Of a stretch of DNA of 64,000 bases, positions 1 to 64,000 are shown in pieces (position 1 is the stretch's first letter; each line of letters starts with the position of its first letter). The translations under genes were made by a program, and so were the position numbers. The stretch covers positions 62,001 to 126,000 of the forward strand of contig NZ_NFIV01000003.1 of the NCBI RefSeq assembly GCF_002159555.1. Direction: 5' to 3'. The stretch is from Muribaculum sp. An289. Lineage in GTDB: Bacteria; Bacteroidota; Bacteroidia; Bacteroidales; UBA932. A model generated the notes under the pieces. That model did no database searches and was not told the DNA's origin. It saw only the letters and a list, made by a program, of their open reading frames with translations.

Positions 1-155
1 GTGAAGCCGTTAAGATAATCGACGGTCCTTTCAGCGGTTTCAACGCTACCGTGGATGAGATTCACGCAGACAGAAGGAAACTTAAGGTAATGGTAATGAT
101 TTTCGGACGTAAGACCTTGATAGAGTTGAACTTTTCTCAAGTCACAAAAGAATAG
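1..155 (+). CDS. nusG: NusG C-terminal end (partial)
   Basis: Only the 3' end of the gene lies in the window. Reading from base 3 gives about 50 codons and a TAG at 153-155. The peptide begins with a KOW element ([15 protein letters not shown]) and ends FSQVTKE, as expected for the NusG C-terminal domain. NusG binds elongating RNA polymerase, and this domain contacts ribosomal protein S10 or Rho. The following order rplK-rplA-rplJ-rplL-rpoB-rpoC is the canonical neighbourhood of nusG, which makes the call safe despite the short fragment. Its N-terminal domain cannot be judged here. Confidence 0.93.
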
Positions 156-163
156 TTTTTGTT

Positions 164-610
164 ATGGCAAAAGAAGTTACCGGATTTATTAAATTGCAAA
201 TCAAAGGCGGTGCGGCAAATCCTTCACCTCCAGTGGGACCTGCTCTTGGTTCCAAGGGACTGAATATAATGGATTTCTGCAAACAGTTCAATGCCCGCAC
301 ACAGGATAAGGCCGGAAAGGTCTTGCCGGTCGTTATTACTGTCTACAGTGACAAGTCATTTTCTTTCACTGTAAAGCAGCCGCCAGTAGCTGTCCAGTTG
401 AAGGAAGCAGCTAAAATCAGTTCAGGATCGGCCGAGCCTAACCGTAAGAAAGTGGCTACGATTACCTGGGATCAGGTACGCGCAATCGCTCAGGACAAGC
501 TTCCTGACATGAACGCTTTCACGGTTAAGTCTGCCATGAAGATGGTTGCCGGTACTGCAAGGAGCATGGGTATCAATATCGAAGGCGAATTCCCTTCCGA
601 TTTAAATTAA
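164..610 (+). CDS. rplK: 50S ribosomal protein L11
   Basis: 148 residues, the usual length for L11. The N-terminal domain shows the proline-rich [17 protein letters not shown] motif and the C-terminal rRNA-binding domain ends in the conserved GTARSMGI segment. L11 sits on the GTPase-associated centre of 23S rRNA and helps elongation factor G and stringent-response RelA act on the ribosome. The gene starts 9 nt after nusG and ends 9 nt before rplA, so it is part of one ribosomal transcription unit. A likely L11 methyltransferase gene (prmA) lies about 57 kb downstream in the same window. Confidence 0.98.
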
Positions 611-619
611 TGCGGAGCA

Positions 620-1321
620 ATGAGTAAGTTGACAAAAAACCAAAAGATTGCACTTGAAAAGTACGACAGTGCTAAACTTTATAATATGTCCGAGGCATGC
701 AGGCTGGTAAAGGAACTTACCTATACCAAATTCGATGCTTCGGTCGAGATTGCCGTATCTTTGGGCGTGGATCCGCGCAAGGCAAACCAGATGGTTCGTG
801 GCGTCGTGACCCTTCCTAACGGTACCGGAAAGGAGACTTCCGTTCTCGTGCTCTGTACTCCTGACAAAGAGAATGAAGCCAAGGAAGCCGGAGCCGATTA
901 TGTCGGACTCGATGAGTACATCGATAAGATCAAGGGCGGATGGACGGATGTCGATGTGATTATCTGTACCCCATCCGTGATGGCAAAGGTCGGTGCCATA
1001 GGACGTATCCTCGGCCCGAGAGGCCTGATGCCTAACCCTAAGACCGGTACCGTTACCATGGATGTCGCTTCAGCAGTCAGGGAAGTCAAGGCCGGAAAGA
1101 TAGATTTCAAGGTAGACAAGACAGGTATTGTACACGCTGCCATTGGAAAGGTGTCTTTCACAGCCGAGCAGATTTTCCAGAATGCGCTGGAATTCCTCAA
1201 CGTAATTGTAAAGCTTAAACCTCAGGCTTTGAAAGGAACATACATCAAATCCATCTCATTGTGTTCGACTATGAGCCCTGGTGTCAAAGTGGATGTTAAA
1301 ACTTTCAGTGCTGCTGAATAA
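620..1321 (+). CDS. rplA: 50S ribosomal protein L1
   Basis: 233 residues, normal for L1. The conserved loop [15 protein letters not shown] is present near residues 133-147, and the C-terminal half returns to domain I as in known L1 proteins. L1 forms the mobile L1 stalk that interacts with exit-site tRNA. In many bacteria it also represses its own mRNA, but the 9-nt gap to rplK here leaves no room for a separate leader, so any such control would have to act on rplK or within coding sequence. The gene sits in tight order with rplK and rplJ. Confidence 0.98.
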
Positions 1322-1333
1322 ATAATTTCGGTC

Positions 1334-1855
1334 ATGAGAAAAGAAGAAAAAGCACAAATTATTGATGTAATTGCAGCACAGCTTAAAGAAACTCCGAGTT
1401 TTTATATTACGGATATAGCCGGTTTGAATGCGGAGCAGACTACACGTCTCCGCCGTGCTTGCTTTGAAAAGGAAATCAAGCTTATGGTCGTGAAGAACAC
1501 TTTGTTCCGCAAGGCCATAGAACGCAATGCCAACAAGGAAGTCGAGAGTCTGTATCCATTGCTGAAGGGATCGACCGCCATCATGTTCACTGTCAGCCCT
1601 AACGCCCCAGCAAAACTGATTAAGGAGCTCGGTGCGGATTTGGGCAAACCTGAGCTGAAAGGAGCGTATGTACAGGAATGCGCATACGTCGGCGCTTCAA
1701 ACCTTCAGGTTCTGGTGGATATCAAGTCCCGCGAGGAACTCATCGGCGATATCGTCGGATTGCTCCAGTCTCCTGCACGCAATGTCATTTCGGCCCTTCA
1801 GTCGGCCGGCGGCAAGCTTGCTGGTATAGTTAAAACCCTTTCAGAAAGAGAATAA
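1334..1855 (+). CDS. rplJ: 50S ribosomal protein L10
   Basis: 173 residues. The N-terminal rRNA-binding half (VVKNTLFRKAIER) and the C-terminal helix that anchors L7/L12 dimers are both recognisable. L10 is the base of the L7/L12 stalk. Only 12 nt separate it from rplA, so the L10 leader known from several other bacteria has no space here. The next gene, rplL, encodes its binding partner. Confidence 0.97.
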   Translation: MRKEEKAQIIDVIAAQLKETPSFYITDIAGLNAEQTTRLRRACFEKEIKLMVVKNTLFRKAIERNANKEVESLYPLLKGSTAIMFTVSPNAPAKLIKELGADLGKPELKGAYVQECAYVGASNLQVLVDIKSREELIGDIVGLLQSPARNVISALQSAGGKLAGIVKTLSERE

Positions 1856-1886
1856 ATAATTAAAAACAATTAAATAAGTAAAAATT

Positions 1887-2267
1887 ATGGCAGATATTAA
1901 AGCATTGGCAGAGCAGTTGGTAGGACTGACTGTTAAAGAAGTTCAGGAATTGGCTCAGATTCTTAAAGAAGAGTATGGTATCGAGCCGGCAGCCGCTGCT
2001 GTTGCAGTTGCAGCTGGTCCGGCAGCAGCCGGAGCTGCTGCTGAGGCAGAGCAGACAGAGTTCGATGTAACTCTCGTTTCAGCCGGTACAGCCAAACTTC
2101 AGGTAGTTAAGGCCGTTAAAGAGATCACCGGTCTCGGCCTTAAGGAAGCAAAGGAACTTGTAGACCAGGCTCCGAATGCTAAGATTAAAGAGAAAATTTC
2201 CAAGGCTGACGCAGAATCTATCAAAGCTACTATCGAAGAGGCCGGTGGAGAAGTTGAGATTAAATAA
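1887..2267 (+). CDS. rplL: 50S ribosomal protein L7/L12
   Basis: 126 residues with the usual three parts: an N-terminal dimerisation region, a flexible Ala-rich hinge at about residues 36-55, and a C-terminal domain carrying [21 protein letters not shown]7/L12 recruits translation factors and is normally present in several copies per ribosome. The gene follows rplJ by 31 nt. A hairpin with a T run lies between its stop and rpoB and could lower transcription into the polymerase genes. Confidence 0.98.
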
Positions 2268-2298
2268 CTCTCTCCCCCTCTCGAAGGGAATGATTTCA

Positions 2299-2330
2299 GG
2301 ATTAGGGCTTAAAGGGCTCTAATCCTTTTT
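2299..2330 (+). terminator. Possible attenuator between rplL and rpoB
   Basis: A 7-bp perfect stem (GGATTAG at 2299-2305 with CTAATCC at 2319-2325) encloses a 13-nt loop and is followed directly by five T. It lies 31 nt after the rplL stop and 38 nt before the rpoB start. The shape is that of a weak intrinsic terminator. Partial termination between ribosomal and polymerase genes is known in other bacteria, and that role is inferred here. Confidence 0.45.
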
Positions 2331-2368
2331 GTCGTATTAAGTTTTTCTTTTCAATCAACGAATATATA

Positions 2369-5300
2369 ATGTCGCAAAAGACTAATAATCAGCGTATCTC
2401 ATTCGCGCGTTCAAAGTCGCTTCTGGATTATCCCGATTTTCTTGAAGTCCAGTTGAAGTCTTTTAAGGATTTCTTCCAGCTTGATACAACAGCAGAAAAC
2501 AGGAAGAACGAGGGGCTTTACAAGGTATTCCAGGAGACCTTTCCAATTACCGATACGAGGAACAATTTCGTATTGGAGTTCATAGATTATTTTATCGATC
2601 CTCCACGCTATTCTATCGAAGAATGCTTGGACAGGGGCTTGACATACAGCGTTCCGTTAAAGGCAAAACTCAAGCTTTATTGCACGGATGCCGAGCACGA
2701 GGATTTCGATACCGAGATACAGGATGTCTATCTTGGGACAATCCCATACATGACTCCTGGAGGTACTTTTGTGATAAACGGTTCAGAACGTATCGTAGTA
2801 TCGCAGTTGCACCGTTCTCCCGGCGTATTTTTCGGACAGAGCGTGCACGCGAACGGAACAAAGCTCTATTCAGCGAGGATTATTCCGTTCAAAGGTTCAT
2901 GGATAGAATTCGCTACTGACATAAACAATGTCATGTATGCGTATATAGACAGGAAAAAGAAGTTGCCAGTAACAACGCTTTTGAGGGCAATCGGCTTCGA
3001 AAGCGATAAGGACATCATAAATATTTTCGGCCTTGCGGACGAGGTCGAGGCCACCCGCGAGAATCTTCAGAATTACATGGGTAAGAAACTAGCTGCCAGA
3101 GTGCTTACCACATGGAACGAGGATTTCGTGGATGAAGATACCGGAGAAGTGGTTTACATAGAAAGGACGAGGGTCGTTGTCGAGAGGGAGACTGAAATCG
3201 ATGACGAGGTAATCGACGCCATTCTTGAGTCGGGAGTAAGCACTATCCTGATACACAGGGAAGATGCTAACGCCAACGAGTACGCCATCATCCACAATAC
3301 ACTCCAGAAGGATACCTGCAACACGGAGAAAGAGGCTATAAATTATACATACAAGCAATTGCGCAATTCGGAACCGCCTGACGAGGCTACCGCGCGCGAT
3401 GTCATTGAAAAGCTTTTCTTCTCCGACAAGAGATACGATCTCGGCGAGGTCGGACGTTACCGTCTTAACAAAAAACTGAATCTGAAGACCCCTGACGATG
3501 TTCGTGTCCTTACCAAGGAAGACATCATAGAGATTATAAAATATCTCATACAGCTGATAAACTCAAAGGCCGTAGTAGACGATATCGACCATTTGAGCAA
3601 CCGTCGTATCAGGACTGTCGGCGAGCAGCTCGCCAATCAGTTCAGCGTGGGCCTTTCGAGGATGGCGCGCACTATCAGGGAAAGGATGAACGTAAGGGAC
3701 AATGAGGTTTTCGCACCTATAGACCTTATTAATGCGAAAGCCTTGTCTTCGGTTATCAATTCTTTCTTCGGTACCAGCCAGTTGTCCCAGTTCATGGACC
3801 AGACGAACCCGCTGGCCGAGATGACCCACAAACGTCGTCTTTCCGCCCTCGGTCCTGGAGGCCTTTCCCGTGACAGGGCAGGTTTCGAGGTCAGGGACGT
3901 CCATTATACCCATTATGGAAGGCTTTGTCCGATAGAGACTCCGGAAGGACCTAACATCGGTCTTATTTCATCCCTTTGCGTTTATGCCCGTATCAACGAC
4001 CTCGGTTTTATTGAGACTCCTTACCGCAAGGTGGAGAACGGCGTTGTCGACCTTAGCGACAAGGGATACGTATACATGAGTGCGGAGGAGGAAGAGCACA
4101 AGAGGGTGGCTCTTGCCAATGTGGAGATAGACGACAAGGGAAATATCATTACAGAGCGAATCCAGTGTCGCGAAGAGGCTGATTTCCCTGTCGTGACAAA
4201 AGACGATGTGCAGCTGATGGATGTGGCACCTAACCAGATAGCATCCATAGCCGCTTCGCTTATACCGTTCCTTGAGCACGATGATGCCAACCGTGCGCTG
4301 ATGGGTTCCAACATGATGCGCCAGGCAGTGCCTCTCGTGGCTCCTGAAGCCCCTATCGTAGGAACAGGGCTCGAAGCGCGCGTGTGCCGTGATTCACGTA
4401 CCCAGGTCGTTGCCGAGCGCAGCGGCGAGGTAGTTTACGTGGATGCACGTGAAATCCATGTGAAATACGATTATACCGAAGAAGAGAGATTCGTAAGTTT
4501 TTCTCCTGAGGTCACTGTCTATAAATTGCCTATCTACAGGAAGACAAACCAGAGCACTTCAATTTTCCTGAAGCCTATCGTGCGTAAGGGAGACAGGGTG
4601 AAGGCCGGCGATATCATGACTGAGGGTTATGCTACCCGCAATGGAGAACTTGCCCTCGGACGTAACCTGAAGGTAGCTTTCATGCCTTGGAAAGGATACA
4701 ACTTCGAGGATGCCATCGTGCTGTCCGAAAGAGTCATACGGGAAGATATCCTTACTTCCATACATGTCGATGAATATATAATGGAAGTCCGTGATACCAA
4801 GAGGGGTATGGAAGAACTGACTTCCGATATCCCGAACGTCAGCGAGGAGGCCACAAAGGAACTCGATGAAAACGGTATCATAAGAATCGGCGCGAATGTC
4901 GAGCCGGGAGACATCCTGATAGGTAAGACAACCCCTAAGGGCGAGAGCGACCCTTCACCTGAAGAAAAACTGCTCAGAGCCATATTCGGTGACAAGGCCG
5001 GCGATGTGAAGGACGCTTCATTGAAAGCTTCTCCGTCGCTCAGCGGTACTATCATCGACAAGGCCCTCTATTCGAAGGTTGCCGCCACCACGGACAAGGA
5101 CAAGTCAAAGAAGGATGCGCGCAAGGATGCCAAGTTGAAGATAGAACTTGCAGAGGATGCCTTCAACAGGAAAGTCGCAATGTTGCGCGAGAAATTCATA
5201 GGCAAACTGAGCGCCCTGCTGGCTGGAAAGACTACCAATGCGATTTCGGACCTTTACGGAGTGGAGCTTTTGCCTGCCGGAGCTAAGGTGGAGGACGAGT

Positions 5301-6202
5301 TTTTATATACAATCAATTATGAAAACATCGATCCTACCGGATGGACTACAGACGGACATTGCAACGAGCTCATAAAGACTCTTATAAACAATTATGTCAT
5401 ATCATACAAGGAATATGACGCCGAACTCAAGAGGCAGAAATACAATATTACAATAGGCGACGAGCTTCCGACCGGAATCATGCAGCTTGCCAAGGTATAT
5501 GTGGCGAAGAAACGCAAGATACGTGTCGGTGACAAGATGGCCGGCCGTCATGGAAACAAAGGTATAGTCGCGAAGATAGTACGTGACGAAGATATGCCTT
5601 TCCTTTCGGACGGTACCCCGGTAGATATCGTGCTCAATCCGTTGGGTGTGCCTTCACGTATGAACCTCGGACAGATTTACGAAACAGTCCTCGGATGGGC
5701 TGGAAAGGAACTCGGATTGAGGTTCAGTACCCCTATCTTCGACGGTGCAAGCCTTGAGGACATCTGCGAATATACCGAAAAGGCCGGTGTCCCGATGTAC
5801 GGCAAGACCTATCTCAGGGACGGCGGTACGGGTGACTGGTTCGATCAGCCGGCGACTGTGGGCGTTATCTACATGATCAAGCTCGGCCACATGGTCGATG
5901 ACAAGATGCATGCCCGTTCGATAGGTCCTTATTCGCTCATAACCCAGCAGCCTCTCGGAGGTAAGGCACAGTTCGGAGGACAGCGTTTCGGAGAAATGGA
6001 GGTATGGGCACTCGAAGCCTTCGGTGCCGCCCACACCTTGCAGGAGATACTTACCGTCAAGTCCGATGATGTGACAGGCCGTTCAAGGGCATACGAAGCG
6101 ATAGTCAAAGGCGATCCTATGCCGGCTCCGGGAATCCCGGAATCGCTCAACGTATTGTTGCATGAGTTGCGCGGCCTCGGACTCAGTGTCAAACTTCAGT
6201 AA
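2369..6202 (+). CDS. rpoB: DNA-directed RNA polymerase subunit beta
   Basis: 1277 residues, the size expected in Bacteroidota. The rifampicin pocket is intact ([20 protein letters not shown]), with the Gln, Asp, His and Ser positions of the usual resistance sites all in their sensitive form. The C-terminal region carries [12 protein letters not shown] and [19 protein letters not shown], which contribute to the active centre and to contacts with beta-prime. It forms the catalytic core of RNA polymerase together with rpoC, which starts 35 nt downstream. No insertion or truncation is evident. Confidence 0.99.
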
Positions 6203-6237
6203 TAACGGTAACAATTTTTAGGACAATTACTACAGAG

Positions 6238-9200
6238 ATGAAAAAAGATAATAAAGTCAAAAGCAATTTCACTCAGATCAGCATCAGCCTGGCGTCTCCA
6301 GAGGAAATCTATGAAAGGTCTTCCGGAGAAGTCCTGAAGCCTGAAACCGTTAACTACAGGACTTACAAGCCGGAACGCGACGGTCTTTTCTGCGAGCGTA
6401 TCTTCGGGCCGACAAAGGATTACGAGTGCCATTGCGGAAAATATAAGAGAATCCGTTATAAGGGCATCATCTGCGACCGTTGCGGTGTGGAAGTGACCGA
6501 AAAGAAAGTCCGCCGCGAAAGGATGGGGCATATCAAGCTGACCGTCCCTGTAGCGCATATCTGGTATTTCAAATCGAATCCGAATAAGATAGGTTATCTT
6601 CTCGGCATACCGTCGAAAAAACTCGAAGCCATTATTTATTATGAAAAATACATAGTGGTGAATGCCGGCGCGGCTTCAGAATACGGAGTATCCAACGGAG
6701 ACCTGCTCTCGGAAGACGAATATCTGGATTTGCTGGACAAGCTTCCTGAGGAAAACAGGTCGCTTCCTGAGGAAGATCCGGAAAAATTCGTTGCCGGAAT
6801 GGGTGCGGAAGTAATCTACGACATGTTGAAGAAAGTGGATTACGACCAGTTGTCATACGACCTCCGTTACAAGATTGAAACCGAAACATCGCAGCAGAGG
6901 AAAGCCGAGGCTTTGAAACGCCTCAGCGTGATAGAGGCTTTCAGGGAGTCGAGGGATGTGAACAGGCCGGAGTGGATGATAATGAAGATTATCCCTGTCA
7001 TTCCGCCGGATTTGAGGCCTCTCGTGCCTCTTGACGGAGGACGTTTCGCCACTTCCGACCTCAATGACCTTTACAGGCGTGTGATTATCAGGAACAACAG
7101 GCTTAAGAGGCTCATCGAGATAAAGGCTCCAGAAGTGATTCTACGCAACGAAAAGCGTATGCTTCAGGAGGCCGTCGATTCGCTGTTCGACAATTCAAGA
7201 AAATCGAATGCGGTCAAGACAGAGGCCAACAGGGCATTGAAATCCCTGTCCGACAGCCTTAAAGGTAAACAAGGACGTTTCCGTCAGAACCTGCTCGGTA
7301 AACGTGTGGACTATTCGGCCCGTTCCGTCATCGTCGTCGGTCCGGAGTTGAAGATGCATGAGTGCGGTTTGCCTAAATTCATGGCTGCGGAACTTTACAA
7401 ACCATTCATTATCAGAAAACTGATAGAGAGGGGCATTGTGAAGACCGTCAAATCGGCAAAGAAGATTGTGGACAGGAAAGACCCTGTTATCTGGGATATA
7501 CTCGAAAATGTAATGAAAGGGCATCCGGTATTGCTTAACCGTGCCCCTACGCTTCACAGGCTCGGAATCCAGGCCTTCCAGCCGAAACTTATCGAAGGAA
7601 AGGCAATCCAGTTGCACCCGTTGGCATGTACGGCGTTCAACGCCGATTTCGACGGTGACCAGATGGCAGTCCATCTCCCTCTCGGAAATGCGGCCATACT
7701 TGAGGCCCAGTTGCTGATGCTCGGTTCGCACAATATACTGAACCCGGCCAACGGAGCCCCTATCACCGTGCCTTCCCAGGACATGGTGCTCGGCCTCTAT
7801 TATATAACGAAGCCTCGTGAAGGGGCCAAGGGCGAAGGTATGAAGTTCTACGGTCCGGAAGAAGTAATCATAGCGTTGAACGAAAAGGCTGTTGACATGC
7901 ATGCCAACATCGAAGTCCGCATTACGGACAAGGACGGCAATGTGTCGATGATAAAGACTACCGTAGGCCGTGTGATAGTCAACCAGCTCGTACCTAAGGA
8001 AGTAGGCTTCATCAATACGCTTCTGACAAAGAAGAACCTGAGGGATATAATCTCTAATGTGCTCAAGGCTACAAGCGTTGCACGTACTGCCCAGTTCCTT
8101 GACGATATCAAGAACCTTGGTTACACAATGGCGTTCAAGGGCGGACTTTCTTTCAACCTCGGTGATGTGATAATCCCTGAAGAGAAGAAGGATCTTGTCG
8201 AGAACGGTTACAAGACCGTAGGCGAAATCATGAACAACTACGGAATGGGTCTTATAACCAACAACGAGCGTTACAATAAGATAATCGACCTTTGGACTAC
8301 GGTCAACAATAAACTGACGAGAATCGTCGAGCAGCGTATTTCAAATGACCAGCAAGGCTTCAATCCTGTATTCATGATGCTCGACTCCGGAGCCCGTGGT
8401 TCCAAAGAACAGATCCGTCAGCTTTGCGGTATGCGAGGTCTGATGGCGAAACCGCAGAAATCAGGTTCTCAGGGTGCGGAAATCATCGAAAACCCTATTC
8501 TTTCAAACTTCAAGGAAGGTCTTTCGGTCCTCGAGTATTTCATTTCCACCCACGGTGCCCGCAAGGGTCTTGCCGATACGGCCTTGAAAACTGCGGATGC
8601 AGGTTATCTGACTCGCCGTCTTGTCGATGTCTCCCATGATGTGATAATAAACGAGGAGGATTGCGGTACGCTCAGGGGACTTATAGCGACAGCCGTCAAG
8701 AACAAGGACGAAGTTGTCGAAACCCTCGGCGAAAGGATTCTCGGACGTACTTCCGTCCATGATATCTACAACCCTCTTACGGGCGAGCTCATCATAAGGG
8801 CCGGAGAAGAAATCAACGAAGACATAGCGGACCTCATAGAGAGCCTGCCGATAGAGCAGGTAGAGATACGTTCCGTGCTTACCTGCGATTCTCGCAAGGG
8901 CGTGTGTGCTAAATGCTACGGCCGCAACCTCGCTACCGGAAGGATGGTAGAGAAGGGCGAAGTCGTCGGCGTGATAGCCGCACAGTCAATCGGAGAACCG
9001 GGTACCCAGCTTACGCTCCGTACGTTCCATGTCGGAGGTACGGCTTCGAGCACGGCATCGGAAAGCGAAATCATAGCCAAGTATGACGGCCGTCTGGAAT
9101 TCGAGGAACTCCGTACCATCCAGAGCAAGGATGGCGACAAGGAGCGCGTAATAGTGGTAAGCCGTACTACCGAGGTGAGGGTGATAGATGAAAATACCGG

Positions 9201-10491
9201 CATTACCCTTTCACAGTACGATATCCCGTATGGTGCGACACTTTATAAGAATAACGGCGACAAGGTAAGCAAAGGCGACAAAATCTGCGACTGGGATGCT
9301 TACAATGCCGTTACGATTGTCGAAACTTCGGGCCGTACGCAGTATGACAGCCTCATAGAGGGCGTTACCTACAGGGAAGAAGCGGCGGATGAATACTCTC
9401 TCCACAAGGAGAAGGTCATCATCGAGTCCCGTGACAAATCCAAGAACCCTACGATACATATCCTTGACAAGAACGGCAATGACATCAAGCAGTACAACCT
9501 GCCGGTCGGAGCCCATATCATGGTCGAGGACGGAGCGGATATCAATATCGGAGATGTCATCATAAAGATTCCGAGGGCAATCGGAAAATCCGGAGATATT
9601 ACCGGAGGTCTTCCTCGCGTTACTGAGCTGTTCGAGGCCCGCAACCCTTCCAACCCTGCCATCGTTTCCGAAATCAACGGAGAGGTCATCATGGGCAAGG
9701 TCAAGAGGGGCAACCGCGAGATAATCATACAGAACAAGTCCGGAGAGAAGAAGACCTACCTGGTTCCTCTCTCGAAACAGATACTTGTACAGGAAAACGA
9801 TTATGTGAAAGCGGGAATGAGGCTTTCCGACGGTGCCATTTCCCCTACCGACATCCTGGCCATCCAGGGTCCTATAAAGGTTCAGGAATACATTGTAAAT
9901 GAAATCCAGAGCGTTTACAGGATGCAGGGTGTGAAAATCAACGACAAGCATTTCGAAATCATCGTAAGGCAGATGATGAGGAAGGTGCAGATTGTGGATC
10001 CGGGCGATACGAGGTTCCTGCCGGAACAGATGGTGGACAAATGGGACTTCATCGAGGAAAACGATACCATTTTCGACAAGAAGTTCATTACGGATGCAGG
10101 TGATTCTACGAAACTGAAGCCGGGAATGATTGTTTCATTGCGCGAGCTCAGGGATGAGAACTCTTCATTGAGAAGGCAGGATCTGCGTCTGGTAGAGTCC
10201 AGGGATGCCATTCCGGCCACTTCCAACCAGGTACTCCAGGGTATAACCCGTGCGGCGTTGAGGACAAACAGCTTCATGTCCGCGGCATCTTTCCAGGAGA
10301 CGACCAAAGTGCTCAGCGAAGCTGCCATAAGGGGCAAAGTCGATACTTTGGAAGGCTTGAAGGAAAACGTTATCTGCGGTCATCTCATACCGGCAGGTAC
10401 CGGCCAGAGGGAATATGGGGACCTGATTGTAACTTCAAAGGAAAGTCTGAAGAGTTTTTCCGCGAAGGGTGCGACAATAGACGAGGAGTAG
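6238..10491 (+). CDS. rpoC: DNA-directed RNA polymerase subunit beta-prime
   Basis: 1417 residues. The N-terminal zinc site (YECHCGKYK then CDRCGVE) and the second Cys cluster ([13 protein letters not shown], about residue 885) are present, and the metal-binding catalytic loop [12 protein letters not shown] lies at about residue 470. The trigger loop and bridge helix region around [17 protein letters not shown] is also clear. It is the last gene of the nusG/ribosomal/polymerase unit and is followed within 25 nt by a strong intrinsic terminator. Confidence 0.99.
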
Positions 10492-10512
10492 GAACTCTGA
10501 CAGATGATAATT

Positions 10513-10539
10513 GGCGGCCGGATATCGGCCGCCTTTTTT
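10513..10539 (+). terminator. Intrinsic terminator of the rpoBC unit
   Basis: Perfect 8-bp GC-rich stem, GGCGGCCG (10513-10520) with CGGCCGCC (10526-10533), 5-nt loop GATAT, then six T. It lies 21 nt after the rpoC stop and closes the long ribosomal/polymerase transcription unit. Confidence 0.93.
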
Positions 10540-10617
10540 CATTATGGATTTATGTGATAATTTTCATTAAGGATTTATAATTTTAAAAATACTCTGACTT
10601 TATTGGCAGTTTTGTTT

Positions 10618-10625
10618 TATATTTG
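10618..10625 (+). promoter_or_regulatory. Promoter -7 element for the hexapeptide protein
   Basis: TATATTTG matches the Bacteroidota -7 consensus TAnnTTTG. Transcription would begin near 10632, after the upstream in-frame GTG/ATG candidates and just before the ATG at 10648. This supports the shorter start of the next gene. Confidence 0.6.
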
Positions 10626-10647
10626 CCGTGTTATTTGTGAAATCAGT

Positions 10648-11214
10648 ATGGCTATAATCAGGGAAGTGCTCGGATTTGTCCCGAAAATCGGCAAAGGGTG
10701 TTTTATCGCGGAGAATGCGGCAGTCATAGGCGATGTCGTCATGGGTGACGATTGCAGTATCTGGTACGGGGCGGTGCTTAGAGGGGATGTGAATGCGATA
10801 AGGCTCGGCGACCGTGTGAATATCCAGGACGGGGCGGTACTGCATACTTTGTACAGGCGTTCCGTAGTGGAAATCGGAAACGACGTTTCGGTAGGGCACA
10901 ATGCCGTAATACACGGTGCGAAAATCGGCAACAATGTTCTTGTCGGGATGGGGGCGGTCCTGCTCGACAACGTGGTAGTCCCGGACAATACGGTGATAGC
11001 GGCAGGGGCGGTGGTCCTGAGCAATTCGGTGCTTGAGCCGGGAGTGTATGCGGGGATTCCTGCCAGGAAAGTCAAGGATTCTTCGGAATCGGTGGCACAG
11101 ATGACGAAAAACAATGCTGCCGGCTATCTGAGGTATAAGGAATGGTTCCTCAATCCCGATGCACGGGATGAAGCGAGGAATGGGAGCCCGGAAAATGCCG
11201 GTAAGGAAAATTGA
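10648..11214 (+). CDS. Gamma carbonic anhydrase-like hexapeptide protein
   Basis: 188 residues built of left-handed beta-helix hexapeptide repeats ([IV]G followed by small residues), for example the stretch beginning NAAVIGDVVMGDDC. Three His residues in VLHT, VGHNA and VIHG match the zinc ligands of gamma carbonic anhydrases of the YrdA/CaiE type. Such proteins are trimers that bind zinc or iron; many have weak or no measured carbonic anhydrase activity, so the reaction is uncertain. I chose the ATG at 10648 because a promoter element overlaps the 5' part of the longer open frame and family members begin near IREVLGFVPKIG. A thioredoxin-like lipoprotein gene follows after 35 nt. Confidence 0.85.
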   Translation: MAIIREVLGFVPKIGKGCFIAENAAVIGDVVMGDDCSIWYGAVLRGDVNAIRLGDRVNIQDGAVLHTLYRRSVVEIGNDVSVGHNAVIHGAKIGNNVLVGMGAVLLDNVVVPDNTVIAAGAVVLSNSVLEPGVYAGIPARKVKDSSESVAQMTKNNAAGYLRYKEWFLNPDARDEARNGSPENAGKEN

Positions 11215-11249
11215 CAATGGATTGACAGTGTTTTTTAATAAATGTAGTT

Positions 11250-12386
11250 ATGAAACTGAATGTTCTTTTATGTGCTGGAGCCATGGCGATATTGGCTTCA
11301 TGCGGTCAGAACGGTTATGTAATCGAAGGTACTTTCTCAAATGCCGATGATACCGTATCGGTACAGAGGAAAGCATATCTTTACTCCGATTTCAGCAGTG
11401 TCGCCGATACGGTGGACATCGTGGACGGAAGATTTTGTTTCAAGGGTCATGTAGACCAGCCGCTTCCATATCTCATTGGCGTGGAAGGAGTGCAGGGCGA
11501 AGTCGAGATATTCCTTGAAAATGCAAAATATACTGCCGAATTGGTTCAGGAAGGGCCATATCTCGGGACTGCACTCGTAAACGGAGGGGATACCCAGAGC
11601 CTGTATTATAAGATAGCCACGTCCCATCAGGGAGTGCTCGACAAGTACGGTCTGGATGTCAATTCCTTCATGGAGGAATACATGGCCGAGGAAACCACCG
11701 ATGAGAGGCGTGCCGAACTGGACGGGCTTCTTCAAAAAATATATACCGAGTCCGATTCACTGCGCCGTCTCATAGTGGATGAATACAGGGCGGCCCACCC
11801 TTTGTCTTATTTCGACCTGGCCGGCATCTATAACGAAATGATGTCCATGTCTCCGGATGAGATAGCGGAAGCTTTGCAGCCTTATAAGGATGCGGCCGAA
11901 TATGCATCCCATCCTATTGTAGTTAGGATTACCGAATATCTCGAAGACAACACCCATCTGATGCAGGGCGAACCTGCCCCTGACTTTACCGTTCCGGATA
12001 CCAAAGGAAAGGATGTGACCTTCTCGTCCATTTATCCGAAATACAAAGTGACGATGATTGATTTCTGGGCTTCATGGTGCGGACCGTGCCGTAATTTCAA
12101 CCCTGTCCTGGTGGAGATTTATGAAAAATACCATGACAAAGGTTTCGAGATTGTCGGCGTTTCCATGGACAATGACAAGGAATCATGGTTGCAGGCAATA
12201 AAGGACGATGGCCTCGGCTGGATACAGCTTTCGGACCTCAATTACTGGAATACTGAGCCGCGCGAGCTTTACAATGTATCCTACATCCCTCAGAACGTCC
12301 TTGTGGACAGCGAAGGCAAGATTATCGCTTCCAAACTCGGTGAAGAGGAACTTGAAGAGGTACTTGACGAATATTTAGGCGAATAA
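11250..12386 (+). CDS. TlpA-type thioredoxin lipoprotein
   Basis: 378 residues. A lipoprotein signal ends at LASC (Cys18), so the mature protein is probably lipid-anchored in the envelope. Residues about 20-110 resemble the DUF4369 domain often found before TlpA domains in Bacteroidota, a helical linker follows, and the C-terminal third is a TlpA/AhpC-like thioredoxin fold with the active site WASWCGPC (CGPC at 277-280). A cis-Pro appears in YIPQNVLVD. The likely role is thiol-disulfide exchange in periplasmic or surface proteins; the partner is unknown. A stem-loop follows the stop. Confidence 0.9.
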   Translation: MKLNVLLCAGAMAILASCGQNGYVIEGTFSNADDTVSVQRKAYLYSDFSSVADTVDIVDGRFCFKGHVDQPLPYLIGVEGVQGEVEIFLENAKYTAELVQEGPYLGTALVNGGDTQSLYYKIATSHQGVLDKYGLDVNSFMEEYMAEETTDERRAELDGLLQKIYTESDSLRRLIVDEYRAAHPLSYFDLAGIYNEMMSMSPDEIAEALQPYKDAAEYASHPIVVRITEYLEDNTHLMQGEPAPDFTVPDTKGKDVTFSSIYPKYKVTMIDFWASWCGPCRNFNPVLVEIYEKYHDKGFEIVGVSMDNDKESWLQAIKDDGLGWIQLSDLNYWNTEPRELYNVSYIPQNVLVDSEGKIIASKLGEEELEEVLDEYLGE

Positions 12387-12439
12387 TCAGGCCGGCGGCA
12401 AGGGACTGGCTGCGACAGGACTTGCCAGATGGAAATTTG

Positions 12440-12470
12440 AAAGGGGCGGTTCACGAAGAGCCGCCCCTTT
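12440..12470. terminator. Bidirectional terminator between tlpA-like gene and ssb
   Basis: Perfect 10-bp stem, AAAGGGGCGG (12440-12449) with CCGCCCCTTT (12461-12470), and an 11-nt loop. The A-rich left arm and T-rich right arm let it work for both convergent genes, although the T run is short on each side. Confidence 0.75.
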
Positions 12471-12499
12471 ATTGTATCCGCTTCTACATATCAGGTTTT

Positions 12500-12545
12500 A
12501 CGTTGTTTATGTTGTCACCGCTACGTTGTTTATGCTGTCACCGTT
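12500..12545. repeat. 23-bp tandem duplication at the 3' end of ssb
   Basis: Two adjacent 23-bp units, 12500-12522 and 12523-12545, both starting ACGTTGTTTATG and differing at two positions. The second unit covers two bases of the ssb stop codon. No function is evident. Confidence 0.85.
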
Positions 12546-13023
12546 AGAACGGAAGATCGTCTTCTTCAAGCTCTATGTTCAGAGGCTCGCTCTGCCTTGC
12601 CTGCTGGGGAGCCTGGACAGCCTGTGATGGCTGGAATGCTTGTGGCGCTTGTGATGCTTGTGGTGCCATACCGGGCGCGGCGGCAGGGTTGTCCTGCTTT
12701 CTGCCGAGAAGCTGTATGTTGTCGGCGTTTATTTCGGTTACATAGTGTTTGATTCCGTTCTGGTCATCCCAGTTGCGTGTGCGCAGGCGCCCTTCGATGA
12801 AAAGCTGGGTGCCTTTTTTTACGTATTGTTCCACGATGTCGGCGCTGCGCCTCCAGCACACGATATTGTGCCACTCCGTAATCTCTTTAAGTTCATTGTT
12901 CTTGTCCCTGTACCTTTCCGTCGTGGCAAGGGTGAACGAGGCGACTTTCGTGTTGTTCTCGAGATATCTTACATCAGGGTCTTTCCCGACGTTTCCTATC
13001 AATAATACTTTGTTCAGCGACAT
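12544..13023 (-). CDS. ssb: Single-stranded DNA-binding protein
   Basis: 159 residues. The N-terminal OB fold (MSLNKVLLIGNVGKDPDVRY through about residue 110) is followed by a Gln/Pro/Ala-rich linker and the acidic tip EEDDLPF, the universal docking tail for replication and repair partners. SSB coats unwound DNA during replication, recombination and repair. It is the last gene of a minus-strand run lysS, trmH-like, aroE, ssb, separated from aroE by about 100 nt that contain a 22-bp tandem repeat, so it may have its own promoter. I could not find a clear -7 element there. Confidence 0.97.
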   Translation of the reverse strand: MSLNKVLLIGNVGKDPDVRYLENNTKVASFTLATTERYRDKNNELKEITEWHNIVCWRRSADIVEQYVKKGTQLFIEGRLRTRNWDDQNGIKHYVTEINADNIQLLGRKQDNPAAAPGMAPQASQAPQAFQPSQAVQAPQQARQSEPLNIELEEDDLPF

Positions 13024-13065
13024 GGTTCCTGTGTTTTGATTATGTATTTACTGTTTGTTTTCCCT

Positions 13066-13120
13066 TATGCGCGGCCTTGTGTTTTTCTATGTGTGGCCTT
13101 GTGTTTTCTTATGTGTGGCC
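13066..13120. repeat. 22-bp tandem repeat between aroE and ssb
   Basis: Two and a half units of period 22 starting TATGTGTGGCCTTGTGTTTT: 13066-13087 (two changes near its start), 13088-13109, and a partial unit 13110-13120. It begins 5 nt after the aroE stop on the minus strand and lies upstream of ssb. No coding potential is seen. Confidence 0.8.
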
Positions 13121-13124
13121 GGGC

Positions 13125-13991
13125 CTAAATTATTTTTCTCGTTTCGGACATGTAGCGCAGCATGGCCCCCTCGTCCGGATCTTCTCCGGTCAGAAGCCTG
13201 AAGCCGGTTATGGCCTGGGCCATGAGCCAGATTTCCCCGGAGAGGTAATAGCACCGTTGCGGTATCCCGATGGAGTCCTTCCTGAAAGTTATCCCGTTTT
13301 TCCCGAGCCTCATTCCCCTGTATTCGCGGGTGAATGACGGATTGCGGTAGTTGGCTTCGAAAATGCTTTTCCCGGTGAAGAAGCGTTTCGGAAGCCTGCA
13401 CAGTTCCTCCATTACAACGGGAACGGTATAGATTATGAGCTGGCTCGCTTCCATGAGCTCATCAAGGTCGTGCATCTTTCCGGCTATGATTTTCTCGTTG
13501 CCGGGTCTTGATACGAACCTTTCGACGGCGGCGTATGTGCGGTTTACGATGACGGTTTTCATCCCGAGGTCGGATGAAGCGCAGGCGGCCGCCATCCCGG
13601 CTCCTCCGCAACCGATGACGAGGGTTTTTATTTTCTTTATCCCGTTTTTGTTTTCATCTATCTCGAAATGGTCTCCCAATACCATCTTGATGCCGGAATA
13701 ATCGCTGTTGGCGGCGACTATGCCTCTGTCCGCTGTCTTGAACAGGATGTTGGCTGCCCCGATTCTCCTTGCGGTATCGTCCGTGGTGTCGGCTTCTTCG
13801 AAGGCCAGCCTTTTGTATGGGGAGGTAATGTTGATGCCGTCATATCCGGCTCTGAACCTTTCGATGGAGCCTTTGAAATCGTCCGCCTCAATCAGATCGT
13901 ATGCGTATTTTCCCCCGTATGCGGCATTGAACAATGCCGGACTGAGCGAATGTCCGATAGGTTTGCCTATAAGTCCGAATCTTTTAGTCAT
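13125..13991 (-). CDS. aroE: Shikimate dehydrogenase
   Basis: 288 residues. The substrate-binding N-terminal part shows GLIGKPIGHSLSPALFN and the catalytic Lys in NITSPYK, and the C-terminal NADP-binding fold has GCGGAGMAAA and VNRT. The enzyme reduces 3-dehydroshikimate to shikimate in the chorismate pathway. The shikimate kinase gene aroK is also in this window but in a different operon. aroE follows the trmH-like gene by 28 nt. The second catalytic Asp region (GAANILF instead of the common GAVNT) deviates slightly from the best-known members. Confidence 0.93.
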   Translation of the reverse strand: MTKRFGLIGKPIGHSLSPALFNAAYGGKYAYDLIEADDFKGSIERFRAGYDGINITSPYKRLAFEEADTTDDTARRIGAANILFKTADRGIVAANSDYSGIKMVLGDHFEIDENKNGIKKIKTLVIGCGGAGMAAACASSDLGMKTVIVNRTYAAVERFVSRPGNEKIIAGKMHDLDELMEASQLIIYTVPVVMEELCRLPKRFFTGKSIFEANYRNPSFTREYRGMRLGKNGITFRKDSIGIPQRCYYLSGEIWLMAQAITGFRLLTGEDPDEGAMLRYMSETRKII

Positions 13992-14019
13992 GGTAAGGTC
14001 CCTTTAAATGTTAAGTCTG

Positions 14020-14841
14020 TCATCGTCCGGCAGAACGTCTCTGCCGCAGCGCTTCAAATAAAAGTACGGCTGCTGATACGGATACGTTCAGCGAATCGAG
14101 TTTTCCCGACATCGGTATGCGTATGTGGCAGTCCGCCGCTTCCCTCCATTCCCGGCCGAGCCCCTTGTCTTCGCTGCCGAGGACTATGGCGCAGCCTGTT
14201 TTCATATCCGCATCATAATATTCTTCCGAATCCTGCAATTGGGCCGTAAGGATGCGTATGCCTTTGTACTTCAGCCATCCGATGGCTTCCTGCGAGGTGC
14301 AGGTAACCGTCGGCACCGTGAATATCGCGCCTATGCTTGCCCTGATCAGGTTGGGATTGTAAAGGTCGCATTTCGGATTGCAGATTATCAGCGCATCCGC
14401 ACCGCAGGCATCGGCACTTCTCAATATGGCACCGATGTTTCCCGGTTTTTCGACAGCCTCGGTAACAATCACCAGCGGGTTTTCGCATATCGGCAGATTG
14501 TCCAATGCCAGAGGCTCTTTTCCGTATATTTCGGCGACAATGCCTTCCGTGCCGTCACGGTATGCTATTTTGGAATAGACGGGCTGCGATACTTCGAAAA
14601 TCCCCATGTCCGGCCATGCCGCGGCATCGATGCCGAGAACTCCGAGTATGTCGTTCCCGGCGATTTCCGGCGAGTAGAATATGGCACGGGGGACATATCC
14701 GGCCTCGATACTGTGCCGGATTTCCCTGATGCCTTCTGCTACGAACAGCCCTTTTTCCTTTCTTTCGCGTGCCTTGTCCGTCAGGGACAGAAGCTCACGT
14801 ATTTTTGGATTGGACGTCGATGTTATCCTTTCATTCTTCAT
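14020..14841 (-). CDS. SpoU/TrmH-family RNA 2'-O-methyltransferase
   Basis: 273 residues. The N-terminal substrate-binding part ([20 protein letters not shown]) precedes a SPOUT knot with the three family motifs: [29 protein letters not shown] and [22 protein letters not shown]. It should transfer a methyl group from S-adenosylmethionine to a ribose in rRNA or tRNA; the exact nucleotide cannot be read from sequence. Its start overlaps the 3' end of lysS by 11 nt, which implies translational coupling with the lysyl-tRNA synthetase gene. Confidence 0.92.
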
Positions 14842-16381
14842 TTTTTTCTTCTTTGTCCTCCCTTTTCTCCGGTCTCATCTGAGGGAAGAAAAGCACATCC
14901 TGTATGGTCGGCGCCCCGGTCATGAACATGGTAAGCCTGTCGATGCCGATTCCCAGTCCGGATGTAGGCGGCATTCCGTATTCGAGGGCTCTGATGAAAT
15001 CCATGTCTATGAACATGGCTTCGTCGTCGCCTTTGTCCTTGAGCCGCAGCTGCTCCTTGAACCTTTCAAGCTGGTCGATAGGGTCGTTGAGCTCGCTGTA
15101 TGCGTTGGCGAGTTCCTTTCCGTTCACGAAAAGTTCGAATCTTTCGGTAAGCGAAGGGTCCTTGCGGTGCCTTTTCGTGAGAGGGGAGGTCTCGACAGGA
15201 TAATCTATGATATAGGTAGGCTGGATGAGGTTTTTCTCGCAGTATTCGCCGAAAATCGCATCGATCAGTTTTCCTGCCCCCATTGCAGGGTCGGTCTCCA
15301 CTCCGAGCTTTTTGCAGGTTTCCCTGAGCTGTGCTTCGTCCATTCCCTTTACATCCACGCCGGCATATTCCTTGATGGCTTCGAGCATCGGCAGGCGGCG
15401 GAACGGTGCCTTGAAGGAGATTTTCTTTCCGTCGAGCTCTACGTCCGTCGTCCCGTGAAGCTTCAACGCTATCTTTTCGAGGAGTTTTTCGACGAATTCC
15501 ATCATCCAGATATAATCCTTGTAGGCCACGTAAATCTCCACGCAGGTGAATTCCGGATTGTGGGTCTTGTCCATGCCTTCGTTGCGGAAATTCTTGGCGA
15601 ATTCGTATACCCCGTTGAAGCCGCCGACTATGAGCCTTTTCAGATACAACTCGTTGGCTATCCTGAGATAGAGGTCGATGTCAAGCGCATTGTGGTGCGT
15701 GATGAACGGCCTTGCATTTGCCCCTCCGGGTATCGATTGCAGGATAGGGGTCTCCACTTCAAGGCAGCCGGCCTCGTTGAAATATTCCCTCATGGTGGAT
15801 ATGATGATGCTTCTCTTTATGAAAGTATCCCTTACCTGAGGGTTTACAATCAGGTCCACATACCTCTGCCTGTATTTCAGTTCCGGGTCGGAAAAGGCGT
15901 CGAACACTTCACCGTCCTTCTGTTTTACTATCGGAAGAATCCTCAGCGATTTGCAGAGTACGGTGAGTTCTTTGGCATGAACGGTCAGTTCTCCGGTCTG
16001 GGTTATGAATGCGAAGCCCTTGATGCCGATGATGTCGCCTATGTCGAGAAGTTTCTTGAACACGGTGTTGTACATGGTCTTGTCTTCTCCCGGACATATT
16101 TCATCCCGCTTTATGTATACTTGGATACGTCCGCTTTCATCCTGCAATTCGATGAACGATGCGGCTCCCATTATCCTGCGGCTCATGATTCTTCCGGCTA
16201 TCGTCACATCGGAGAAATTGCCCTTTTCTTCAGAGTAATTCTGTTTTATCTCGGCCGTAGAGACATTGACGGGATAAAGGGGTGCAGGGTACGGGTCGAT
16301 GCCGAGTTCCCTGAGTTTTTGCAGCGAAGCCCTTCTCTGAAGCTCCATTTCGTTAAGATTCTCCAAGTTGCTCATATTCAA
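14831..16381 (-). CDS. lysS: Lysyl-tRNA synthetase, class II
   Basis: 516 residues. An N-terminal OB-fold anticodon-binding domain (about residues 60-170) is followed by the class II catalytic core with motif 2 ([18 protein letters not shown]) and motif 3 ([15 protein letters not shown]). It charges tRNA-Lys with lysine. Two in-frame ATG codons lie 6 nt apart at the start, and I kept the first. A -7 element on this strand at 16413-16420 places the transcript start about 25 nt upstream. It is the first gene of the minus-strand run to ssb. Confidence 0.97.
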
Positions 16382-16412
16382 AATATGTTTTATATTTTAT
16401 TAAAATAAACCA

Positions 16413-16440
16413 CAAATTTACTCAAAAAATGGTAACTTTG
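16413..16440. promoter_or_regulatory. Divergent promoters for lysS and recJ
   Basis: On the minus strand TAAATTTG (plus-strand CAAATTTA, 16413-16420) fits the consensus TAnnTTTG for lysS. On the plus strand TAACTTTG (16433-16440) fits it for recJ. The second element ends only 8 nt before the recJ ATG. Confidence 0.65.
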
Positions 16441-16448
16441 CCAACGAT

Positions 16449-18185
16449 ATGGCTATAACGAAAAAATGGGTATTGAAACGGCCGGAAGATCCAGAAATCG
16501 TCGGCCGTCTTTCTACGGAGCTCGGTATCGACAGGGTTCTTGCCGAGTTGCTCGTACAGCGCGGCATTACCACCTTCGAGGCCGCACGGGAGTTTTTCCG
16601 TCCGGACCTGTCGAGGTTGCACGACCCGTTTTTGATGAAGGATATGGACAAGGCTGTGGCCAGGCTCGGAAAGGCCGTCTCCGAAGGTGAGAAGATACTT
16701 GTCTACGGGGATTATGATGTCGACGGCACTACCGCCGTGGCTTTGGTCTATTCCTTCCTGTCGTCGCTTACACCTAATGCGGATTTCTATATTCCGGACA
16801 GGTATGTCGACGGTTATGGCCTGTCTTACAGGGGGTTGGACTGGGCAAAAGAGCACGGTTTCACCCTCGTGATAACCCTCGATTGCGGCATAAAGGCCAA
16901 TGCGAAAGTCGATTATGCAAGGGAAATGGGGCTCGATATCATCATCTGCGACCATCACCTTCCGGAGAGCGAACTCCCGGCGGCCGTTGCGGTACTCGAC
17001 CCGAAAAGGTCGGATTGCGGCTATCCTTTCGACGATTTGTCGGGTTGCGGCGTGGGTTTCAAACTGGTGCAGGCATACGCCGCCACTTACGGCATCCCCT
17101 TCGAGAAAATCCTCCAGTATCTTGATTTGCTGGCGGTAAGCATAGCGGCGGATCTTGTTTCGGTAGTCGATGAAAACAGGATTCTCGCATATTTCGGTCT
17201 GAAACAGATTAACGAATCCCCGCGCAAAGGACTTCTGTCGATGATAAGGTTTTCCGGTCTCGACCGTTGCAAGATTACGATAGACGACATTGTATTCAAG
17301 ATAGGCCCGAGAATCAATGCGGCCGGGAGGATGGAGTCCGGGCGCCGTGCGGTAGAGCTCCTTGTATGCGACGATGACGAGGTCGCAAACAGAATCGGGA
17401 AGGAGATAAACGAGTACAATAACGAGCGCAAGAGCATAGACCGCGAAATAACCGAGGAGGCCAAGGAGATGGTAAGGGCCTCGGCCGATTTTGCGAAGAG
17501 CAGTTCTACGGTGGTTTACAATCCGGAGTGGCACCGCGGGGTCGTGGGGATAGTGGCATCGAGGCTGGTTGAAGCGTTCTACAAGCCGACAATAGTACTG
17601 ACGAGTTCCCAGAACGGGCTTATAACGGGCTCGGCGCGCAGTGTCGCCGGCTTCGACCTTTATGAAGCCATAGAAAGCTGTTCCGACCTTCTCGAAAATT
17701 TCGGAGGGCATATCTATGCAGCCGGACTTACCTTGAAGGAAGAAAATCTCAAGGAATTCAGCCGCCGTTTCGAAGAATACGTGTCGGCGCATATTTCGCG
17801 GGAGACTATCACCCCTGTGGTAAATATAGATTCTTATCTGAATTTCAATCAGATAACTCCTAAATTTTTCAGGATACTGAAACAGTTCCAGCCTTTCGGG
17901 CCGGGCAATACGGCGCCTATGTTCATGACCGAAAACGTTTATGACAACGGGAACGGCAGAAGGGTAGGGGCCGATGCCGGGCATCTTAAACTGGAACTTA
18001 TACAGGAAGACCAGCCGTACAGGCACATTTCGGCCATAGCTTTCAACCGCTCGGAGCATTTCGAGCATCTTGCGGCCGGCAATCCCATCGATGTCTGCTA
18101 CTCGATAGTGGAAAACTATTACAGGGGGAATGCCACGATACAGTTGAGGATTGCCGACATCAAGGCACGTGAGGACATCATCTGA
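16449..18185 (+). CDS. recJ: Single-stranded-DNA-specific exonuclease RecJ
   Basis: 578 residues. The DHH phosphoesterase core carries YGDYDVDGTTA (about residues 86-96) and the name-giving DHH in ICDHHLPE, followed by the DHHA1 domain (GHIYAAGLTL) and a C-terminal OB-like region. RecJ degrades single-stranded DNA 5' to 3' in RecF-pathway recombination and mismatch repair. The start is fixed by the conserved KKWVLK beginning. The -7 element ends 8 nt before it, so the mRNA may have almost no leader. The 3' end overlaps convergent aroK by 8 nt. Confidence 0.96.
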   Translation: MAITKKWVLKRPEDPEIVGRLSTELGIDRVLAELLVQRGITTFEAAREFFRPDLSRLHDPFLMKDMDKAVARLGKAVSEGEKILVYGDYDVDGTTAVALVYSFLSSLTPNADFYIPDRYVDGYGLSYRGLDWAKEHGFTLVITLDCGIKANAKVDYAREMGLDIIICDHHLPESELPAAVAVLDPKRSDCGYPFDDLSGCGVGFKLVQAYAATYGIPFEKILQYLDLLAVSIAADLVSVVDENRILAYFGLKQINESPRKGLLSMIRFSGLDRCKITIDDIVFKIGPRINAAGRMESGRRAVELLVCDDDEVANRIGKEINEYNNERKSIDREITEEAKEMVRASADFAKSSSTVVYNPEWHRGVVGIVASRLVEAFYKPTIVLTSSQNGLITGSARSVAGFDLYEAIESCSDLLENFGGHIYAAGLTLKEENLKEFSRRFEEYVSAHISRETITPVVNIDSYLNFNQITPKFFRILKQFQPFGPGNTAPMFMTENVYDNGNGRRVGADAGHLKLELIQEDQPYRHISAIAFNRSEHFEHLAAGNPIDVCYSIVENYYRGNATIQLRIADIKAREDII

Positions 18186-18723
18186 TTGGGGAAAGTCCTT
18201 TCACGATGGCTTCCTCCAGTCCGGAAGGACTGACGATGAGCCTTGCGCAGTTCCCGTATGCCGCCTCCCTTTCGGAGAGCAGTTGCCTTACCCGCGTTTC
18301 CAAATCATATCCGGCGAGCATGGGCCTGCCAGCAGTGCCGTCTTCCTTCAGGTTGGCGATGAGTTCTTCTGGGGAACATTTGATATATATCGGGAAAGTC
18401 CGTTCCTTTATGAGCGTGGCCGTGGCTTTGTAAGTGACGGCCCCTCCTCCGAGGGCGAATATCAGGCTTTTTGCCTTGCCGTCTCCGTCCCTTTTCCAAT
18501 CGGCACGGCCTCCGTACGACCGGACTGTCCTGTCTATATAGCGGTATTCGATTTCTCGGAATCCGGTTTCTCCGTACCGGGAAAATATTTCCGTAACGGT
18601 CATTCCTTCCCCTTTTTCCACGAGGATGTCGGAATCTGCGAAATCACAGCCGAGCTTCCCTGCTATGTGTTTTCCGATGCTGCTTTTTCCGCATCCCATG
18701 AAGCCTATGAGGGTGAAAATCAT
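18178..18723 (-). CDS. aroK: Shikimate kinase
   Basis: 181 residues from the ATG at 18723 (MIFTLIGFMGCGKSSIG). A longer frame runs upstream but adds residues unlike the family. The P-loop GFMGCGKSS is at residues 7-15, the substrate region DSDILVEK and FREIEYR follow, and ALGGGAV matches the conserved glycine motif. It phosphorylates shikimate with ATP in aromatic amino acid biosynthesis. It lies 26 nt after parC and is the last gene of the exbB-to-aroK run. Its 3' end overlaps recJ on the other strand. Confidence 0.93.
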   Translation of the reverse strand: MIFTLIGFMGCGKSSIGKHIAGKLGCDFADSDILVEKGEGMTVTEIFSRYGETGFREIEYRYIDRTVRSYGGRADWKRDGDGKAKSLIFALGGGAVTYKATATLIKERTFPIYIKCSPEELIANLKEDGTAGRPMLAGYDLETRVRQLLSEREAAYGNCARLIVSPSGLEEAIVKGLSPIR

Positions 18724-18749
18724 GATGTCTTGAACCCGGAACGCTGTTT

Positions 18750-21422
18750 TCAGAACAATGTGCCTTCCCATTCGTCGCCAGGGGCTTCCGTGTCTCCCGT
18801 TTCGGAAACGGTGTCCGGTTCCGGTGCATCCATTAGCGAGGTATCCGGGACGGGACTGGTGTCAGGGGCTATATCGCTATCAGTGACAGGGTCGGAAGCC
18901 GGGGCTGGGTCGGTGAATCCGATGGTGTCGACGATGTAGTTCGTCGCTCTCTTCCCTTTGGCCGTGAAAAGTTTCTTGCCTATGAATGTTTTGGCATCTA
19001 TTATCTCAGGAGCCCGGCCGCTGTTCTTTCCTCCGAAGACAATTTCGATCCGCGGCCTTTCGTCCTCGGACACCGCTACCAGGTATGAGCCGGCCTTGTC
19101 GGGAATGAAGCTGCCGTGCTGGTTCTTGTCTATGCCGAAGCGCTTTATGTAGAACGAGCCGGCTTCGCCGTCGAAATATATTACCGTGAAAGTCCTGTTC
19201 ACGTCAAGTTTTTCAACTATGAGCAAATCTCCCTGATACCTGTTGCTCAGGTCGTAGTTGGTGGTGTAGAACGTACCGTCCTTGCAGATGGCAAGTATCC
19301 TGTCGTCATCGGAAAATTCGCCGAGGAGCTTTCCTCTGGAGTCTTCGTTCAGCCTGTTTATGTCCTGGTCGAACCATATCGACTTGCCGCCGATTGTGGA
19401 TGTTCCCTTGGATTTGAGGACTATGCGGGAAATCTGGTTCTTCGTAAGGATGTTCCCCATTGCCGCACGTCCCTTTATCGCGAGGGAGGCGAAATCGAAT
19501 TCGTCGCTGAGTTTTTTCAGTTTCGCCTTCGCCTTGAAATATACTTTCAGGGTTTCGGCTTCCCCGTTCGGATTGGCGGTGAACCAGAGTACTGACGAAT
19601 CGGGGGTCCCCTGGGTGAGGTCGTATTCCTTGTCCCTCGTTATCCCGCCTACGGCAAAACGCTTCGCATACGCCGTACCTGCCTTTCCGTCCCTGTAAAC
19701 GGCATTGTATATGGTCCTTGTGTCGTTCCTGTTGAATACGGCCGCATAGATGATGTTCTTTCCGATGAAAGCCTTTTCCTGTACCTTGGTGATGATGTAT
19801 TTTCCGTTTTTCATGAAAACGATTATCTCATCCATGTCGGAGCAGTCGCAGACATATTCGCCGTTGTCCTCCTTTTTGAGGCCGGTGCCGATGAAACCCT
19901 CGGACTTGTTCACATACAGTTTGGCATTGGCGGTGCGCACCCTCGAAACCTCGATGTTTTCGAAGTTCGCGATTCTTGTCATGCGCGGGTGGTCCTTGCC
20001 GTATTTCTTCTTCAGGTTCTCGTACCATTTGATGGTGAATTCGGTTATGTGTTCGAGATTGTACCGGCATTCTTCCATTTCCTGTTCGAGGGTCTTTATC
20101 TTTTCATCGACGGCCTTGACATCGAATTTCGAGATTTTCCTGACTGGCTTTTCGACAAGTTTTCCTATGTCCTCCATTGTTATGTCCCTGCGGAGCAGGC
20201 TGCGGTAACGGTTCATTTCTTCGAAAGTCTCTCCGAGCTGTTCTTCCCATGTCCGCGCATCGTCCTTTTCGAGGATTTTGTAAACCCTTTTTTCAAAGAA
20301 AATTTTCTCCAACGAAGAATAATGCCACTCGTTTTCAAGTTCCCCGAGGCGTATTTCTATCTCCTTCCCCAGAAGGTCTCTGGTGTGTTCGGTGTTGTAC
20401 CGCAGCAGTTCGTCCGTGTTTGTGAAGAAAGGCTTGTCATCCTTTATCACGCACATGTTGGGACTTATCGAGGTCTCGCAGTCGGTGAATGCGTAGAGGG
20501 CGTCGATAGTCTTGTCGGGGGATACGTCGTTGTTGAGGTGGATGACAATCTCGGCGACTTTGGTGGAAAAATTTTCCACTTTCTTGACTTTTATTTTCCC
20601 GCTGTCGTTAGCTTTCAGTATGCTGTCTATCAGTACGGGCACTGTCTTCCCGTATGGGACTTCACGGATGACGAGGGTCTTCTTGTCGAGTTTCTCGATG
20701 TTTACGCGCACCCTGACACTGCCCCCGCGGCTGCCCTTGTTGTATTTCGAGCAGTCTGCGGTGCCTCCCGTAGGAAAATCAGGATACAGTTCGAAGTCTT
20801 TTCCCTTGAGGCAGGCTATGGATGCGTCGATGAGGTCGTTGAAATTGTGGGGGAGGATTTTCGAGGCGAGTCCGACGGCAATCCCTTCGGCTCCCTGGGC
20901 GAGCAGAAGCGGGAATTTGGCCGGAAGTTCGACAGGTTCCTGGTTACGGCCGTCGTATGAATTCATCCATTCGGTCGTTTTTGGGTTGAACAGGATTTCA
21001 TTGGCGAATTTCGTGAGCCTTGCCTCGATGTACCTCGGGGCCGCATTCGGGTCTCCCGTAATGATGTTTCCCCAGTTTCCCTGGCAGTCTATGAGCAGGT
21101 TTTTTTGTCCTAACTGTACGAGGGCCGCGCCGATTGAAGCGTCTCCGTGAGGGTGGTACTTCATGGCTTCCCCGACCAGTGAGGCGACTTTGGTATATCT
21201 TCCGTCATCGGCCTTCTTCATCGCGTGGAGGATTCTTCTCTGTACAGGTTTCAGCCCGTCTCCGATATGGGGGACGGCCCTTTCGAGTATGACGTATGAA
21301 GCATAGTCGAGGAACCACTCCCTGAACATTCCGGACAATTTGTATCTGTTGTTGTCGGACTGTCTGGTGAGGTCGTCGAATTTTCCGGAAGGGTAGTTGT
21401 CTATAGTCGTTTCGTCGCTCAT
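18750..21422 (-). CDS. parC: Topoisomerase IV (type IIA) subunit A
   Basis: 890 residues. The winged-helix breakage-reunion domain has the catalytic Tyr at 131 in AAPRYIEARL, preceded by HPHGDASIGAALVQLGQ. A long coiled-coil tower and a C-terminal beta-pinwheel-like domain follow, and the last 50 residues are an acidic Pro/Asp/Ser-rich tail ending EGTLF. It cuts and passes DNA duplexes together with ParE, which is not in the window. At the two main quinolone-resistance positions (Ser80 and Glu84 in E. coli ParC) this protein has Ala95 and Ala99. GyrA is less likely because the C-terminal half lacks a recognisable GyrA box, but the two subunit families are close. Confidence 0.88.
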   Translation of the reverse strand: MSDETTIDNYPSGKFDDLTRQSDNNRYKLSGMFREWFLDYASYVILERAVPHIGDGLKPVQRRILHAMKKADDGRYTKVASLVGEAMKYHPHGDASIGAALVQLGQKNLLIDCQGNWGNIITGDPNAAPRYIEARLTKFANEILFNPKTTEWMNSYDGRNQEPVELPAKFPLLLAQGAEGIAVGLASKILPHNFNDLIDASIACLKGKDFELYPDFPTGGTADCSKYNKGSRGGSVRVRVNIEKLDKKTLVIREVPYGKTVPVLIDSILKANDSGKIKVKKVENFSTKVAEIVIHLNNDVSPDKTIDALYAFTDCETSISPNMCVIKDDKPFFTNTDELLRYNTEHTRDLLGKEIEIRLGELENEWHYSSLEKIFFEKRVYKILEKDDARTWEEQLGETFEEMNRYRSLLRRDITMEDIGKLVEKPVRKISKFDVKAVDEKIKTLEQEMEECRYNLEHITEFTIKWYENLKKKYGKDHPRMTRIANFENIEVSRVRTANAKLYVNKSEGFIGTGLKKEDNGEYVCDCSDMDEIIVFMKNGKYIITKVQEKAFIGKNIIYAAVFNRNDTRTIYNAVYRDGKAGTAYAKRFAVGGITRDKEYDLTQGTPDSSVLWFTANPNGEAETLKVYFKAKAKLKKLSDEFDFASLAIKGRAAMGNILTKNQISRIVLKSKGTSTIGGKSIWFDQDINRLNEDSRGKLLGEFSDDDRILAICKDGTFYTTNYDLSNRYQGDLLIVEKLDVNRTFTVIYFDGEAGSFYIKRFGIDKNQHGSFIPDKAGSYLVAVSEDERPRIEIVFGGKNSGRAPEIIDAKTFIGKKLFTAKGKRATNYIVDTIGFTDPAPASDPVTDSDIAPDTSPVPDTSLMDAPEPDTVSETGDTEAPGDEWEGTLF

Positions 21423-21464
21423 ATTGCCTCTGCCTTTAAATTTTATTTACGGTTCGTATTGTTT

Positions 21465-22367
21465 TTACGATTCATACCCGAACCGTTTCAATTCCTTTTT
21501 CTCGTTTCTCCAGTCGGGCTCCACTTTTACGAAAAGTTCCAGAAAGACCTTCTTTTCGAAAAAATCTTCCATGTCCAGACGGGCTTCTGTGCCTATCTTC
21601 TTCAGCATCGAGCCCTTCTTGCCTATGATTATCCCTTTCTGGCTGTCGCGCATGACGTTTATCACGGCGTTGATATCGTATCTGTCCCTGCTTTCCTTGA
21701 AACGCTCTATGGTAACTTCGCAGCTGTAAGGTACTTCCTGGGAACAGTTGAGGAAGATTTTTTCCCTGATGATTTCAGAAGCGAAGAACCGCAGGCTTTT
21801 GTCCGTGAAAGTCTCTTTGTCGAACCACGCCGGAGCTTCCGGCAGATTCGCCAATATGGAGTCGAAGACATTTTCGAGATTGAACTTCTCCTTTGCCGAA
21901 ACCGGGATAATGGTGGCATCCGGCAGTTCCTTCCTCCATTCTTCCATCATTCCCATGACCGCGGCCTGGTCGCTGATGTCTATTTTGTTGAGGACTATGA
22001 TTACCGGACATGCTATTTTCTTCAGTTTTTCGATATATCCGTAGTTCTTGTCCCTCTTTTCCACGGTATCGGTAACATACAGGATGATGTCGGCATCGCT
22101 CAGGGCCGTATCGACAAAGTCGAGCATGTCTTCCTGAAGACGGTATGCGGGTTTCAGGATTCCCGGAGTGTCGGAGTACACTATCTGGTAGTTTTCCCCG
22201 TTCACTATCCCCATGATTCTGTGCCTTGTCGTCTGTGCCTTTGCCGTGACTATGGAAAGCTTTTCGCCTACGAGGGCGTTCATAAGGGTCGATTTCCCCA
22301 CATTCGGATTTCCGATGATGTTTACGAAACCGGCCCTGTGCCTTTTGATTTGAGGTTGAGAATCCAT
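21465..22367 (-). CDS. era: GTPase Era
   Basis: 300 residues from the ATG at 22367. The GTPase domain has GNPNVGKST, the switch region DTPGILK and NKID, and the C-terminal KH domain has KGIIIGKKGSMLKKIG. Era binds 16S rRNA and aids 30S assembly. The start codon overlaps the rluB stop in the sequence TAATG, so the two are translationally coupled. A longer open frame begins 57 nt upstream inside rluB but adds residues foreign to the family. Confidence 0.95.
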   Translation of the reverse strand: MDSQPQIKRHRAGFVNIIGNPNVGKSTLMNALVGEKLSIVTAKAQTTRHRIMGIVNGENYQIVYSDTPGILKPAYRLQEDMLDFVDTALSDADIILYVTDTVEKRDKNYGYIEKLKKIACPVIIVLNKIDISDQAAVMGMMEEWRKELPDATIIPVSAKEKFNLENVFDSILANLPEAPAWFDKETFTDKSLRFFASEIIREKIFLNCSQEVPYSCEVTIERFKESRDRYDINAVINVMRDSQKGIIIGKKGSMLKKIGTEARLDMEDFFEKKVFLELFVKVEPDWRNEKKELKRFGYES

Positions 22368-23620
22368 TATTCGTATGCCCCCATCAGCAACATGTTGACT
22401 TCCTTCTCTTCGAGATACCGCCATTCGCCCCTTGTGAGCCTCTTCTTCGTGAGGCCTGCGAAATATACCCTGTCGAGTTTCAATATTTTGTAGTTGAGGG
22501 ACTCGAATATCCTTCTGATGATGCGGTTCCTTCCGGAGTGGATGGAAATGCCCACGACTTTCTGCGTATCATCGGTGTATGCGAGTTCATCGGCGTGGAT
22601 TTCCCCGTCAGGAAGCCATATTCCTTCAAGTATTTTGTCAAAATCGGGCTTGCTGAGTTTCCTGTCGAGGGTTACCTGGTATATCTTCTTTTTATTGTAG
22701 GCAGGGTGTGTCAGCTTGTCTGCAAGCCTTCCGTCATTCGTGAACAGAAGTACCCCGGTAGTGGATTTGTCGAGCCTTCCCACAGGGAATACCCTTTGTT
22801 TGCAACCTTTTAGAAGATCCATTACGGTTTTCTCGGCATGCGGGTCGCTCGTAGTGGTCACATAATCCTTGGGCTTGTTCATTACGATGTATATTTTTTT
22901 TTCGCCCAACAGGCGCTCGCCGTTGAACCTTATGTCGTCAGTCGGTTTTACCTTGACTCCCAATTCGCTCACGACGTTTCCGTTTACCGTTATGACACCG
23001 GCCTGGATGTATTTGTCGGCCTCTCTCCTGGAGCAGATTCCAGAATTGGCTATGAACTTGTTCAATCGTACCTCTCCGGTTATCTCTTCTTCGCGTTTGT
23101 AGATTTTCTGTGCGCTCTTGATTGTGGCCCTCGGGTTCTTTTTCCTCGTTATTTCGAAACGTTTTTCCTTGTCGAATCCGAATTTGCGGCTTTCTCCCCG
23201 GAATTCATGTCTTTCGAAAGACGGCCTTTCCCCGTCATTGCGCCTGAAACCTCTGTCTTCATCCCTCCTGCGGCTGAAGCCCCTGTTTTCGTTTCTTCCG
23301 AAACCCCGGTCTTCATTCCTTCTGCGGTCGAAGTCTCTGTCTTCGCTTCTTCCAAAGCCTCTGCCTTCATTCCTTCTGCGGCTGAAGCCCCTGTCTTCGT
23401 TTCTTCCGAAACCCCGGTCTTCGCTCTTTCTGCGGCCGAAGTCTCTGTCTTCGCTTCTTCTGAAGCCCCTGTCTTCGCTCCTTCTGAAGCCTTCGTTTCT
23501 TCCTTCCTCCCTTCTTCTTGGATTGTCGTTGAATGAACGGTTTTCCCTTTTCCGGTAAACCCTTTCAGGGGCTGCGCCATCAGCGGCGGAACTCCCTTTG
23601 CGTTGAAAATCTTTGAGCAT
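22367..23620 (-). CDS. RluB/RsuA-family pseudouridine synthase with long RGF-repeat tail
   Basis: 417 residues. Residues about 20-165 are a low-complexity Arg/Glu/Asp/Gly/Phe region made of degenerate repeats such as SEDRGFGRNEDRGF. Then come an S4 RNA-binding domain (RLNKFIANSGICSRREADKY) and the catalytic domain with GRLDKSTTGVLLFTND, whose Asp is the catalytic residue. It should isomerise a uridine in 23S rRNA (RluB-like) or 16S rRNA. The repeats are encoded by a repetitive DNA stretch at about 23220-23530. Stop and start overlap with era; the gap to tonB upstream is 4 nt. Confidence 0.9.
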   Translation of the reverse strand: MLKDFQRKGSSAADGAAPERVYRKRENRSFNDNPRRREEGRNEGFRRSEDRGFRRSEDRDFGRRKSEDRGFGRNEDRGFSRRRNEGRGFGRSEDRDFDRRRNEDRGFGRNENRGFSRRRDEDRGFRRNDGERPSFERHEFRGESRKFGFDKEKRFEITRKKNPRATIKSAQKIYKREEEITGEVRLNKFIANSGICSRREADKYIQAGVITVNGNVVSELGVKVKPTDDIRFNGERLLGEKKIYIVMNKPKDYVTTTSDPHAEKTVMDLLKGCKQRVFPVGRLDKSTTGVLLFTNDGRLADKLTHPAYNKKKIYQVTLDRKLSKPDFDKILEGIWLPDGEIHADELAYTDDTQKVVGISIHSGRNRIIRRIFESLNYKILKLDRVYFAGLTKKRLTRGEWRYLEEKEVNMLLMGAYE

Positions 23621-23624
23621 TGTC

Positions 23625-24449
23625 TTATTTTAATTTATAAATGTATGTTATAGTGCCTCTTTGCAATACCGGAGCGTTTGAGCTCCTGTTGAATTTCGCC
23701 TTGTACGCCGCTTTTACCGCGGCATCCCAAAGCTCCTTGCTCGTTATCGTGCATCCGTCTCCGGGCACTGCATTCTTTACGTTTCCGTATTGGTCGACCC
23801 AGATGTCGATTATTATTTTCCCGTCAATTTGTACGCCGTATTCCGGCATGGACAGCGAAGCCTGTATCACTTCACGGCCTTCGAGCCTTGCGTTGGGCCC
23901 CTCCTCGTTTTCGCCTTCGGTAGTATTTCCGAGGGGGTGTCCTTCGCTCAGGGCTTCCGATACGAAGGCGGCGGTCTGGGCGGCAAGCGTGTCTTTGGCT
24001 TCCATGTTTGCCGCTGAAGGGAAGAGGGCCCTCTTGTCTATTTCCTTTTTCTTCTCTTCTTCCCGCGGCTCGGGAGTTTCCACATCTCCGAAATCGTCAT
24101 TTACGGCTTCTTCCGCCACATTCGGCTTTTCTCCCTCATAAGGGGCCTGTGAAGCCTTTGCAAGCCTTATGTCTTCTTCGGGGTCCGCGGCAGGGGATTC
24201 AGGTGCCGGTCCCGCCGATATTTCTATGGTCTCTTCCGGTTCGTTTTCAACCTCCTCTTCCTCGAAAGAGATTTCGATTCCGGTCTCCTCCGGAGCGGGA
24301 CCGATGTATTTTATCCCGGCAAGGAATAAAAGCAGAAACAGGAAGGCGTGGAAAGATACGGCCGCGACAAGGCCTGCCGCAACCGATTTCTTCCTGTTTT
24401 CTTCCCTCTTCTGTCTATAGTCTCCCATCTTGCCATCCGGTATTAGCAT
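23625..24449 (-). CDS. TonB-family energy transducer
   Basis: 274 residues. The short cytoplasmic N-terminus is followed by one membrane segment (about residues 23-45, AAGLVAAVSFHAFLFLLLFL). Next comes a long acidic Glu/Pro periplasmic spacer and a C-terminal TonB-like domain with IIIDIWVDQYGNV, ending TITYIYKLK. It should transmit energy from ExbB-ExbD to outer-membrane receptors or, given the poor match to receptor-dedicated TonB, to another envelope task. The start ATG at 24449 overlaps the exbD stop (TAATG). An alternative ATG lies 7 codons later. Confidence 0.85.
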   Translation of the reverse strand: MLIPDGKMGDYRQKREENRKKSVAAGLVAAVSFHAFLFLLLFLAGIKYIGPAPEETGIEISFEEEEVENEPEETIEISAGPAPESPAADPEEDIRLAKASQAPYEGEKPNVAEEAVNDDFGDVETPEPREEEKKKEIDKRALFPSAANMEAKDTLAAQTAAFVSEALSEGHPLGNTTEGENEEGPNARLEGREVIQASLSMPEYGVQIDGKIIIDIWVDQYGNVKNAVPGDGCTITSKELWDAAVKAAYKAKFNRSSNAPVLQRGTITYIYKLK

Positions 24450-24862
24450 TATTCGGGCGATGTGGCCAGTATCACTTTGTAATGGTTGCGCTTGGCGATG
24501 TTCATGACTTTCACGACTTCGCTTATCGGTACTGTCTCGTCCGCGTAAATCGAGAATGTCGGATCCTCCTCATTGCCGAGGATGACGTTGAGCCTTTCTT
24601 CGATTTCATCGAATCTGACCGGTGTCATGTCTCCGTTTATATGGTAGGAAAACGTCCCTTCTTCCGGGTAATGCTTGATTGATACGCTGGCCGTCGCCTT
24701 TGCTGCCACCTGGCCCGTGCTCTTCGGGAGCAGCAGTTTCAGTGCGTTGGGATTGATCAGAGTCGATGTCACGAGGAAAAATATCAATAACAGGAACACT
24801 ATGTCCGTCATTGATGACATCGAAAATGATGCTTCTACGCTCGTTCTTCTCTTTATGGCCAT
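24449..24862 (-). CDS. exbD: ExbD/TolR-family proton-channel protein
   Basis: 137 residues. One N-terminal membrane helix contains the functional Asp in SMTDIVFLLLIFFLV, followed by a periplasmic domain ending MNIAKRNHYKVILAT. ExbD/TolR proteins couple the proton gradient across ExbB/TolQ channels to a partner such as TonB. The gene lies 6 nt after exbB and overlaps tonB, consistent with one complex. Sequence alone does not separate ExbD from TolR; the TonB-like neighbour favours ExbD. Confidence 0.9.
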   Translation of the reverse strand: MAIKRRTSVEASFSMSSMTDIVFLLLIFFLVTSTLINPNALKLLLPKSTGQVAAKATASVSIKHYPEEGTFSYHINGDMTPVRFDEIEERLNVILGNEEDPTFSIYADETVPISEVVKVMNIAKRNHYKVILATSPE

Positions 24863-24868
24863 GGCAAA

Positions 24869-25576
24869 TTATTTTTCAGCCGGTTCGTTGAGTATGTCCA
24901 TGAAATCGATGGTCGTGCTTTCCATCCGGAAAACGAGGTCCGAAATGCTGGACGTCAGATAATTGTATCCGAAATAAGCCAGGATGCCGACGATGAGTCC
25001 GCCTACCGTGGTCACCATGGCCGTGTAAATACCTCCCGAAAGCAGGGTTATGTCGATATTGTTACCTGCCTGGGACATGTTGAAAAACGCCTGTATCATA
25101 CCCATTACCGTGCCGAGGAAACCTATCATCGGCGCCCCTCCCGCAACGGTGGCCAGCAGCGGAATGCCCTTTTCAAGCCTTGCGACCTCCACGTTTCCGG
25201 TGTTTTCCACCGTAGTCTGAATGTCCTGGAGCGGCCTGCCGATTCTTTCTATGCCCTTCTGTACCAGTCTTGCAATCGGCGAATCGTATTGCTCGCACAG
25301 CGATACGGCGGCCTTGATTTTCCCGTCATGGATAAGGTCGTGTATGTCGTTCATGAAATTCTTGTCGATTTTTCCCGCCTTCCTTATCATCCACCATTTC
25401 TTTCCGAAAATATAGATGGCTATGATTGAAAGCGCGAGGAGCACAAGCATCAGCCAGCCTCCCTTTACGGCCATGTCGATTAATGAAAAACTCATTTCCT
25501 CCTCTACCGGCAAGACCTCGGCCACGGCTTCCGAAGTGGCGGCATCGATATTAGCAGACAATAAAGACAAAATCAT
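24869..25576 (-). CDS. exbB: MotA/TolQ/ExbB proton channel protein
   Basis: 235 residues. Three hydrophobic segments are visible: near residues 30-52 (GGWLMLVLLALSIIAIYIFG), at about 125-150 (VAGGAPMIGFLGTVMGMIQAF) and at about 165-190. The conserved GFLGTVMGM motif places it in the ExbB/TolQ/MotA family. It forms the inner-membrane proton channel with ExbD. It is the first gene of the minus-strand run to aroK, with a -7 element at 25608-25615. Confidence 0.92.
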   Translation of the reverse strand: MILSLLSANIDAATSEAVAEVLPVEEEMSFSLIDMAVKGGWLMLVLLALSIIAIYIFGKKWWMIRKAGKIDKNFMNDIHDLIHDGKIKAAVSLCEQYDSPIARLVQKGIERIGRPLQDIQTTVENTGNVEVARLEKGIPLLATVAGGAPMIGFLGTVMGMIQAFFNMSQAGNNIDITLLSGGIYTAMVTTVGGLIVGILAYFGYNYLTSSISDLVFRMESTTIDFMDILNEPAEK

Positions 25577-25607
25577 ATCGTTTTAAAATTTGTTAAAAAT
25601 AAGACAG

Positions 25608-25615
25608 CAAAGATA
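25608..25615 (-). promoter_or_regulatory. Promoter -7 element for the exbB run
   Basis: Plus-strand CAAAGATA reads TATCTTTG on the minus strand, an exact fit to TAnnTTTG, 31 nt upstream of the exbB start. Confidence 0.65.
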
Positions 25616-25640
25616 TGAAGTGTTTTCAAATTATGAAAAA

Positions 25641-26429
25641 TTAAATTTCATTTTTGTCGGGATAATCGACTCTTGTGAGGAAAAGGGCTTTCCCGGGGAC
25701 GGACTGCCCCGCCTTTCCCCTGTCTTTCGAGGCGATGACCCCTGTTATCCATTCCGGCCCGTGTTTCCCCCTGCCTATTTCGAGGAGCGTGCCGACAATG
25801 GCCCTTACCATGTTCCTCAGAAAACGGTTGGCCGAGATTTCGAAAACCAGATAATCGCCGTTGGCTTCCGGGGCGAGTCCGCACGCCGACAGATGGGAAG
25901 GGACATAGTTTTTCCAGCCTGCGGAAAATACATTGCATACGGACGTGGCATTGTCGGCCCCCGTCTTTTCGAAGGCGCTGAAATCCATTTCGCCCTTGAG
26001 CAGGACCGCCGCTTCGTTCATGGCCGCTACGTCCAGACCGTAGGGATAAAAATATGAAAATTCATCCACGAAAGGGTCTTTTTTTCTGTGGATGAAATAA
26101 TTGTAAGTCCTCTTCGTGGCATCGAACCTTGCGTGGAAACCGTCGTGGCACCTCTCTATCGAGTGAAATGCAATGCCCTTTCCTACAATGGCATTTAATT
26201 TGTATAAGAGGTACGTTGCGTCAATCGGTATGTCAGTATCGAAATGTGCCGGATAGGCGAGTGCGTTCACGCCTGTATCCGTCCTTCCGGCTCCCGTTAC
26301 TTTCACGGGGCCGCCGAGCAGAAGCGCGAGGGCCCTTTCGACTTCCCCCTGTACCGTGGGCGCATTGTCCTGTGACTGCCATCCGCAGTATGGGGCTCCC
26401 GAATATGAGAGAGTTATTTTATAGCGCAT
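25641..26429 (-). CDS. truA: tRNA pseudouridine synthase A
   Basis: 262 residues from the ATG at 26429 (MRYKITLSYSGAPYCGWQSQ). The catalytic Asp is in GAGRTDTGVNA, where Asn replaces the usual His after GV. TruA modifies uridines 38-40 in tRNA anticodon arms. The open frame continues far upstream, antisense to moxR and the DUF58 gene, but that extension has no family similarity and is not coding. truA has its own promoter facing away from moxR. Confidence 0.95.
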   Translation of the reverse strand: MRYKITLSYSGAPYCGWQSQDNAPTVQGEVERALALLLGGPVKVTGAGRTDTGVNALAYPAHFDTDIPIDATYLLYKLNAIVGKGIAFHSIERCHDGFHARFDATKRTYNYFIHRKKDPFVDEFSYFYPYGLDVAAMNEAAVLLKGEMDFSAFEKTGADNATSVCNVFSAGWKNYVPSHLSACGLAPEANGDYLVFEISANRFLRNMVRAIVGTLLEIGRGKHGPEWITGVIASKDRGKAGQSVPGKALFLTRVDYPDKNEI

Positions 26430-26430
26430 A

Positions 26431-26463
26431 TATTTTTGTATTAAAAGAAACATGACAAAATTA
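26431..26463. promoter_or_regulatory. Divergent promoters for moxR and truA
   Basis: TATTTTTG at 26431-26438 (plus) fits TAnnTTTG for moxR, with start near 26445 and a leader of about 33 nt. CAAAATTA at 26456-26463 reads TAATTTTG on the minus strand for truA. The two elements face away from their own gene's neighbour and overlap in territory, so use of one may interfere with the other. Confidence 0.65.
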
Positions 26464-26477
26464 TAAAAAATTGGATT

Positions 26478-27470
26478 ATGGACAGTGTAAACATCAAAGA
26501 GTTGAACGATAGGATACAGAGCGAGAGCGCTTTTGTCGACATACTTACGATGGAAATGGGCAAGGTGATTGTCGGACAGAAGCATCTGGTAGAGAATCTG
26601 TTGATAGGTTTGCTCGCCAACGGGCACATCCTCCTCGAAGGTGTCCCGGGGCTTGCGAAGACATTGGCGATAAATACTCTCGCGAATGCTGTGGACGCGA
26701 AGTTCAACAGGATACAGTTTACCCCGGACCTTCTTCCGGCCGACCTTATAGGTACGATGATTTACAGCCAGAAAAGCGAACAGTTCCAAATCAAGAAAGG
26801 TCCTATTTTCGCAAATTTCATCCTGGCCGATGAGATTAACCGTTCTCCGGCGAAAGTGCAGTCGGCCCTTCTCGAAGCGATGCAGGAGCGCCAGGTGACA
26901 ATAGGCGAGCAGACATTCAAGTTGCCGGAACCGTTCCTTGTGATGGCTACCCAGAACCCGATAGAGCAGGAGGGAACCTATCCTCTTCCGGAGGCGCAGG
27001 TGGACCGTTTCATGCTCAAGGTGGTGGTCAGTTATCCTAAGAAGGAGGAGGAACGTCTGATTGTGAGGATGAACAACAGCGGGGCTTTCCCGAAACCCAA
27101 CGCGGTCCTGAAGCCGGAAGATATTGTGCGTGCCCGCGAAATCGTAAGGGATGTCTATATGGATGAAAAAATCGAGCGCTACATAGTCGACATAGTGTAT
27201 GCGACAAGGACTCCTGACGATTACGGACTCAAGAAGCTTTCCGGGCTCATTTCCTACGGAGCCTCGCCGCGTGCTTCCATCTCGCTGTCGATGGCCGCCA
27301 AGGCCTATGCCTTCATCCGCAGGAGGGGTTACGTGATTCCGGAAGACGTCAGGGCCGTATGTTACGAAGTCCTCAGGCACAGGATAGGGCTGACTTACGA
27401 GGCCGAAGCGGAGAATGTCACTTCCGAACAGATTATTTCGGACATAATCAATACCGTGGAAGTTCCTTAA
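26478..27470 (+). CDS. MoxR-family AAA ATPase of the bat operon
   Basis: 330 residues. Walker A is GVPGLAKT (about residues 55-62), Walker B with sensor residues is ILADEINRSPAKVQSALLEAM, and the arginine-rich lid domain follows. MoxR ATPases act as chaperone-like partners of von Willebrand A (VWA) proteins, many of which are encoded right beside them. Here it heads a six-gene run with DUF58 and Bat proteins, matching the Bacteroides aerotolerance operon. The DUF58 gene follows 12 nt after its stop. Confidence 0.93.
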   Translation: MDSVNIKELNDRIQSESAFVDILTMEMGKVIVGQKHLVENLLIGLLANGHILLEGVPGLAKTLAINTLANAVDAKFNRIQFTPDLLPADLIGTMIYSQKSEQFQIKKGPIFANFILADEINRSPAKVQSALLEAMQERQVTIGEQTFKLPEPFLVMATQNPIEQEGTYPLPEAQVDRFMLKVVVSYPKKEEERLIVRMNNSGAFPKPNAVLKPEDIVRAREIVRDVYMDEKIERYIVDIVYATRTPDDYGLKKLSGLISYGASPRASISLSMAAKAYAFIRRRGYVIPEDVRAVCYEVLRHRIGLTYEAEAENVTSEQIISDIINTVEVP

Positions 27471-27482
27471 TGGTTGTTTGCA

Positions 27483-28364
27483 ATGGCTGCTAATGATCTT
27501 CTGAAGAAAGTAAGGAAAATAGAGATAAAGACGAGGAAGCTTTCCCACCAGATTTTTGCGGGCGAGTATCACTCCGCCTTTAAGGGCCGGGGCATGGCCT
27601 TCAGCGAAGTCCGCGAGTATCAGTACGGGGACGATGTGCGCAATATGGACTGGAACGTGACCGCGCGCATGAACAATCCCTATGTGAAGGTATTCGAGGA
27701 AGAAAGGGAGCTGACCGTAATGCTGCTCATAGACGTGAGCGCTTCCCGGCTTTTCGGAACGGTGGGGGAGAGCAAACGGGACATGATGGCGGAGATAGCC
27801 GCCGTAATATCCTTCTCGGCCTCGATAAACAATGACAAGGTCGGGGCCCTGTTCTTCAGCGACAGGGTGGAAAAATTCATCCCTCCGAAAAAGGGAAGGA
27901 CCCACCTTCTGAGGATAATAAGCGAAATCCTCGAATTCGAGCCCCAGGGCCGGGGTACCGACATCGGCGGTGCGCTGCGTTTCCTTACGAATGCCATCAA
28001 GCGCAAATGCACGGCTTTCCTGCTTTCGGATCTGATGGATCTGGACAAGGACGGCAATCCGCGCTATGAAGACGTGCTCAAGGTGGCCGTCAACCGCCAT
28101 GACCTGGCGGCCATCAATGTCTACGACAGGATGGAGAGGGAAATGCCTTCCGTAGGCCTGATGCATGTAATCGACTCGGAAAGCGGAGAAGGAATGTGGG
28201 TGGATACTTCGAGCCGCAGGGTGAGGGATTTCTACAGGGAATGGACCCGAAAGGCATACGAATCCACACGTAGCCTATTGAACAAATACAAGATAGACAA
28301 TGTCAGCATAGCCACGGACCATGACTATGTCAAGGGACTGATGGCTCTTTTCAAAAACAGGTGA
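27483..28364 (+). CDS. DUF58 / VWA-like protein of the bat operon
   Basis: 293 residues from the ATG at 27483; an in-frame TTG 9 nt earlier is a less likely start. The DUF58 signature FSEVREYQYGDDVRNMDWNVTAR occupies about residues 40-62, and a metal-ion-dependent adhesion site DVSAS (about residues 84-88) marks the VWA-like part. No membrane segment is seen. In MoxR operons this protein is presumed to be a substrate or partner of the ATPase. It is followed by the next gene after 1 nt. Confidence 0.9.
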   Translation: MAANDLLKKVRKIEIKTRKLSHQIFAGEYHSAFKGRGMAFSEVREYQYGDDVRNMDWNVTARMNNPYVKVFEEERELTVMLLIDVSASRLFGTVGESKRDMMAEIAAVISFSASINNDKVGALFFSDRVEKFIPPKKGRTHLLRIISEILEFEPQGRGTDIGGALRFLTNAIKRKCTAFLLSDLMDLDKDGNPRYEDVLKVAVNRHDLAAINVYDRMEREMPSVGLMHVIDSESGEGMWVDTSSRRVRDFYREWTRKAYESTRSLLNKYKIDNVSIATDHDYVKGLMALFKNR

Positions 28365-28365
28365 T

Positions 28366-29301
28366 ATGTTCAGGTTTTTAAGATTGTTGCTTCTGGTGCT
28401 GTTTGTACAGATTCCCGCTTCCTCCTTATTCGCGGAGGCGGACGGGGAGCCTGTTTTCAGGAATTTGCAGGGACGTGATTCCGTACTTATCGGAGACCAG
28501 ATACGGTACGGCCTCAGGTTTTCGGTAGAGGACGGGAGCATACTCCGTATTCCGGACTTTCCAGCCGTGGACGGGGTTGAGATTATCTCCGGCTTCGAAT
28601 TGGATACGTTGAAATCGCGTAAGGGAATGCTGGATATGGAAGGCTCCGTGGTACTGACTTCGTTCGACAGCGGTTCTTTCGTCCTGCCTCCTGTAAAAGT
28701 GGAGGTGGAACGGCCGGACGGTACCGTCGACACCCTCGCTTTCAGGGGCGACACCCTCCATGTGACCACCTTCCCGATAGATACGGCATCATTTGTAAAA
28801 CACGACATAAAGGGACAGATAAGGTATCCCATTACCTTCATGGAGATACTGCCGTGGTTGGGCGGAGCCATTGCCCTGTGCCTTGTCGTGCTGGGACTTG
28901 TCTGGCTCTTGAAGCGCAGGAAGAAAGCCGGCAGTGCGTACCGGGAGCCGGCACATATCACGGCTTTGAGAAAACTCGATTCGTATCGCGGCTCCAAATA
29001 CTGGGAACCGTCGAAACAGAAGCAGTTCTATACGGGGGTTACCGATGCCGTTCGCGAATACATAGCCGCACGTTACGGGATATCGGCCATGGAAATGACT
29101 ACTTCCGAGATTTTCCCGGAACTTGAAAAGGAAGTCGGCGACAAGACGGTGTGCGGCGACCTGAAAACCCTTTTCGAAAGGGCCGATTTCGTCAAATTCG
29201 CCAAATACGTGGCGAGCGAGCAGGAGAATGCGTCGGCAGTACCTGTCGCGGTAAAATTTGTCAATGATACTTATCAGCATGATATAGAGGAGGGAATGTG
29301 A
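28366..29301 (+). CDS. Bat-operon membrane protein of unknown function
   Basis: 311 residues. A signal peptide (about residues 1-24) precedes a beta-rich periplasmic region with similarity in layout to BatD repeats (PVKVEVERPDG, DSGSFVLPP). A membrane helix follows (about residues 163-185, PWLGGAIALCLVVLGLVWLL), then a basic stretch and a cytoplasmic helical domain (LRKLDSYRG, MTTSEIFPEL). This order recalls DUF4381-type proteins found between DUF58 and batA genes. Its stop overlaps batA in TGATG. The function is not known beyond operon membership. Confidence 0.8.
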   Translation: MFRFLRLLLLVLFVQIPASSLFAEADGEPVFRNLQGRDSVLIGDQIRYGLRFSVEDGSILRIPDFPAVDGVEIISGFELDTLKSRKGMLDMEGSVVLTSFDSGSFVLPPVKVEVERPDGTVDTLAFRGDTLHVTTFPIDTASFVKHDIKGQIRYPITFMEILPWLGGAIALCLVVLGLVWLLKRRKKAGSAYREPAHITALRKLDSYRGSKYWEPSKQKQFYTGVTDAVREYIAARYGISAMEMTTSEIFPELEKEVGDKTVCGDLKTLFERADFVKFAKYVASEQENASAVPVAVKFVNDTYQHDIEEGM

Positions 29302-30287
29302 TGTTTTTCGAATATCCGGAGTTGCTGTGGTTGGAATTGTTGCTGGTGCCTTTGCTCCTCCATTATTTATATATGGAGTACAAGGGGAGGATTCCGCATG
29401 TCAGGGTTTCATCCGTGCTTCCGTGGAAGGGCCGGGGAGGATATGCCGCCAAGATTGCCCGTCATGTCCCCTTTGCCATGCGAATGTGCGCAATAGCCCT
29501 GATAATAGTGGCGATTGCAAGGCCGAGGTCTTCGGACAATTTTGAGAATGTCGACACCGAAGGGATAGACATAGTGCTGGCGATGGATGTCTCCACTTCC
29601 ATGGCCGCACGCGATTTCGTTCCGGACAGGATAGGCGCGGCGAAGGACATAGCCATACAGTTCATATCGCAACGTCCGTCCGACAGGATGGGCATAGTGG
29701 TTTTTGCTGGTGAAAGTTATACCCAGTCCCCGCTGACTACCGACAGGCAGACCCTGATCAACCTGATGAAAGAGGTGGAGATAGGCCTGATTGATGACGG
29801 TACCGCCATAGGAAACGGTCTGGCGACCGCCGTGGCGAGGATGAAGGACTCGGATGCCAAAAGCCGTGTGATAATACTTCTTACGGACGGTGTGAATAAC
29901 AGCGGAGAGATTTCACCCCAGATGGCTGCCGAGATAGCCGAAACCTATGGCGTGAGGGTATATACCATAGGTGTCGGGGCGGAAGGTGTCGCACCTTATC
30001 CGGTCATGACCCCGTGGGGAGTGGAACTCCAGCAGGTAAAGGTCGAAATAGACGAGCAGTTGCTGAAGGAGATAGCGGAAAAGACAGGAGGAAAATATTT
30101 CCGTGCCACGGACAATACGAAACTTATGGAAATATACGGGGAAATCAACCAGATGGAGAAAACACGGACGACCGTGGACAGTTTCCCCGTTTACAAGGAA
30201 CTGTATATGGATTATGCTTTTTGGGCTTTGGTGGCGTTGTTGGTGGAAATGCTCTTCAGGCTTTTAATTGTTAGGAGGTTGCCGTAA
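29301..30287 (+). CDS. batA: BatA, VWA membrane protein
   Basis: 328 residues from the ATG at 29301, overlapping the previous stop by one base. Membrane segments lie near residues 10-25 and 55-75 and at the C-terminus (about residues 303-322). Between them sits a VWA domain with an intact metal site: DVSTS, a downstream Thr, and TDGVNN. In Bacteroides, loss of bat genes reduces survival in air, and their molecular job is unresolved. BatA and BatB are paralogues encoded side by side. A ribosome site TTAGGAGG near the end of this gene serves batB. Confidence 0.93.
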   Translation: MFFEYPELLWLELLLVPLLLHYLYMEYKGRIPHVRVSSVLPWKGRGGYAAKIARHVPFAMRMCAIALIIVAIARPRSSDNFENVDTEGIDIVLAMDVSTSMAARDFVPDRIGAAKDIAIQFISQRPSDRMGIVVFAGESYTQSPLTTDRQTLINLMKEVEIGLIDDGTAIGNGLATAVARMKDSDAKSRVIILLTDGVNNSGEISPQMAAEIAETYGVRVYTIGVGAEGVAPYPVMTPWGVELQQVKVEIDEQLLKEIAEKTGGKYFRATDNTKLMEIYGEINQMEKTRTTVDSFPVYKELYMDYAFWALVALLVEMLFRLLIVRRLP

Positions 30288-30288
30288 T

Positions 30289-31992
30289 ATGATAAATTTT
30301 GCCAATCCGCAATATATTTTTCTGTTTCTGCTCATTCCCGTTTTCTTCATAGTATACGGTATAATGCGCAGGCTGCGCAAACGCAAGATAGCGAGAATCG
30401 GCAATCCGGAACTTGTGGGGTCTCTGATGCCTTCGCGCTCGAAAGCGAAGGGGTGGGTCAGGATTTCCCTGTTTTCGACCGCATTTTTCTTCTTTGTCAT
30501 AGGCCTGATGCGCCCTCAGATAGGGGCGAGGCTGAAGGAGCAGGAAAAACGCGGGGCCGAAATCGTCATAGCCCTGGACGTTTCCAACTCGATGCTTGCA
30601 GAGGATTATTCCCCCAACAGGCTTGAACGGGCCAAACTTTCGATATCGGCCCTTGTGGACAGGCTCCGGGACGACAGGATAGGGCTTGTGATTTTCGCCG
30701 GTTCGTCCTTCGTACAGCTTCCAATAACCGCCGATTACGTATCGGCGAAGATTTTCCTGAATTCCATTTCGACCGAATCGATTCCGGTACAGGGAACCGC
30801 AATCGGGGACGCCCTGATGACTTCCATAAGGAGTTTCAGTTCCCAGAGCGAAGGCAGCAGGGCCATCATACTGATAACCGATGGAGAAAACCATGAAGAC
30901 GATCCCGTGGCAGTCGCGAAAGAGGCTGCCGATATGGGCATCAGGGTCTTCTGCATAGGGGTGGGCTCGCCCGAGGGAGAGCCGATACCTTACGACGGCT
31001 CGCTTTTGAAAGACAAGGACGGGAACATAGTGGTGACGAAACTCGACGAATCCGTCCTGAAGGAAGTGGCTTCCGTGGGAAACGGGCTTTATGTGCGGGC
31101 CGGAAACAGCGAATTCGGACTGAACCCGATAATAGATGAAATCCGCAGCATGGATGCGGAAAGATTCAAGTCCGTCGTATTTGAAGATTTTGACGAACAG
31201 TATATGTATTTTTTTGCAATAGCCTTGGCGCTCCTTGTCATCGAGATGCTCATAGGCGAGAGGAGGACGGGCAGAAAACTTTTTGCTACGGCGCTGGTCC
31301 TTGCCCTGTCGGTTACAGTCGCTTCCGCCCAGCCGGACAGGAGCGAAGTACGCAAGGGCAACAGGGATTTCAAGCGTGAGTCTTACGGCAAGGCCGACAT
31401 CGATTACAGGAAGGCACTGCTCAAGGATTCCATGTCCGTGGCGGCCAATTACAACCTGGCCAACACCCTCTACAGGCAGGGCAATTTCGATGCGGCCGCT
31501 TCATTTTACGGAAAGCTGGCCGATTCGACGGATCTCGGGAAGTATTTTTCCGACTATCATTACAATGTAGGCAACCTGGCTTTGGAGAAAAAGGATTATG
31601 CGAAGGCTGTAGAGTCTTATAAGAACGCCTTGAGGCGCAATCCTGCCGACCTGGATGCCAAGGAAAATCTCGCATACGCCCAGAAAATGCTGAAAGACCA
31701 GCAGAACCAACAGAACCAGCAGCAGAACCAGGACAATCAGGACAATAAGGACAATGACCGGAAGGACAATCAGCAAAATCAGGACAACCAACAGCAGAAT
31801 CCTCCTGACGACAACAAACAGGACGACAGGCAGAGTCAGGACAACCGGCAGCAGTCCCAGTCCTCTATTACTCCTCAGGCTGCCCAGCAGATGCTTCAGG
31901 CAATCCAGGCAAAAGAGAAGAAGACCCAGGACAAGGTAAACAAGGAAAAGGCGAAAGCGCTTAAGTCCAAGGAAAAAGAGAAGAATTGGTAA
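30289..31992 (+). CDS. BatB-BatC fusion (VWA + TPR)
   Basis: 567 residues from the ATG at 30289, placed 11 nt after AGGAGG. Residues 1-320 are a BatB-type protein: two N-terminal membrane helices, a VWA domain with DVSNS (97-101) and ITDGEN (about 196-201), and a third helix at about 305-322. Residues 325-348 then look like a signal peptide (basic RRTGRK, hydrophobic core, ASAQ), and a BatC-type TPR domain follows at about 350-455. The C-terminus is a Gln/Asn/Asp-rich stretch (about 460-520) and a Lys-rich helix. In the classical operon BatB and BatC are separate proteins. The fusion is seen directly; internal cleavage is inference. Confidence 0.88.
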   Translation: MINFANPQYIFLFLLIPVFFIVYGIMRRLRKRKIARIGNPELVGSLMPSRSKAKGWVRISLFSTAFFFFVIGLMRPQIGARLKEQEKRGAEIVIALDVSNSMLAEDYSPNRLERAKLSISALVDRLRDDRIGLVIFAGSSFVQLPITADYVSAKIFLNSISTESIPVQGTAIGDALMTSIRSFSSQSEGSRAIILITDGENHEDDPVAVAKEAADMGIRVFCIGVGSPEGEPIPYDGSLLKDKDGNIVVTKLDESVLKEVASVGNGLYVRAGNSEFGLNPIIDEIRSMDAERFKSVVFEDFDEQYMYFFAIALALLVIEMLIGERRTGRKLFATALVLALSVTVASAQPDRSEVRKGNRDFKRESYGKADIDYRKALLKDSMSVAANYNLANTLYRQGNFDAAASFYGKLADSTDLGKYFSDYHYNVGNLALEKKDYAKAVESYKNALRRNPADLDAKENLAYAQKMLKDQQNQQNQQQNQDNQDNKDNDRKDNQQNQDNQQQNPPDDNKQDDRQSQDNRQQSQSSITPQAAQQMLQAIQAKEKKTQDKVNKEKAKALKSKEKEKNW

Positions 31993-32009
31993 AAATTAGA
32001 GGTGCGAAT

Positions 32010-34631
32010 ATGATAAATAGGTTGAAATTAACCATGCTGCTGGCCTTTATGGCCATCTGCTTCCCGCTGTTTTCACAGAACCTTTCGGTGCAGGCCCCGA
32101 GAGTGGTCGCCGTAGGGGAAAGGTTCAGTGTCGTATTTTCGGCCGAAGGCTCCAAAGTAGAGGATTTCAAGTGGGAGCCGGGAGGGGATTTCAATCTTGT
32201 ATGGGGCCCGGTTGCCGGATACAGTACCAGCTATGTAAACAACAACGGAAAGAGTTCGAGAACCGAAACCCATACGTTTTCATACGTGATTGAGGCCAAA
32301 AAGGAGGGAAGGTGTTCGATTCCTTCTGCTTCGGCTGTCATAAGCGGAAAAGAGTGTTCGTCTTCGGAAGTGTCCATAGAGGTCATAGCGGCCTCCGCAC
32401 CATCTTCCGGCGGGAGCACATCCGGGGAAACTTCATCGGGGCAAACCTCCCGCACTTCATCGGACGATGTGTTCATTTCGTTGTCTCTCAACAAGAAAAA
32501 GGTTGTCGTCGGAGAGCCTATAATCGCTACCCTGAAACTCTATACAAATGCGGACCTCAGCGGTGTGGAAAGCCCGCAGTTCCCTGTGTTCAACGGTTTC
32601 TGGAGTCAGGAAATAGATGCTCCGGTGAACCTCGATTTCCAGAGGGAAAACGTTGGCGGCCGCCTGTACCAGAGCGCCCTGTTGAGGCGTTATATGATAA
32701 TCCCGCAGCAGAGCGGAAGCCTCGTGATAGAACCGGCGGAGATGGTAGCCGTAGTGATTGAAAGGAATTCCCCGAGGGGCGGGGCGAGCATTTTCGACAG
32801 CTTTTTCGACAATTATCAGTCCATACGCAAACGTCTCAGGACTGAAAGCATAACGGTGGACGTATCCCCGCTGCCTTCGGGCGCGCCCGAGTCTTTCAAG
32901 GGCGGAGTCGGAAAATTTTCCATGGAGGTGTCGGTAAACAAGGATACTCTGAAAACCCATGAAGCGGCCACGCTTAATGTTTCCATTACCGGAACGGGCA
33001 ATATCGTACTTACGGAGCCTCCGCAGGTTTCTTTCCCTGCCGATTTCGAATCATACGACGTCAAGACCCTGTCGTACGGAAATTCGGGCAAAAATCCTTT
33101 GACGTCGGGTGTGAGGTCATACGAATATCCTTTCATCCCGCGCAGTACGGGCACATTCGACCTGGAACCTGTCGAATATACGTATTATGATATCCAGTCG
33201 CGCAAATACGTCACTTTGCGCAGCAAGCCTATCCGTCTGACCGTCCTGCAGGGCGAGGAGGACAAGGGCGGGGTTTTCGCTCCGGGAGTCAACAGGCAGT
33301 CGGTGAAAAATCTTAACGAGGACATACGTTTCATTGCGACAGGGGAGCCGGGTTTCCGCCGTTCGGGGCATTTCTTCATAGCTTCACCGGCGTTTTACAT
33401 ATTGACCGGGGCGGTTATCGCCGTTTTCGCCATAGTTTTGGCGGCCGGGAGGAAACTCATAAAGAGAAATTCGGATCTGGTGTCGGTAAGGAACAGGAAG
33501 GCGACGAAAATGGCCCTGAAGCGCCTGCATGCGGCCGGAGAATATCTGAAAGGCGGCATGTATTCGGCCTTCTATGAAGAGTTGCACAAGGCTTTGCTGG
33601 GCTATGTGTCCGACAAGCTGTCCATGGCCGCTGTGGATATGACAAAGGAAAACATTGCCGGAGGGCTTGCCGGGCGTGGCGTGGATGAAAGCACGAGGGA
33701 TGCTTTCCTCGGCCTGATAGATGCGTGCGAATTTGCAAGGTATTCTCCCGATGCCGGGAACGATGCCATGCAGAACCACTATAATGAAGCTGTAAACGTG
33801 ATTTCGAAGATAGACGGTATGATAAAGGCAAGGAAAAACGGCAGAAGCGGCGGTGTCAGGACGGCTGTCCTCGTGTTTGCCCTGGCGGTTGCCGGTGCGG
33901 GCACCGTGCATGCGGAGTCCGCTGCGGACAATCCGATGGATGCCTGGGCGGCAGCCAATGCCGATTATGAGGATGGAGACTGGGCCGGCGCGATAGAAAA
34001 ATACGGTTCCGTGCTTTCGGCAGGTTACGAGTCGGACAGGCTGTATTACAATATGGGCAATGCGTATTACAAATCGGGCAATCTGCCGTATGCCATACTG
34101 AATTACGAAAGGGCCCTGAAACTGAATCCTTCTTTCGAGGATGCCCGCAACAATCTGGAGATGGCCAACGGCTTTACTGTTGACCGTATAGAAAAAGTCC
34201 CGGATTTCATTCTCAAAACATGGGTTGACAATCTCGGCCTGTCGATGAGTTCCGACGGCTGGGCCGTCCTTTTCATCGTTCTGTTTGCCGCTTCGGCTGT
34301 GGTTTTCCTGATATTTTTCTTCGTCAGGGCCGTAAGGGCAGGCAAGGCGGCGCTTTTCGTCACCGGAACGGTCCTGTTCGTTTTCTCGTTGATATCCCTG
34401 TCGTTTTCATTCGCGAGGAAGGCTGATTATATGTCCGAAGACTATGGCATAGTGGTCTCTGCCGTATCGTCGGTGAGGAGCTCTCCGTCGGATGAAAATA
34501 CGAAAAGCCTTTTCGTCCTTCACGAGGGGACGAAAGTGGAAATACTGGAAGTCCTCGGCGACTGGTCCAAGGTGGAAATCGCCGATGGCCGCCAGGGCTG
34601 GATGGAAGGGAAGGATATAGAGACAATCTAA
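32010..34631 (+). CDS. BatD-BatE fusion (beta repeats + TPR + SH3)
   Basis: 873 residues from the ATG at 32010 (a TTG 24 nt earlier is in frame), 17 nt after the batBC stop. Residues 1-22 are a signal peptide, followed by a long periplasmic BatD region (about 25-450) and a membrane helix (about 462-482). After a cytoplasmic helical part comes a second signal-peptide-like segment near 612-636 (TAVLVFALAVAGAGTVHA). A BatE-type part follows: TPR repeats (about 640-720), two membrane helices (about 745-800) and a C-terminal bacterial SH3 domain (VLHEGTKVEILEVLGDWSKV). BatD and BatE are normally separate. Its 3' end overlaps the convergent sirtuin gene by 4 nt. Confidence 0.88.
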   Translation: MINRLKLTMLLAFMAICFPLFSQNLSVQAPRVVAVGERFSVVFSAEGSKVEDFKWEPGGDFNLVWGPVAGYSTSYVNNNGKSSRTETHTFSYVIEAKKEGRCSIPSASAVISGKECSSSEVSIEVIAASAPSSGGSTSGETSSGQTSRTSSDDVFISLSLNKKKVVVGEPIIATLKLYTNADLSGVESPQFPVFNGFWSQEIDAPVNLDFQRENVGGRLYQSALLRRYMIIPQQSGSLVIEPAEMVAVVIERNSPRGGASIFDSFFDNYQSIRKRLRTESITVDVSPLPSGAPESFKGGVGKFSMEVSVNKDTLKTHEAATLNVSITGTGNIVLTEPPQVSFPADFESYDVKTLSYGNSGKNPLTSGVRSYEYPFIPRSTGTFDLEPVEYTYYDIQSRKYVTLRSKPIRLTVLQGEEDKGGVFAPGVNRQSVKNLNEDIRFIATGEPGFRRSGHFFIASPAFYILTGAVIAVFAIVLAAGRKLIKRNSDLVSVRNRKATKMALKRLHAAGEYLKGGMYSAFYEELHKALLGYVSDKLSMAAVDMTKENIAGGLAGRGVDESTRDAFLGLIDACEFARYSPDAGNDAMQNHYNEAVNVISKIDGMIKARKNGRSGGVRTAVLVFALAVAGAGTVHAESAADNPMDAWAAANADYEDGDWAGAIEKYGSVLSAGYESDRLYYNMGNAYYKSGNLPYAILNYERALKLNPSFEDARNNLEMANGFTVDRIEKVPDFILKTWVDNLGLSMSSDGWAVLFIVLFAASAVVFLIFFFVRAVRAGKAALFVTGTVLFVFSLISLSFSFARKADYMSEDYGIVVSAVSSVRSSPSDENTKSLFVLHEGTKVEILEVLGDWSKVEIADGRQGWMEGKDIETI

Positions 34632-35326
34632 AGCATCGTGGCGAGTTTCCGCATGCCGTCGGTGGCTTTCATCGCTATTGAGGTTATCCTTCCGTCGTTA
34701 AGCAGTGCCGGTTTCGGGTCTATGATGTAAATCGGGGTGTCGAAGCCGGCGTATCTGTATAGTCCCGCGGCCGGATATACCTGGAGGGACGTGCCTACTA
34801 TTACCAGGATGTCCGCGGCGGCCACGATGTCTATGGCTTTCTCGATATTCGGCACCGGTTCCCCGAACCAGACAATGTGGGGGCGTAACTGGGCCCCGTT
34901 TGGTGCCTTGTCTCCCAAATGTATCGGTTCATAGCCGATGTCGAATACGGATTCCTCCGAAAAGCCGTCCCTGTCGTTGTAACAATTTTCCGGACGGACT
35001 TTCGTCAGTTCCCCGTGCAGGTGGAGCACATGGGTGCTGCCCGCCCTTTCGTGCAGGTTGTCTACGTTCTGCGTTATGACGTCGACCTTATATTTTGCTT
35101 CGAGTCCCGCTATTGTCCTGTGGGCCTCGTTGGGCTTGCTTCCGGCAAGCTGCCTGCGGCGTTCATTGTAAAATTCGAGCATCAGCCCGGGATTGCGGTG
35201 CCATCCTTCGATGCTTGCGACCTCTTCGACGGGATAATTTTCCCAAAGGCCTCCACTGTCCCTGAATGTTTTGATGCCGCTTTCCGCGCTGACTCCGGCG
35301 CCGGTAAGAATTGCTATGCGTTTCAT
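34628..35326 (-). CDS. cobB: NAD-dependent protein deacylase (sirtuin)
   Basis: 232 residues. NAD-binding motifs GAGVSAESGIKTFRD (9-23), TQNVDNLHERAG and the catalytic His in LHLHGEL are present. Tyr53 and Arg56 in FYNERRRQL match the YxxR pair of sirtuins that prefer succinyl- or malonyl-lysine. Only one Cys is found where most sirtuins have four zinc-binding Cys, so the zinc ribbon appears to be missing or replaced. It removes acyl groups from lysines while consuming NAD. It lies 1 nt from the ATPase gene, which is upstream on the same strand. Confidence 0.9.
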   Translation of the reverse strand: MKRIAILTGAGVSAESGIKTFRDSGGLWENYPVEEVASIEGWHRNPGLMLEFYNERRRQLAGSKPNEAHRTIAGLEAKYKVDVITQNVDNLHERAGSTHVLHLHGELTKVRPENCYNDRDGFSEESVFDIGYEPIHLGDKAPNGAQLRPHIVWFGEPVPNIEKAIDIVAAADILVIVGTSLQVYPAAGLYRYAGFDTPIYIIDPKPALLNDGRITSIAMKATDGMRKLATML

Positions 35327-35327
35327 T

Positions 35328-36392
35328 TTACTGTATTGCGAAATAATATTTTTTCATCCAATATTTGAAAAGCGGGTCTATGATGCGCGGGACGTCGTCC
35401 CCGTCGAAAACCACGATTTCCTTTTTTTCAAGAGCGTCCTTGAGCCTGCGGACATTGGCCGAAGAATTCAGTCCGTATTTTTCTATCGTATCGGAAGAAC
35501 TCAGTTTTACCGTTCCGTCGAGTATGGCCCTCAGCATGTTTATCTGGAAGCCGGTCATCCCGTCGGCGGCCTCGCGGAAACGCAGACTGTGGGCGGAAAC
35601 GAGCATTTCGAGGGCTTCCACGAGTATCCCTTCATTGATGAACCCTCTTGAAAGCGAATCGCAGATTGACAGGAACTGGTTTATATACCAGCAGTTGCTT
35701 TCGAACAGCCTTGCGATTCCGAGGCAGAGGTCCCTTTCAATGATTTTCCCGCCCTTTGAAAATCCCCTGATTATGTATTCGGTGATTTCTTTTTCATCTA
35801 TCGGCTCCAGCGGTACGTATTCGGCGAAACGGTAGAAATGTTTCCTGTTTTCGAAAATATCCTTCATCGCGTTGATTTTCGACCCCGAAAGCACGTATGT
35901 CGCCCTTTCCCGTCCGCTCCATGCTATTTCGAGGGTTTCAAGCATGTCTTCCCAGTCGTCGAACAGCATGAAGTTCTGGAACTGCTCGATGATTACGATG
36001 ACCGGCACGGAAAAATGAAGGGCCAGTTTCTCGGGGAGCGAAAGGGCGGCGGTCTCGAAATCCGTATCGGAAAGATATTCTCTGGCAAGGTCTTCGGCTT
36101 CGCCGTCGTCGGCAGCGGCGGATTTCAACAGGGTAGAGGCGTATTCGCGCAGGAACGTGTCCCTGCTACGGATGCAGGCCAGGCTTATATGCCCGGCGAT
36201 GAACGGGTAGGAACTGATTTTCAGGTCGTAAAGTGCATGCCTTATGAGCGAGCCCTTCCCGGTTTTCGGGGCATCGTAAAGCAGGACGTTCTGGTTGCTT
36301 CTCAGCATGCTTTCGATTGTTATCGATTCTCTTCTACGTCCGATGAAATCCTTTCCCGTGGCGTATTTGTCGTATTGGAACGGTTTGTCCAT
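35328..36392 (-). CDS. AAA/STAND-like ATP-binding protein
   Basis: 354 residues. The layout is that of archaeal-ATPase/STAND proteins: an N-terminal FIGRRRE box (about 16-22), a P-loop region YDAPKTGKGSL (39-49), a Walker B-like strand VIVIIEQFQNF, a sensor region VLSGSKINAM, and a C-terminal winged helix ending FKYWMKKYY. Both nucleotide motifs deviate: the first Gly of Walker A is Asp, the final Thr/Ser is Gly (Ser follows), and Walker B ends in Glu-Gln rather than Asp-Asp/Glu. Such proteins often act as signalling switches, and no specific function is known to me. It shares a divergent promoter region with rplU. Confidence 0.75.
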   Translation of the reverse strand: MDKPFQYDKYATGKDFIGRRRESITIESMLRSNQNVLLYDAPKTGKGSLIRHALYDLKISSYPFIAGHISLACIRSRDTFLREYASTLLKSAAADDGEAEDLAREYLSDTDFETAALSLPEKLALHFSVPVIVIIEQFQNFMLFDDWEDMLETLEIAWSGRERATYVLSGSKINAMKDIFENRKHFYRFAEYVPLEPIDEKEITEYIIRGFSKGGKIIERDLCLGIARLFESNCWYINQFLSICDSLSRGFINEGILVEALEMLVSAHSLRFREAADGMTGFQINMLRAILDGTVKLSSSDTIEKYGLNSSANVRRLKDALEKKEIVVFDGDDVPRIIDPLFKYWMKKYYFAIQ

Positions 36393-36411
36393 TGTCCTTC
36401 TTGGTTTTTTA

Positions 36412-36458
36412 CAAAAATAGAGAATATTTTGCAGATTAAATAAAAAATACTAATTTTG
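36412..36458. promoter_or_regulatory. Divergent promoters for the ATPase gene and rplU
   Basis: CAAAAATA at 36412-36419 reads TATTTTTG on the minus strand, about 20 nt upstream of the ATPase start. TAATTTTG at 36451-36458 faces rplU, with a TTTG at 36428-36431 spaced 19 nt before it, matching the usual -33/-7 distance in Bacteroidota. Confidence 0.7.
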
Positions 36459-36548
36459 CACCCTCAATACCGGAAGGCCGTGGAGCCCGAATAAGTGCCG
36501 GAAGTTTCCGGACGCTTGCGGCCTGAACTTTTAAAGTTTTAGATATTA
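36459..36548 (+). promoter_or_regulatory. Structured 5' leader of rplU-rpmA
   Basis: About 85 nt of untranslated leader precede rplU. It can fold into an outer stem AGGCCG (36475-36480) with CGGCCT (36519-36524). Inside lies a hairpin CCGGA/TCCGG (36498-36502 with 36507-36511, loop AGTT), and a palindrome AACTTTTAAAGTT sits at 36527-36539 near the start codon. Ribosomal protein leaders that bind their own product are known for L21 in other phyla. That role here is inference, and I cannot match it to a named family. Confidence 0.5.
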
Positions 36549-36860
36549 ATGTACGCAATCGTAGAAATGGGCGGCCGCCAGTTCAAAGTACAGGTCGGTC
36601 AGAAAGTTTACCTGAACCGTCTTGCTGCGGCCAAAGACGAAACAGTGGAGTTCGACAAGGTACTCCTTATCGACAATGAAGGGGATGTAAAGGTCGGGAC
36701 TCCTTACATTGACGGGGCTATGGTGAAAGCCACAGTGCTCGACGATACCTGCAAAGCTGACAAGGTTATCGTATTCAAGAAGAAACGCCGCAAAGGCTAC
36801 CAGAAAAAGAACGGCCACAGACAGTATCTGTCGCTGATCAAGATTGAAAGCATTGCTTAA
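36549..36860 (+). CDS. rplU: 50S ribosomal protein L21
   Basis: 103 residues starting MYAIVEMGGRQFKVQVGQ, the typical L21 beginning, and containing the basic loop KKKRRKGYQKKNGHRQ that contacts 23S rRNA. It is cotranscribed with rpmA (25 nt gap) behind a promoter at 36451-36458 and a structured leader. Confidence 0.97.
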   Translation: MYAIVEMGGRQFKVQVGQKVYLNRLAAAKDETVEFDKVLLIDNEGDVKVGTPYIDGAMVKATVLDDTCKADKVIVFKKKRRKGYQKKNGHRQYLSLIKIESIA

Positions 36861-36884
36861 TTTAACGAAGAGGAGATTTACATT

Positions 36885-37145
36885 ATGGCACATAAAAAAG
36901 GTGTTGGTAGTTCAAAGAACGGACGTGAATCGCATAGCAAAAGACTTGGCATAAAGAAATTCGGAAGCCAGGTGGTTAAAGCCGGCAATATACTCGTGCG
37001 CCAGAGAGGTACGGTACACAATCCGGGCCTTAACGTAGGCATGGGTAAGGATCATACGCTCTATGCGCTGATCGACGGTGTCGTTGTTTTCAAGAAGACC
37101 ACCGGCAAGAAATCCTACGTTTCCGTAATGCCTTTGGAAAACTAA
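36885..37145 (+). CDS. rpmA: 50S ribosomal protein L27
   Basis: 86 residues starting [16 protein letters not shown]. The N-terminus reaches the peptidyl transferase centre, and it has no cleavable extension of the type known from Firmicutes. The core [20 protein letters not shown] is standard. A strong terminator follows 46 nt after the stop. Confidence 0.98.
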
Positions 37146-37191
37146 GATTCCGGCACGGGAAAGTTTCCTGAGCGCCGAATATCGGATAAGG

Positions 37192-37218
37192 CCGTTCCCA
37201 TAGTGGAACGGTTTTTTT
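37192..37218 (+). terminator. Terminator of rplU-rpmA
   Basis: 7-bp stem CCGTTCC (37192-37198) with GGAACGG (37205-37211), 6-nt loop, and seven T. It lies 46 nt after the rpmA stop and directly before a promoter-bearing repeat. Confidence 0.92.
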
Positions 37219-37219
37219 G

Positions 37220-37312
37220 TAATTTTGCCTTCGGCAGAAATACTGTAGCGCCTCGGCAAAGCAAATAAATTTGCTCTGTTCTCGGCTTCTGCGTATATTT
37301 TTCATATATTTG
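37220..37312 (+). repeat. Diverged copy of the promoter-bearing repeat upstream of the hemerythrin gene
   Basis: Starts with a -7-like TAATTTTG (37220-37227), then a 26-nt segment with CGGCAGAAATACTG that matches the linker of the three copies before tpiA. A CGGCA...CTCGGCTTCTGCGTATATTT core follows (37254-37300). The hairpin in its middle is shorter than in the tpiA copies (GCAAAT-AA-ATTTGC, perfect 6-bp stem). A final TATATTTG at 37305-37312 is well placed to start the hemerythrin transcript near 37319. Confidence 0.75.
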
Positions 37313-37333
37313 CCTTGCAGAAATTTTTGGCTT

Positions 37334-38041
37334 ATGGCAAACAATAAAGACATGGGATTCCTTACAATCAAGCACAGCAGCAAAATGGCCGACATCCTTG
37401 ACAAGGATGTATTCATCCTGCCGCTTCTTTATCATTTCGGCATTGACCTCGGTTTCGGGGAGGCCTCTGTGGAGGACGTGTGCTTGAAATACGGTATCAA
37501 ACCGGAGCTTTTCATTACGATGTGCCGGGTCTATGCGCTCAAGGGCTATGTCCCTGACTGCTCCGCCTTTGACAAGGACGACCTCGGTACTGTTTCCAGA
37601 TACATACACCAGTCGCACGTATATTATCTTAACGAAGCGTTGCCAGAACTTGACAGGCAGTTTGCCGAAGTCCTCGGTTGCTATGAAGAGGTACACAGGA
37701 AAGTTCTGAGCAAGTTCTATTCGGACTACAGGACGGAGGTGGACAAGCATTTCGAGTATGAGGAAAAGACCGTGCTGCCGTATATAGGGAAGCTGTTGGC
37801 CGGCGATACGGACGGGGCCTATTCGATAGCGGATTTCGAAGACAACCACAGCGACATAGAGGAAAATCTGTACGATTTGAGGAATATCATAGTCAAGTAT
37901 CTTCCGGGAGACGCCCCTTACCGTATGAGGTACGGGCTGCTTACGGATATCATAAGGTTCGGGAACGAGCTGGACAAACATACTTTTATCGAAAACAGGA
38001 TTCTCGTTCCGATAGCATTGAAAATAGAGAAAAATGGATAA
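37334..38041 (+). CDS. Hemerythrin-domain di-iron protein (YtfE/ScdA-like)
   Basis: 235 residues from the ATG at 37334. The N-terminal 75 residues resemble the ScdA N-terminal domain in layout (LPLLYHFGIDLGFGEAS) but without its Cys pair. A four-helix hemerythrin domain follows with likely iron ligands His95, His121, His139, Glu143, His172, His216 and Glu220 (VDKHFEYEE, DNHSDIE, LDKHTFIENRIL). Relatives repair iron-sulfur clusters or react with nitric oxide or oxygen. It overlaps the downstream regulator gene by 8 nt, so both are made together. The upstream frame reads into a repeat and is not coding. Confidence 0.87.
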   Translation: MANNKDMGFLTIKHSSKMADILDKDVFILPLLYHFGIDLGFGEASVEDVCLKYGIKPELFITMCRVYALKGYVPDCSAFDKDDLGTVSRYIHQSHVYYLNEALPELDRQFAEVLGCYEEVHRKVLSKFYSDYRTEVDKHFEYEEKTVLPYIGKLLAGDTDGAYSIADFEDNHSDIEENLYDLRNIIVKYLPGDAPYRMRYGLLTDIIRFGNELDKHTFIENRILVPIALKIEKNG

Positions 38042-38639
38042 CAGGCAGATAACAGTCGTATTGGCGGAACCTTCTGCTATAATATCGGCGGGATTCGCTT
38101 CGGTTCTGGCCAATTACAATACGTTCAGGATTGTAGAGAGAGTATCCGATTTGCGTTTTCTTCCGGATGTGGTCGCGCGGTATTCTCCCGAGATAATAGT
38201 CGTAAATCCGGTTCTCTTCGACTACAAATCAAAATTTTCCGTAAGGAGCATTGTCTCGGGTACGGACGGTCCGGCTCTTGCCGCTCTGACGTCCACCCTG
38301 TATGATGAGATGGTTTTCAGTCAGTTCGATGCGGTAATCTCGATTTATGACAGTCCTGCCGCAATAATCAAATCGCTGAGAAAGGCCGTGGATGCTTCCA
38401 AAGGAGGGACTTCACGCCTGAAAAACGAGGATTATGATTTGTCGGAGAGGGAGAAAGAAATACTCGTTGCGGTGGCGAAAGGCAAGACAAACAAGGAAAT
38501 AGCGGACGAATTCAACATATCCGTATATACTGTCATATCCCACCGTAAGAACATCAGCCAGAAGACAGGAATCAAGAGCATAGCCGGCCTTACCGTATAT
38601 GCAATGCTGAACAACATGATAGACAGCGATGAACTGTAA
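38034..38639 (+). CDS. LuxR-type regulator with pseudo-receiver domain
   Basis: 201 residues. A C-terminal LuxR/GerE helix-turn-helix (about 136-190: LSEREKEILVAVAKGKTNKE, SVYTVISHRKNI) binds DNA. The N-terminal 120 residues have a receiver-like alpha/beta pattern, but the strand that should end in the phospho-acceptor Asp reads EIIVVNPV, with Asn58 in its place, and the N-terminal acidic pair is reduced to one Glu. It is therefore probably not controlled by a kinase. The 8-nt overlap with the hemerythrin gene suggests that protein as partner or signal source; this is inference. Confidence 0.85.
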   Translation: MDNRQITVVLAEPSAIISAGFASVLANYNTFRIVERVSDLRFLPDVVARYSPEIIVVNPVLFDYKSKFSVRSIVSGTDGPALAALTSTLYDEMVFSQFDAVISIYDSPAAIIKSLRKAVDASKGGTSRLKNEDYDLSEREKEILVAVAKGKTNKEIADEFNISVYTVISHRKNISQKTGIKSIAGLTVYAMLNNMIDSDEL

Positions 38640-38658
38640 ATTGCCGTCGGCAGGTTTT

Positions 38659-38838
38659 TTAAGGCTTTTTACTGCCTGGTCTGCCGCAACAGCAGCCTGC
38701 CTTTCCGTTTTCTTCCCCGCAGTGTGAGCAGCAGGAGCAGCCTTTGCCTCTCCGCTTGAAAAAACGGAAAATCCTTGCCGCAATCACCGCGGCAGTGGCT
38801 ATGCCTATCACCATCACTATCGCTTCCTGCGTTCCCAT
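38659..38838 (-). CDS. FeoB-associated Cys-rich membrane protein
   Basis: 59 residues, found by translating the minus strand: ATG at 38838, TAA at 38659-38661. One membrane helix (about residues 5-25, EAIVMVIGIATAAVIAARI) is followed by a basic turn and a Cys-rich tail with GCSCCSHCG and GCCCG. Small proteins of this build are encoded next to feoB in many Bacteroidota. They are thought to help ferrous iron transport, perhaps by binding metal. GAGG lies right before the ATG. It follows feoAB by 53 nt on the same strand and faces the LuxR gene with a 19-nt gap. Confidence 0.88.
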   Translation of the reverse strand: MGTQEAIVMVIGIATAAVIAARIFRFFKRRGKGCSCCSHCGEENGKAGCCCGRPGSKKP

Positions 38839-38891
38839 CCTCTTCCGGTTTTTATAAAATTATGTGATTATCCGCAAAATTATCATAAACG

Positions 38892-41261
38892 TTATATTAT
38901 CAACGAAGTCACGAGCATTCCGATGAATGCCACTATCCAGGCTATTACCGTATTGTACAGTACGGAGAAAGCCCCCCATTTCCAGCTTCCGGCTTCATTC
39001 GCTATTGCCGAAACGGTAGCTATGCATGGACAGTACAGAAGTATGAATATCATGAACGCCACGGCCGAAGGGAGGGTGAAATCCCCTGATGAGGCGAGTT
39101 TTTCCGAGAGGCCTTCCCCCTCTTCTTCGGAGTTGTAAAGCACTCCGAGGGTCGATGCCACGACTTCTTTTGCCGGTATTCCGGCCACGAGGGCAACTCC
39201 GGCTTTCCAGTTGAGTCCCAACGGTTTCAGTACGGGTTCTATGCCACGGCCGAGCCTGTCGAGATACGAATAGTGCCCGGTTTCCGTGCCGGTACCGTCA
39301 GTAGAGGAGGCTTCGCGCGGAAAATAACTCAGGAACCATACGGCTATGGATGCTATCAATATGACACCTCCGATTTTTTTGAGATACTGTTCGCTCCTGT
39401 CCCACATGTGCCTGAGGGTCGCGGCAACTGTCGGTATGCGGTAAGGCGGAAGTTCCATTACAAACGGGGTCTCATCTTTCCCGAAAATGAATTTTCTGAG
39501 GAGTTTTGCCGTAATTACGGCGACAGTCGCTCCGAGCAGGTACAGCAGGAAAAGTGCGGTTCCGGCATGTTTCGGGAAAAAGGTTCCGGCGAGGACTATG
39601 AATACGGGCAGCCTCGCGCTGCATGACATGAATGGGTTTATCAGTATGGTTATCAGGCGGCTGCTCCGACTTTCGATTGTCCTTGTCGCCATTATTGCGG
39701 GTACGTTGCATCCGAAACCCATCAGCAGCGGAATGAAGGACTTGCCGTGCAGACCCATCTTGTGCATCAGCTTGTCCATTATGAATGCGGCCCTTGCCAT
39801 ATATCCGGAGTCCTCCATGAGGGAGATGAACAGGTACAGGATGAGTATCTGCGGTAGGAAAACAAGCACCGAGCCGACACCGCCGATGATGCCGTCGACC
39901 AGGAGGTCTTTCAGCATTCCGTCGGACATGATTCCGGAAAGCCATTCTCCGAGCCATGCGACACCGGACTCTATCCATGCCTGCGGGTAGGCGCCTATGT
40001 TGAAAGTCGCCCAGAACATGAGCCACATGAGCAGCAGGAAGATAGGGAAGCCGAACCATCTGTCGGTGACAATCCTGTCAATCAGCGAGTCCTTTTTGTT
40101 CCTGGCCTGTTTTGCCGGCGTGTATGTTTCCTGCAATGCGCCCGATATGAATCCGTATTTTTCATCTGTCAGGGCGGTTTCGATGTCCTCGTTCAGAAGC
40201 CTTTCGGCATTTTTTGAAGCCTTGGAGGCCATTTCTTTCCATTTGGGATAACTCTTGCATGGCGAAAGCAGTTTTTCGACTTCCTTGTCCTTTTCCAAAA
40301 GTTTGATTGTCCAGTATCTCGGCGGGAAGTATTTCGGAAGTTCTTCCGAGGCCTTCATCTCCGATGAGATGTTTTTTATTTCCTGTTCGATTACGGCCGA
40401 ATGGTTGATGTGTATGTGCCTTACGCGCTGGTCTTTCCCTTCGTATACATTGATTACGGTGTCGAGCAGTTCTTCGAGGCCCTTGCCGTTTTTCGCGACT
40501 ACCGGTATGGCCGGGACTCCGAGCATCCTTCCCAGTTGGTCGTAATCCAGCCTTGCCCCGCTCGCTTCGAGTTCGTCGTACATGTTCAGGGCAATCACCA
40601 TGCTGTGGCTGATGTCAATCAGTTCCGTGGTAAGGTAGAGGTTCCTTTCGATGTTGGATGCCGCTACGACATTGACTATCACGTCCGGGTCCTGTTCTAC
40701 GATGTGTTTGCGGACATACAGTTCTTCGGGAGAATAGGCCGACAGGGCGTATGTGCCCGGAAGGTCCGTGACGGTGAAGCGGTAGCCTTTGTATTTGAAG
40801 GAACCGTTCTTGGATTCGACCGTGACCCCGCTATAGTTTCCGACATGCTCATGTCCTCCCGAGAGGTGGTTGAACAGGGATGTCTTGCCGCAGTTCGGAT
40901 TCCCGACGAGGGCTATGGATATGTTTTTCCCTGTCCTTATATAATTCCTTTCGGCGTTTTCGTCTTCGGCATTTTCGTTTTCGGTGGTGCCGGAATCGGC
41001 CGGTTTTCCTGTTATGCCGCCCGGATTTTCCTCTTCGTTTTCAGGATATACTTCAATCATGGCCGCCTCGCTTCTGCGCAGCGAAACTTCGTACCCCATG
41101 ATGTTGTATTTTATCGGGTCGTTGAGGGGGGCGTTGAGTACGGGGACGACGGTTTTTCCCTTGACGAATCCCATTTCCATTATCCTTTTCCGGAATCCGC
41201 CGTAACCGTTTACTTTCATGATTATGGCGGACTGTCCGTTTTTCAGCTCAGACAACTTCAT
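38892..41261 (-). CDS. feoB: FeoA-FeoB fusion ferrous iron transporter
   Basis: 789 residues from the ATG at 41261. Residues 1-75 are a FeoA domain (MKLSELKNGQSAIIMKVNGY) and are followed by an acidic linker. The FeoB G domain has GNPNCGKTS (120-128), switch DLPGTYALSAYS and NMYD. The polytopic membrane part with two Gate domains includes GFGCNVPAIMATRTIESR. It imports Fe2+ across the inner membrane under low-oxygen conditions. In E. coli FeoA and FeoB are separate; fused forms are known in Bacteroidota. An upstream ATG 60 nt earlier is in frame but adds non-family residues. A weak -7-like TTATTTTG lies at about 41295. Confidence 0.95.
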   Translation of the reverse strand: MKLSELKNGQSAIIMKVNGYGGFRKRIMEMGFVKGKTVVPVLNAPLNDPIKYNIMGYEVSLRRSEAAMIEVYPENEEENPGGITGKPADSGTTENENAEDENAERNYIRTGKNISIALVGNPNCGKTSLFNHLSGGHEHVGNYSGVTVESKNGSFKYKGYRFTVTDLPGTYALSAYSPEELYVRKHIVEQDPDVIVNVVAASNIERNLYLTTELIDISHSMVIALNMYDELEASGARLDYDQLGRMLGVPAIPVVAKNGKGLEELLDTVINVYEGKDQRVRHIHINHSAVIEQEIKNISSEMKASEELPKYFPPRYWTIKLLEKDKEVEKLLSPCKSYPKWKEMASKASKNAERLLNEDIETALTDEKYGFISGALQETYTPAKQARNKKDSLIDRIVTDRWFGFPIFLLLMWLMFWATFNIGAYPQAWIESGVAWLGEWLSGIMSDGMLKDLLVDGIIGGVGSVLVFLPQILILYLFISLMEDSGYMARAAFIMDKLMHKMGLHGKSFIPLLMGFGCNVPAIMATRTIESRSSRLITILINPFMSCSARLPVFIVLAGTFFPKHAGTALFLLYLLGATVAVITAKLLRKFIFGKDETPFVMELPPYRIPTVAATLRHMWDRSEQYLKKIGGVILIASIAVWFLSYFPREASSTDGTGTETGHYSYLDRLGRGIEPVLKPLGLNWKAGVALVAGIPAKEVVASTLGVLYNSEEEGEGLSEKLASSGDFTLPSAVAFMIFILLYCPCIATVSAIANEAGSWKWGAFSVLYNTVIAWIVAFIGMLVTSLII

Positions 41262-41470
41262 CTGCAAATCCTGCTTTAAATAAAATTTCCGCAAAATAAA
41301 CAATAAAAACCGAGAGTGCAAATCATAATTTGTGGTTAAATGCGGTGCGGGCTATCGCCGATTGTGGTTATGCGGGAAACAAGGGAATCTTCTTGTTGTG
41401 GGGAACAAGAAAGGATTTGCTATTTATTGGGAATTTTCACCGTTTTTTTCCGTTTTCCCCCGTTTTTCCC
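41262..41470. other. Spacer upstream of feoAB, left part
   Basis: No gene is visible. The segment holds the likely feoAB promoter region, a perfect 8-bp inverted repeat TTCTTGTT (41390-41397) / AACAAGAA (41404-41411) with loop GTGGGG, and a T/C-rich run (41433-41470) that resembles the edge of the adjoining repeat array. Confidence 0.5.
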
Positions 41471-41849
41471 GGGAAAGTGAACCATTTTGCCGCGAATCTG
41501 AGGCACTTTCCCGCCGGAAATATTGATTTTACCGCCATTTCGCCGTTTTTTTTCCGGGAAAGTGAACCATTTTGCCGCGAATTCAAGGCACTTTCCCGCC
41601 GGAAATGTTGATTCTACCGCCATTTCGCCTTTTTTCCCGGGGAAAGTGAACCATTTTGCCGCGAATTCGAGGCACTTTCCCCTCGAAAATATTGATTCTA
41701 CCGCCCTTTTTGCCGTTTTTTCCGGGAAAGTGAACCATTTTGCCGCGAATTCAAGGCACTTTCCCGCCGAAAATGTTGATTTTACCACCATTTCGCCTTT
41801 TTTTCCGGGGAAAGTGAACCATTTTACCGCGAATCCGAGGCACTTTCCC
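41471..41849. repeat. Tandem array of five 84-bp units with hairpin potential
   Basis: Each unit starts with GGGAAAGTG and, 24 nt later, has its exact reverse complement CACTTTCCC. The copies begin at 41471, 41556, 41640, 41724 and 41808, so the period is 85, 84, 84, 84. The 24-nt loop (AACCATTTTGCCGCGAAT...) and the 43-nt segment between hairpins (containing TTGATT and ACCGCCATTTCGCC) are also conserved, with few changes. Open frames cross the array on both strands only because 84 is a multiple of three. They lack start sites and family similarity. The array lies between the divergent genes feoAB and serS. Confidence 0.92.
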
Positions 41850-41908
41850 CCTCCCTCCCTCAGCCCCCCAACACACACTACCCCCAATACGAGGCCTTCG
41901 GCTCCTCC

Positions 41909-41966
41909 GGAAACAGGCTCGTGGCTTTTCCGGAAACAAGCTCACTGTTCCAGTGGAAACAAGCTC
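41909..41966. repeat. 23-bp repeat, three copies
   Basis: GGAAACA(G/A)GCTC occurs at 41909-41920, 41932-41943 and 41955-41966, period 23, with partly conserved flanks. It follows the 84-bp array after a C-rich stretch. No function is evident. Confidence 0.75.
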
Positions 41967-42012
41967 TGTCCATCCTCGTTTTTTTTTATTTTACATTTTA
42001 TCGATTAATGAT

Positions 42013-42020
42013 TACCTTTG
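42013..42020 (+). promoter_or_regulatory. Promoter -7 element for serS
   Basis: TACCTTTG fits TAnnTTTG and lies 31 nt before the serS start codon. A T-rich run is found upstream, but no clear -33 TTTG is seen. Confidence 0.6.
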
Positions 42021-42051
42021 TAGGTTGTTTTGGGATTGAAATAAAACAGAT

Positions 42052-43323
42052 ATGCTTACACTTAAATTGTTGAGCGAGTGTCCGGACTATGTAGTAGAGA
42101 GACTCGCCGTGAAAGGGTTCGATGCGAAAGAAATAGTATCGCGCATCAATGTGCTGAATGCAAACAGGAAATCGTTGCAGGCCGAATTGGATTCCTGCCT
42201 GGCGATGCAGAAACAGAAGGCTTCCATGATAGGGGCCCTGATGAAGGAGGGCAAAAAGGCTGAGGCGGATGCGGCCAAAAGCGAAGTGGCAGCCTTGAAG
42301 GACAAATCGAAAATGCTTGAGCAGCAGTCGGAAGAGAACAATTCCGAGCTCGAATCGCTTATAGTGCTCCTTCCAAACATCCCGGCGGAGATAGTCCCTC
42401 ACGGCCTGACGGCGGAAGACAATGTCGTGGTCAGGATGGGAAACACTGTCCCGCAGCTCGACGAAAACGCCCTGCCGCATTGGGAGCTCGCGGCAAAGTA
42501 CGGTATAATTGATTTCGACCTCGGTGTCAAGGTCACCGGAGCGGGTTTTCCTGTGTACAAGGGCAAGGGGGCAAGGCTCCAGAGGGCGCTGATCAATTTC
42601 TTCCTCGATGCCAATACGAAGGCCGGCTATCTTGAGGTCGAGCCTCCAATCATGGTGAACGAAGCCTCGGGTTTCGGTACGGGCCAGCTTCCCGACAAAG
42701 AAGGGCAGATGTACCATGCAAATCTGGACAATTTTTATATGATTCCTACTGCCGAAGTGCCAGTGACGAATCTTTACAGGAATACGATAGTCGCCAAGGA
42801 AGATTTTCCGATAAAACTTACCGCATACACCCCTTGTTTCAGAAGGGAGGCGGGTTCATACGGCAAGGATGTCAGGGGGCTCAACCGTCTGCACCAGTTC
42901 GACAAAGTCGAGATAGTCCGTATTGAAAATCCGGAAAAATCCTATGCGGCCCTCGATGAGATGGTGGCCCACGTGGAAAGCCTTGTGTCGTCTCTCGGGC
43001 TGCCTTACAGGATAGTAAGGCTCTGCGGGGGAGATATGAGCTTCACCTCGGCCCTTACCTACGATTTCGAAGTCTATTCGGCGGCTCAGGGAAGATGGCT
43101 GGAGGTAAGTTCCGTATCGAATTTCGAGTCGTACCAGGCCAACAGGCTGAAACTCAGGTTCAAGGATGAAAACGGCAAGATGCAGCTCGCCCATACGCTG
43201 AACGGGAGTTCGCTCGCCCTGCCGCGCATCGTGGCGGCTTTGCTTGAAAACAATCAGGAGGAGAAAGGCATACGCATCCCCGAAATCCTGAGGCCTTACA
43301 CCGGTTTTGACTTTATAGATTAA
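42052..43323 (+). CDS. serS: Seryl-tRNA synthetase
   Basis: 423 residues. The N-terminal arm (about residues 25-110) is a long antiparallel coiled coil that binds the tRNA-Ser variable arm. The class II core has motif 2 around PCFRREAGSYGKDVRGLNRL and HQFDKVE, and motif 3 near LNGSSLALPRIVAALLEN. It charges tRNA-Ser and also the selenocysteine tRNA where present. ruvC starts 5 nt after its stop, so the two are probably cotranscribed. Confidence 0.97.
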   Translation: MLTLKLLSECPDYVVERLAVKGFDAKEIVSRINVLNANRKSLQAELDSCLAMQKQKASMIGALMKEGKKAEADAAKSEVAALKDKSKMLEQQSEENNSELESLIVLLPNIPAEIVPHGLTAEDNVVVRMGNTVPQLDENALPHWELAAKYGIIDFDLGVKVTGAGFPVYKGKGARLQRALINFFLDANTKAGYLEVEPPIMVNEASGFGTGQLPDKEGQMYHANLDNFYMIPTAEVPVTNLYRNTIVAKEDFPIKLTAYTPCFRREAGSYGKDVRGLNRLHQFDKVEIVRIENPEKSYAALDEMVAHVESLVSSLGLPYRIVRLCGGDMSFTSALTYDFEVYSAAQGRWLEVSSVSNFESYQANRLKLRFKDENGKMQLAHTLNGSSLALPRIVAALLENNQEEKGIRIPEILRPYTGFDFID

Positions 43324-43328
43324 GTCCG

Positions 43329-43889
43329 GTGGAACACGCAGGACAGCGAATCATAATGGGAATAGATCCCGGGACCAACATACTCGGTTTCGGAGTGGTG
43401 CTTGCCGACAAGCGCAAGGCGCATTATGTGGACATGGGGGTGGTGGATTTGAGGAAAAAGAAGGACCATTTTGAAAAACTGGAGGCCATTTTTTCAGAAG
43501 TGGGTGCGCTGATAGAGCGCTACCGTCCGCACGACCTTTCCATCGAATCCCCGTTCTACGGCAAGAATGTCCAGGTGATGCTGAAGCTCGGCAGGGCCCA
43601 GGGAGTGGCCATAGCGGCCGCGCTTTCCAAAGGTGTCCCCGTGTTCGAATATGCCCCTCGAAAGGCAAAGATGGCCATAACCGGAGTAGGGTCGGCGTCC
43701 AAGGAGCAGGTGTCGCTTATCCTACAGAAAACCCTTGGCGTGGAATTCGAGCCCCGTTTTTTGGATGCTTCGGATGCCCTGGCGCTTGCGATGTGCCATT
43801 TTTACCAGCTTACCAATCCTCTCCTGTCCGATTCGGCTTCGACAGACTGGAAGAGTTTTGTCGCTTCGAATCCCGAAAGGGTGAGGTGA
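43329..43889 (+). CDS. ruvC: Holliday junction resolvase RuvC
   Basis: 186 residues. The acidic catalytic residues are in IMGIDPGTN (Asp), SIESPFYGKN (Glu) and LDASDALALAMCH (Asp/Asp and His), matching RuvC. It cuts four-way junctions during recombination. I use the GTG at 43329: the first ATG (43356) would delete the strand carrying the catalytic Asp. The stop codon lies inside an 18-bp tandem duplication. Confidence 0.93.
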   Translation: MEHAGQRIIMGIDPGTNILGFGVVLADKRKAHYVDMGVVDLRKKKDHFEKLEAIFSEVGALIERYRPHDLSIESPFYGKNVQVMLKLGRAQGVAIAAALSKGVPVFEYAPRKAKMAITGVGSASKEQVSLILQKTLGVEFEPRFLDASDALALAMCHFYQLTNPLLSDSASTDWKSFVASNPERVR

Positions 43890-43915
43890 CATTGAATGGT
43901 GAGGTGACATTGAAT
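43880..43915. repeat. 18-bp perfect tandem duplication over the ruvC stop
   Basis: GGTGAGGTGACATTGAAT occurs at 43880-43897 and again at 43898-43915, followed by a partial third unit (GGTGGGGTGA). The ruvC TGA is at 43887-43889 inside the first unit. Confidence 0.9.
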
Positions 43916-44056
43916 GGTGGGGTGATGACGTAGGAAGGAAGATTTGCGGCGGGCGCCTTTTCCGGTTTTAAACCATTGCGGTTCCGGAAAGTCTAAATTG
44001 ATTGTTTGACATTTTAGATTGAAAGATTGATTTTTGCAGAAGCTTGATATAGTAGC

Positions 44057-47017
44057 ATGAAGGCCAGAATTTTTTTGACTGTAGCTTTGATTTTCGCCCT
44101 GTCCCTGTCCGTATACGCGCAGAGGGGGGCTATCGTCAGAATGTCTTTTTTCGATTCAAAGAGCGGCGACCCTGTGGAGTTCGCAACGGCATCGCTGACA
44201 GTGAAAGGCAAGGATAACATATACAAATACGTTCTCACCGGTGCCGACGGTTCGGCGGTTTTCACCAGCGTGGCCTATGGGGAGTATATCGTAAAGTGCG
44301 AGTTTATGGGGTATAAGCCGTTCGCTACGGAAATCAAGGTGGACAAGTCCGAAGTCTCCCTCGGAAAATTCAAGATGGAGCTGGAGCCCAATCTGCTCGA
44401 AGGTGCTGTGGTGACCGCGGTCGCCAATCCGGTCGTAATCAAAAAGGATACGATAGAATATTCGGCATCCTCGTTCAAGACCACCGACAACGACATGCTT
44501 GAGGACTTGCTGAAAAAACTTCCGGGCGTGGAGGTGGATTCCGACGGAAGCATAACGGCCAACGGGGAGACCATAACGAAAATAACCATAGACGGCAAGA
44601 CATTCTTCCTCGATGACCCGCAGCTTGCATCCAAAAACATTCCGGCCAATATTATCAACAAGGTCAAAGTCCTCGAGAAAAAATCCGAGCAGGCCGAATT
44701 CACCGGAATCAGCGACGGAAACGAAGAGACGGTAATCGATTTGAGCATAAAACCGGGCATGATGGACGGTTGGTTCGGCAATGTGTCGGCCGGCGGTGGC
44801 CTCGACCTTATGAAATCCGTGTCCGAAGACGGAAAGACTTCGTGGCAGACGGATCCGAGATGGCAGGGCGGAGCGATGGTGGCAAAATTCTCGGACGATA
44901 TGCAGCTCAGCATGATAGTGAATGCCAATAATACGAATAACCGGGGTTTCAATGATATATCGAGTGGCATGATGTCCACAATGAGGGGCGGCCGCGGAAT
45001 GGGCCGTGGAGTGGGGGGCTGGGGAGGCTTCAACGGTATCACGACATCGTGGATGGCCGGAGCCAACGGCAACTTCAACCTTCTTGACGACAGGATGGAA
45101 CTCGGGGCCAACTATATGTACGGCGGCTCTTTGCAGGAGGTGGAGGAAGATGTTTCCAAGACCACTTTCAAGACGGACGGGACCTCCCTGTTATATAATG
45201 AAAACGGATATAGCATGACCCGCAGCAACGGGCACAGGTTCGGTATAGAGCTCGACCACAAGTTTACCGAAAACACTTCCATATTTTTCCGTCCGCAATT
45301 CAATTTCGGGTCGGGATATTTTAAGGAAACTTCCGACTATTCCACAAATACGGACATATCGGCCCTGACCGGCAATCAATCGGACATACTTGAAAGCAAC
45401 AGCGGAAACAGTTTTACCGACGGTATCAGCAATTCGTGGGAGGCGAGGGGCTTTTTCCTGTTCAGGCAGAGGCTCGGGAAGCCGGGAAGGACACTGTCGG
45501 TGAGCCTGGACTACAATTTCAGCGAAAACAATATGGACGGGACAAACCGTTCGGAAACCGTTACCCAGCTTTATGACGACAACTATGGCTTTTTGGGCAC
45601 CGAAACTGAAGAAATAGACCAGAAGTATTTCCAGTATGAGAGCGGGAACCGGTTGGGAGGCCGTTTCTCCTATACCGAACCGCTTTACAAGGAAAGGCTC
45701 TTTCTGGAAGCGACATATTCGATAAACTGGAGCCGGTCGCACAGCGTAAACAATACGTACAATTACAATAAGGCTACAGGCCTGTATGATGACGGCCCGG
45801 ATCCTGTCTATTCGAGCGAACTTATAAACGAATATATAGACCAGAGGGCAGGGCTCAACCTGCAATGGCAGAAAGACGGTACCGTTTTCGCCCTTGGGGC
45901 ATCGGCGCAGCCTAACCATACTATGAATGTCACCACGTCGCAGGGAGTTACCGATTCGACTGATTACAAGGTAGTCAATTGGGCGCCTACCGCAAGGATT
46001 GACTGGAGGCCGGATGACGGGACTTTCTTCAGGCTTTTCTATATGGGGTATTCCGACCAGCCGTCCTCGACACAGCTGCAACCGTCCATGAACGTATCTA
46101 ACCCCCTGCTCATAACTCTGGGTAACAACGGGCTGAATCCGACATTCAACCACATGCTCAGGGCCCATTTCAGGTACAGCAACAAAGAGACTTTCCTGAC
46201 ACTTAACGGTATGCTCGGCGGAAATTATACATCCAACAGTATCATAAACGCCACATGGTACGATGCCGCCGGAGTGCAGTATTCGATTCCGGTGAACTCG
46301 GAAGGGACTTATTCGGCCAATCTGAGATTCATGATAAATTCCCCTATAGCGAAGTCGGATTTTTCGGTTTCAGCCTTTACAAATGCAAGGTATTCCAATT
46401 CGACGAGTTATGTCGGTGCATGGGACATGCAAATCAATACTGAAGACTTCGTTTATGAGGATTTCATAGCCGAATTCCATGAGGCTTTCGCGGACGGTCA
46501 GTCTTTCGTGAAGAACAAGACCAATTCACTTTCCGTTTCGCAGATGCTCCGTTTTACTTACAGGAATGACGAACTTGAGGTGACTTTGGGGGCCCGTGCA
46601 AGGTATAACCAGGCCTGGTATTCGATAAACAACGAACAGAATACCACGACATGGAACAACAATGTGAACGCCTCGGTGACATACAGCCTTCCTCTCGGCT
46701 TTACTATAGCCACCGATGCGAGGTACAATTATTATATAGGTTATGACGAAGGCTTCAACGAGCCTCAGCTGATATGGAACGCCCATATAGACAAACTGCT
46801 GTTCAAGGACAAGTTCACCCTTTCAATAAGGATGTATGACATATTGAACCAGTCGAGGAACGTCTACCGTACCACTACGGACAACTATGTCCAGGATACT
46901 AGGAACAATACTCTCGGACGTTACATAATGATATCGCTGACATACCGTTTCGGAGACTTCGGCGGTATGGGGGGCGGCGGTAGCCGCGGCCCTATGGGGC
47001 CTCCACCGCGGAGGTAA
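44057..47017 (+). CDS. Outer-membrane beta-barrel protein with CarboxypepD-like and plug domains
   Basis: 986 residues. A signal peptide ends at about residue 22 (VYAQ). A carboxypeptidase-regulatory-like domain (about 28-115) and a plug-like domain (about 125-240: NMLEDLLKKLPGVEVDSDG) follow. The rest is a large barrel rich in alternating aromatic strands, ending in MISLTYRFGDF and a Gly/Pro tail. This order matches the OMP beta-barrel family related to TonB-dependent receptors. No TonB box is obvious and no SusD-type partner lies next to it, so the substrate is unknown. Its 3' end overlaps convergent rluD by 26 nt. Confidence 0.87.
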   Translation: MKARIFLTVALIFALSLSVYAQRGAIVRMSFFDSKSGDPVEFATASLTVKGKDNIYKYVLTGADGSAVFTSVAYGEYIVKCEFMGYKPFATEIKVDKSEVSLGKFKMELEPNLLEGAVVTAVANPVVIKKDTIEYSASSFKTTDNDMLEDLLKKLPGVEVDSDGSITANGETITKITIDGKTFFLDDPQLASKNIPANIINKVKVLEKKSEQAEFTGISDGNEETVIDLSIKPGMMDGWFGNVSAGGGLDLMKSVSEDGKTSWQTDPRWQGGAMVAKFSDDMQLSMIVNANNTNNRGFNDISSGMMSTMRGGRGMGRGVGGWGGFNGITTSWMAGANGNFNLLDDRMELGANYMYGGSLQEVEEDVSKTTFKTDGTSLLYNENGYSMTRSNGHRFGIELDHKFTENTSIFFRPQFNFGSGYFKETSDYSTNTDISALTGNQSDILESNSGNSFTDGISNSWEARGFFLFRQRLGKPGRTLSVSLDYNFSENNMDGTNRSETVTQLYDDNYGFLGTETEEIDQKYFQYESGNRLGGRFSYTEPLYKERLFLEATYSINWSRSHSVNNTYNYNKATGLYDDGPDPVYSSELINEYIDQRAGLNLQWQKDGTVFALGASAQPNHTMNVTTSQGVTDSTDYKVVNWAPTARIDWRPDDGTFFRLFYMGYSDQPSSTQLQPSMNVSNPLLITLGNNGLNPTFNHMLRAHFRYSNKETFLTLNGMLGGNYTSNSIINATWYDAAGVQYSIPVNSEGTYSANLRFMINSPIAKSDFSVSAFTNARYSNSTSYVGAWDMQINTEDFVYEDFIAEFHEAFADGQSFVKNKTNSLSVSQMLRFTYRNDELEVTLGARARYNQAWYSINNEQNTTTWNNNVNASVTYSLPLGFTIATDARYNYYIGYDEGFNEPQLIWNAHIDKLLFKDKFTLSIRMYDILNQSRNVYRTTTDNYVQDTRNNTLGRYIMISLTYRFGDFGGMGGGGSRGPMGPPPRR

Positions 47018-48104
47018 CGTACCTCCTCCATTTTTCTATGAGGGCGGTCATGTCCTCGGGAAGCGGGCTGTCGAAAAACACTTCCTCGCCTGTGCGTGGA
47101 TGGACGAATCCGAGGGTCTTGGCATGAAGGGCCTGTCTCGGGAGGATTGCGAAGCAGTTCTCGATGAATTGCCTGTATTTTGAATAAATCGTCCCTTCGC
47201 GGATTTTATTTCCTCCGTAACGCTCATCATTGAAAAGCGGGTGTCCGATATGGTTGAAATGCACCCTTATCTGGTGTGTGCGGCCGGTTTCAAGTTTGCA
47301 CTCGACTACCGTCACATAGCCGAAACGTTCGAGCACCCTGTAATGGGTCACGGCGTGTTTTCCTCTGTCGCCGTCTTCGAAAACCCTGAAACGCAGGCGG
47401 TCGTTGGGGTCGCGCCCGATATTCCCGGTGATGGTGCCGCTGTCTTCTTTCAGATTCCCCCATACGATGGCGATGTACCTTCTTTCGATGCTGTGGTCGA
47501 AGAACTGTTTTGCCAGTCCCAGCTGGGCTTCATCGTTTTTTGCGACTACTATCAGCCCTGACGTGTCCTTGTCTATCCTGTGTACCAGGATTCCGAGCCT
47601 TTCATCGTAATTTCCGTCCGTGTCCATGCCGAGATGCCATGCAAGGGCGTTCACGAGCGTGCCGCTGAAATGTCCGTGTCCGGGATGGACGACAAGGCCG
47701 GGTTCCTTGTTTATGACAATCAGGTCTTCGTCTTCATAGACTATGTTCAAAGGGATGTTTTCCGGCCTGATTTCCCATTCGTGCCTTTCGTATGGCATCA
47801 TCAGCGTGATGATGTCGCCGGGTTTTACTATATAATTGGATTTTACTGTTTCATCGTTTACCCGGATGAATTCCTGCTTGATGGCAAGCTGTATCCTGTG
47901 CCTTGAAGTGTTCTCCAGATGCGATGCGAGGTATTTGTCTATGCGCATCAATGACTGGCCTTTGTCTACGGCAAGCCTGAAATGCTCGAACATTCCCGCC
48001 TGGCCTTCTTCCTTTCCGAAGATGTCGAGCCCTTCTTCGAGCCCTTCTTCGAGCCCTTCATCAAGGCCGTCCGTCCCTTCCAACCCATCGAATATATCAT
48101 TCAT
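46992..48104 (-). CDS. rluD: RluD-family 23S rRNA pseudouridine synthase
   Basis: 370 residues. An unusual acidic N-terminus made of EGL(E/D)EGL repeats (about residues 15-27) precedes an S4 domain (SLMRIDKYLASHLENTSRHR) and the catalytic domain with HRIDKDTSGLIVVAK, whose first Asp is catalytic. RluD modifies helix 69 of 23S rRNA. It follows the PASTA protein gene by 5 nt. RluC/RluA-type specificity cannot be excluded. Confidence 0.92.
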   Translation of the reverse strand: MNDIFDGLEGTDGLDEGLEEGLEEGLDIFGKEEGQAGMFEHFRLAVDKGQSLMRIDKYLASHLENTSRHRIQLAIKQEFIRVNDETVKSNYIVKPGDIITLMMPYERHEWEIRPENIPLNIVYEDEDLIVINKEPGLVVHPGHGHFSGTLVNALAWHLGMDTDGNYDERLGILVHRIDKDTSGLIVVAKNDEAQLGLAKQFFDHSIERRYIAIVWGNLKEDSGTITGNIGRDPNDRLRFRVFEDGDRGKHAVTHYRVLERFGYVTVVECKLETGRTHQIRVHFNHIGHPLFNDERYGGNKIREGTIYSKYRQFIENCFAILPRQALHAKTLGFVHPRTGEEVFFDSPLPEDMTALIEKWRRYVTSAVEAP

Positions 48105-48109
48105 TGCCG

Positions 48110-48934
48110 TCAGTCGTTTTCTTCGTCAGACAATGCGTTTTCACCATCTTCGGTCCTTACCGGTATTTTCGAAATATCGGTCGTAAGGTAGATTATGGCT
48201 TCGGCCCCAAAAGGTATGGAATATTCGGACGGTTCAGGTATCTGTTTGTATATCACTGCCTTTATGGAATCTTCGTTTGTCCTTACAGTGTTGTCGTATA
48301 TGATTTCCCCGATATTGAGTGAACTTTCCAGCAACAGTTCCACTGCATTGCGTGCGTTCATTCCAAGCATGTCAGGTATGAATGTGGCGTTGTCGGAAGG
48401 GTTGAGGCCTAAAACCAGGTCTATTGTGGAGCCGGTACGTATCCTGCTTCCAGGGGCGATTTCCCTGCCTTTGTGCATCTGTCCAAGCACATTGTTGGTA
48501 GCAATGTCTTTTTCGTATATCAGTTTTCCCGTATTCAGGCCTATCGTGGAAAGTTCCGCCCGCGCCTGTCTCATCGAAAGCCCTTCGAGATTAGGCATAA
48601 GGACGGTTTTCGGCATATATGCGTTTATCGTGAGCCTTATTTTCCTTCCCTTCTTTACTGCACTGCCTGCTTTCGGAACCTGCCTGTATACCGCTCCAGG
48701 CTTCAGTCCGGACACGTATATGGAGTCGATCACTTCGACCGTCATGTCGTTAAGCGCCGCCCCGGCAGTTGCTTCGGCGATGCTCATCCCGTAAAAATCA
48801 GGGACTTCAAGCTCTTTGCCGTGCCGTGTATAAATGTTCAGGAATATTATGGCTCCGGCAATCAGCAGTCCGATGGCCAGTATTGCCGACAATAGATTCT
48901 TCACTATCCAGTTTTTGAAAATGTTTTTGCCCAT
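48110..48934 (-). CDS. PASTA-domain membrane protein without kinase
   Basis: 274 residues. A short cytoplasmic start and one membrane helix (about 13-33, LLSAILAIGLLIAGAIIFLN) lead into three PASTA domains in the periplasm: about 40-108 (VPDFYGMSIAEA), 110-180 (MPNLEGLSMRQARA) and 185-255 (IPDMLGMNARNAVE). An acidic tail ends it. PASTA domains usually bind peptidoglycan fragments on Ser/Thr kinases or penicillin-binding proteins; no such catalytic part exists here. It is the first gene of a two-gene unit with rluD. Confidence 0.88.
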   Translation of the reverse strand: MGKNIFKNWIVKNLLSAILAIGLLIAGAIIFLNIYTRHGKELEVPDFYGMSIAEATAGAALNDMTVEVIDSIYVSGLKPGAVYRQVPKAGSAVKKGRKIRLTINAYMPKTVLMPNLEGLSMRQARAELSTIGLNTGKLIYEKDIATNNVLGQMHKGREIAPGSRIRTGSTIDLVLGLNPSDNATFIPDMLGMNARNAVELLLESSLNIGEIIYDNTVRTNEDSIKAVIYKQIPEPSEYSIPFGAEAIIYLTTDISKIPVRTEDGENALSDEEND

Positions 48935-48974
48935 AAAACCCGTTTTTTAGGATAAACTCGCTTTTGACGAGTTG

Positions 48975-49001
48975 CAAAGATAGGAAAAATTTATACTTTT
49001 G
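48975..49001. promoter_or_regulatory. Divergent promoters for the PASTA gene and the GH5 gene
   Basis: CAAAGATA at 48975-48982 reads TATCTTTG on the minus strand for the PASTA gene. TACTTTTG at 48994-49001 faces the GH5 gene and has GTTG 19 nt before it. Both fit TAnnTTTG. Confidence 0.68.
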
Positions 49002-49024
49002 CCTTGTACTAATCGATAAAGGTC

Positions 49025-50311
49025 ATGAAAGGTTTGAAACTTGTTGCAATCCTGCTGTGTCTGTGTCTTGTCTCAGGCTCATGCGGGAATATGGGCCGCG
49101 GCGGGGCGGATTTCGTTAAGGTAGAGGAAGGAAAATTCGTCAAGGACGGGAAACCCTATTATTTCATAGGCGCCAATATGTGGTATGCAGCGTTGCTCGC
49201 TTCCGAAGGCGAGGGGGGAGACCGGGAACGGCTGGCCGTGGAACTTGACAGCCTTCAGGCAATGGGTGTGGACAACATAAGGGTGATAGTGGGGTCGGAC
49301 GGCCCGCATGGCGTAAGGACCAAGTTCGAGCCTGTCATGCAGACCTCCCCGGGCGTGTATAATGATACTTTGCTGCAAGGACTTGATTATCTGATGGCGG
49401 ATTTGGGCAGGAGAGGCATGAAAGCCGTGCTATACCTTACCAATTCGTGGGAATGGTCGGGCGGTTTCGGACAGTATCTCGAATGGGCTGGTTTCGGTAC
49501 GGCTCCGCTCTCGTCGGAACTCCCGTGGAAGGACTATTGCGATTTTCTTACGCAGTTCTACGAATCGGAAGAGGCTGTCGGGATGTATTATGACCATCTG
49601 CGTAAAATCGTTTCGAGGATAAATACGGTGACCGGGGAGCCCTATTCCGAGGACGAGGCCATATTTTCATGGCAGATATGCAATGAACCGCGGCCATTTT
49701 CCTCGGCCAATAAGGATGCTTTTGCCCGGTGGGTGGAGGAAAGCGCTTCCCTGATCAAGTCATTGGACACCAATCACATGGTTTCAACTGGCAGTGAAGG
49801 CCTGTATGGCTGCGAGGTTGATATGGACCTGTTTGCCAGGATACATTCCATTCCCGAAATAGATTATTTCAATATCCACATCTGGCCGTATAACTGGAAT
49901 TGGGTGACGAAGGAAAATCTCGACAGCGTGGAGATTGCGATTTCGGAAAGTGAAAAATACATAGAAGCACATCTTCCGGTAGTCCGTTCTGTCGGAAAAC
50001 CATTGGTGATAGAGGAGTTCGGCTATCCTCGGGACGGCTTTTCGTTCGAGCGGGGTACGTTGGTCGCGGCGCGTGACAGGTATTATGAGTATATCTGCGG
50101 GCTCGTAATCGAGAGTGCTTCCTCCGGGGGCTGCATCGCGGGCTGTAATTTCTGGGCCTGGGGAGGAATGGCTCCGCGCACACACGGGCAATGGCTGCCG
50201 GGGGACGCTTTCAGTGGCGATCCGGCCCATGAACCCCAGGGTTTTTATTCCGTTTACGATGATGATGCGACCACGATTTCCGTCATCAGGAGGGCCAACA
50301 GGGAACTGTGA
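49025..50311 (+). CDS. GH5-family glycoside hydrolase lipoprotein (mannanase-like)
   Basis: 428 residues. A lipoprotein signal ends at VSGSC (Cys20). The TIM-barrel catalytic domain shows the acid/base Glu221 in QICNEPR, the His-x-Trp in NIHIW (about 285-287) and the nucleophile Glu331 in VIEEFGYPRDG. The overall match is to GH5 subfamily 7, endo-beta-1,4-mannanases, but substrate choice cannot be proven here. The enzyme is probably surface- or periplasm-anchored. It stands alone, with no susC/susD pair or other glycosidase nearby. A bidirectional terminator follows. Confidence 0.85.
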   Translation: MKGLKLVAILLCLCLVSGSCGNMGRGGADFVKVEEGKFVKDGKPYYFIGANMWYAALLASEGEGGDRERLAVELDSLQAMGVDNIRVIVGSDGPHGVRTKFEPVMQTSPGVYNDTLLQGLDYLMADLGRRGMKAVLYLTNSWEWSGGFGQYLEWAGFGTAPLSSELPWKDYCDFLTQFYESEEAVGMYYDHLRKIVSRINTVTGEPYSEDEAIFSWQICNEPRPFSSANKDAFARWVEESASLIKSLDTNHMVSTGSEGLYGCEVDMDLFARIHSIPEIDYFNIHIWPYNWNWVTKENLDSVEIAISESEKYIEAHLPVVRSVGKPLVIEEFGYPRDGFSFERGTLVAARDRYYEYICGLVIESASSGGCIAGCNFWAWGGMAPRTHGQWLPGDAFSGDPAHEPQGFYSVYDDDATTISVIRRANREL

Positions 50312-50388
50312 TACCACCGCGCACATGAACCATGCCTGGAGCGCGTTGTAAGGCACATTGCCGTGCTCGGTGGTGGTGTAAAAAAATC

Positions 50389-50413
50389 CGGCCGGAGGTT
50401 TTCCCCCGGCCGA
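50389..50413. terminator. Bidirectional terminator between the GH5 gene and rpmH
   Basis: GC-rich stem CGGCCGG / CCGGCCG across 50389-50413. On the minus strand it is followed by GATTTTTTT, making a strong rpmH terminator; on the plus strand a weaker T run (GTTTTT) serves the GH5 gene. Confidence 0.85.
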
Positions 50414-50418
50414 TGTTT

Positions 50419-50571
50419 TTAGAACCTGTCTTCTGAAGATACAGTGAGTTTCTTTCTGCCATGACGGCGGCGTGAAGCCAATACGCGACGTCCGTTGGCA
50501 GAGGACATGCGCTCGCGGAAGCCGTGTTTGTTGCGGCGTTTGCGCTTGGAAGGTTGGTATGTTCTTTTCAT
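50419..50571 (-). CDS. rpmH: 50S ribosomal protein L34
   Basis: 50 residues, read on the minus strand from ATG at 50571 to TAA at 50419-50421. The start [20 protein letters not shown] and the very high Arg/Lys content are diagnostic for L34, an assembly protein of the large subunit. It has its own promoter (50652-50659), about 80 nt of leader and a strong terminator. The classical rnpA/dnaA neighbours are absent here. Confidence 0.97.
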
Positions 50572-50651
50572 CTCTATTTATTTTATTTATTATCACTGAT
50601 AATGCGCTGTCTTGTTCCGGCTATGGATTGCGAGCGCGCAAAAACGGACTG

Positions 50652-50659
50652 CAAAGGTA
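50652..50659 (-). promoter_or_regulatory. Promoter -7 element for rpmH
   Basis: CAAAGGTA reads TACCTTTG on the minus strand, fitting TAnnTTTG, about 80 nt upstream of the rpmH start. Confidence 0.65.
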
Positions 50660-50671
50660 ATGTTTTTAATC

Positions 50672-51352
50672 CTATTTGCAAATAAAAATTACCCTTTTCT
50701 CTGAAAAATACTCTTCGGAGAACCATTTGTCTATCGGAATGGCGGAAATGTTGCTCATAAGGAGCCTGTTCATCTTTGCGGCGTTTGTGAGTTCTTCCAC
50801 CATGTCGCCGCCTTTCAGGTAGATTATGCCTTTGGTATATTTTCCTTTGATCCAGCGCAAGAACGTATCCAGCGAAGTCACTGCACGGGATATGACGAAA
50901 TCGTAGCGGCCTTTCAGTTCTTCGCCCCTGACATTGGCCGTGACGACATTTTTCAGTCCGGCGGCATCGGCCACCGCCTGGGCGACTTTTATCTTTTTGC
51001 CTACCGAGTCGCATAAGGTGAAATTCACCCCCGGGAGCAGAATGGCGAGAGGGATTCCCGGAAAACCTCCTCCGGTGCCAAAGTCGAGCATGGTGATGTC
51101 CGTCCCGCCGGGTTCAAGGGCCCTGGCATAAAAATCGGGGTATTTTTCACGCAGGAATGCGGCTATGGCAAGGGAGTGCAGTACATGGTGCAAGTACAGG
51201 TAATCGATGTCCTTGCGTGATATTACGTTGATTTTCGAATTCCAGTCGGAATATGAGGCCCATAGCCCTTCTATGGCCTGGCGTTTCCCGGCATCCATTT
51301 CGGGAAAATATTTGAATACGATTCCGGCCCCTTCGGCCCCGGTGTGTTCCAT
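50672..51352 (-). CDS. rsmG: 16S rRNA (guanine-N7)-methyltransferase G
   Basis: 226 residues. The S-adenosylmethionine site is DFGTGGGFPGIPLAI (about residues 90-104), and the GidB signature RAVTSLDTFLRW follows. RsmG methylates G527 of 16S rRNA in E. coli numbering; its loss causes low-level streptomycin resistance. It lies downstream of the ECF sigma gene with a hairpin in the 61-nt gap. Confidence 0.94.
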   Translation of the reverse strand: MEHTGAEGAGIVFKYFPEMDAGKRQAIEGLWASYSDWNSKINVISRKDIDYLYLHHVLHSLAIAAFLREKYPDFYARALEPGGTDITMLDFGTGGGFPGIPLAILLPGVNFTLCDSVGKKIKVAQAVADAAGLKNVVTANVRGEELKGRYDFVISRAVTSLDTFLRWIKGKYTKGIIYLKGGDMVEELTNAAKMNRLLMSNISAIPIDKWFSEEYFSEKRVIFICK

Positions 51353-51383
51353 ATCGGTGTGTTTTTGTTAAGTTATTTGTCTT

Positions 51384-51405
51384 GCCGGAAGTGCCATGTT
51401 CCGGC
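51384..51405. repeat. Inverted repeat between sigma factor gene and rsmG
   Basis: Perfect 7-bp stem GCCGGAA (51384-51390) / TTCCGGC (51399-51405) with loop GTGCCATG. No T run follows on the minus strand, so it is a hairpin of unknown role rather than a clear terminator. Confidence 0.55.
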
Positions 51406-51413
51406 CGTTCTGT

Positions 51414-51965
51414 CTATCTTTTCAGCATGGTTATCAATGCTACTTTCGCCCTCATTATCCTGATTTTTACGGTATTGAGCGGCAGTCCGAGTTCCTTTGC
51501 GATTTCCTCGTAACCGTACTCTTTGAGGAATCTCAGTTCGGCTGGTTTACGGTATATGTCCTGCAATGAACTCAGGTGTTTTTTCACCTCTTCCGCCATC
51601 TCGACTATTACCATTTCCTCCTCGGGGGTCAGGGATACCATTTCGCCGTTTTCGGCCTGATGGTCTACGGAACTGGCAAAGACGTCGTTTTTCTGTTTTT
51701 TCAGATGATCGAGGGCCGTATGCGCCCCGATGCTGTACAGCCATGTCGTGAATTTGTATTCAGGATTGTAGGAAGGCAATTGTTCGAATGCCTTCTTGAA
51801 GCTTTCCTGGCAAAGGTCTTCGATGTCCTCTTTTCCCTGGACGTATTTGGATATGTGGACATACAGGCCGTTCTTATGCTTCTCGTAAAGCATTCTGAAG
51901 GCATTCTGGTCGTTTTGCAATGCCTTTATTATCAAATCCTTATCCCCTAAAGTCTTCTTTCCCAT
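51414..51965 (-). CDS. ECF-type RNA polymerase sigma factor
   Basis: 183 residues. Region 2 (QNAFRMLYEKHKNGLYVHIS through FTTWLYSIGAHTALDHLKK) and region 4 (LRFLKEYGYEEIAKELGLPL, VKIRIMRAKVALI) are both present, with an acidic linker between. It redirects RNA polymerase to a specific promoter set. No anti-sigma gene is adjacent: polA is 27 nt upstream on the same strand and rsmG downstream. Its signal and targets are unknown. Confidence 0.9.
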   Translation of the reverse strand: MGKKTLGDKDLIIKALQNDQNAFRMLYEKHKNGLYVHISKYVQGKEDIEDLCQESFKKAFEQLPSYNPEYKFTTWLYSIGAHTALDHLKKQKNDVFASSVDHQAENGEMVSLTPEEEMVIVEMAEEVKKHLSSLQDIYRKPAELRFLKEYGYEEIAKELGLPLNTVKIRIMRAKVALITMLKR

Positions 51966-51992
51966 GCTGATGGTCGGTTTATGCTGCCCGTA

Positions 51993-54662
51993 TCAGTGGG
52001 CGTCCAGCCAATTGGATGCCCAGTTGCATTCGACGGTCAAAGGTACGGATAATTTTGCAACTCCCTCCATCTCTTCTTTCACAAGTGAGGCGAGCCTTTC
52101 GGCTTCATGTGCAGCAGTGTCGAAAACAAGTTCGTCATGTACCTGCAATATCATCCTGCTTTCGAAGCCTTCGCGCTCCATCCTGCGGAATATCCTTACC
52201 ATCGCGAGTTTGATGATATCGGCTGCCGTCCCCTGGATAGGGGCGTTTATGGCATTCCTTTCCGCCAGCGAGCGTACTGTGTTGTTCTTGGAGTTGATGT
52301 CAGGAAGATATCTGCGCCGTCCGAAAAGGGTCTCGACATAACCTTTTTCGCGGGCCATTGCTATGCAGTCCTTTATGTAGGCTTCGACTCCTTTGAAATT
52401 GGCAAAATATTCTTCTATGAGTTCTTTCGATTCCGAGCGCGGAATCCTGAGCCTCTGCGAGAGCCCGAATGCGGAAATCCCGTACATGATTCCGAAGTTG
52501 GCCGTCTTGGCCCTGCGCCTTTGCTCTTTCGTGACGGAACCCGGGTCGGTCTTGAAGATTTTTGCGGCTGTCATGGCGTGTATGTCTTCGCCGTTCCTGA
52601 ACGCTTCCACAAGGTGCCGGTCGCAGCTGATATGCGCCATTATCCTGAGCTCTATCTGGGAATAATCGGCCGAGAGTATGTATCCGTCCGGCCTGCACGG
52701 CACGAAGGCCTTTCTGATTTCCTTGCCCTTGTCTGTACGTACGGGGATGTTTTGCAGGTTCGGCCTGGAGCTGCTCAGCCTTCCGGTGGCGGTAAGCGCC
52801 TGATTGAAGGTGGTATGCAGCTTGCCATCCGTGCCCATCAGCGCCGGAAGAGGATCGATATATGTGGATATAAGTTTTTTCAATCCTCTGAAATCCAATA
52901 TTTTCTGGATTATCGGGCTTTTGTCGAGAAGGCCGTTGAGGGTTTCCTCGTCCGTAGGATAATTGTTCTTCCCGTTGGCCTTTATTTTCGGATTGAGGTT
53001 CATTTTCTCGTACAATACGACCCCGAGCTGTTTCGGGGAAGACAGGTTCAGGGACGGTTCTTCCGCAATTTCCCTGACTTCGCTTTCGATTGCAAGCATC
53101 TCCTTTTCAAGTTCCCTGCGGTATTGCTGCAACTGCCCGATGTCCACCTTGACTCCCTGGCGCTCCATGTCGGCAAGGACCTCTATAAGAGGTTCTTCGA
53201 TATCGTTGTAGAGGTTGGTCATTCCGTCCTTCGCGAGTTTTTCCGAGAGAACCTTTCCGGCTTTTTCCGACAGTATGGCTTCGGCGGCCATCGAGGATAT
53301 GTCTGCCGTTTCGGTTTTCTGGTTGAAAAGGTCCGGAGCTTCGCCATCGTCCTGTGCCGGGGCTCCGAAACCCGAAAGCGTGTAGTCCGAAATCTTCTTT
53401 CCGGTGCATCCCTGGATAATCATTTCCGCCTTGTGGCTCATTTCGGGGTCTGAAAGATAATGCATTATCTCTATGTCGCGGATTTCGCCTCCGATGCGGA
53501 TATTTTCCGCCAAAAGCAGTTTGCAGGCGGTTTTCATGTCGAATCCGGTCTTCGTTATTCCGGGGTCGGAAAATATTTTTCCCAATAATATATAGGTGTC
53601 GTCTTTGTCCTTTAAAGGAAAATTTACTTCCGATACGTATTTTGTCTTTTCTCCGGCGGCAATGACAATCTTCCCGTCCTTCGCGGATACTGCGACATGC
53701 CCTGATTTGGAGGCTTCTGACACGACAGTTTCGAGCGGTGAAGGATTGCATTCGATTGTCTCCCGGGTGACGGCAGGTGCGGGCTCCTGCGACATGTATG
53801 CCGGAAAATATTTTACCAGGGAACCGAATTCGTACCTGTCGAAAATCTTTTTTGTCTCGCTTCCGTACTCAAGGGAGGTTTCCAGCTCTTTTTCCGGCAC
53901 GTTCACCGGCAGGTCCCTCTTGATTTCGACAAGCTTGCGGCTCAAGCCTATCCTGTCCTTCGCCTCCTCGAATGCTTCCTTCTGTTTCGGCTTGAGTTTG
54001 TCGAGGTTGGCATAAATCCCTTCTATGGAGCCGAATTGCGATACGAGTTTCGCCGCTCCGACTTCCCCGATGCCTTTTATCCCCGGGATGTTGTCAGAGG
54101 TGTCCCCCCAGACCGTAAGTATGTCTATGAATTGTGCCGGATTGTCGATGCCGTATTTCCGGCAGAGCATTTCCGCGGTAATTATTTCGTTTTCATTACC
54201 CGATTTTCCCGGCTTGTATTGGAAAATCCTTTCCCCCAGCAGCTGGCCGTAGTCCTTGTCGACTGTCACCATGTATACTTCGAAGCCGTTCTCCGCTTCG
54301 GAGGTCGCAAAGGAACCGATTACGTCGTCGGCCTCGTACCCCGGTTCCATGAGCACAGGTATCCTCAGGGCGCGGCAGATGTCTACAAGCGGACCGAGTG
54401 CGTCGATTACGGGTTGCGGCGTTGCGCTGCGCGTGCCCTTGTAGTCGTGGAAAAGCTCGTGGCGGAAAGTTTTCCCGGGAGGGTCGAAAGCTATCGCCAG
54501 ATGCGTGGGGTTTTCTTTTCCGATGAGTTCGAGTATGTATTTGGTGAATCCGAATAATATCGATGTGTCTTCGCCCTTGGAATTAATCATCGGTCTGCGC
54601 AGGAATGCGTAGTACATTTTGAAAATCAACGAATGTCCGTCTATGAGGAAAAGCTTCTTCAT
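51993..54662 (-). CDS. polA: DNA polymerase I, likely without proofreading
   Basis: 889 residues. The N-terminal 5'-nuclease (about 1-290, LFLIDGHSLIFKMYYA start, VWGDTSDNIPGIKGIG) and the C-terminal polymerase are intact: motif A DYSQIELRIMAH (about 668), motif B RRAKTANFGIMYGIS (about 720) and motif C LQVHDELVFD (about 840). The central 3'-5' exonuclease-like domain (about 310-460) lacks the usual acidic residues: the first strand reads HVAVSAKDGK, where proofreading enzymes have DTET, and the second motif reads GFDMKTA, where they have a terminal Asp. It should replace RNA primers and fill gaps. The ECF sigma gene follows 27 nt downstream. Confidence 0.94.
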   Translation of the reverse strand: MKKLFLIDGHSLIFKMYYAFLRRPMINSKGEDTSILFGFTKYILELIGKENPTHLAIAFDPPGKTFRHELFHDYKGTRSATPQPVIDALGPLVDICRALRIPVLMEPGYEADDVIGSFATSEAENGFEVYMVTVDKDYGQLLGERIFQYKPGKSGNENEIITAEMLCRKYGIDNPAQFIDILTVWGDTSDNIPGIKGIGEVGAAKLVSQFGSIEGIYANLDKLKPKQKEAFEEAKDRIGLSRKLVEIKRDLPVNVPEKELETSLEYGSETKKIFDRYEFGSLVKYFPAYMSQEPAPAVTRETIECNPSPLETVVSEASKSGHVAVSAKDGKIVIAAGEKTKYVSEVNFPLKDKDDTYILLGKIFSDPGITKTGFDMKTACKLLLAENIRIGGEIRDIEIMHYLSDPEMSHKAEMIIQGCTGKKISDYTLSGFGAPAQDDGEAPDLFNQKTETADISSMAAEAILSEKAGKVLSEKLAKDGMTNLYNDIEEPLIEVLADMERQGVKVDIGQLQQYRRELEKEMLAIESEVREIAEEPSLNLSSPKQLGVVLYEKMNLNPKIKANGKNNYPTDEETLNGLLDKSPIIQKILDFRGLKKLISTYIDPLPALMGTDGKLHTTFNQALTATGRLSSSRPNLQNIPVRTDKGKEIRKAFVPCRPDGYILSADYSQIELRIMAHISCDRHLVEAFRNGEDIHAMTAAKIFKTDPGSVTKEQRRRAKTANFGIMYGISAFGLSQRLRIPRSESKELIEEYFANFKGVEAYIKDCIAMAREKGYVETLFGRRRYLPDINSKNNTVRSLAERNAINAPIQGTAADIIKLAMVRIFRRMEREGFESRMILQVHDELVFDTAAHEAERLASLVKEEMEGVAKLSVPLTVECNWASNWLDAH

Positions 54663-54758
54663 ATGAATGATATTTGAGTTTTCTTATGGTGTATTCTGTA
54701 ATTTTCTTATGATTCTTTAAACACTCTTTTAAAATGCTTCAAAAAAACAAAGTTTTTG

Positions 54759-54788
54759 TTTGGAAATGCTTACAATTTATTATTTTTG
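54759..54788 (+). promoter_or_regulatory. Promoter for the aminotransferase gene
   Basis: TTTG at 54759-54762 and TATTTTTG at 54781-54788, spaced 18 nt, fit the Bacteroidota -33/-7 pattern. The start codon follows 23 nt after the -7 element. Confidence 0.72.
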
Positions 54789-54811
54789 CATCCAAAATAA
54801 AATCTTAGATA

Positions 54812-56023
54812 ATGAGTGTAAATATACAACAAATCTTATCAAAAAACGCATTGAACATGAGAAGATCTTCAATCAGGGATCTTCTTAGCGTTATCACGAG
54901 CCCCGATGTCATATCTTTCGGAGGCGGTTTTCCTAATGCCGAGACTTTCCCTGTCGAGGATTTGAAACAGATCATGATGGATATCATGAACGAATGTCCT
55001 GCCAAGGCGTTGCAGTACAGCACGACCGAGGGACATCCGGGACTCCGCAAGGAACTTGCAAAGATGGTAAAGCGTACGCAGGGCGTTGATGTCGATATCA
55101 AGAACATCCTCATCACTACGGCTTCTCAGCAGGCTCTCGACCTTGTTGCAAGGATTTTCGTCGATCCGGGCGATACTGTTCTTTGCGAATTGCCTTCTTA
55201 TCTCGGAGCCCTTCAGGCCATTTATGCAGAGCAGGGCGAACCTGTCGGCTTCAAGAGCTACGATGAAATGGACAAGGTCATAACCGACCTTACCGCGCAG
55301 GGCCGCAAGCCTAAGTATATCTACCTCGTTCCTGACTTCAGGAATCCTTCCGGAACGACCATGACTCTCGAAGAAAGGAAACTGGCTCTCGAGGTTGCCC
55401 GCAAACACGATATGATTATTATAGAGGACAGCCCTTACAGGGATATCAGATTCGAAGGCGAACCTGTACCTACAATCCTCAGCCTCGATACAGACGGCCG
55501 TGTTGTACAGCTGGGTACTTTCTCCAAGACTTTCGTTCCAGGCTTCCGTATAGGTTGGGTAATCGGTCCGGACGAAGTAATCAACCGTCTGATTGTCGGC
55601 AAACAGTGCTCCGACCTCTGTACACCTATCATGTCGCAGATGATTGCGGAAAGATATCTCGCTTCAGGACATTTCGACAAGAATCTTGTAAACATCACAA
55701 GCCTTTACCGCGTGAAGAAGTCCAAGATGATAGAAGCCCTCGAACGCTACATGCCTAAAGGCGTTACCTGGACCAATCCGGAAGGCGGACTGTTCCTTCT
55801 CGTTTCACTTCCTGAAGGCTTGAGCACCCTGGAACTGTTCAATATCGCCATCAAGGAAAACGTCGCATTCGTGCTCGGTACTTCATTCTATTGTGATGGC
55901 GGCGGACAGAACTCGATGAGGCTCAACTTCTCGTATGCTTCGGACGAAAAGATAGACGAAGGCATTTGCAGGCTTGCCAATGCAGTGAAGAAACTGTACG
56001 AGGAAAAAGGTTACAGAGCCTGA
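54812..56023 (+). CDS. PLP-dependent aminotransferase, class I/II fold
   Basis: 403 residues. The N-terminal VISFGGGFPNAETFP and the PLP lysine in TFSKTFVPGFRIGW are typical of the LysN/aromatic aminotransferase group related to the enzyme part of MocR regulators. Phosphate- and substrate-binding residues appear in TTASQQALDL and NPSGTTM. It transfers an amino group between an amino acid and a 2-oxo acid; the substrate could be 2-aminoadipate, an aromatic or a branched-chain amino acid. It is a single gene with its own promoter and terminator. Confidence 0.88.
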   Translation: MSVNIQQILSKNALNMRRSSIRDLLSVITSPDVISFGGGFPNAETFPVEDLKQIMMDIMNECPAKALQYSTTEGHPGLRKELAKMVKRTQGVDVDIKNILITTASQQALDLVARIFVDPGDTVLCELPSYLGALQAIYAEQGEPVGFKSYDEMDKVITDLTAQGRKPKYIYLVPDFRNPSGTTMTLEERKLALEVARKHDMIIIEDSPYRDIRFEGEPVPTILSLDTDGRVVQLGTFSKTFVPGFRIGWVIGPDEVINRLIVGKQCSDLCTPIMSQMIAERYLASGHFDKNLVNITSLYRVKKSKMIEALERYMPKGVTWTNPEGGLFLLVSLPEGLSTLELFNIAIKENVAFVLGTSFYCDGGGQNSMRLNFSYASDEKIDEGICRLANAVKKLYEEKGYRA

Positions 56024-56057
56024 GGGTTTGTCTTAAAGGAAAATAATAATTAGGGGG

Positions 56058-56088
56058 AGGCGGCTGAATTCCAGCCGTCTTCTTTTTT
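56058..56088 (+). terminator. Terminator of the aminotransferase gene
   Basis: 9-bp stem with core CGGCTG (56061-56066) / CAGCCG (56072-56077), loop AATTC, followed by a T-rich run ending in six T. It lies directly before the promoter-bearing repeats. Confidence 0.88.
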
Positions 56089-56095
56089 ATCCTGC

Positions 56096-56321
56096 CGGCA
56101 TAGCAATTTGAATAAATTCATTTGCTCTGCTCTCGGCTTCTGCGTATATTTGGCCTGACGGCCAGAAATACTGTTGCGCCTCGGCATAGCAATTTGAATA
56201 AATTCATTTGCTCTGCTCTCGGCTTCTGCGTATATTTGCCTGCGGCAGAAATACTGTTGCGCCTCGGCATAGCAATTTGAATAAATTCATTTGCTCTGCT
56301 CTCGGCTTCTGCGTATATTTG
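56096..56321 (+). repeat. Three tandem copies of a promoter-bearing repeat upstream of tpiA
   Basis: Three 57-nt cores, 56096-56152, 56182-56238 and 56265-56321, start CGGCATAGCAATTTGAAT and end CTTCTGCGTATATTTG. They are nearly identical and are joined by 29- and 26-nt linkers (unit length 86 and 83). Each core ends in TATATTTG, an exact -7 element, and holds an AT-rich hairpin around TGAATAAATTCA. TTCTGC before the -7 element and GCAGAA after it form an inverted repeat around the second promoter. The third element would start tpiA transcription near 56328. Confidence 0.9.
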
Positions 56322-56362
56322 CATCGGAATCAATATATGGTTTTAATCAATATAGTTTTGTC

Positions 56363-57118
56363 ATGAGGAAGAAAATCGTTGCGGGCAACTGGAAGATGAA
56401 CACGACAGTTCCGGAAGGTGTGGAACTTGCGAAAAATGTATTGGCGGGAATTTCCGAAAAGCCGTCGGATGTTGAACTCATACTCGGCGTGCCGTTTACT
56501 CATATAACAAAGGTGGCGGATGTCATTTCGGGCAGCGGCATCGGTCTTGCCGCACAGAACTGTGCTGACCGGGAAAGCGGAGCATATACGGGTGAAGTCT
56601 CGGCTGCCATGCTGAGGTCGGCAGGTAGCGGCTATGTCATATTGGGCCATTCCGAAAGGCGGCAATATTATGGTGAAACGGACGAAAAGCTCGTGCAGAA
56701 GATGGCTCTGGCCATGAAAGAAGGACTGATACCTATTCTCTGTGTCGGCGAAACCATTGCTGAAAGGGAAGCCGGAAAACATTTCAGTGTCGTGGACGGA
56801 CAGATAAGGAATGTGCTTTATACTGTCCCGCAGCAGTCGGTTTCAAATGTAATAGTGGCATACGAGCCGGTATGGGCCATAGGGACCGGAAAGACCGCTA
56901 CGGTCGATCAGGCTCAGGAAATGCACAGACATATACGTGCAACCATTGCGGAAAAGTTCGCATCTGCCGCCGACAGTGTATCCATACTGTACGGAGGGAG
57001 CTGCAAGCCTTCGAATGCAAAGGAACTTTTTGCCTGCAAGGACATAGACGGAGGTCTGATCGGAGGTGCTTCCCTTAAAGCAGAAGATTTCCTGTCGATA
57101 GCAAAATCATTCAGATAA
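56363..57118 (+). CDS. tpiA: Triosephosphate isomerase
   Basis: 251 residues from the ATG at 56363 (MRKKIVAGNWKMN). The catalytic Lys is in NWKMN, the His in GHSERR, the Glu in AYEPVWAIGTGKTA, and the phosphate loop in GLIGGASL. It interconverts dihydroxyacetone phosphate and glyceraldehyde 3-phosphate in glycolysis. The open frame extends upstream into the repeats, which is not coding. prmA follows 9 nt after the stop. Confidence 0.97.
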   Translation: MRKKIVAGNWKMNTTVPEGVELAKNVLAGISEKPSDVELILGVPFTHITKVADVISGSGIGLAAQNCADRESGAYTGEVSAAMLRSAGSGYVILGHSERRQYYGETDEKLVQKMALAMKEGLIPILCVGETIAEREAGKHFSVVDGQIRNVLYTVPQQSVSNVIVAYEPVWAIGTGKTATVDQAQEMHRHIRATIAEKFASAADSVSILYGGSCKPSNAKELFACKDIDGGLIGGASLKAEDFLSIAKSFR

Positions 57119-57127
57119 TGTCTTTTT

Positions 57128-57973
57128 ATGGAATATACGGAAGTCAGGATGAGCCTTTCTCCCTTTACTGAAGATAATGCAGATTGGGTCGTGGCTGAAA
57201 TAGAATCTCTCGGTTACGAATCGTTTTGTACCGAGGCTCCTTTCCTTTTTGCATATATCCGAACGGACAGGTTCGATGAACGGGCACTTTCCTCCGCCCT
57301 TACGGTTTTCAAAGGTCATTTTTCAGTAACTGAAACGCATGTTCCGGTCCAAGAGCAGAATTGGAATGCTATTTGGGAGGCTTCTTTCAGTCCGATTGTC
57401 GTTGATGGGAAATGTACAGTAAAGGCGACATTCCATAAAAATCTTCCCGATACCTTATATACTATAACAGTAGACCCTAAAATGGCTTTCGGCACAGGAC
57501 ATCATCAGACGACTTATCTCATGGTGTCTTCGCTTATGAATGAATCCGTTTTCGGCAAGAGAGTATTGGATATGGGGTGCGGTACAGGCATACTTGCAAT
57601 ACTTGCCGTCATGATGGGTGCTTCGTCTCCTGTAGACGCCATAGATATAGACGATGTAGCCGTGGATTCAGCACTTGAAAACTTCGCACTCAACAATGTC
57701 GCTGACAATGTTTCCGTGAGGTGCGGCGATGCTTCGTCGATAGGGAATGTGGAAAAATACGACATTGTCCTGGCGAATATCAATCGTAACATACTGATGT
57801 CTGATATGGGAGCGTATTCAAAGGCGATGCTTGCCGGTGCCACCCTGCTTGTGAGCGGTTTCTATGCAGATGACATTCCGATGATTGTTGCTGCGGCGGA
57901 AGGCTGCGGGCTTGAATATGTCTCCGACAGTTTGAAGGATGAGTGGGCGGTAGTGAAGTTCGTGAAAAAATGA
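57128..57973 (+). CDS. prmA: Ribosomal protein L11 methyltransferase
   Basis: 281 residues. The N-terminal substrate-recognition domain is followed by a class I methyltransferase core with KMAFGTGHHQTT and VLDMGCGTGILAI, and the NxN-type motif appears as LANINRNIL. PrmA methylates lysines and the N-terminus of L11 (rplK is at the left end of this window). It is cotranscribed with tpiA. Confidence 0.93.
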   Translation: MEYTEVRMSLSPFTEDNADWVVAEIESLGYESFCTEAPFLFAYIRTDRFDERALSSALTVFKGHFSVTETHVPVQEQNWNAIWEASFSPIVVDGKCTVKATFHKNLPDTLYTITVDPKMAFGTGHHQTTYLMVSSLMNESVFGKRVLDMGCGTGILAILAVMMGASSPVDAIDIDDVAVDSALENFALNNVADNVSVRCGDASSIGNVEKYDIVLANINRNILMSDMGAYSKAMLAGATLLVSGFYADDIPMIVAAAEGCGLEYVSDSLKDEWAVVKFVKK

Positions 57974-57992
57974 GTATTCCACTAACTAAATT

Positions 57993-58034
57993 CCGACAGA
58001 TATTGTCGGTGTAATAAAAGATTTGTTATCTTTG
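57993..58034 (+). promoter_or_regulatory. tRNA-Leu promoter with overlapping inverted repeat
   Basis: TATCTTTG at 58027-58034 fits TAnnTTTG, and ATTG at 58002-58005 is 21 nt before it. A perfect 6-bp inverted repeat CCGACA (57993-57998) / TGTCGG (58004-58009) with loop GATAT covers the -33 region. It could be the tail hairpin of prmA or an operator. Confidence 0.6.
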
Positions 58035-58045
58035 TAATTCTTTTT

Positions 58046-58127
58046 GCGGGCGTGTTGTAATTGGTAGCCAAGCCAGACTTAGGATCTGGTGCCGGAAGGC
58101 GTGGGGGTTCGAGTCCCTTCGCCCGCA
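58046..58127 (+). tRNA. tRNA-Leu (anticodon UAG)
   Basis: 82 nt fold as a class II tRNA. The acceptor stem GCGGGCG (58046-58052) pairs with CGCCCGC (58120-58126), and the D arm contains TTGGTAG. The anticodon stem CCAGA/TCTGG has loop CTTAGGA giving anticodon TAG at 58080-58082. A long variable arm and T arm with TTCGAGT follow, with discriminator A at 58127. The 3' CCA is not encoded. The gene has its own promoter. Confidence 0.96.
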
Positions 58128-58172
58128 CGATACGGAGCATGGGCTGATTTCCAGCCCATGCTCCGTATCGTG
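58126..58172. repeat. 21-bp perfect inverted repeat at the tRNA-Leu 3' end
   Basis: The left arm 58126-58146 is the exact reverse complement of the right arm 58152-58172, and the loop is ATTTC. The left arm includes the last two nucleotides of the tRNA. No T run follows, so it is not a classic intrinsic terminator. The following 167 nt to 58339 hold no visible gene. Confidence 0.9.
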
Positions 58173-58339
58173 TTAAGTCATGATGTATGTCCTGATTACT
58201 TTCCAGATTGTCAGTATATTATGGAGAAATGTATAAATTATGTACTATTTTATCTTTCCCTGATTTTATCGGCAGAACAGGCCTGGCTGGAAATATTTTG
58301 TAATTTCACATGCAATTTGGATTTTAAATATTCAAAAAT

Positions 58340-59287
58340 ATGATGAGGTTTTCTTTAGTGAAAGGCATTTTGCCGGTAATGGCATCTGTGTGTTGTCTTG
58401 TGTGGTCTTGCGAAAAAGGGGAACAATCCTTTTCGGTTGACTTGAGCAAATCGGAGGTTTCTCTGCAAGCAGGTGAAACTTATAAGTTGGAAGTATCCGT
58501 GTCTCCGGCCGGTGCGGAACTTTCCTGGTTTTCTTCGGATGAGACTGTCGTTACAGTAGATCAGGAAGGTACGATTACCGCCGTGGCTGAAGGCAATGCC
58601 GTAGTGACAGTCGCATGCGGCGATGCAAAGGATGAATGCAGCGTTACGGTATCTGCCGCTTCTGTCCCGGTTGAATCCGTCACTCTTGATGCAGAAGGGC
58701 TGGAACTCTTTATCGGAGAGACCGATACCCTGACCGCCACCGTCCTTCCCGAGGATGCGAGCGACAATACTGTGGTCTGGACTTCTTCAAATGAAGCAGT
58801 CGCAACCGTATCGGGCGGTGTCGTTACAGCCGTTGCCGTGGGCGAGACTAAAATAACCGCCTCTGCAGGAGGATATGATGCAATATGTACCGTTACGGTC
58901 ATCGATGCTGTCGCAATGGGCGAAGATGAAAATTTCCGTATAGTGGTAGAGCGTTTTTTTGATGAGGACGATGTAAGGTATGTCCAGATTGCCTGGTATC
59001 CTACGGACAAGGAAATGGTTTATTTCCCTTTTATGACACAGGCCACGCTTTATGAAGGACGCACCGACGAGCAGTTTGTCGAAGAGTATTATGCTACCTT
59101 GGCCATGATGGCTCAGATGTATGGCTATTCATTCGAAGAGTATCTGGGCGCGTTCCTTAAGACCGGCGATTTTGCGGGAGCTTCCGTAGTGCCTGCCAAA
59201 GAAAAGTACTATGCAATAGCTTACGGTTGCGGTTATGACGGTACTTTGACCACTTCTTTGTTGGCCGTAGGCTTTGTCGCCGAATGA
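58340..59287 (+). CDS. Surface lipoprotein with two Big_2 domains and an Fn3-like module
   Basis: 315 residues. A lipoprotein signal ends at VWSC (Cys24). Two bacterial Ig-like (Big_2) domains follow, about 35-108 (VSPAGAELSWFSSDETVVTV) and 112-190 (VLPEDASDNTVVWTSSNEAV). The C-terminal module (about 195-310) combines beta strands (WYPTDKEMVYF) with a helical insert (FVEEYYATLAMMAQMYGYSF) and a closing strand pair (YYAIAYGCGYDGTLTT). The same build recurs in two of the three downstream lipoproteins. It begins a run of four lipoprotein genes. Function unknown; adhesion or glycan binding is a guess from the Ig-like folds. Confidence 0.83.
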   Translation: MMRFSLVKGILPVMASVCCLVWSCEKGEQSFSVDLSKSEVSLQAGETYKLEVSVSPAGAELSWFSSDETVVTVDQEGTITAVAEGNAVVTVACGDAKDECSVTVSAASVPVESVTLDAEGLELFIGETDTLTATVLPEDASDNTVVWTSSNEAVATVSGGVVTAVAVGETKITASAGGYDAICTVTVIDAVAMGEDENFRIVVERFFDEDDVRYVQIAWYPTDKEMVYFPFMTQATLYEGRTDEQFVEEYYATLAMMAQMYGYSFEEYLGAFLKTGDFAGASVVPAKEKYYAIAYGCGYDGTLTTSLLAVGFVAE

Positions 59288-59329
59288 TTGTCATGAATTG
59301 ATTATTAATTAATTGTAAACAATGATACG

Positions 59330-60664
59330 ATGAAAAGGTTTTTAATGGCGGCAATGTCGATATTGCTATTGGCCGCATGCAAAGAAAATGAGCCGGAAAA
59401 GGTACTTGTCGAATCCATAGCGGTAACTCCGGACAATGTCGTTATGACCGTAGGGGACAAAGATACCCTGAGTGTCGGATATGTCCCGGAAAATGCCGAG
59501 AACAAGTCTGTAGTGTGGTCTTCATCCGATGAAGCGATAGTAACTGTTGAGGAAGGTGTTTTGACTGCCGTAGCGGCCGGCGATGCCGTGATTACCGCTG
59601 ATTGCGATGGTGTAACGGATGAATGTACCGTAACGGTAAATGAAAAGGATATTGAAGTGGAATCTGTGGAGTTGAACAAGACGGAAGCGGAACTTGTAGT
59701 AGGGGAGACTTTCAGGCTCGAGGCAACAGTCCTTCCCGAAGAAGCTTCCGGGCTGACTGTGACCTGGTCGTCTTCGGCTTCCGAAATCGTGTCCGTGGAT
59801 GATGAGGGGAATGTGTCCGCCTTATCTGAAGGCAAGGCGACAATCACTGCGGAAGCAGGCGGGGTAACGGCTACCTGCGATGTTACAGTGTCTTCTGCGT
59901 CCATCCCTGTCGAATCTGTCACTGTCAGTGAAGAATCAATCGAAATAAAAATCGGCGAAACCTTCACGCTTACGGCGACTGTCCTTCCAGAAAATGCTGA
60001 AGACAAGACTGTTACATGGTCGTCTTCCGACAATGCCATTGCAACGGTAAGTGACGATGGAGTAGTTACCGGCGTAGCCGTAGGCAGTGCGACTATTGTA
60101 GCGGCTGCAGGCCAGCGTACTGCGGTATGTTCTGTAAAAGTGAGCGGAGCGGATTCGGGTGATGACCCTATAGCCGATATCAAGACGGACTGGACCGTAG
60201 GTGAGTTGTTCGATGTACCGCAATACGGCAAAGGTGTTGTTTTTCAAGTGGGTGAAGATTTCATAAAAGTGGTTTCCATGGTAGAAAATATCTATAGACA
60301 GTATTCTTTATACGATCTGGAACTGAAATGTACCGATGTCGAGCTGGCCGATGGCAAATCTGTAACCGACGATATTGAAAACGCGGGAGAGATCGGTAAC
60401 TATCCTGCCATGCAATGGTGCAGGGGCAAAGGCGACTTATGGTATCTTCCGACATTGGTGGAACTTGAAGAACTGTATTCCCAGAGCAGTGCGGTAAATG
60501 CTACTCTCTCTGCCAACGGTTCGGGAAATCTGCCTATAATGGTATGGAGCTGCATTGAATCGGATGCGACTTATGCCTGGGCTTTCGTTGCGGGCGCCCC
60601 CACTACTTATAGCAGGATGCAATCATCCAATGTGGTAGCGGTCATGAAACTCCGTTTCAAATAA
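59330..60664 (+). CDS. Surface lipoprotein with three Big_2 domains and an Lcl-like C-terminal domain
   Basis: 444 residues. Lipobox LAAC (Cys17). Three Big_2 domains lie at about 25-105, 108-190 and 193-272, each with the (T/V)WSSS(D/A) signature. The C-terminal part (about 285-444) contains GDLWYLPTLVELEELYSQ and a later Trp-Ser-containing strand (VWSCIESDATYAWAF), which fits the DUF1566/Lcl C-terminal fold seen in adhesins and fimbrial lectin-like proteins. It lies 42 nt after the previous lipoprotein gene and 41 nt before the next. Ligand unknown. Confidence 0.83.
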   Translation: MKRFLMAAMSILLLAACKENEPEKVLVESIAVTPDNVVMTVGDKDTLSVGYVPENAENKSVVWSSSDEAIVTVEEGVLTAVAAGDAVITADCDGVTDECTVTVNEKDIEVESVELNKTEAELVVGETFRLEATVLPEEASGLTVTWSSSASEIVSVDDEGNVSALSEGKATITAEAGGVTATCDVTVSSASIPVESVTVSEESIEIKIGETFTLTATVLPENAEDKTVTWSSSDNAIATVSDDGVVTGVAVGSATIVAAAGQRTAVCSVKVSGADSGDDPIADIKTDWTVGELFDVPQYGKGVVFQVGEDFIKVVSMVENIYRQYSLYDLELKCTDVELADGKSVTDDIENAGEIGNYPAMQWCRGKGDLWYLPTLVELEELYSQSSAVNATLSANGSGNLPIMVWSCIESDATYAWAFVAGAPTTYSRMQSSNVVAVMKLRFK

Positions 60665-60705
60665 TAAATTAGCGTAATCAGATTGTTTTTTTTCGAGAGA
60701 AATAA

Positions 60706-62706
60706 ATGAAAATGAATTACTTTTCAAGCAATGCCGTCCTTATGATGGCGGCATTGCCTTTGTTTTTTATGTTTTCTTCGTGTTCCCCGGTAGAACCTGC
60801 CGTTGATGATCCCATACTTGAATTGCAGTCGGCGGACAGTATGTACGTTCCGGCTTCCCGTTGTGATACTGTCATAAATTATTCTCTTATTAATCCGGCT
60901 TCCGGAGAGATAACCGTTTCAACGGAAGAAAGCGTATGGATTAAAGGGTTTGATGTGGAAACCGAAGGTGTCATAGCGTTTTCCGTTCTGGAAAATACTT
61001 TAGAAGATTCGCGCGAAGGAGAAGTGGTGATTGCATATCCCGGAGCGGAGGACCTTGTAGTCACGATTATTCAGGATGGAGCCGAAAAAAACGAGCCGGT
61101 TGTAAGTGAGCATTTTACAATTTCGGATATAAATCCTACGGCTGTATCGGTGACAGCCCATGTAAAGCCGGCCGATTCAGAAATGAGGTATATCGCGCTG
61201 TCGAGGCCGAAGGCATTGGTGGATGAACTCGGTGATGATGAAAGTCTTTACAGGTATGATCTTGAGTATTTCAACGATTATTCCAAAGCATACGGCATAT
61301 CCTTGTCCGAAGTATTGATGCGTTTCGGATCGGTAGGCGAGAAAGACATACAGGTCGTCGGCCTCGAAGAAGGGCAGGAATATTATTTTTATGTATACGG
61401 GACGGATATTTACGGCGAAAGGCTTACCGATATATGCAAAGCCTGTTTCATGACGGATGTGATTGAGCTAATAGACGTGACTTTTACGTTCGATATACAA
61501 TGCGAAGGATTTGTAGCCCATGCAAAGATAAAGGCATCGGATCCTGAAATCCCCTTCTATTTCGATTTGACGGAGGGTTATGATTTCCGCAGCAAAGAAC
61601 CTGATGAATTCGTATCGGACTTTATAGCCGATATTTTTGCGGAATACGCTTCTTTCGGTTTTTCTCCTGAGTATGTAATCGAAAAGCTCGGTTCGTTCGA
61701 TGAAGACACTTACGATTTCGGCAATCTGCAACCTGAAACCGAGTATGTAGTATTCGCAGCCGCTTTGGATTATGAAGGCATGGTGGTCTCCAAGGCAGGT
61801 TATGAGGCCTTTTGGACTGGAAAGCCGGGAGATGCTTCAAAACTTACGGTTTCATACAAGATCAGCCGGATAACCTCACGCGGAGCATACGTCGAAACTT
61901 ACCCTTCGGACAATACAGTCAAATACTTTTATGATGTGGTACCTGCTGGCACAGATGCCGATTATGTAAAACAGATAATCAAGAATACTGCAGACTCCTA
62001 TATCGAAGCTGGACAGGCTTCCGATTTCAATGATTTCATGGCCAACCTGCTTGCATTAAGGGGAAACGATGCATATGAATACAATACGCTTGAGAGTGAT
62101 ACGGAGTACGTGCTATACTCTTTCGGTATAACGGAAGACGGCGATTATGCTACCGATATCATGTTCGGGGATACTTTCACCACTTTAGAGGAAAAATTGT
62201 CCGATGCTGCAATAGAGGTCACTTTCGACAAGTATTTCGATTCCCAGGAAGTGAATGCCCAGTATCCTTCGATCCCGGGTGTTCCGGGAATGGCTTTGGT
62301 ACCGAGCATAATCACGGTAAATGAATCTGCGGAAGGTTATTATTATCTGGCTTCCCACGGCGATATAACCGACATCCAGACTTATCCGGACGATATCATT
62401 TTGGGCGAACTGTTGGAGATGGGTGAGTCCCAGCCTTCGCCTTATTGGTTAAGCTACGGAGAGTTCACATATCTTGGAGTCGCTTATGACAAGGAAGGGA
62501 ATTTTGGTCCGATATTCAGGGCCAAGCATACCATTACCGAAGACGGGGTTTCTCCTGTCAGTGATTTCGATCCGGGCATAATGTCGGCCGGTGCATCGGT
62601 AAAGCCTTATTCGGCAGATTTGGAGAATGAGGCTGTCACTGTAACAATAAACAGAAAGATAGAGAAAACGGACATTGGACAGGCAAGTAAAGGTACAAGC
62701 ATATGA
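60706..62706 (+). CDS. Surface lipoprotein with repeated Fn3-like modules carrying helical inserts
   Basis: 666 residues. Lipobox FSSC (about Cys26). Residues about 35-128 resemble a BACON-type beta domain (INPASGEITVSTEESVWIKG). Then come three clear copies of a module of roughly 110-125 residues, at about 133-255, 258-372 and 377-495, each with a PSD/PAD strand, a helical insert and a closing DTEYVLYSFG-like strand pair; a fourth, more diverged one ends the protein. The module is shared with the first and fourth lipoproteins of this run. The stop overlaps the next start in ATGA. Function unknown. Confidence 0.8.
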   Translation: MKMNYFSSNAVLMMAALPLFFMFSSCSPVEPAVDDPILELQSADSMYVPASRCDTVINYSLINPASGEITVSTEESVWIKGFDVETEGVIAFSVLENTLEDSREGEVVIAYPGAEDLVVTIIQDGAEKNEPVVSEHFTISDINPTAVSVTAHVKPADSEMRYIALSRPKALVDELGDDESLYRYDLEYFNDYSKAYGISLSEVLMRFGSVGEKDIQVVGLEEGQEYYFYVYGTDIYGERLTDICKACFMTDVIELIDVTFTFDIQCEGFVAHAKIKASDPEIPFYFDLTEGYDFRSKEPDEFVSDFIADIFAEYASFGFSPEYVIEKLGSFDEDTYDFGNLQPETEYVVFAAALDYEGMVVSKAGYEAFWTGKPGDASKLTVSYKISRITSRGAYVETYPSDNTVKYFYDVVPAGTDADYVKQIIKNTADSYIEAGQASDFNDFMANLLALRGNDAYEYNTLESDTEYVLYSFGITEDGDYATDIMFGDTFTTLEEKLSDAAIEVTFDKYFDSQEVNAQYPSIPGVPGMALVPSIITVNESAEGYYYLASHGDITDIQTYPDDIILGELLEMGESQPSPYWLSYGEFTYLGVAYDKEGNFGPIFRAKHTITEDGVSPVSDFDPGIMSAGASVKPYSADLENEAVTVTINRKIEKTDIGQASKGTSI

Positions 62707-64000
62707 GAAAATTATTGCATTCATTTCAGTTTTTGACCGTCGTATCGCTTTTATCCGTTCTTATACCATCGTGTACGGATGAACCGGCGGCGAATGAAAT
62801 TTTTCGTATAGAAGACGGGTCTGATATCATAGCCGATTATGCGGGCGGTGAATATACGATATCTTATACAATAGAGAATTTTGCTTCACGCGGTTCCGTC
62901 TATGCGGAATGCGGTGCGGATTGGATAAAAGGTCTGTATTGCGGCGAGTATGGAAAGGTGAGTTTCATCGTGGAGGAAAATGACAGCGGAAGCCAAAGGG
63001 AAACCTCGATAACCGTCGGTTATTCGGTGACCGGAGATAAGGATTCCGTAAAAGTCATCCAGACGGCGGAGACTGGAGGGACAGGAAAAGAGCCCATTTT
63101 GACACTTATCTCACCTGACACTCTTTCCGTTCCTGTCCTTGGCGGCGATTATGATTTGCAGTATGCGGTTTTCAATGCTTCCGATGAAAGCGGCATGGTG
63201 TCTGTCATCCCTTCGGAAGAATGGCTGAGTGTGTCGGAGGTTTCGGAAAATACGGTATCAATAGTTGCCGAACCCAACATTTCGGATGTTCCGCGTTCTG
63301 CAACCCTTAGATTCGAATACGGGACGGCCGAGCCCGTATCGGTTTCGGTAGACCAGGCAAGCCTGACTTCGGAAAGACTTGAAATTACCGTGGACAGCAC
63401 AGGTGTACGCGGCGCAAAGGTTTCCGTAGCACCTACGGACCCGATTTATATGACGTATGTGGTTTTCGTGAATTTGAAAGAGTACATAGACGCCCTCGGA
63501 AGCGATTATGATATTTTCATGTCCGATCTTGCACTTATTCAGCAATATGCTTTAAGTTACGATCTGACCATAACGGAAGCGATGTGGATTTTCCTCAAGC
63601 AAGGCAACAAGTCCCTTGTGTTTGAAGACCTTGCTCCTGATACCGAATACTATTGTTATGGATACGGAGTTACGGACAGTCTGGATTATCTTACCGTTGT
63701 ATGCAAGGAATATTTCGAGACAAACGCAATCAACCGTGTTGACTGCACATTCTCGTTGTCGGCAGAGGCGACACACAATTCCGCTGTAGTGACAGTAGTG
63801 CCTTCGGACAACGACGTTCCATATATATGCGGTCTGATTGATCCCGATGTCTTCACATTGCTTTACGGAGCATTTTCCAACGAAAGCATGCAGGGCCTGC
63901 TGACTTCCATAATCGACGGATTGGCGGAAAATGGCGTTTCGATTCAAGATTATATCGAAGGTTACGCTTATACGGGGAGTCAGGAAATTTCTTTCGATGA
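62703..64000 (+). CDS. Surface lipoprotein with BACON-like and Fn3-like modules (partial)
   Basis: Starts at the ATG at 62703, overlapping the previous stop by four bases, and runs off the window after about 432 codons. Lipobox IPSC (Cys24). Two BACON-like domains occupy about 30-122 (ECGADWIKGLY) and 130-215 (SEEWLSVSEVSENTVSIVAE). They are followed by at least one complete helical-insert Fn3-like module (about 218-345, LAPDTEYYCYGYGVTDSLDY) and the start of a second. It is a tandem relative of the preceding gene. BACON domains are often found on glycan-acting surface proteins, but no enzyme domain is visible yet. Confidence 0.82.
   Translation, partial: MRKLLHSFQFLTVVSLLSVLIPSCTDEPAANEIFRIEDGSDIIADYAGGEYTISYTIENFASRGSVYAECGADWIKGLYCGEYGKVSFIVEENDSGSQRETSITVGYSVTGDKDSVKVIQTAETGGTGKEPILTLISPDTLSVPVLGGDYDLQYAVFNASDESGMVSVIPSEEWLSVSEVSENTVSIVAEPNISDVPRSATLRFEYGTAEPVSVSVDQASLTSERLEITVDSTGVRGAKVSVAPTDPIYMTYVVFVNLKEYIDALGSDYDIFMSDLALIQQYALSYDLTITEAMWIFLKQGNKSLVFEDLAPDTEYYCYGYGVTDSLDYLTVVCKEYFETNAINRVDCTFSLSAEATHNSAVVTVVPSDNDVPYICGLIDPDVFTLLYGAFSNESMQGLLTSIIDGLAENGVSIQDYIEGYAYTGSQEISFD

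Follow-up and report, generated by a model that had tools for sequence, protein, structure and literature searches.

The window is a stretch of 64,000 nucleotides, C23:62001-126000 of the 2.32-Mb draft genome G000, which consists of 36 contigs. Upstream of tpiA it carries an array of three copies of a short repeat (window 56096-56321; Table 1). A repeat search and blastn bore out the first-pass annotation, which had called the 57-nt cores near-identical: the core is identical in each copy, and the repeat search gave the start-to-start spacings of 86 and 83 that had been claimed; by blastn, the 57 nt of copy 1 (C23:118096-118152, window 56096-56152) and copy 3 share 100% identity. The -7 element TATATTTG terminates every core, an AT-rich hairpin lies within each of the three copies, and TTCTGC and GCAGAA stand on either side of the second -7, all as annotated. 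These two arms are part of a second hairpin, which is built on the -7 itself. Folding energies gave modest support, with a z score of -3.2 for positions 56090-56180 and scores of -1.0 to -1.6 for the other four of five stretches. The array had also been placed correctly between a terminator and tpiA: by eye, a hairpin and then a T-run lie on its 5' side, and tpiA follows on its 3' side. The left edge of copy 1 falls inside the left arm of hairpin A. Judging from the sequence, each of the three -7 elements is a candidate for use by tpiA. No Rfam family matched the array credibly, the best scores being far below the gathering scores.

Table 1. Features of the tpiA array and of the second repeat locus in the window
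Feature	Position in window	Strand	Details
Second repeat locus, one complete unit	37220..37302	+	left flank TAATTTTG; right -7 altered to TATATTTT
Gene called 3' of the second locus	37334..38041	+	same strand as the unit
Probable intrinsic terminator, left boundary of the array	56056..56089	+	by eye; 3' of aminotransferase-like gene (54812-56023)
Copy 1, 5'-truncated	56096..56152	+	-7 TATATTTG 56145-56152; TTTG 56121-56124
Unit 2, complete	56145..56239	+	left -7 56145-56152; right -7 56231-56238; TTTG 56207-56210
Unit 2 hairpins		+	hairpin B with inverted -7 CAGAAATA 56163-56170; hairpin A 56178-56223
Unit 3, complete	56231..56322	+	left -7 common to unit 2; last -7 56314-56321
Unit 3 inner parts		+	inverted -7 56246-56253; hairpin A 56261-56306; TTTG 56290-56293
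tpiA	56363..57118	+	ATG at 56363; last -7 of the array ends 41 nt upstream of the ATG

The array belongs to a dispersed family. With the array as query, blastn gave 33 matches in G000 at E<=1e-3, one of which is the array itself, and this number rules out chance as its origin. Copy numbers are far apart between the sister species, with 41, 7 and 56 blastn matches for one 83-base query. The window holds a second family locus with one complete unit (Table 1), which scores 89.6 bits against our covariance model and lies outside its training set; unit 2 of the array scores 99.6 bits and is itself in the training set. Many copies have no left half, and the right ends are fixed while the 5' ends are ragged. 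The genes behind the copies often look like housekeeping genes, including tpiA and secA-, pgk-, dnaN-, purA- and purB-like genes, and both G000 and its sister species G002 have copies at tpiA and at ftsY-, cstA-, aspA- and sahH-like sites; all gene names except tpiA and the AbiE pair mentioned below were assigned by eye from translated starts.

We aligned 39 short-form units from 7 genomes. Such a unit is about 74-87 nt long and spans one -7 element to the next, with the -7 (TANNTTTG) at both borders, and longer units with a larger middle are also present. The order of parts is TANNTTTG, a stem, loop and stem ending in CAGAAATA, a linker, CCTCGG, a palindromic apex with TTTG, CTCTCGGCTTCTGCG and TATATTTG. 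Hairpin B is a short stem-loop with an inverted -7 at the end of its far arm, which is CAGAAATA in most units of the genus, and hairpin A has a variable palindromic apex with TTTG in its 3' arm. The 57-nt core, which had been taken as the element, is indeed part of a dispersed promoter-like repeat, but the real unit stretches from each -7 to the following one and goes into native -7 elements. Arms from the same unit paired better than swapped arms in 679 of 930 swaps for hairpin B and 789 of 992 for hairpin A (copies are related, so that copies and swaps do not count as independent events), and for neither hairpin did any of 1000 permutations come up to the observed mean. Within the genus the result was clear for hairpin A (own mean -9.30 versus -7.89 for the best permutation) and narrow for hairpin B (-5.96 versus -5.92 for the best of 1000 permutations). 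Examples of paired arms are TTTGACC/GGTCAG, TTTGCC/GGCAG and TTTGGCC/GGCCAG; three units of G002 (L153, L154 and L157) have TTTC in the apex instead of the expected TTTG. The inverted -7 tracks the -7 type of the lineage, with CAGAAATA accompanying TATNTTTG and, in another family, CGAAGATA accompanying TATCTTTG.

The copies point towards genes. Copies lying mostly inside genes, or without a gene downstream, had been named beforehand as what would speak against a promoter; in the stretches scanned within the genus, the next called gene downstream is on the same strand for 31/31 copies in G000, 57/59 in G002 and 5/5 in the sister species G001, or 93/95 in total. Six copies in this three-species count are without a called gene, and one intragenic match with 5 mismatches was set aside. 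The scan of G000 covered 20 stretches and the window and found 34 right ends, after one intragenic match with 7 mismatches had been dropped; it omits three places found by blastn (C12:199755, C34:31521 and C34:60305), and three partial blastn places (C12:184592, C36:16458 and C36:86476) have no right end. Some of the same-strand genes lie several hundred nucleotides off, in part because nearer short genes fall below the threshold of the caller. One of the two exceptions in G002 precedes a tRNA-Ser gene that points the same way. The other (L165, C94:9461) has no same-strand gene called behind its right end, and tRNA and Rfam searches there gave no match. One copy lies upstream of an FMN riboswitch.

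The excerpted text of PMC7366714 describes the sigma-ABfr promoter of Bacteroidota as having TTTG near -33 and TAnnTTTG at -7. We took 73 distinct right ends with up to 3 mismatches to the consensus, and TTTG ends exactly 20 nt 5' of the -7 in 68 of them and 24 nt 5' in one more. The reversed word, placed anywhere at 16-24 nt, occurred in 7/73. The right ends thus carry both elements of the sigma-ABfr type, TAnnTTTG at -7 and TTTG near -33. Each unit, like the promoter described there, has such a -7 (TATATTTG) at its end, and most right ends place TTTG 20 nt ahead of it, but here the signals sit in a dispersed repeat that forms two hairpins (PMC7366714, same excerpt). The -7 word alone is weak evidence, because in the window a sense TA..TTTG lies within 100 nt of 15 of the 48 called genes and an antisense one within 100 nt of 8; position and orientation carry the case. 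On these grounds the copies would be expected to drive transcription.

We searched G001 and G002 with the joined N-termini of the genes behind the repeats and then compared the upstream regions. Three sites, before a fabH-like gene, before an AraC-like gene and at L187, could be compared on both sides in an empty and a filled state, and each has one unit at a native -7 with a -7 on both sides. At the fabH-like gene, G001 and G002 have the empty site ..ACATATATTTGCCG.., and G000 has the same flank, one unit, TATATTTGC and the leader. At the AraC-like gene, G001 has the empty site ..GGGTATTTTTGCGGGC.., where in G000 a single unit stands between two copies of TATTTTTGC. L187 is empty in G000 (..GTTTTTATATATTTGCGCATT..) and in G001 reads TATATTTG, a unit beginning ACC, TATATTTG and CGCATT; because the left -7 is followed by the A of the element and the native C comes only after the right -7, the repeated segment here is the 8-nt -7 TATATTTG. 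The right side is equally clean at an adh-like gene, which has extra sequence on the left. Two-sided insertion is not visible in most copies because many of them lack the left half.

The wider comparison points the same way. We merged 82 rows into 76 gene/genome pairs of orthologs, which are not all independent since two empty genomes may share a gene; a native TANNTTTG lies at most 12 nt from the position of the repeat's -7 in 47 of these pairs, and none lies so near in 29. Permutation of positions among the pairs gave a mean of 21.0 and a maximum of 33 in 2000 trials, and the antisense and reversed words were found in 0/76 and 1/76 pairs, respectively. A perfect TANNTTTG stands at the left border of 14 of the 19 complete units that form a left edge, compared with 1/19 control windows, and the border differs from TANNTTTG in the other five (L010, cut by a contig end, was excluded from this set; L019 and L175 have more repeat to the left). 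The target-site duplication expected of a MITE is seen at the three precise insertions and in 11 of 13 comparable units, in which the left and right octamers are identical, including two TATTTTTG cases; the octamers differ in the remaining 2/13. Recombination between two identical -7 sites would give the same picture as a target-site duplication.

At tpiA itself, G001 has no repeat. A native promoter-like GTATTTTTGCA comes immediately after its terminator hairpin; in the alignment it falls on the array's last -7, and it lies 17 nt closer to the tpiA ATG than in G000 and 5 nt closer than in G002, where only the right half of the repeat is present upstream of the gene. The array is therefore not needed for a tpiA promoter, since the repeat-free G001 has a native -7 at nearly the same place. 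Among 80 named tpiA loci, whose best TpiA identity is 70%, no such core was found within 260 nt 5' of the gene (a few loci have less upstream DNA), and the covariance model gave one weak match (L118, E 0.003). The two linkers inside the array are unlike, GGCCTGACGGCC versus CCTGCGG, and both types, or close variants, recur elsewhere in G000. For these reasons the array more likely arose from different units inserted at -7 elements than by simple tandem duplication. The first-pass annotation had suggested amplification of a mobile or recombinogenic element; the dispersed repeat and its insertion at orthologous sites uphold the element, and the differing linkers fit simple amplification of one unit less well.

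We also asked how far the repeat extends within the order Bacteroidales, to which G000 was assigned on the strength of its best TpiA relatives, which come from uncultured members of that order. A strict pattern is present in 5/59 genomes of the family and a looser one in 18/295 genomes of the order, where several single matches look like chance. The covariance model, which was roughly calibrated and scored at most 15 candidates per genome, gave matches in 29/295 genomes and 18/184 genera of the order at E<=1e-3, with a single match in six genomes. Pattern matches in six further genomes are followed by a same-strand gene in 20/20 cases, up to 820 nt off, according to gene calls that used codon statistics trained on the window. 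For more distant matches of the model, a crude caller placed a same-strand ORF next in 17/23, an opposite one in 5 and none in 1, and 5/23 matches are themselves enclosed by one of these crude ORF calls; the orientation of copies is less consistent in distant genomes than in the genus. One distant genome, G276 (L284 and L285), has two copies within a larger dispersed repeat, in pieces of 212 and 107 nt that are 92% alike; this repeat contains a related hairpin unit and has no same-strand gene behind it by the crude caller.

Several other elements adjoin or interrupt the repeats. An AbiEi/AbiEii pair (type IV toxin-antitoxin) lies between the left and right halves of a repeat upstream of a MutS2-like gene (L021 3077-4885, G000 C36:86476-88284) and looks like an insertion into the repeat. 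We considered this 1.8-kb interval as an autonomous element and rejected it, since it holds the AbiEi/AbiEii pair and is read as such an insertion. At L020 (G000 C3:52531-53832), a long unit is interrupted by a gene that by eye resembles an IS30-type transposase, with GAAACATGCCAATG to either side. Repeats in L019 and L170 likewise border on the end word GTTGACTCTGCCC. A second dispersed palindromic repeat, GGGAAAGTGAA...CACTTTCC, is found in many of the same stretches (L013, L023, L026, L120, L171, the window and others), sometimes immediately next to the promoter repeats. The start of contig C31 and the end of contig C9 both fall inside the repeat, a repeat-driven assembly break, and comparison with G001 indicates that the two contigs probably adjoin.

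Taken together, these results make it likely that the array consists of three copies of a small, non-coding, promoter-carrying, MITE-like mobile repeat that inserts at the -7 element of existing promoters. A new unit would enter at the -7 of an existing promoter and leave the old -7 on its left, and the right end of the unit, with its own -7, would come to stand where the native -7 was, ahead of the unchanged leader. Together with this -7, the TTTG of the unit would provide a complete sigma-ABfr-type promoter for the gene, which would explain why copies point towards genes. Each insertion would leave two -7 elements, so that further units could insert alongside and build tandem arrays; we infer that arrays grow by such repeated insertion and that a dedicated recombinase or transposase moves the units. 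If selection acts on the promoter, the 5' half could decay, and this would explain the ragged left ends.

The main rival is passive copying between short homologies, by which promoter regions would spread without a dedicated enzyme: the short -7 elements and the hairpins that sites have in common would allow gene conversion or template switching, and selection for a good promoter would fix the right end while the 5' part decays. We regard this as possible, though doubtful. It accounts for fixed right ends with ragged 5' ends and for a short unit without an ORF, and it agrees with the searches of mobile DNA: blastn with the 92-base unit found nothing in phage and plasmid collections, and two consensus words had no exact occurrence in viral contigs. 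The -7 is also all that unit and target have in common at the compared sites. Against it, the three insertions comprise exactly one whole unit with a -7 on both sides, and the left half keeps its paired arms though the downstream promoter does not need it. RecA-dependent exchange requires a minimum homology much longer than 8 nt, and the shared octamer is far below it.

A bolder form of the preferred reading, insertion at -7 elements, seems rather unlikely to us as a whole. It proposes a promoter cassette system in which a dedicated recombinase or single-strand transposase would insert hairpin units some 80 nt long into the -7 of active promoters, a box that may be favoured for being melted in the open complex; the inverted target copy at the left end would fold onto the target, as a guide or a folded recombination site, and arrays would be stacks of exchangeable promoters across Bacteroidales. 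The attB sites recognised by the CTnDOT integrase have the form GTANNTTTGC, which would fit the target, and a tyrosine recombinase for sites that resemble GTANNTTTGC is a tentative candidate for the mobiliser. The literature searched contained 0 full-text occurrences of the GTANNTTTGC string and so gave no support for a link to CTnDOT.

We think it distinctly improbable that the repeat is a REP/RAYT-like element moved by a transposase of the Y1 (IS200/IS605) type, which would act on its hairpins as single strands, take the -7 as target and use CAGAAATA as a guide that pairs with it. IS200/IS605 elements use guide sequences, and the oriented insertion beside a fixed short target would suit such an enzyme, as would a left end that is able to fold onto the target and follows the -7 type of the lineage. 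G000 has three weak Y1 matches, but no repeat end lies within about 1.5 kb on each side of them (one side is cut by a contig end), and no PF01797 match at E<=1e-3 was obtained for two carriers, G011 (completeness listed as 95%) and G170 (99%); with these two results we set aside a Y1/RAYT mobiliser. The ends of the unit also lack a GTAG or CGTC tag. That the copies are not mobile at all, and are ancient conserved housekeeping promoters sharing sequence for a common regulator, is very improbable: many housekeeping-looking genes behind copies and several sites occupied in both G000 and G002 would suit this view, but the precise empty sites already contradict it, and the copy numbers of 41, 7 and 56, the native -7 often kept by repeat-less orthologs and the tandem arrays speak against it as well.

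If insertion at -7 elements is correct, the promoters of many genes in the order, including housekeeping genes, would be renewed by a small mobile unit that lands on the promoter's own -7 box and leaves promoter-like sequence behind. This would be a concrete and testable route for promoter turnover, with natural before/after pairs for measuring the effect of an inserted promoter, and it would explain why some hairpin repeats and some contig breaks occur in these genomes.

Among known systems, the repeat can be compared with putative mobile promoters, which were reportedly described by Matus-Garcia et al. in 2012 in 'Promoter propagation in prokaryotes'. The term denotes a promoter region that recurs almost unchanged ahead of non-homologous genes of the same genome. 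Our promoter-like repeat recurs in this way, and between relatives it is present or absent at orthologous genes. This earlier work is cited in the excerpted texts of PMC4596501 and PMC9208149. The repeat shares with putative mobile promoters near-identical promoter-like sequences ahead of unrelated genes and differs in being a defined unit with a -7 target on both sides, tandem arrays and covarying hairpins. We found no description of the family in the open-licence literature searched, and it is possible that it was listed earlier in mobile-promoter studies.

The repeat also resembles BrickBuilt, a MITE-like element of Porphyromonas gingivalis from the same order, in being intergenic, non-coding, repeat-built and promoter-bearing. 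As presented in the excerpt of PMC4596501, BrickBuilt differs in its terminal inverted repeats, which are like those of resident insertion sequences, its 23-nt repeats and its promoters in both directions. The short inverted pair GCAGAA/TTCTGC was the only feature like a terminal inverted repeat that we saw, and no autonomous parent element was recognised in the stretches examined round the copies. With REP elements and their RAYT transposases, as far as the excerpt of PMC3733652 describes them, the repeat has in common short, palindromic, dispersed units and arrays, but it has no GTAG/CGTC tag, lies before genes and occurs in two carriers without a Y1 match. Of the features by which REP/RAYT systems are recognised, the end tag was not found at the unit ends read, nor an associated Y1 transposase gene in G011, in G170 or through repeat ends round the three G000 matches. 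Integron cassettes have folded attC sites and form arrays; the repeat is like them in that its units are bounded by a repeated short site, can fold as single strands and form arrays, and unlike them in that it has no ORF and is about 80 nt long. By these tests the repeat does not pass as a REP/RAYT element; in behaviour it resembles a mobile promoter and in form a MITE.
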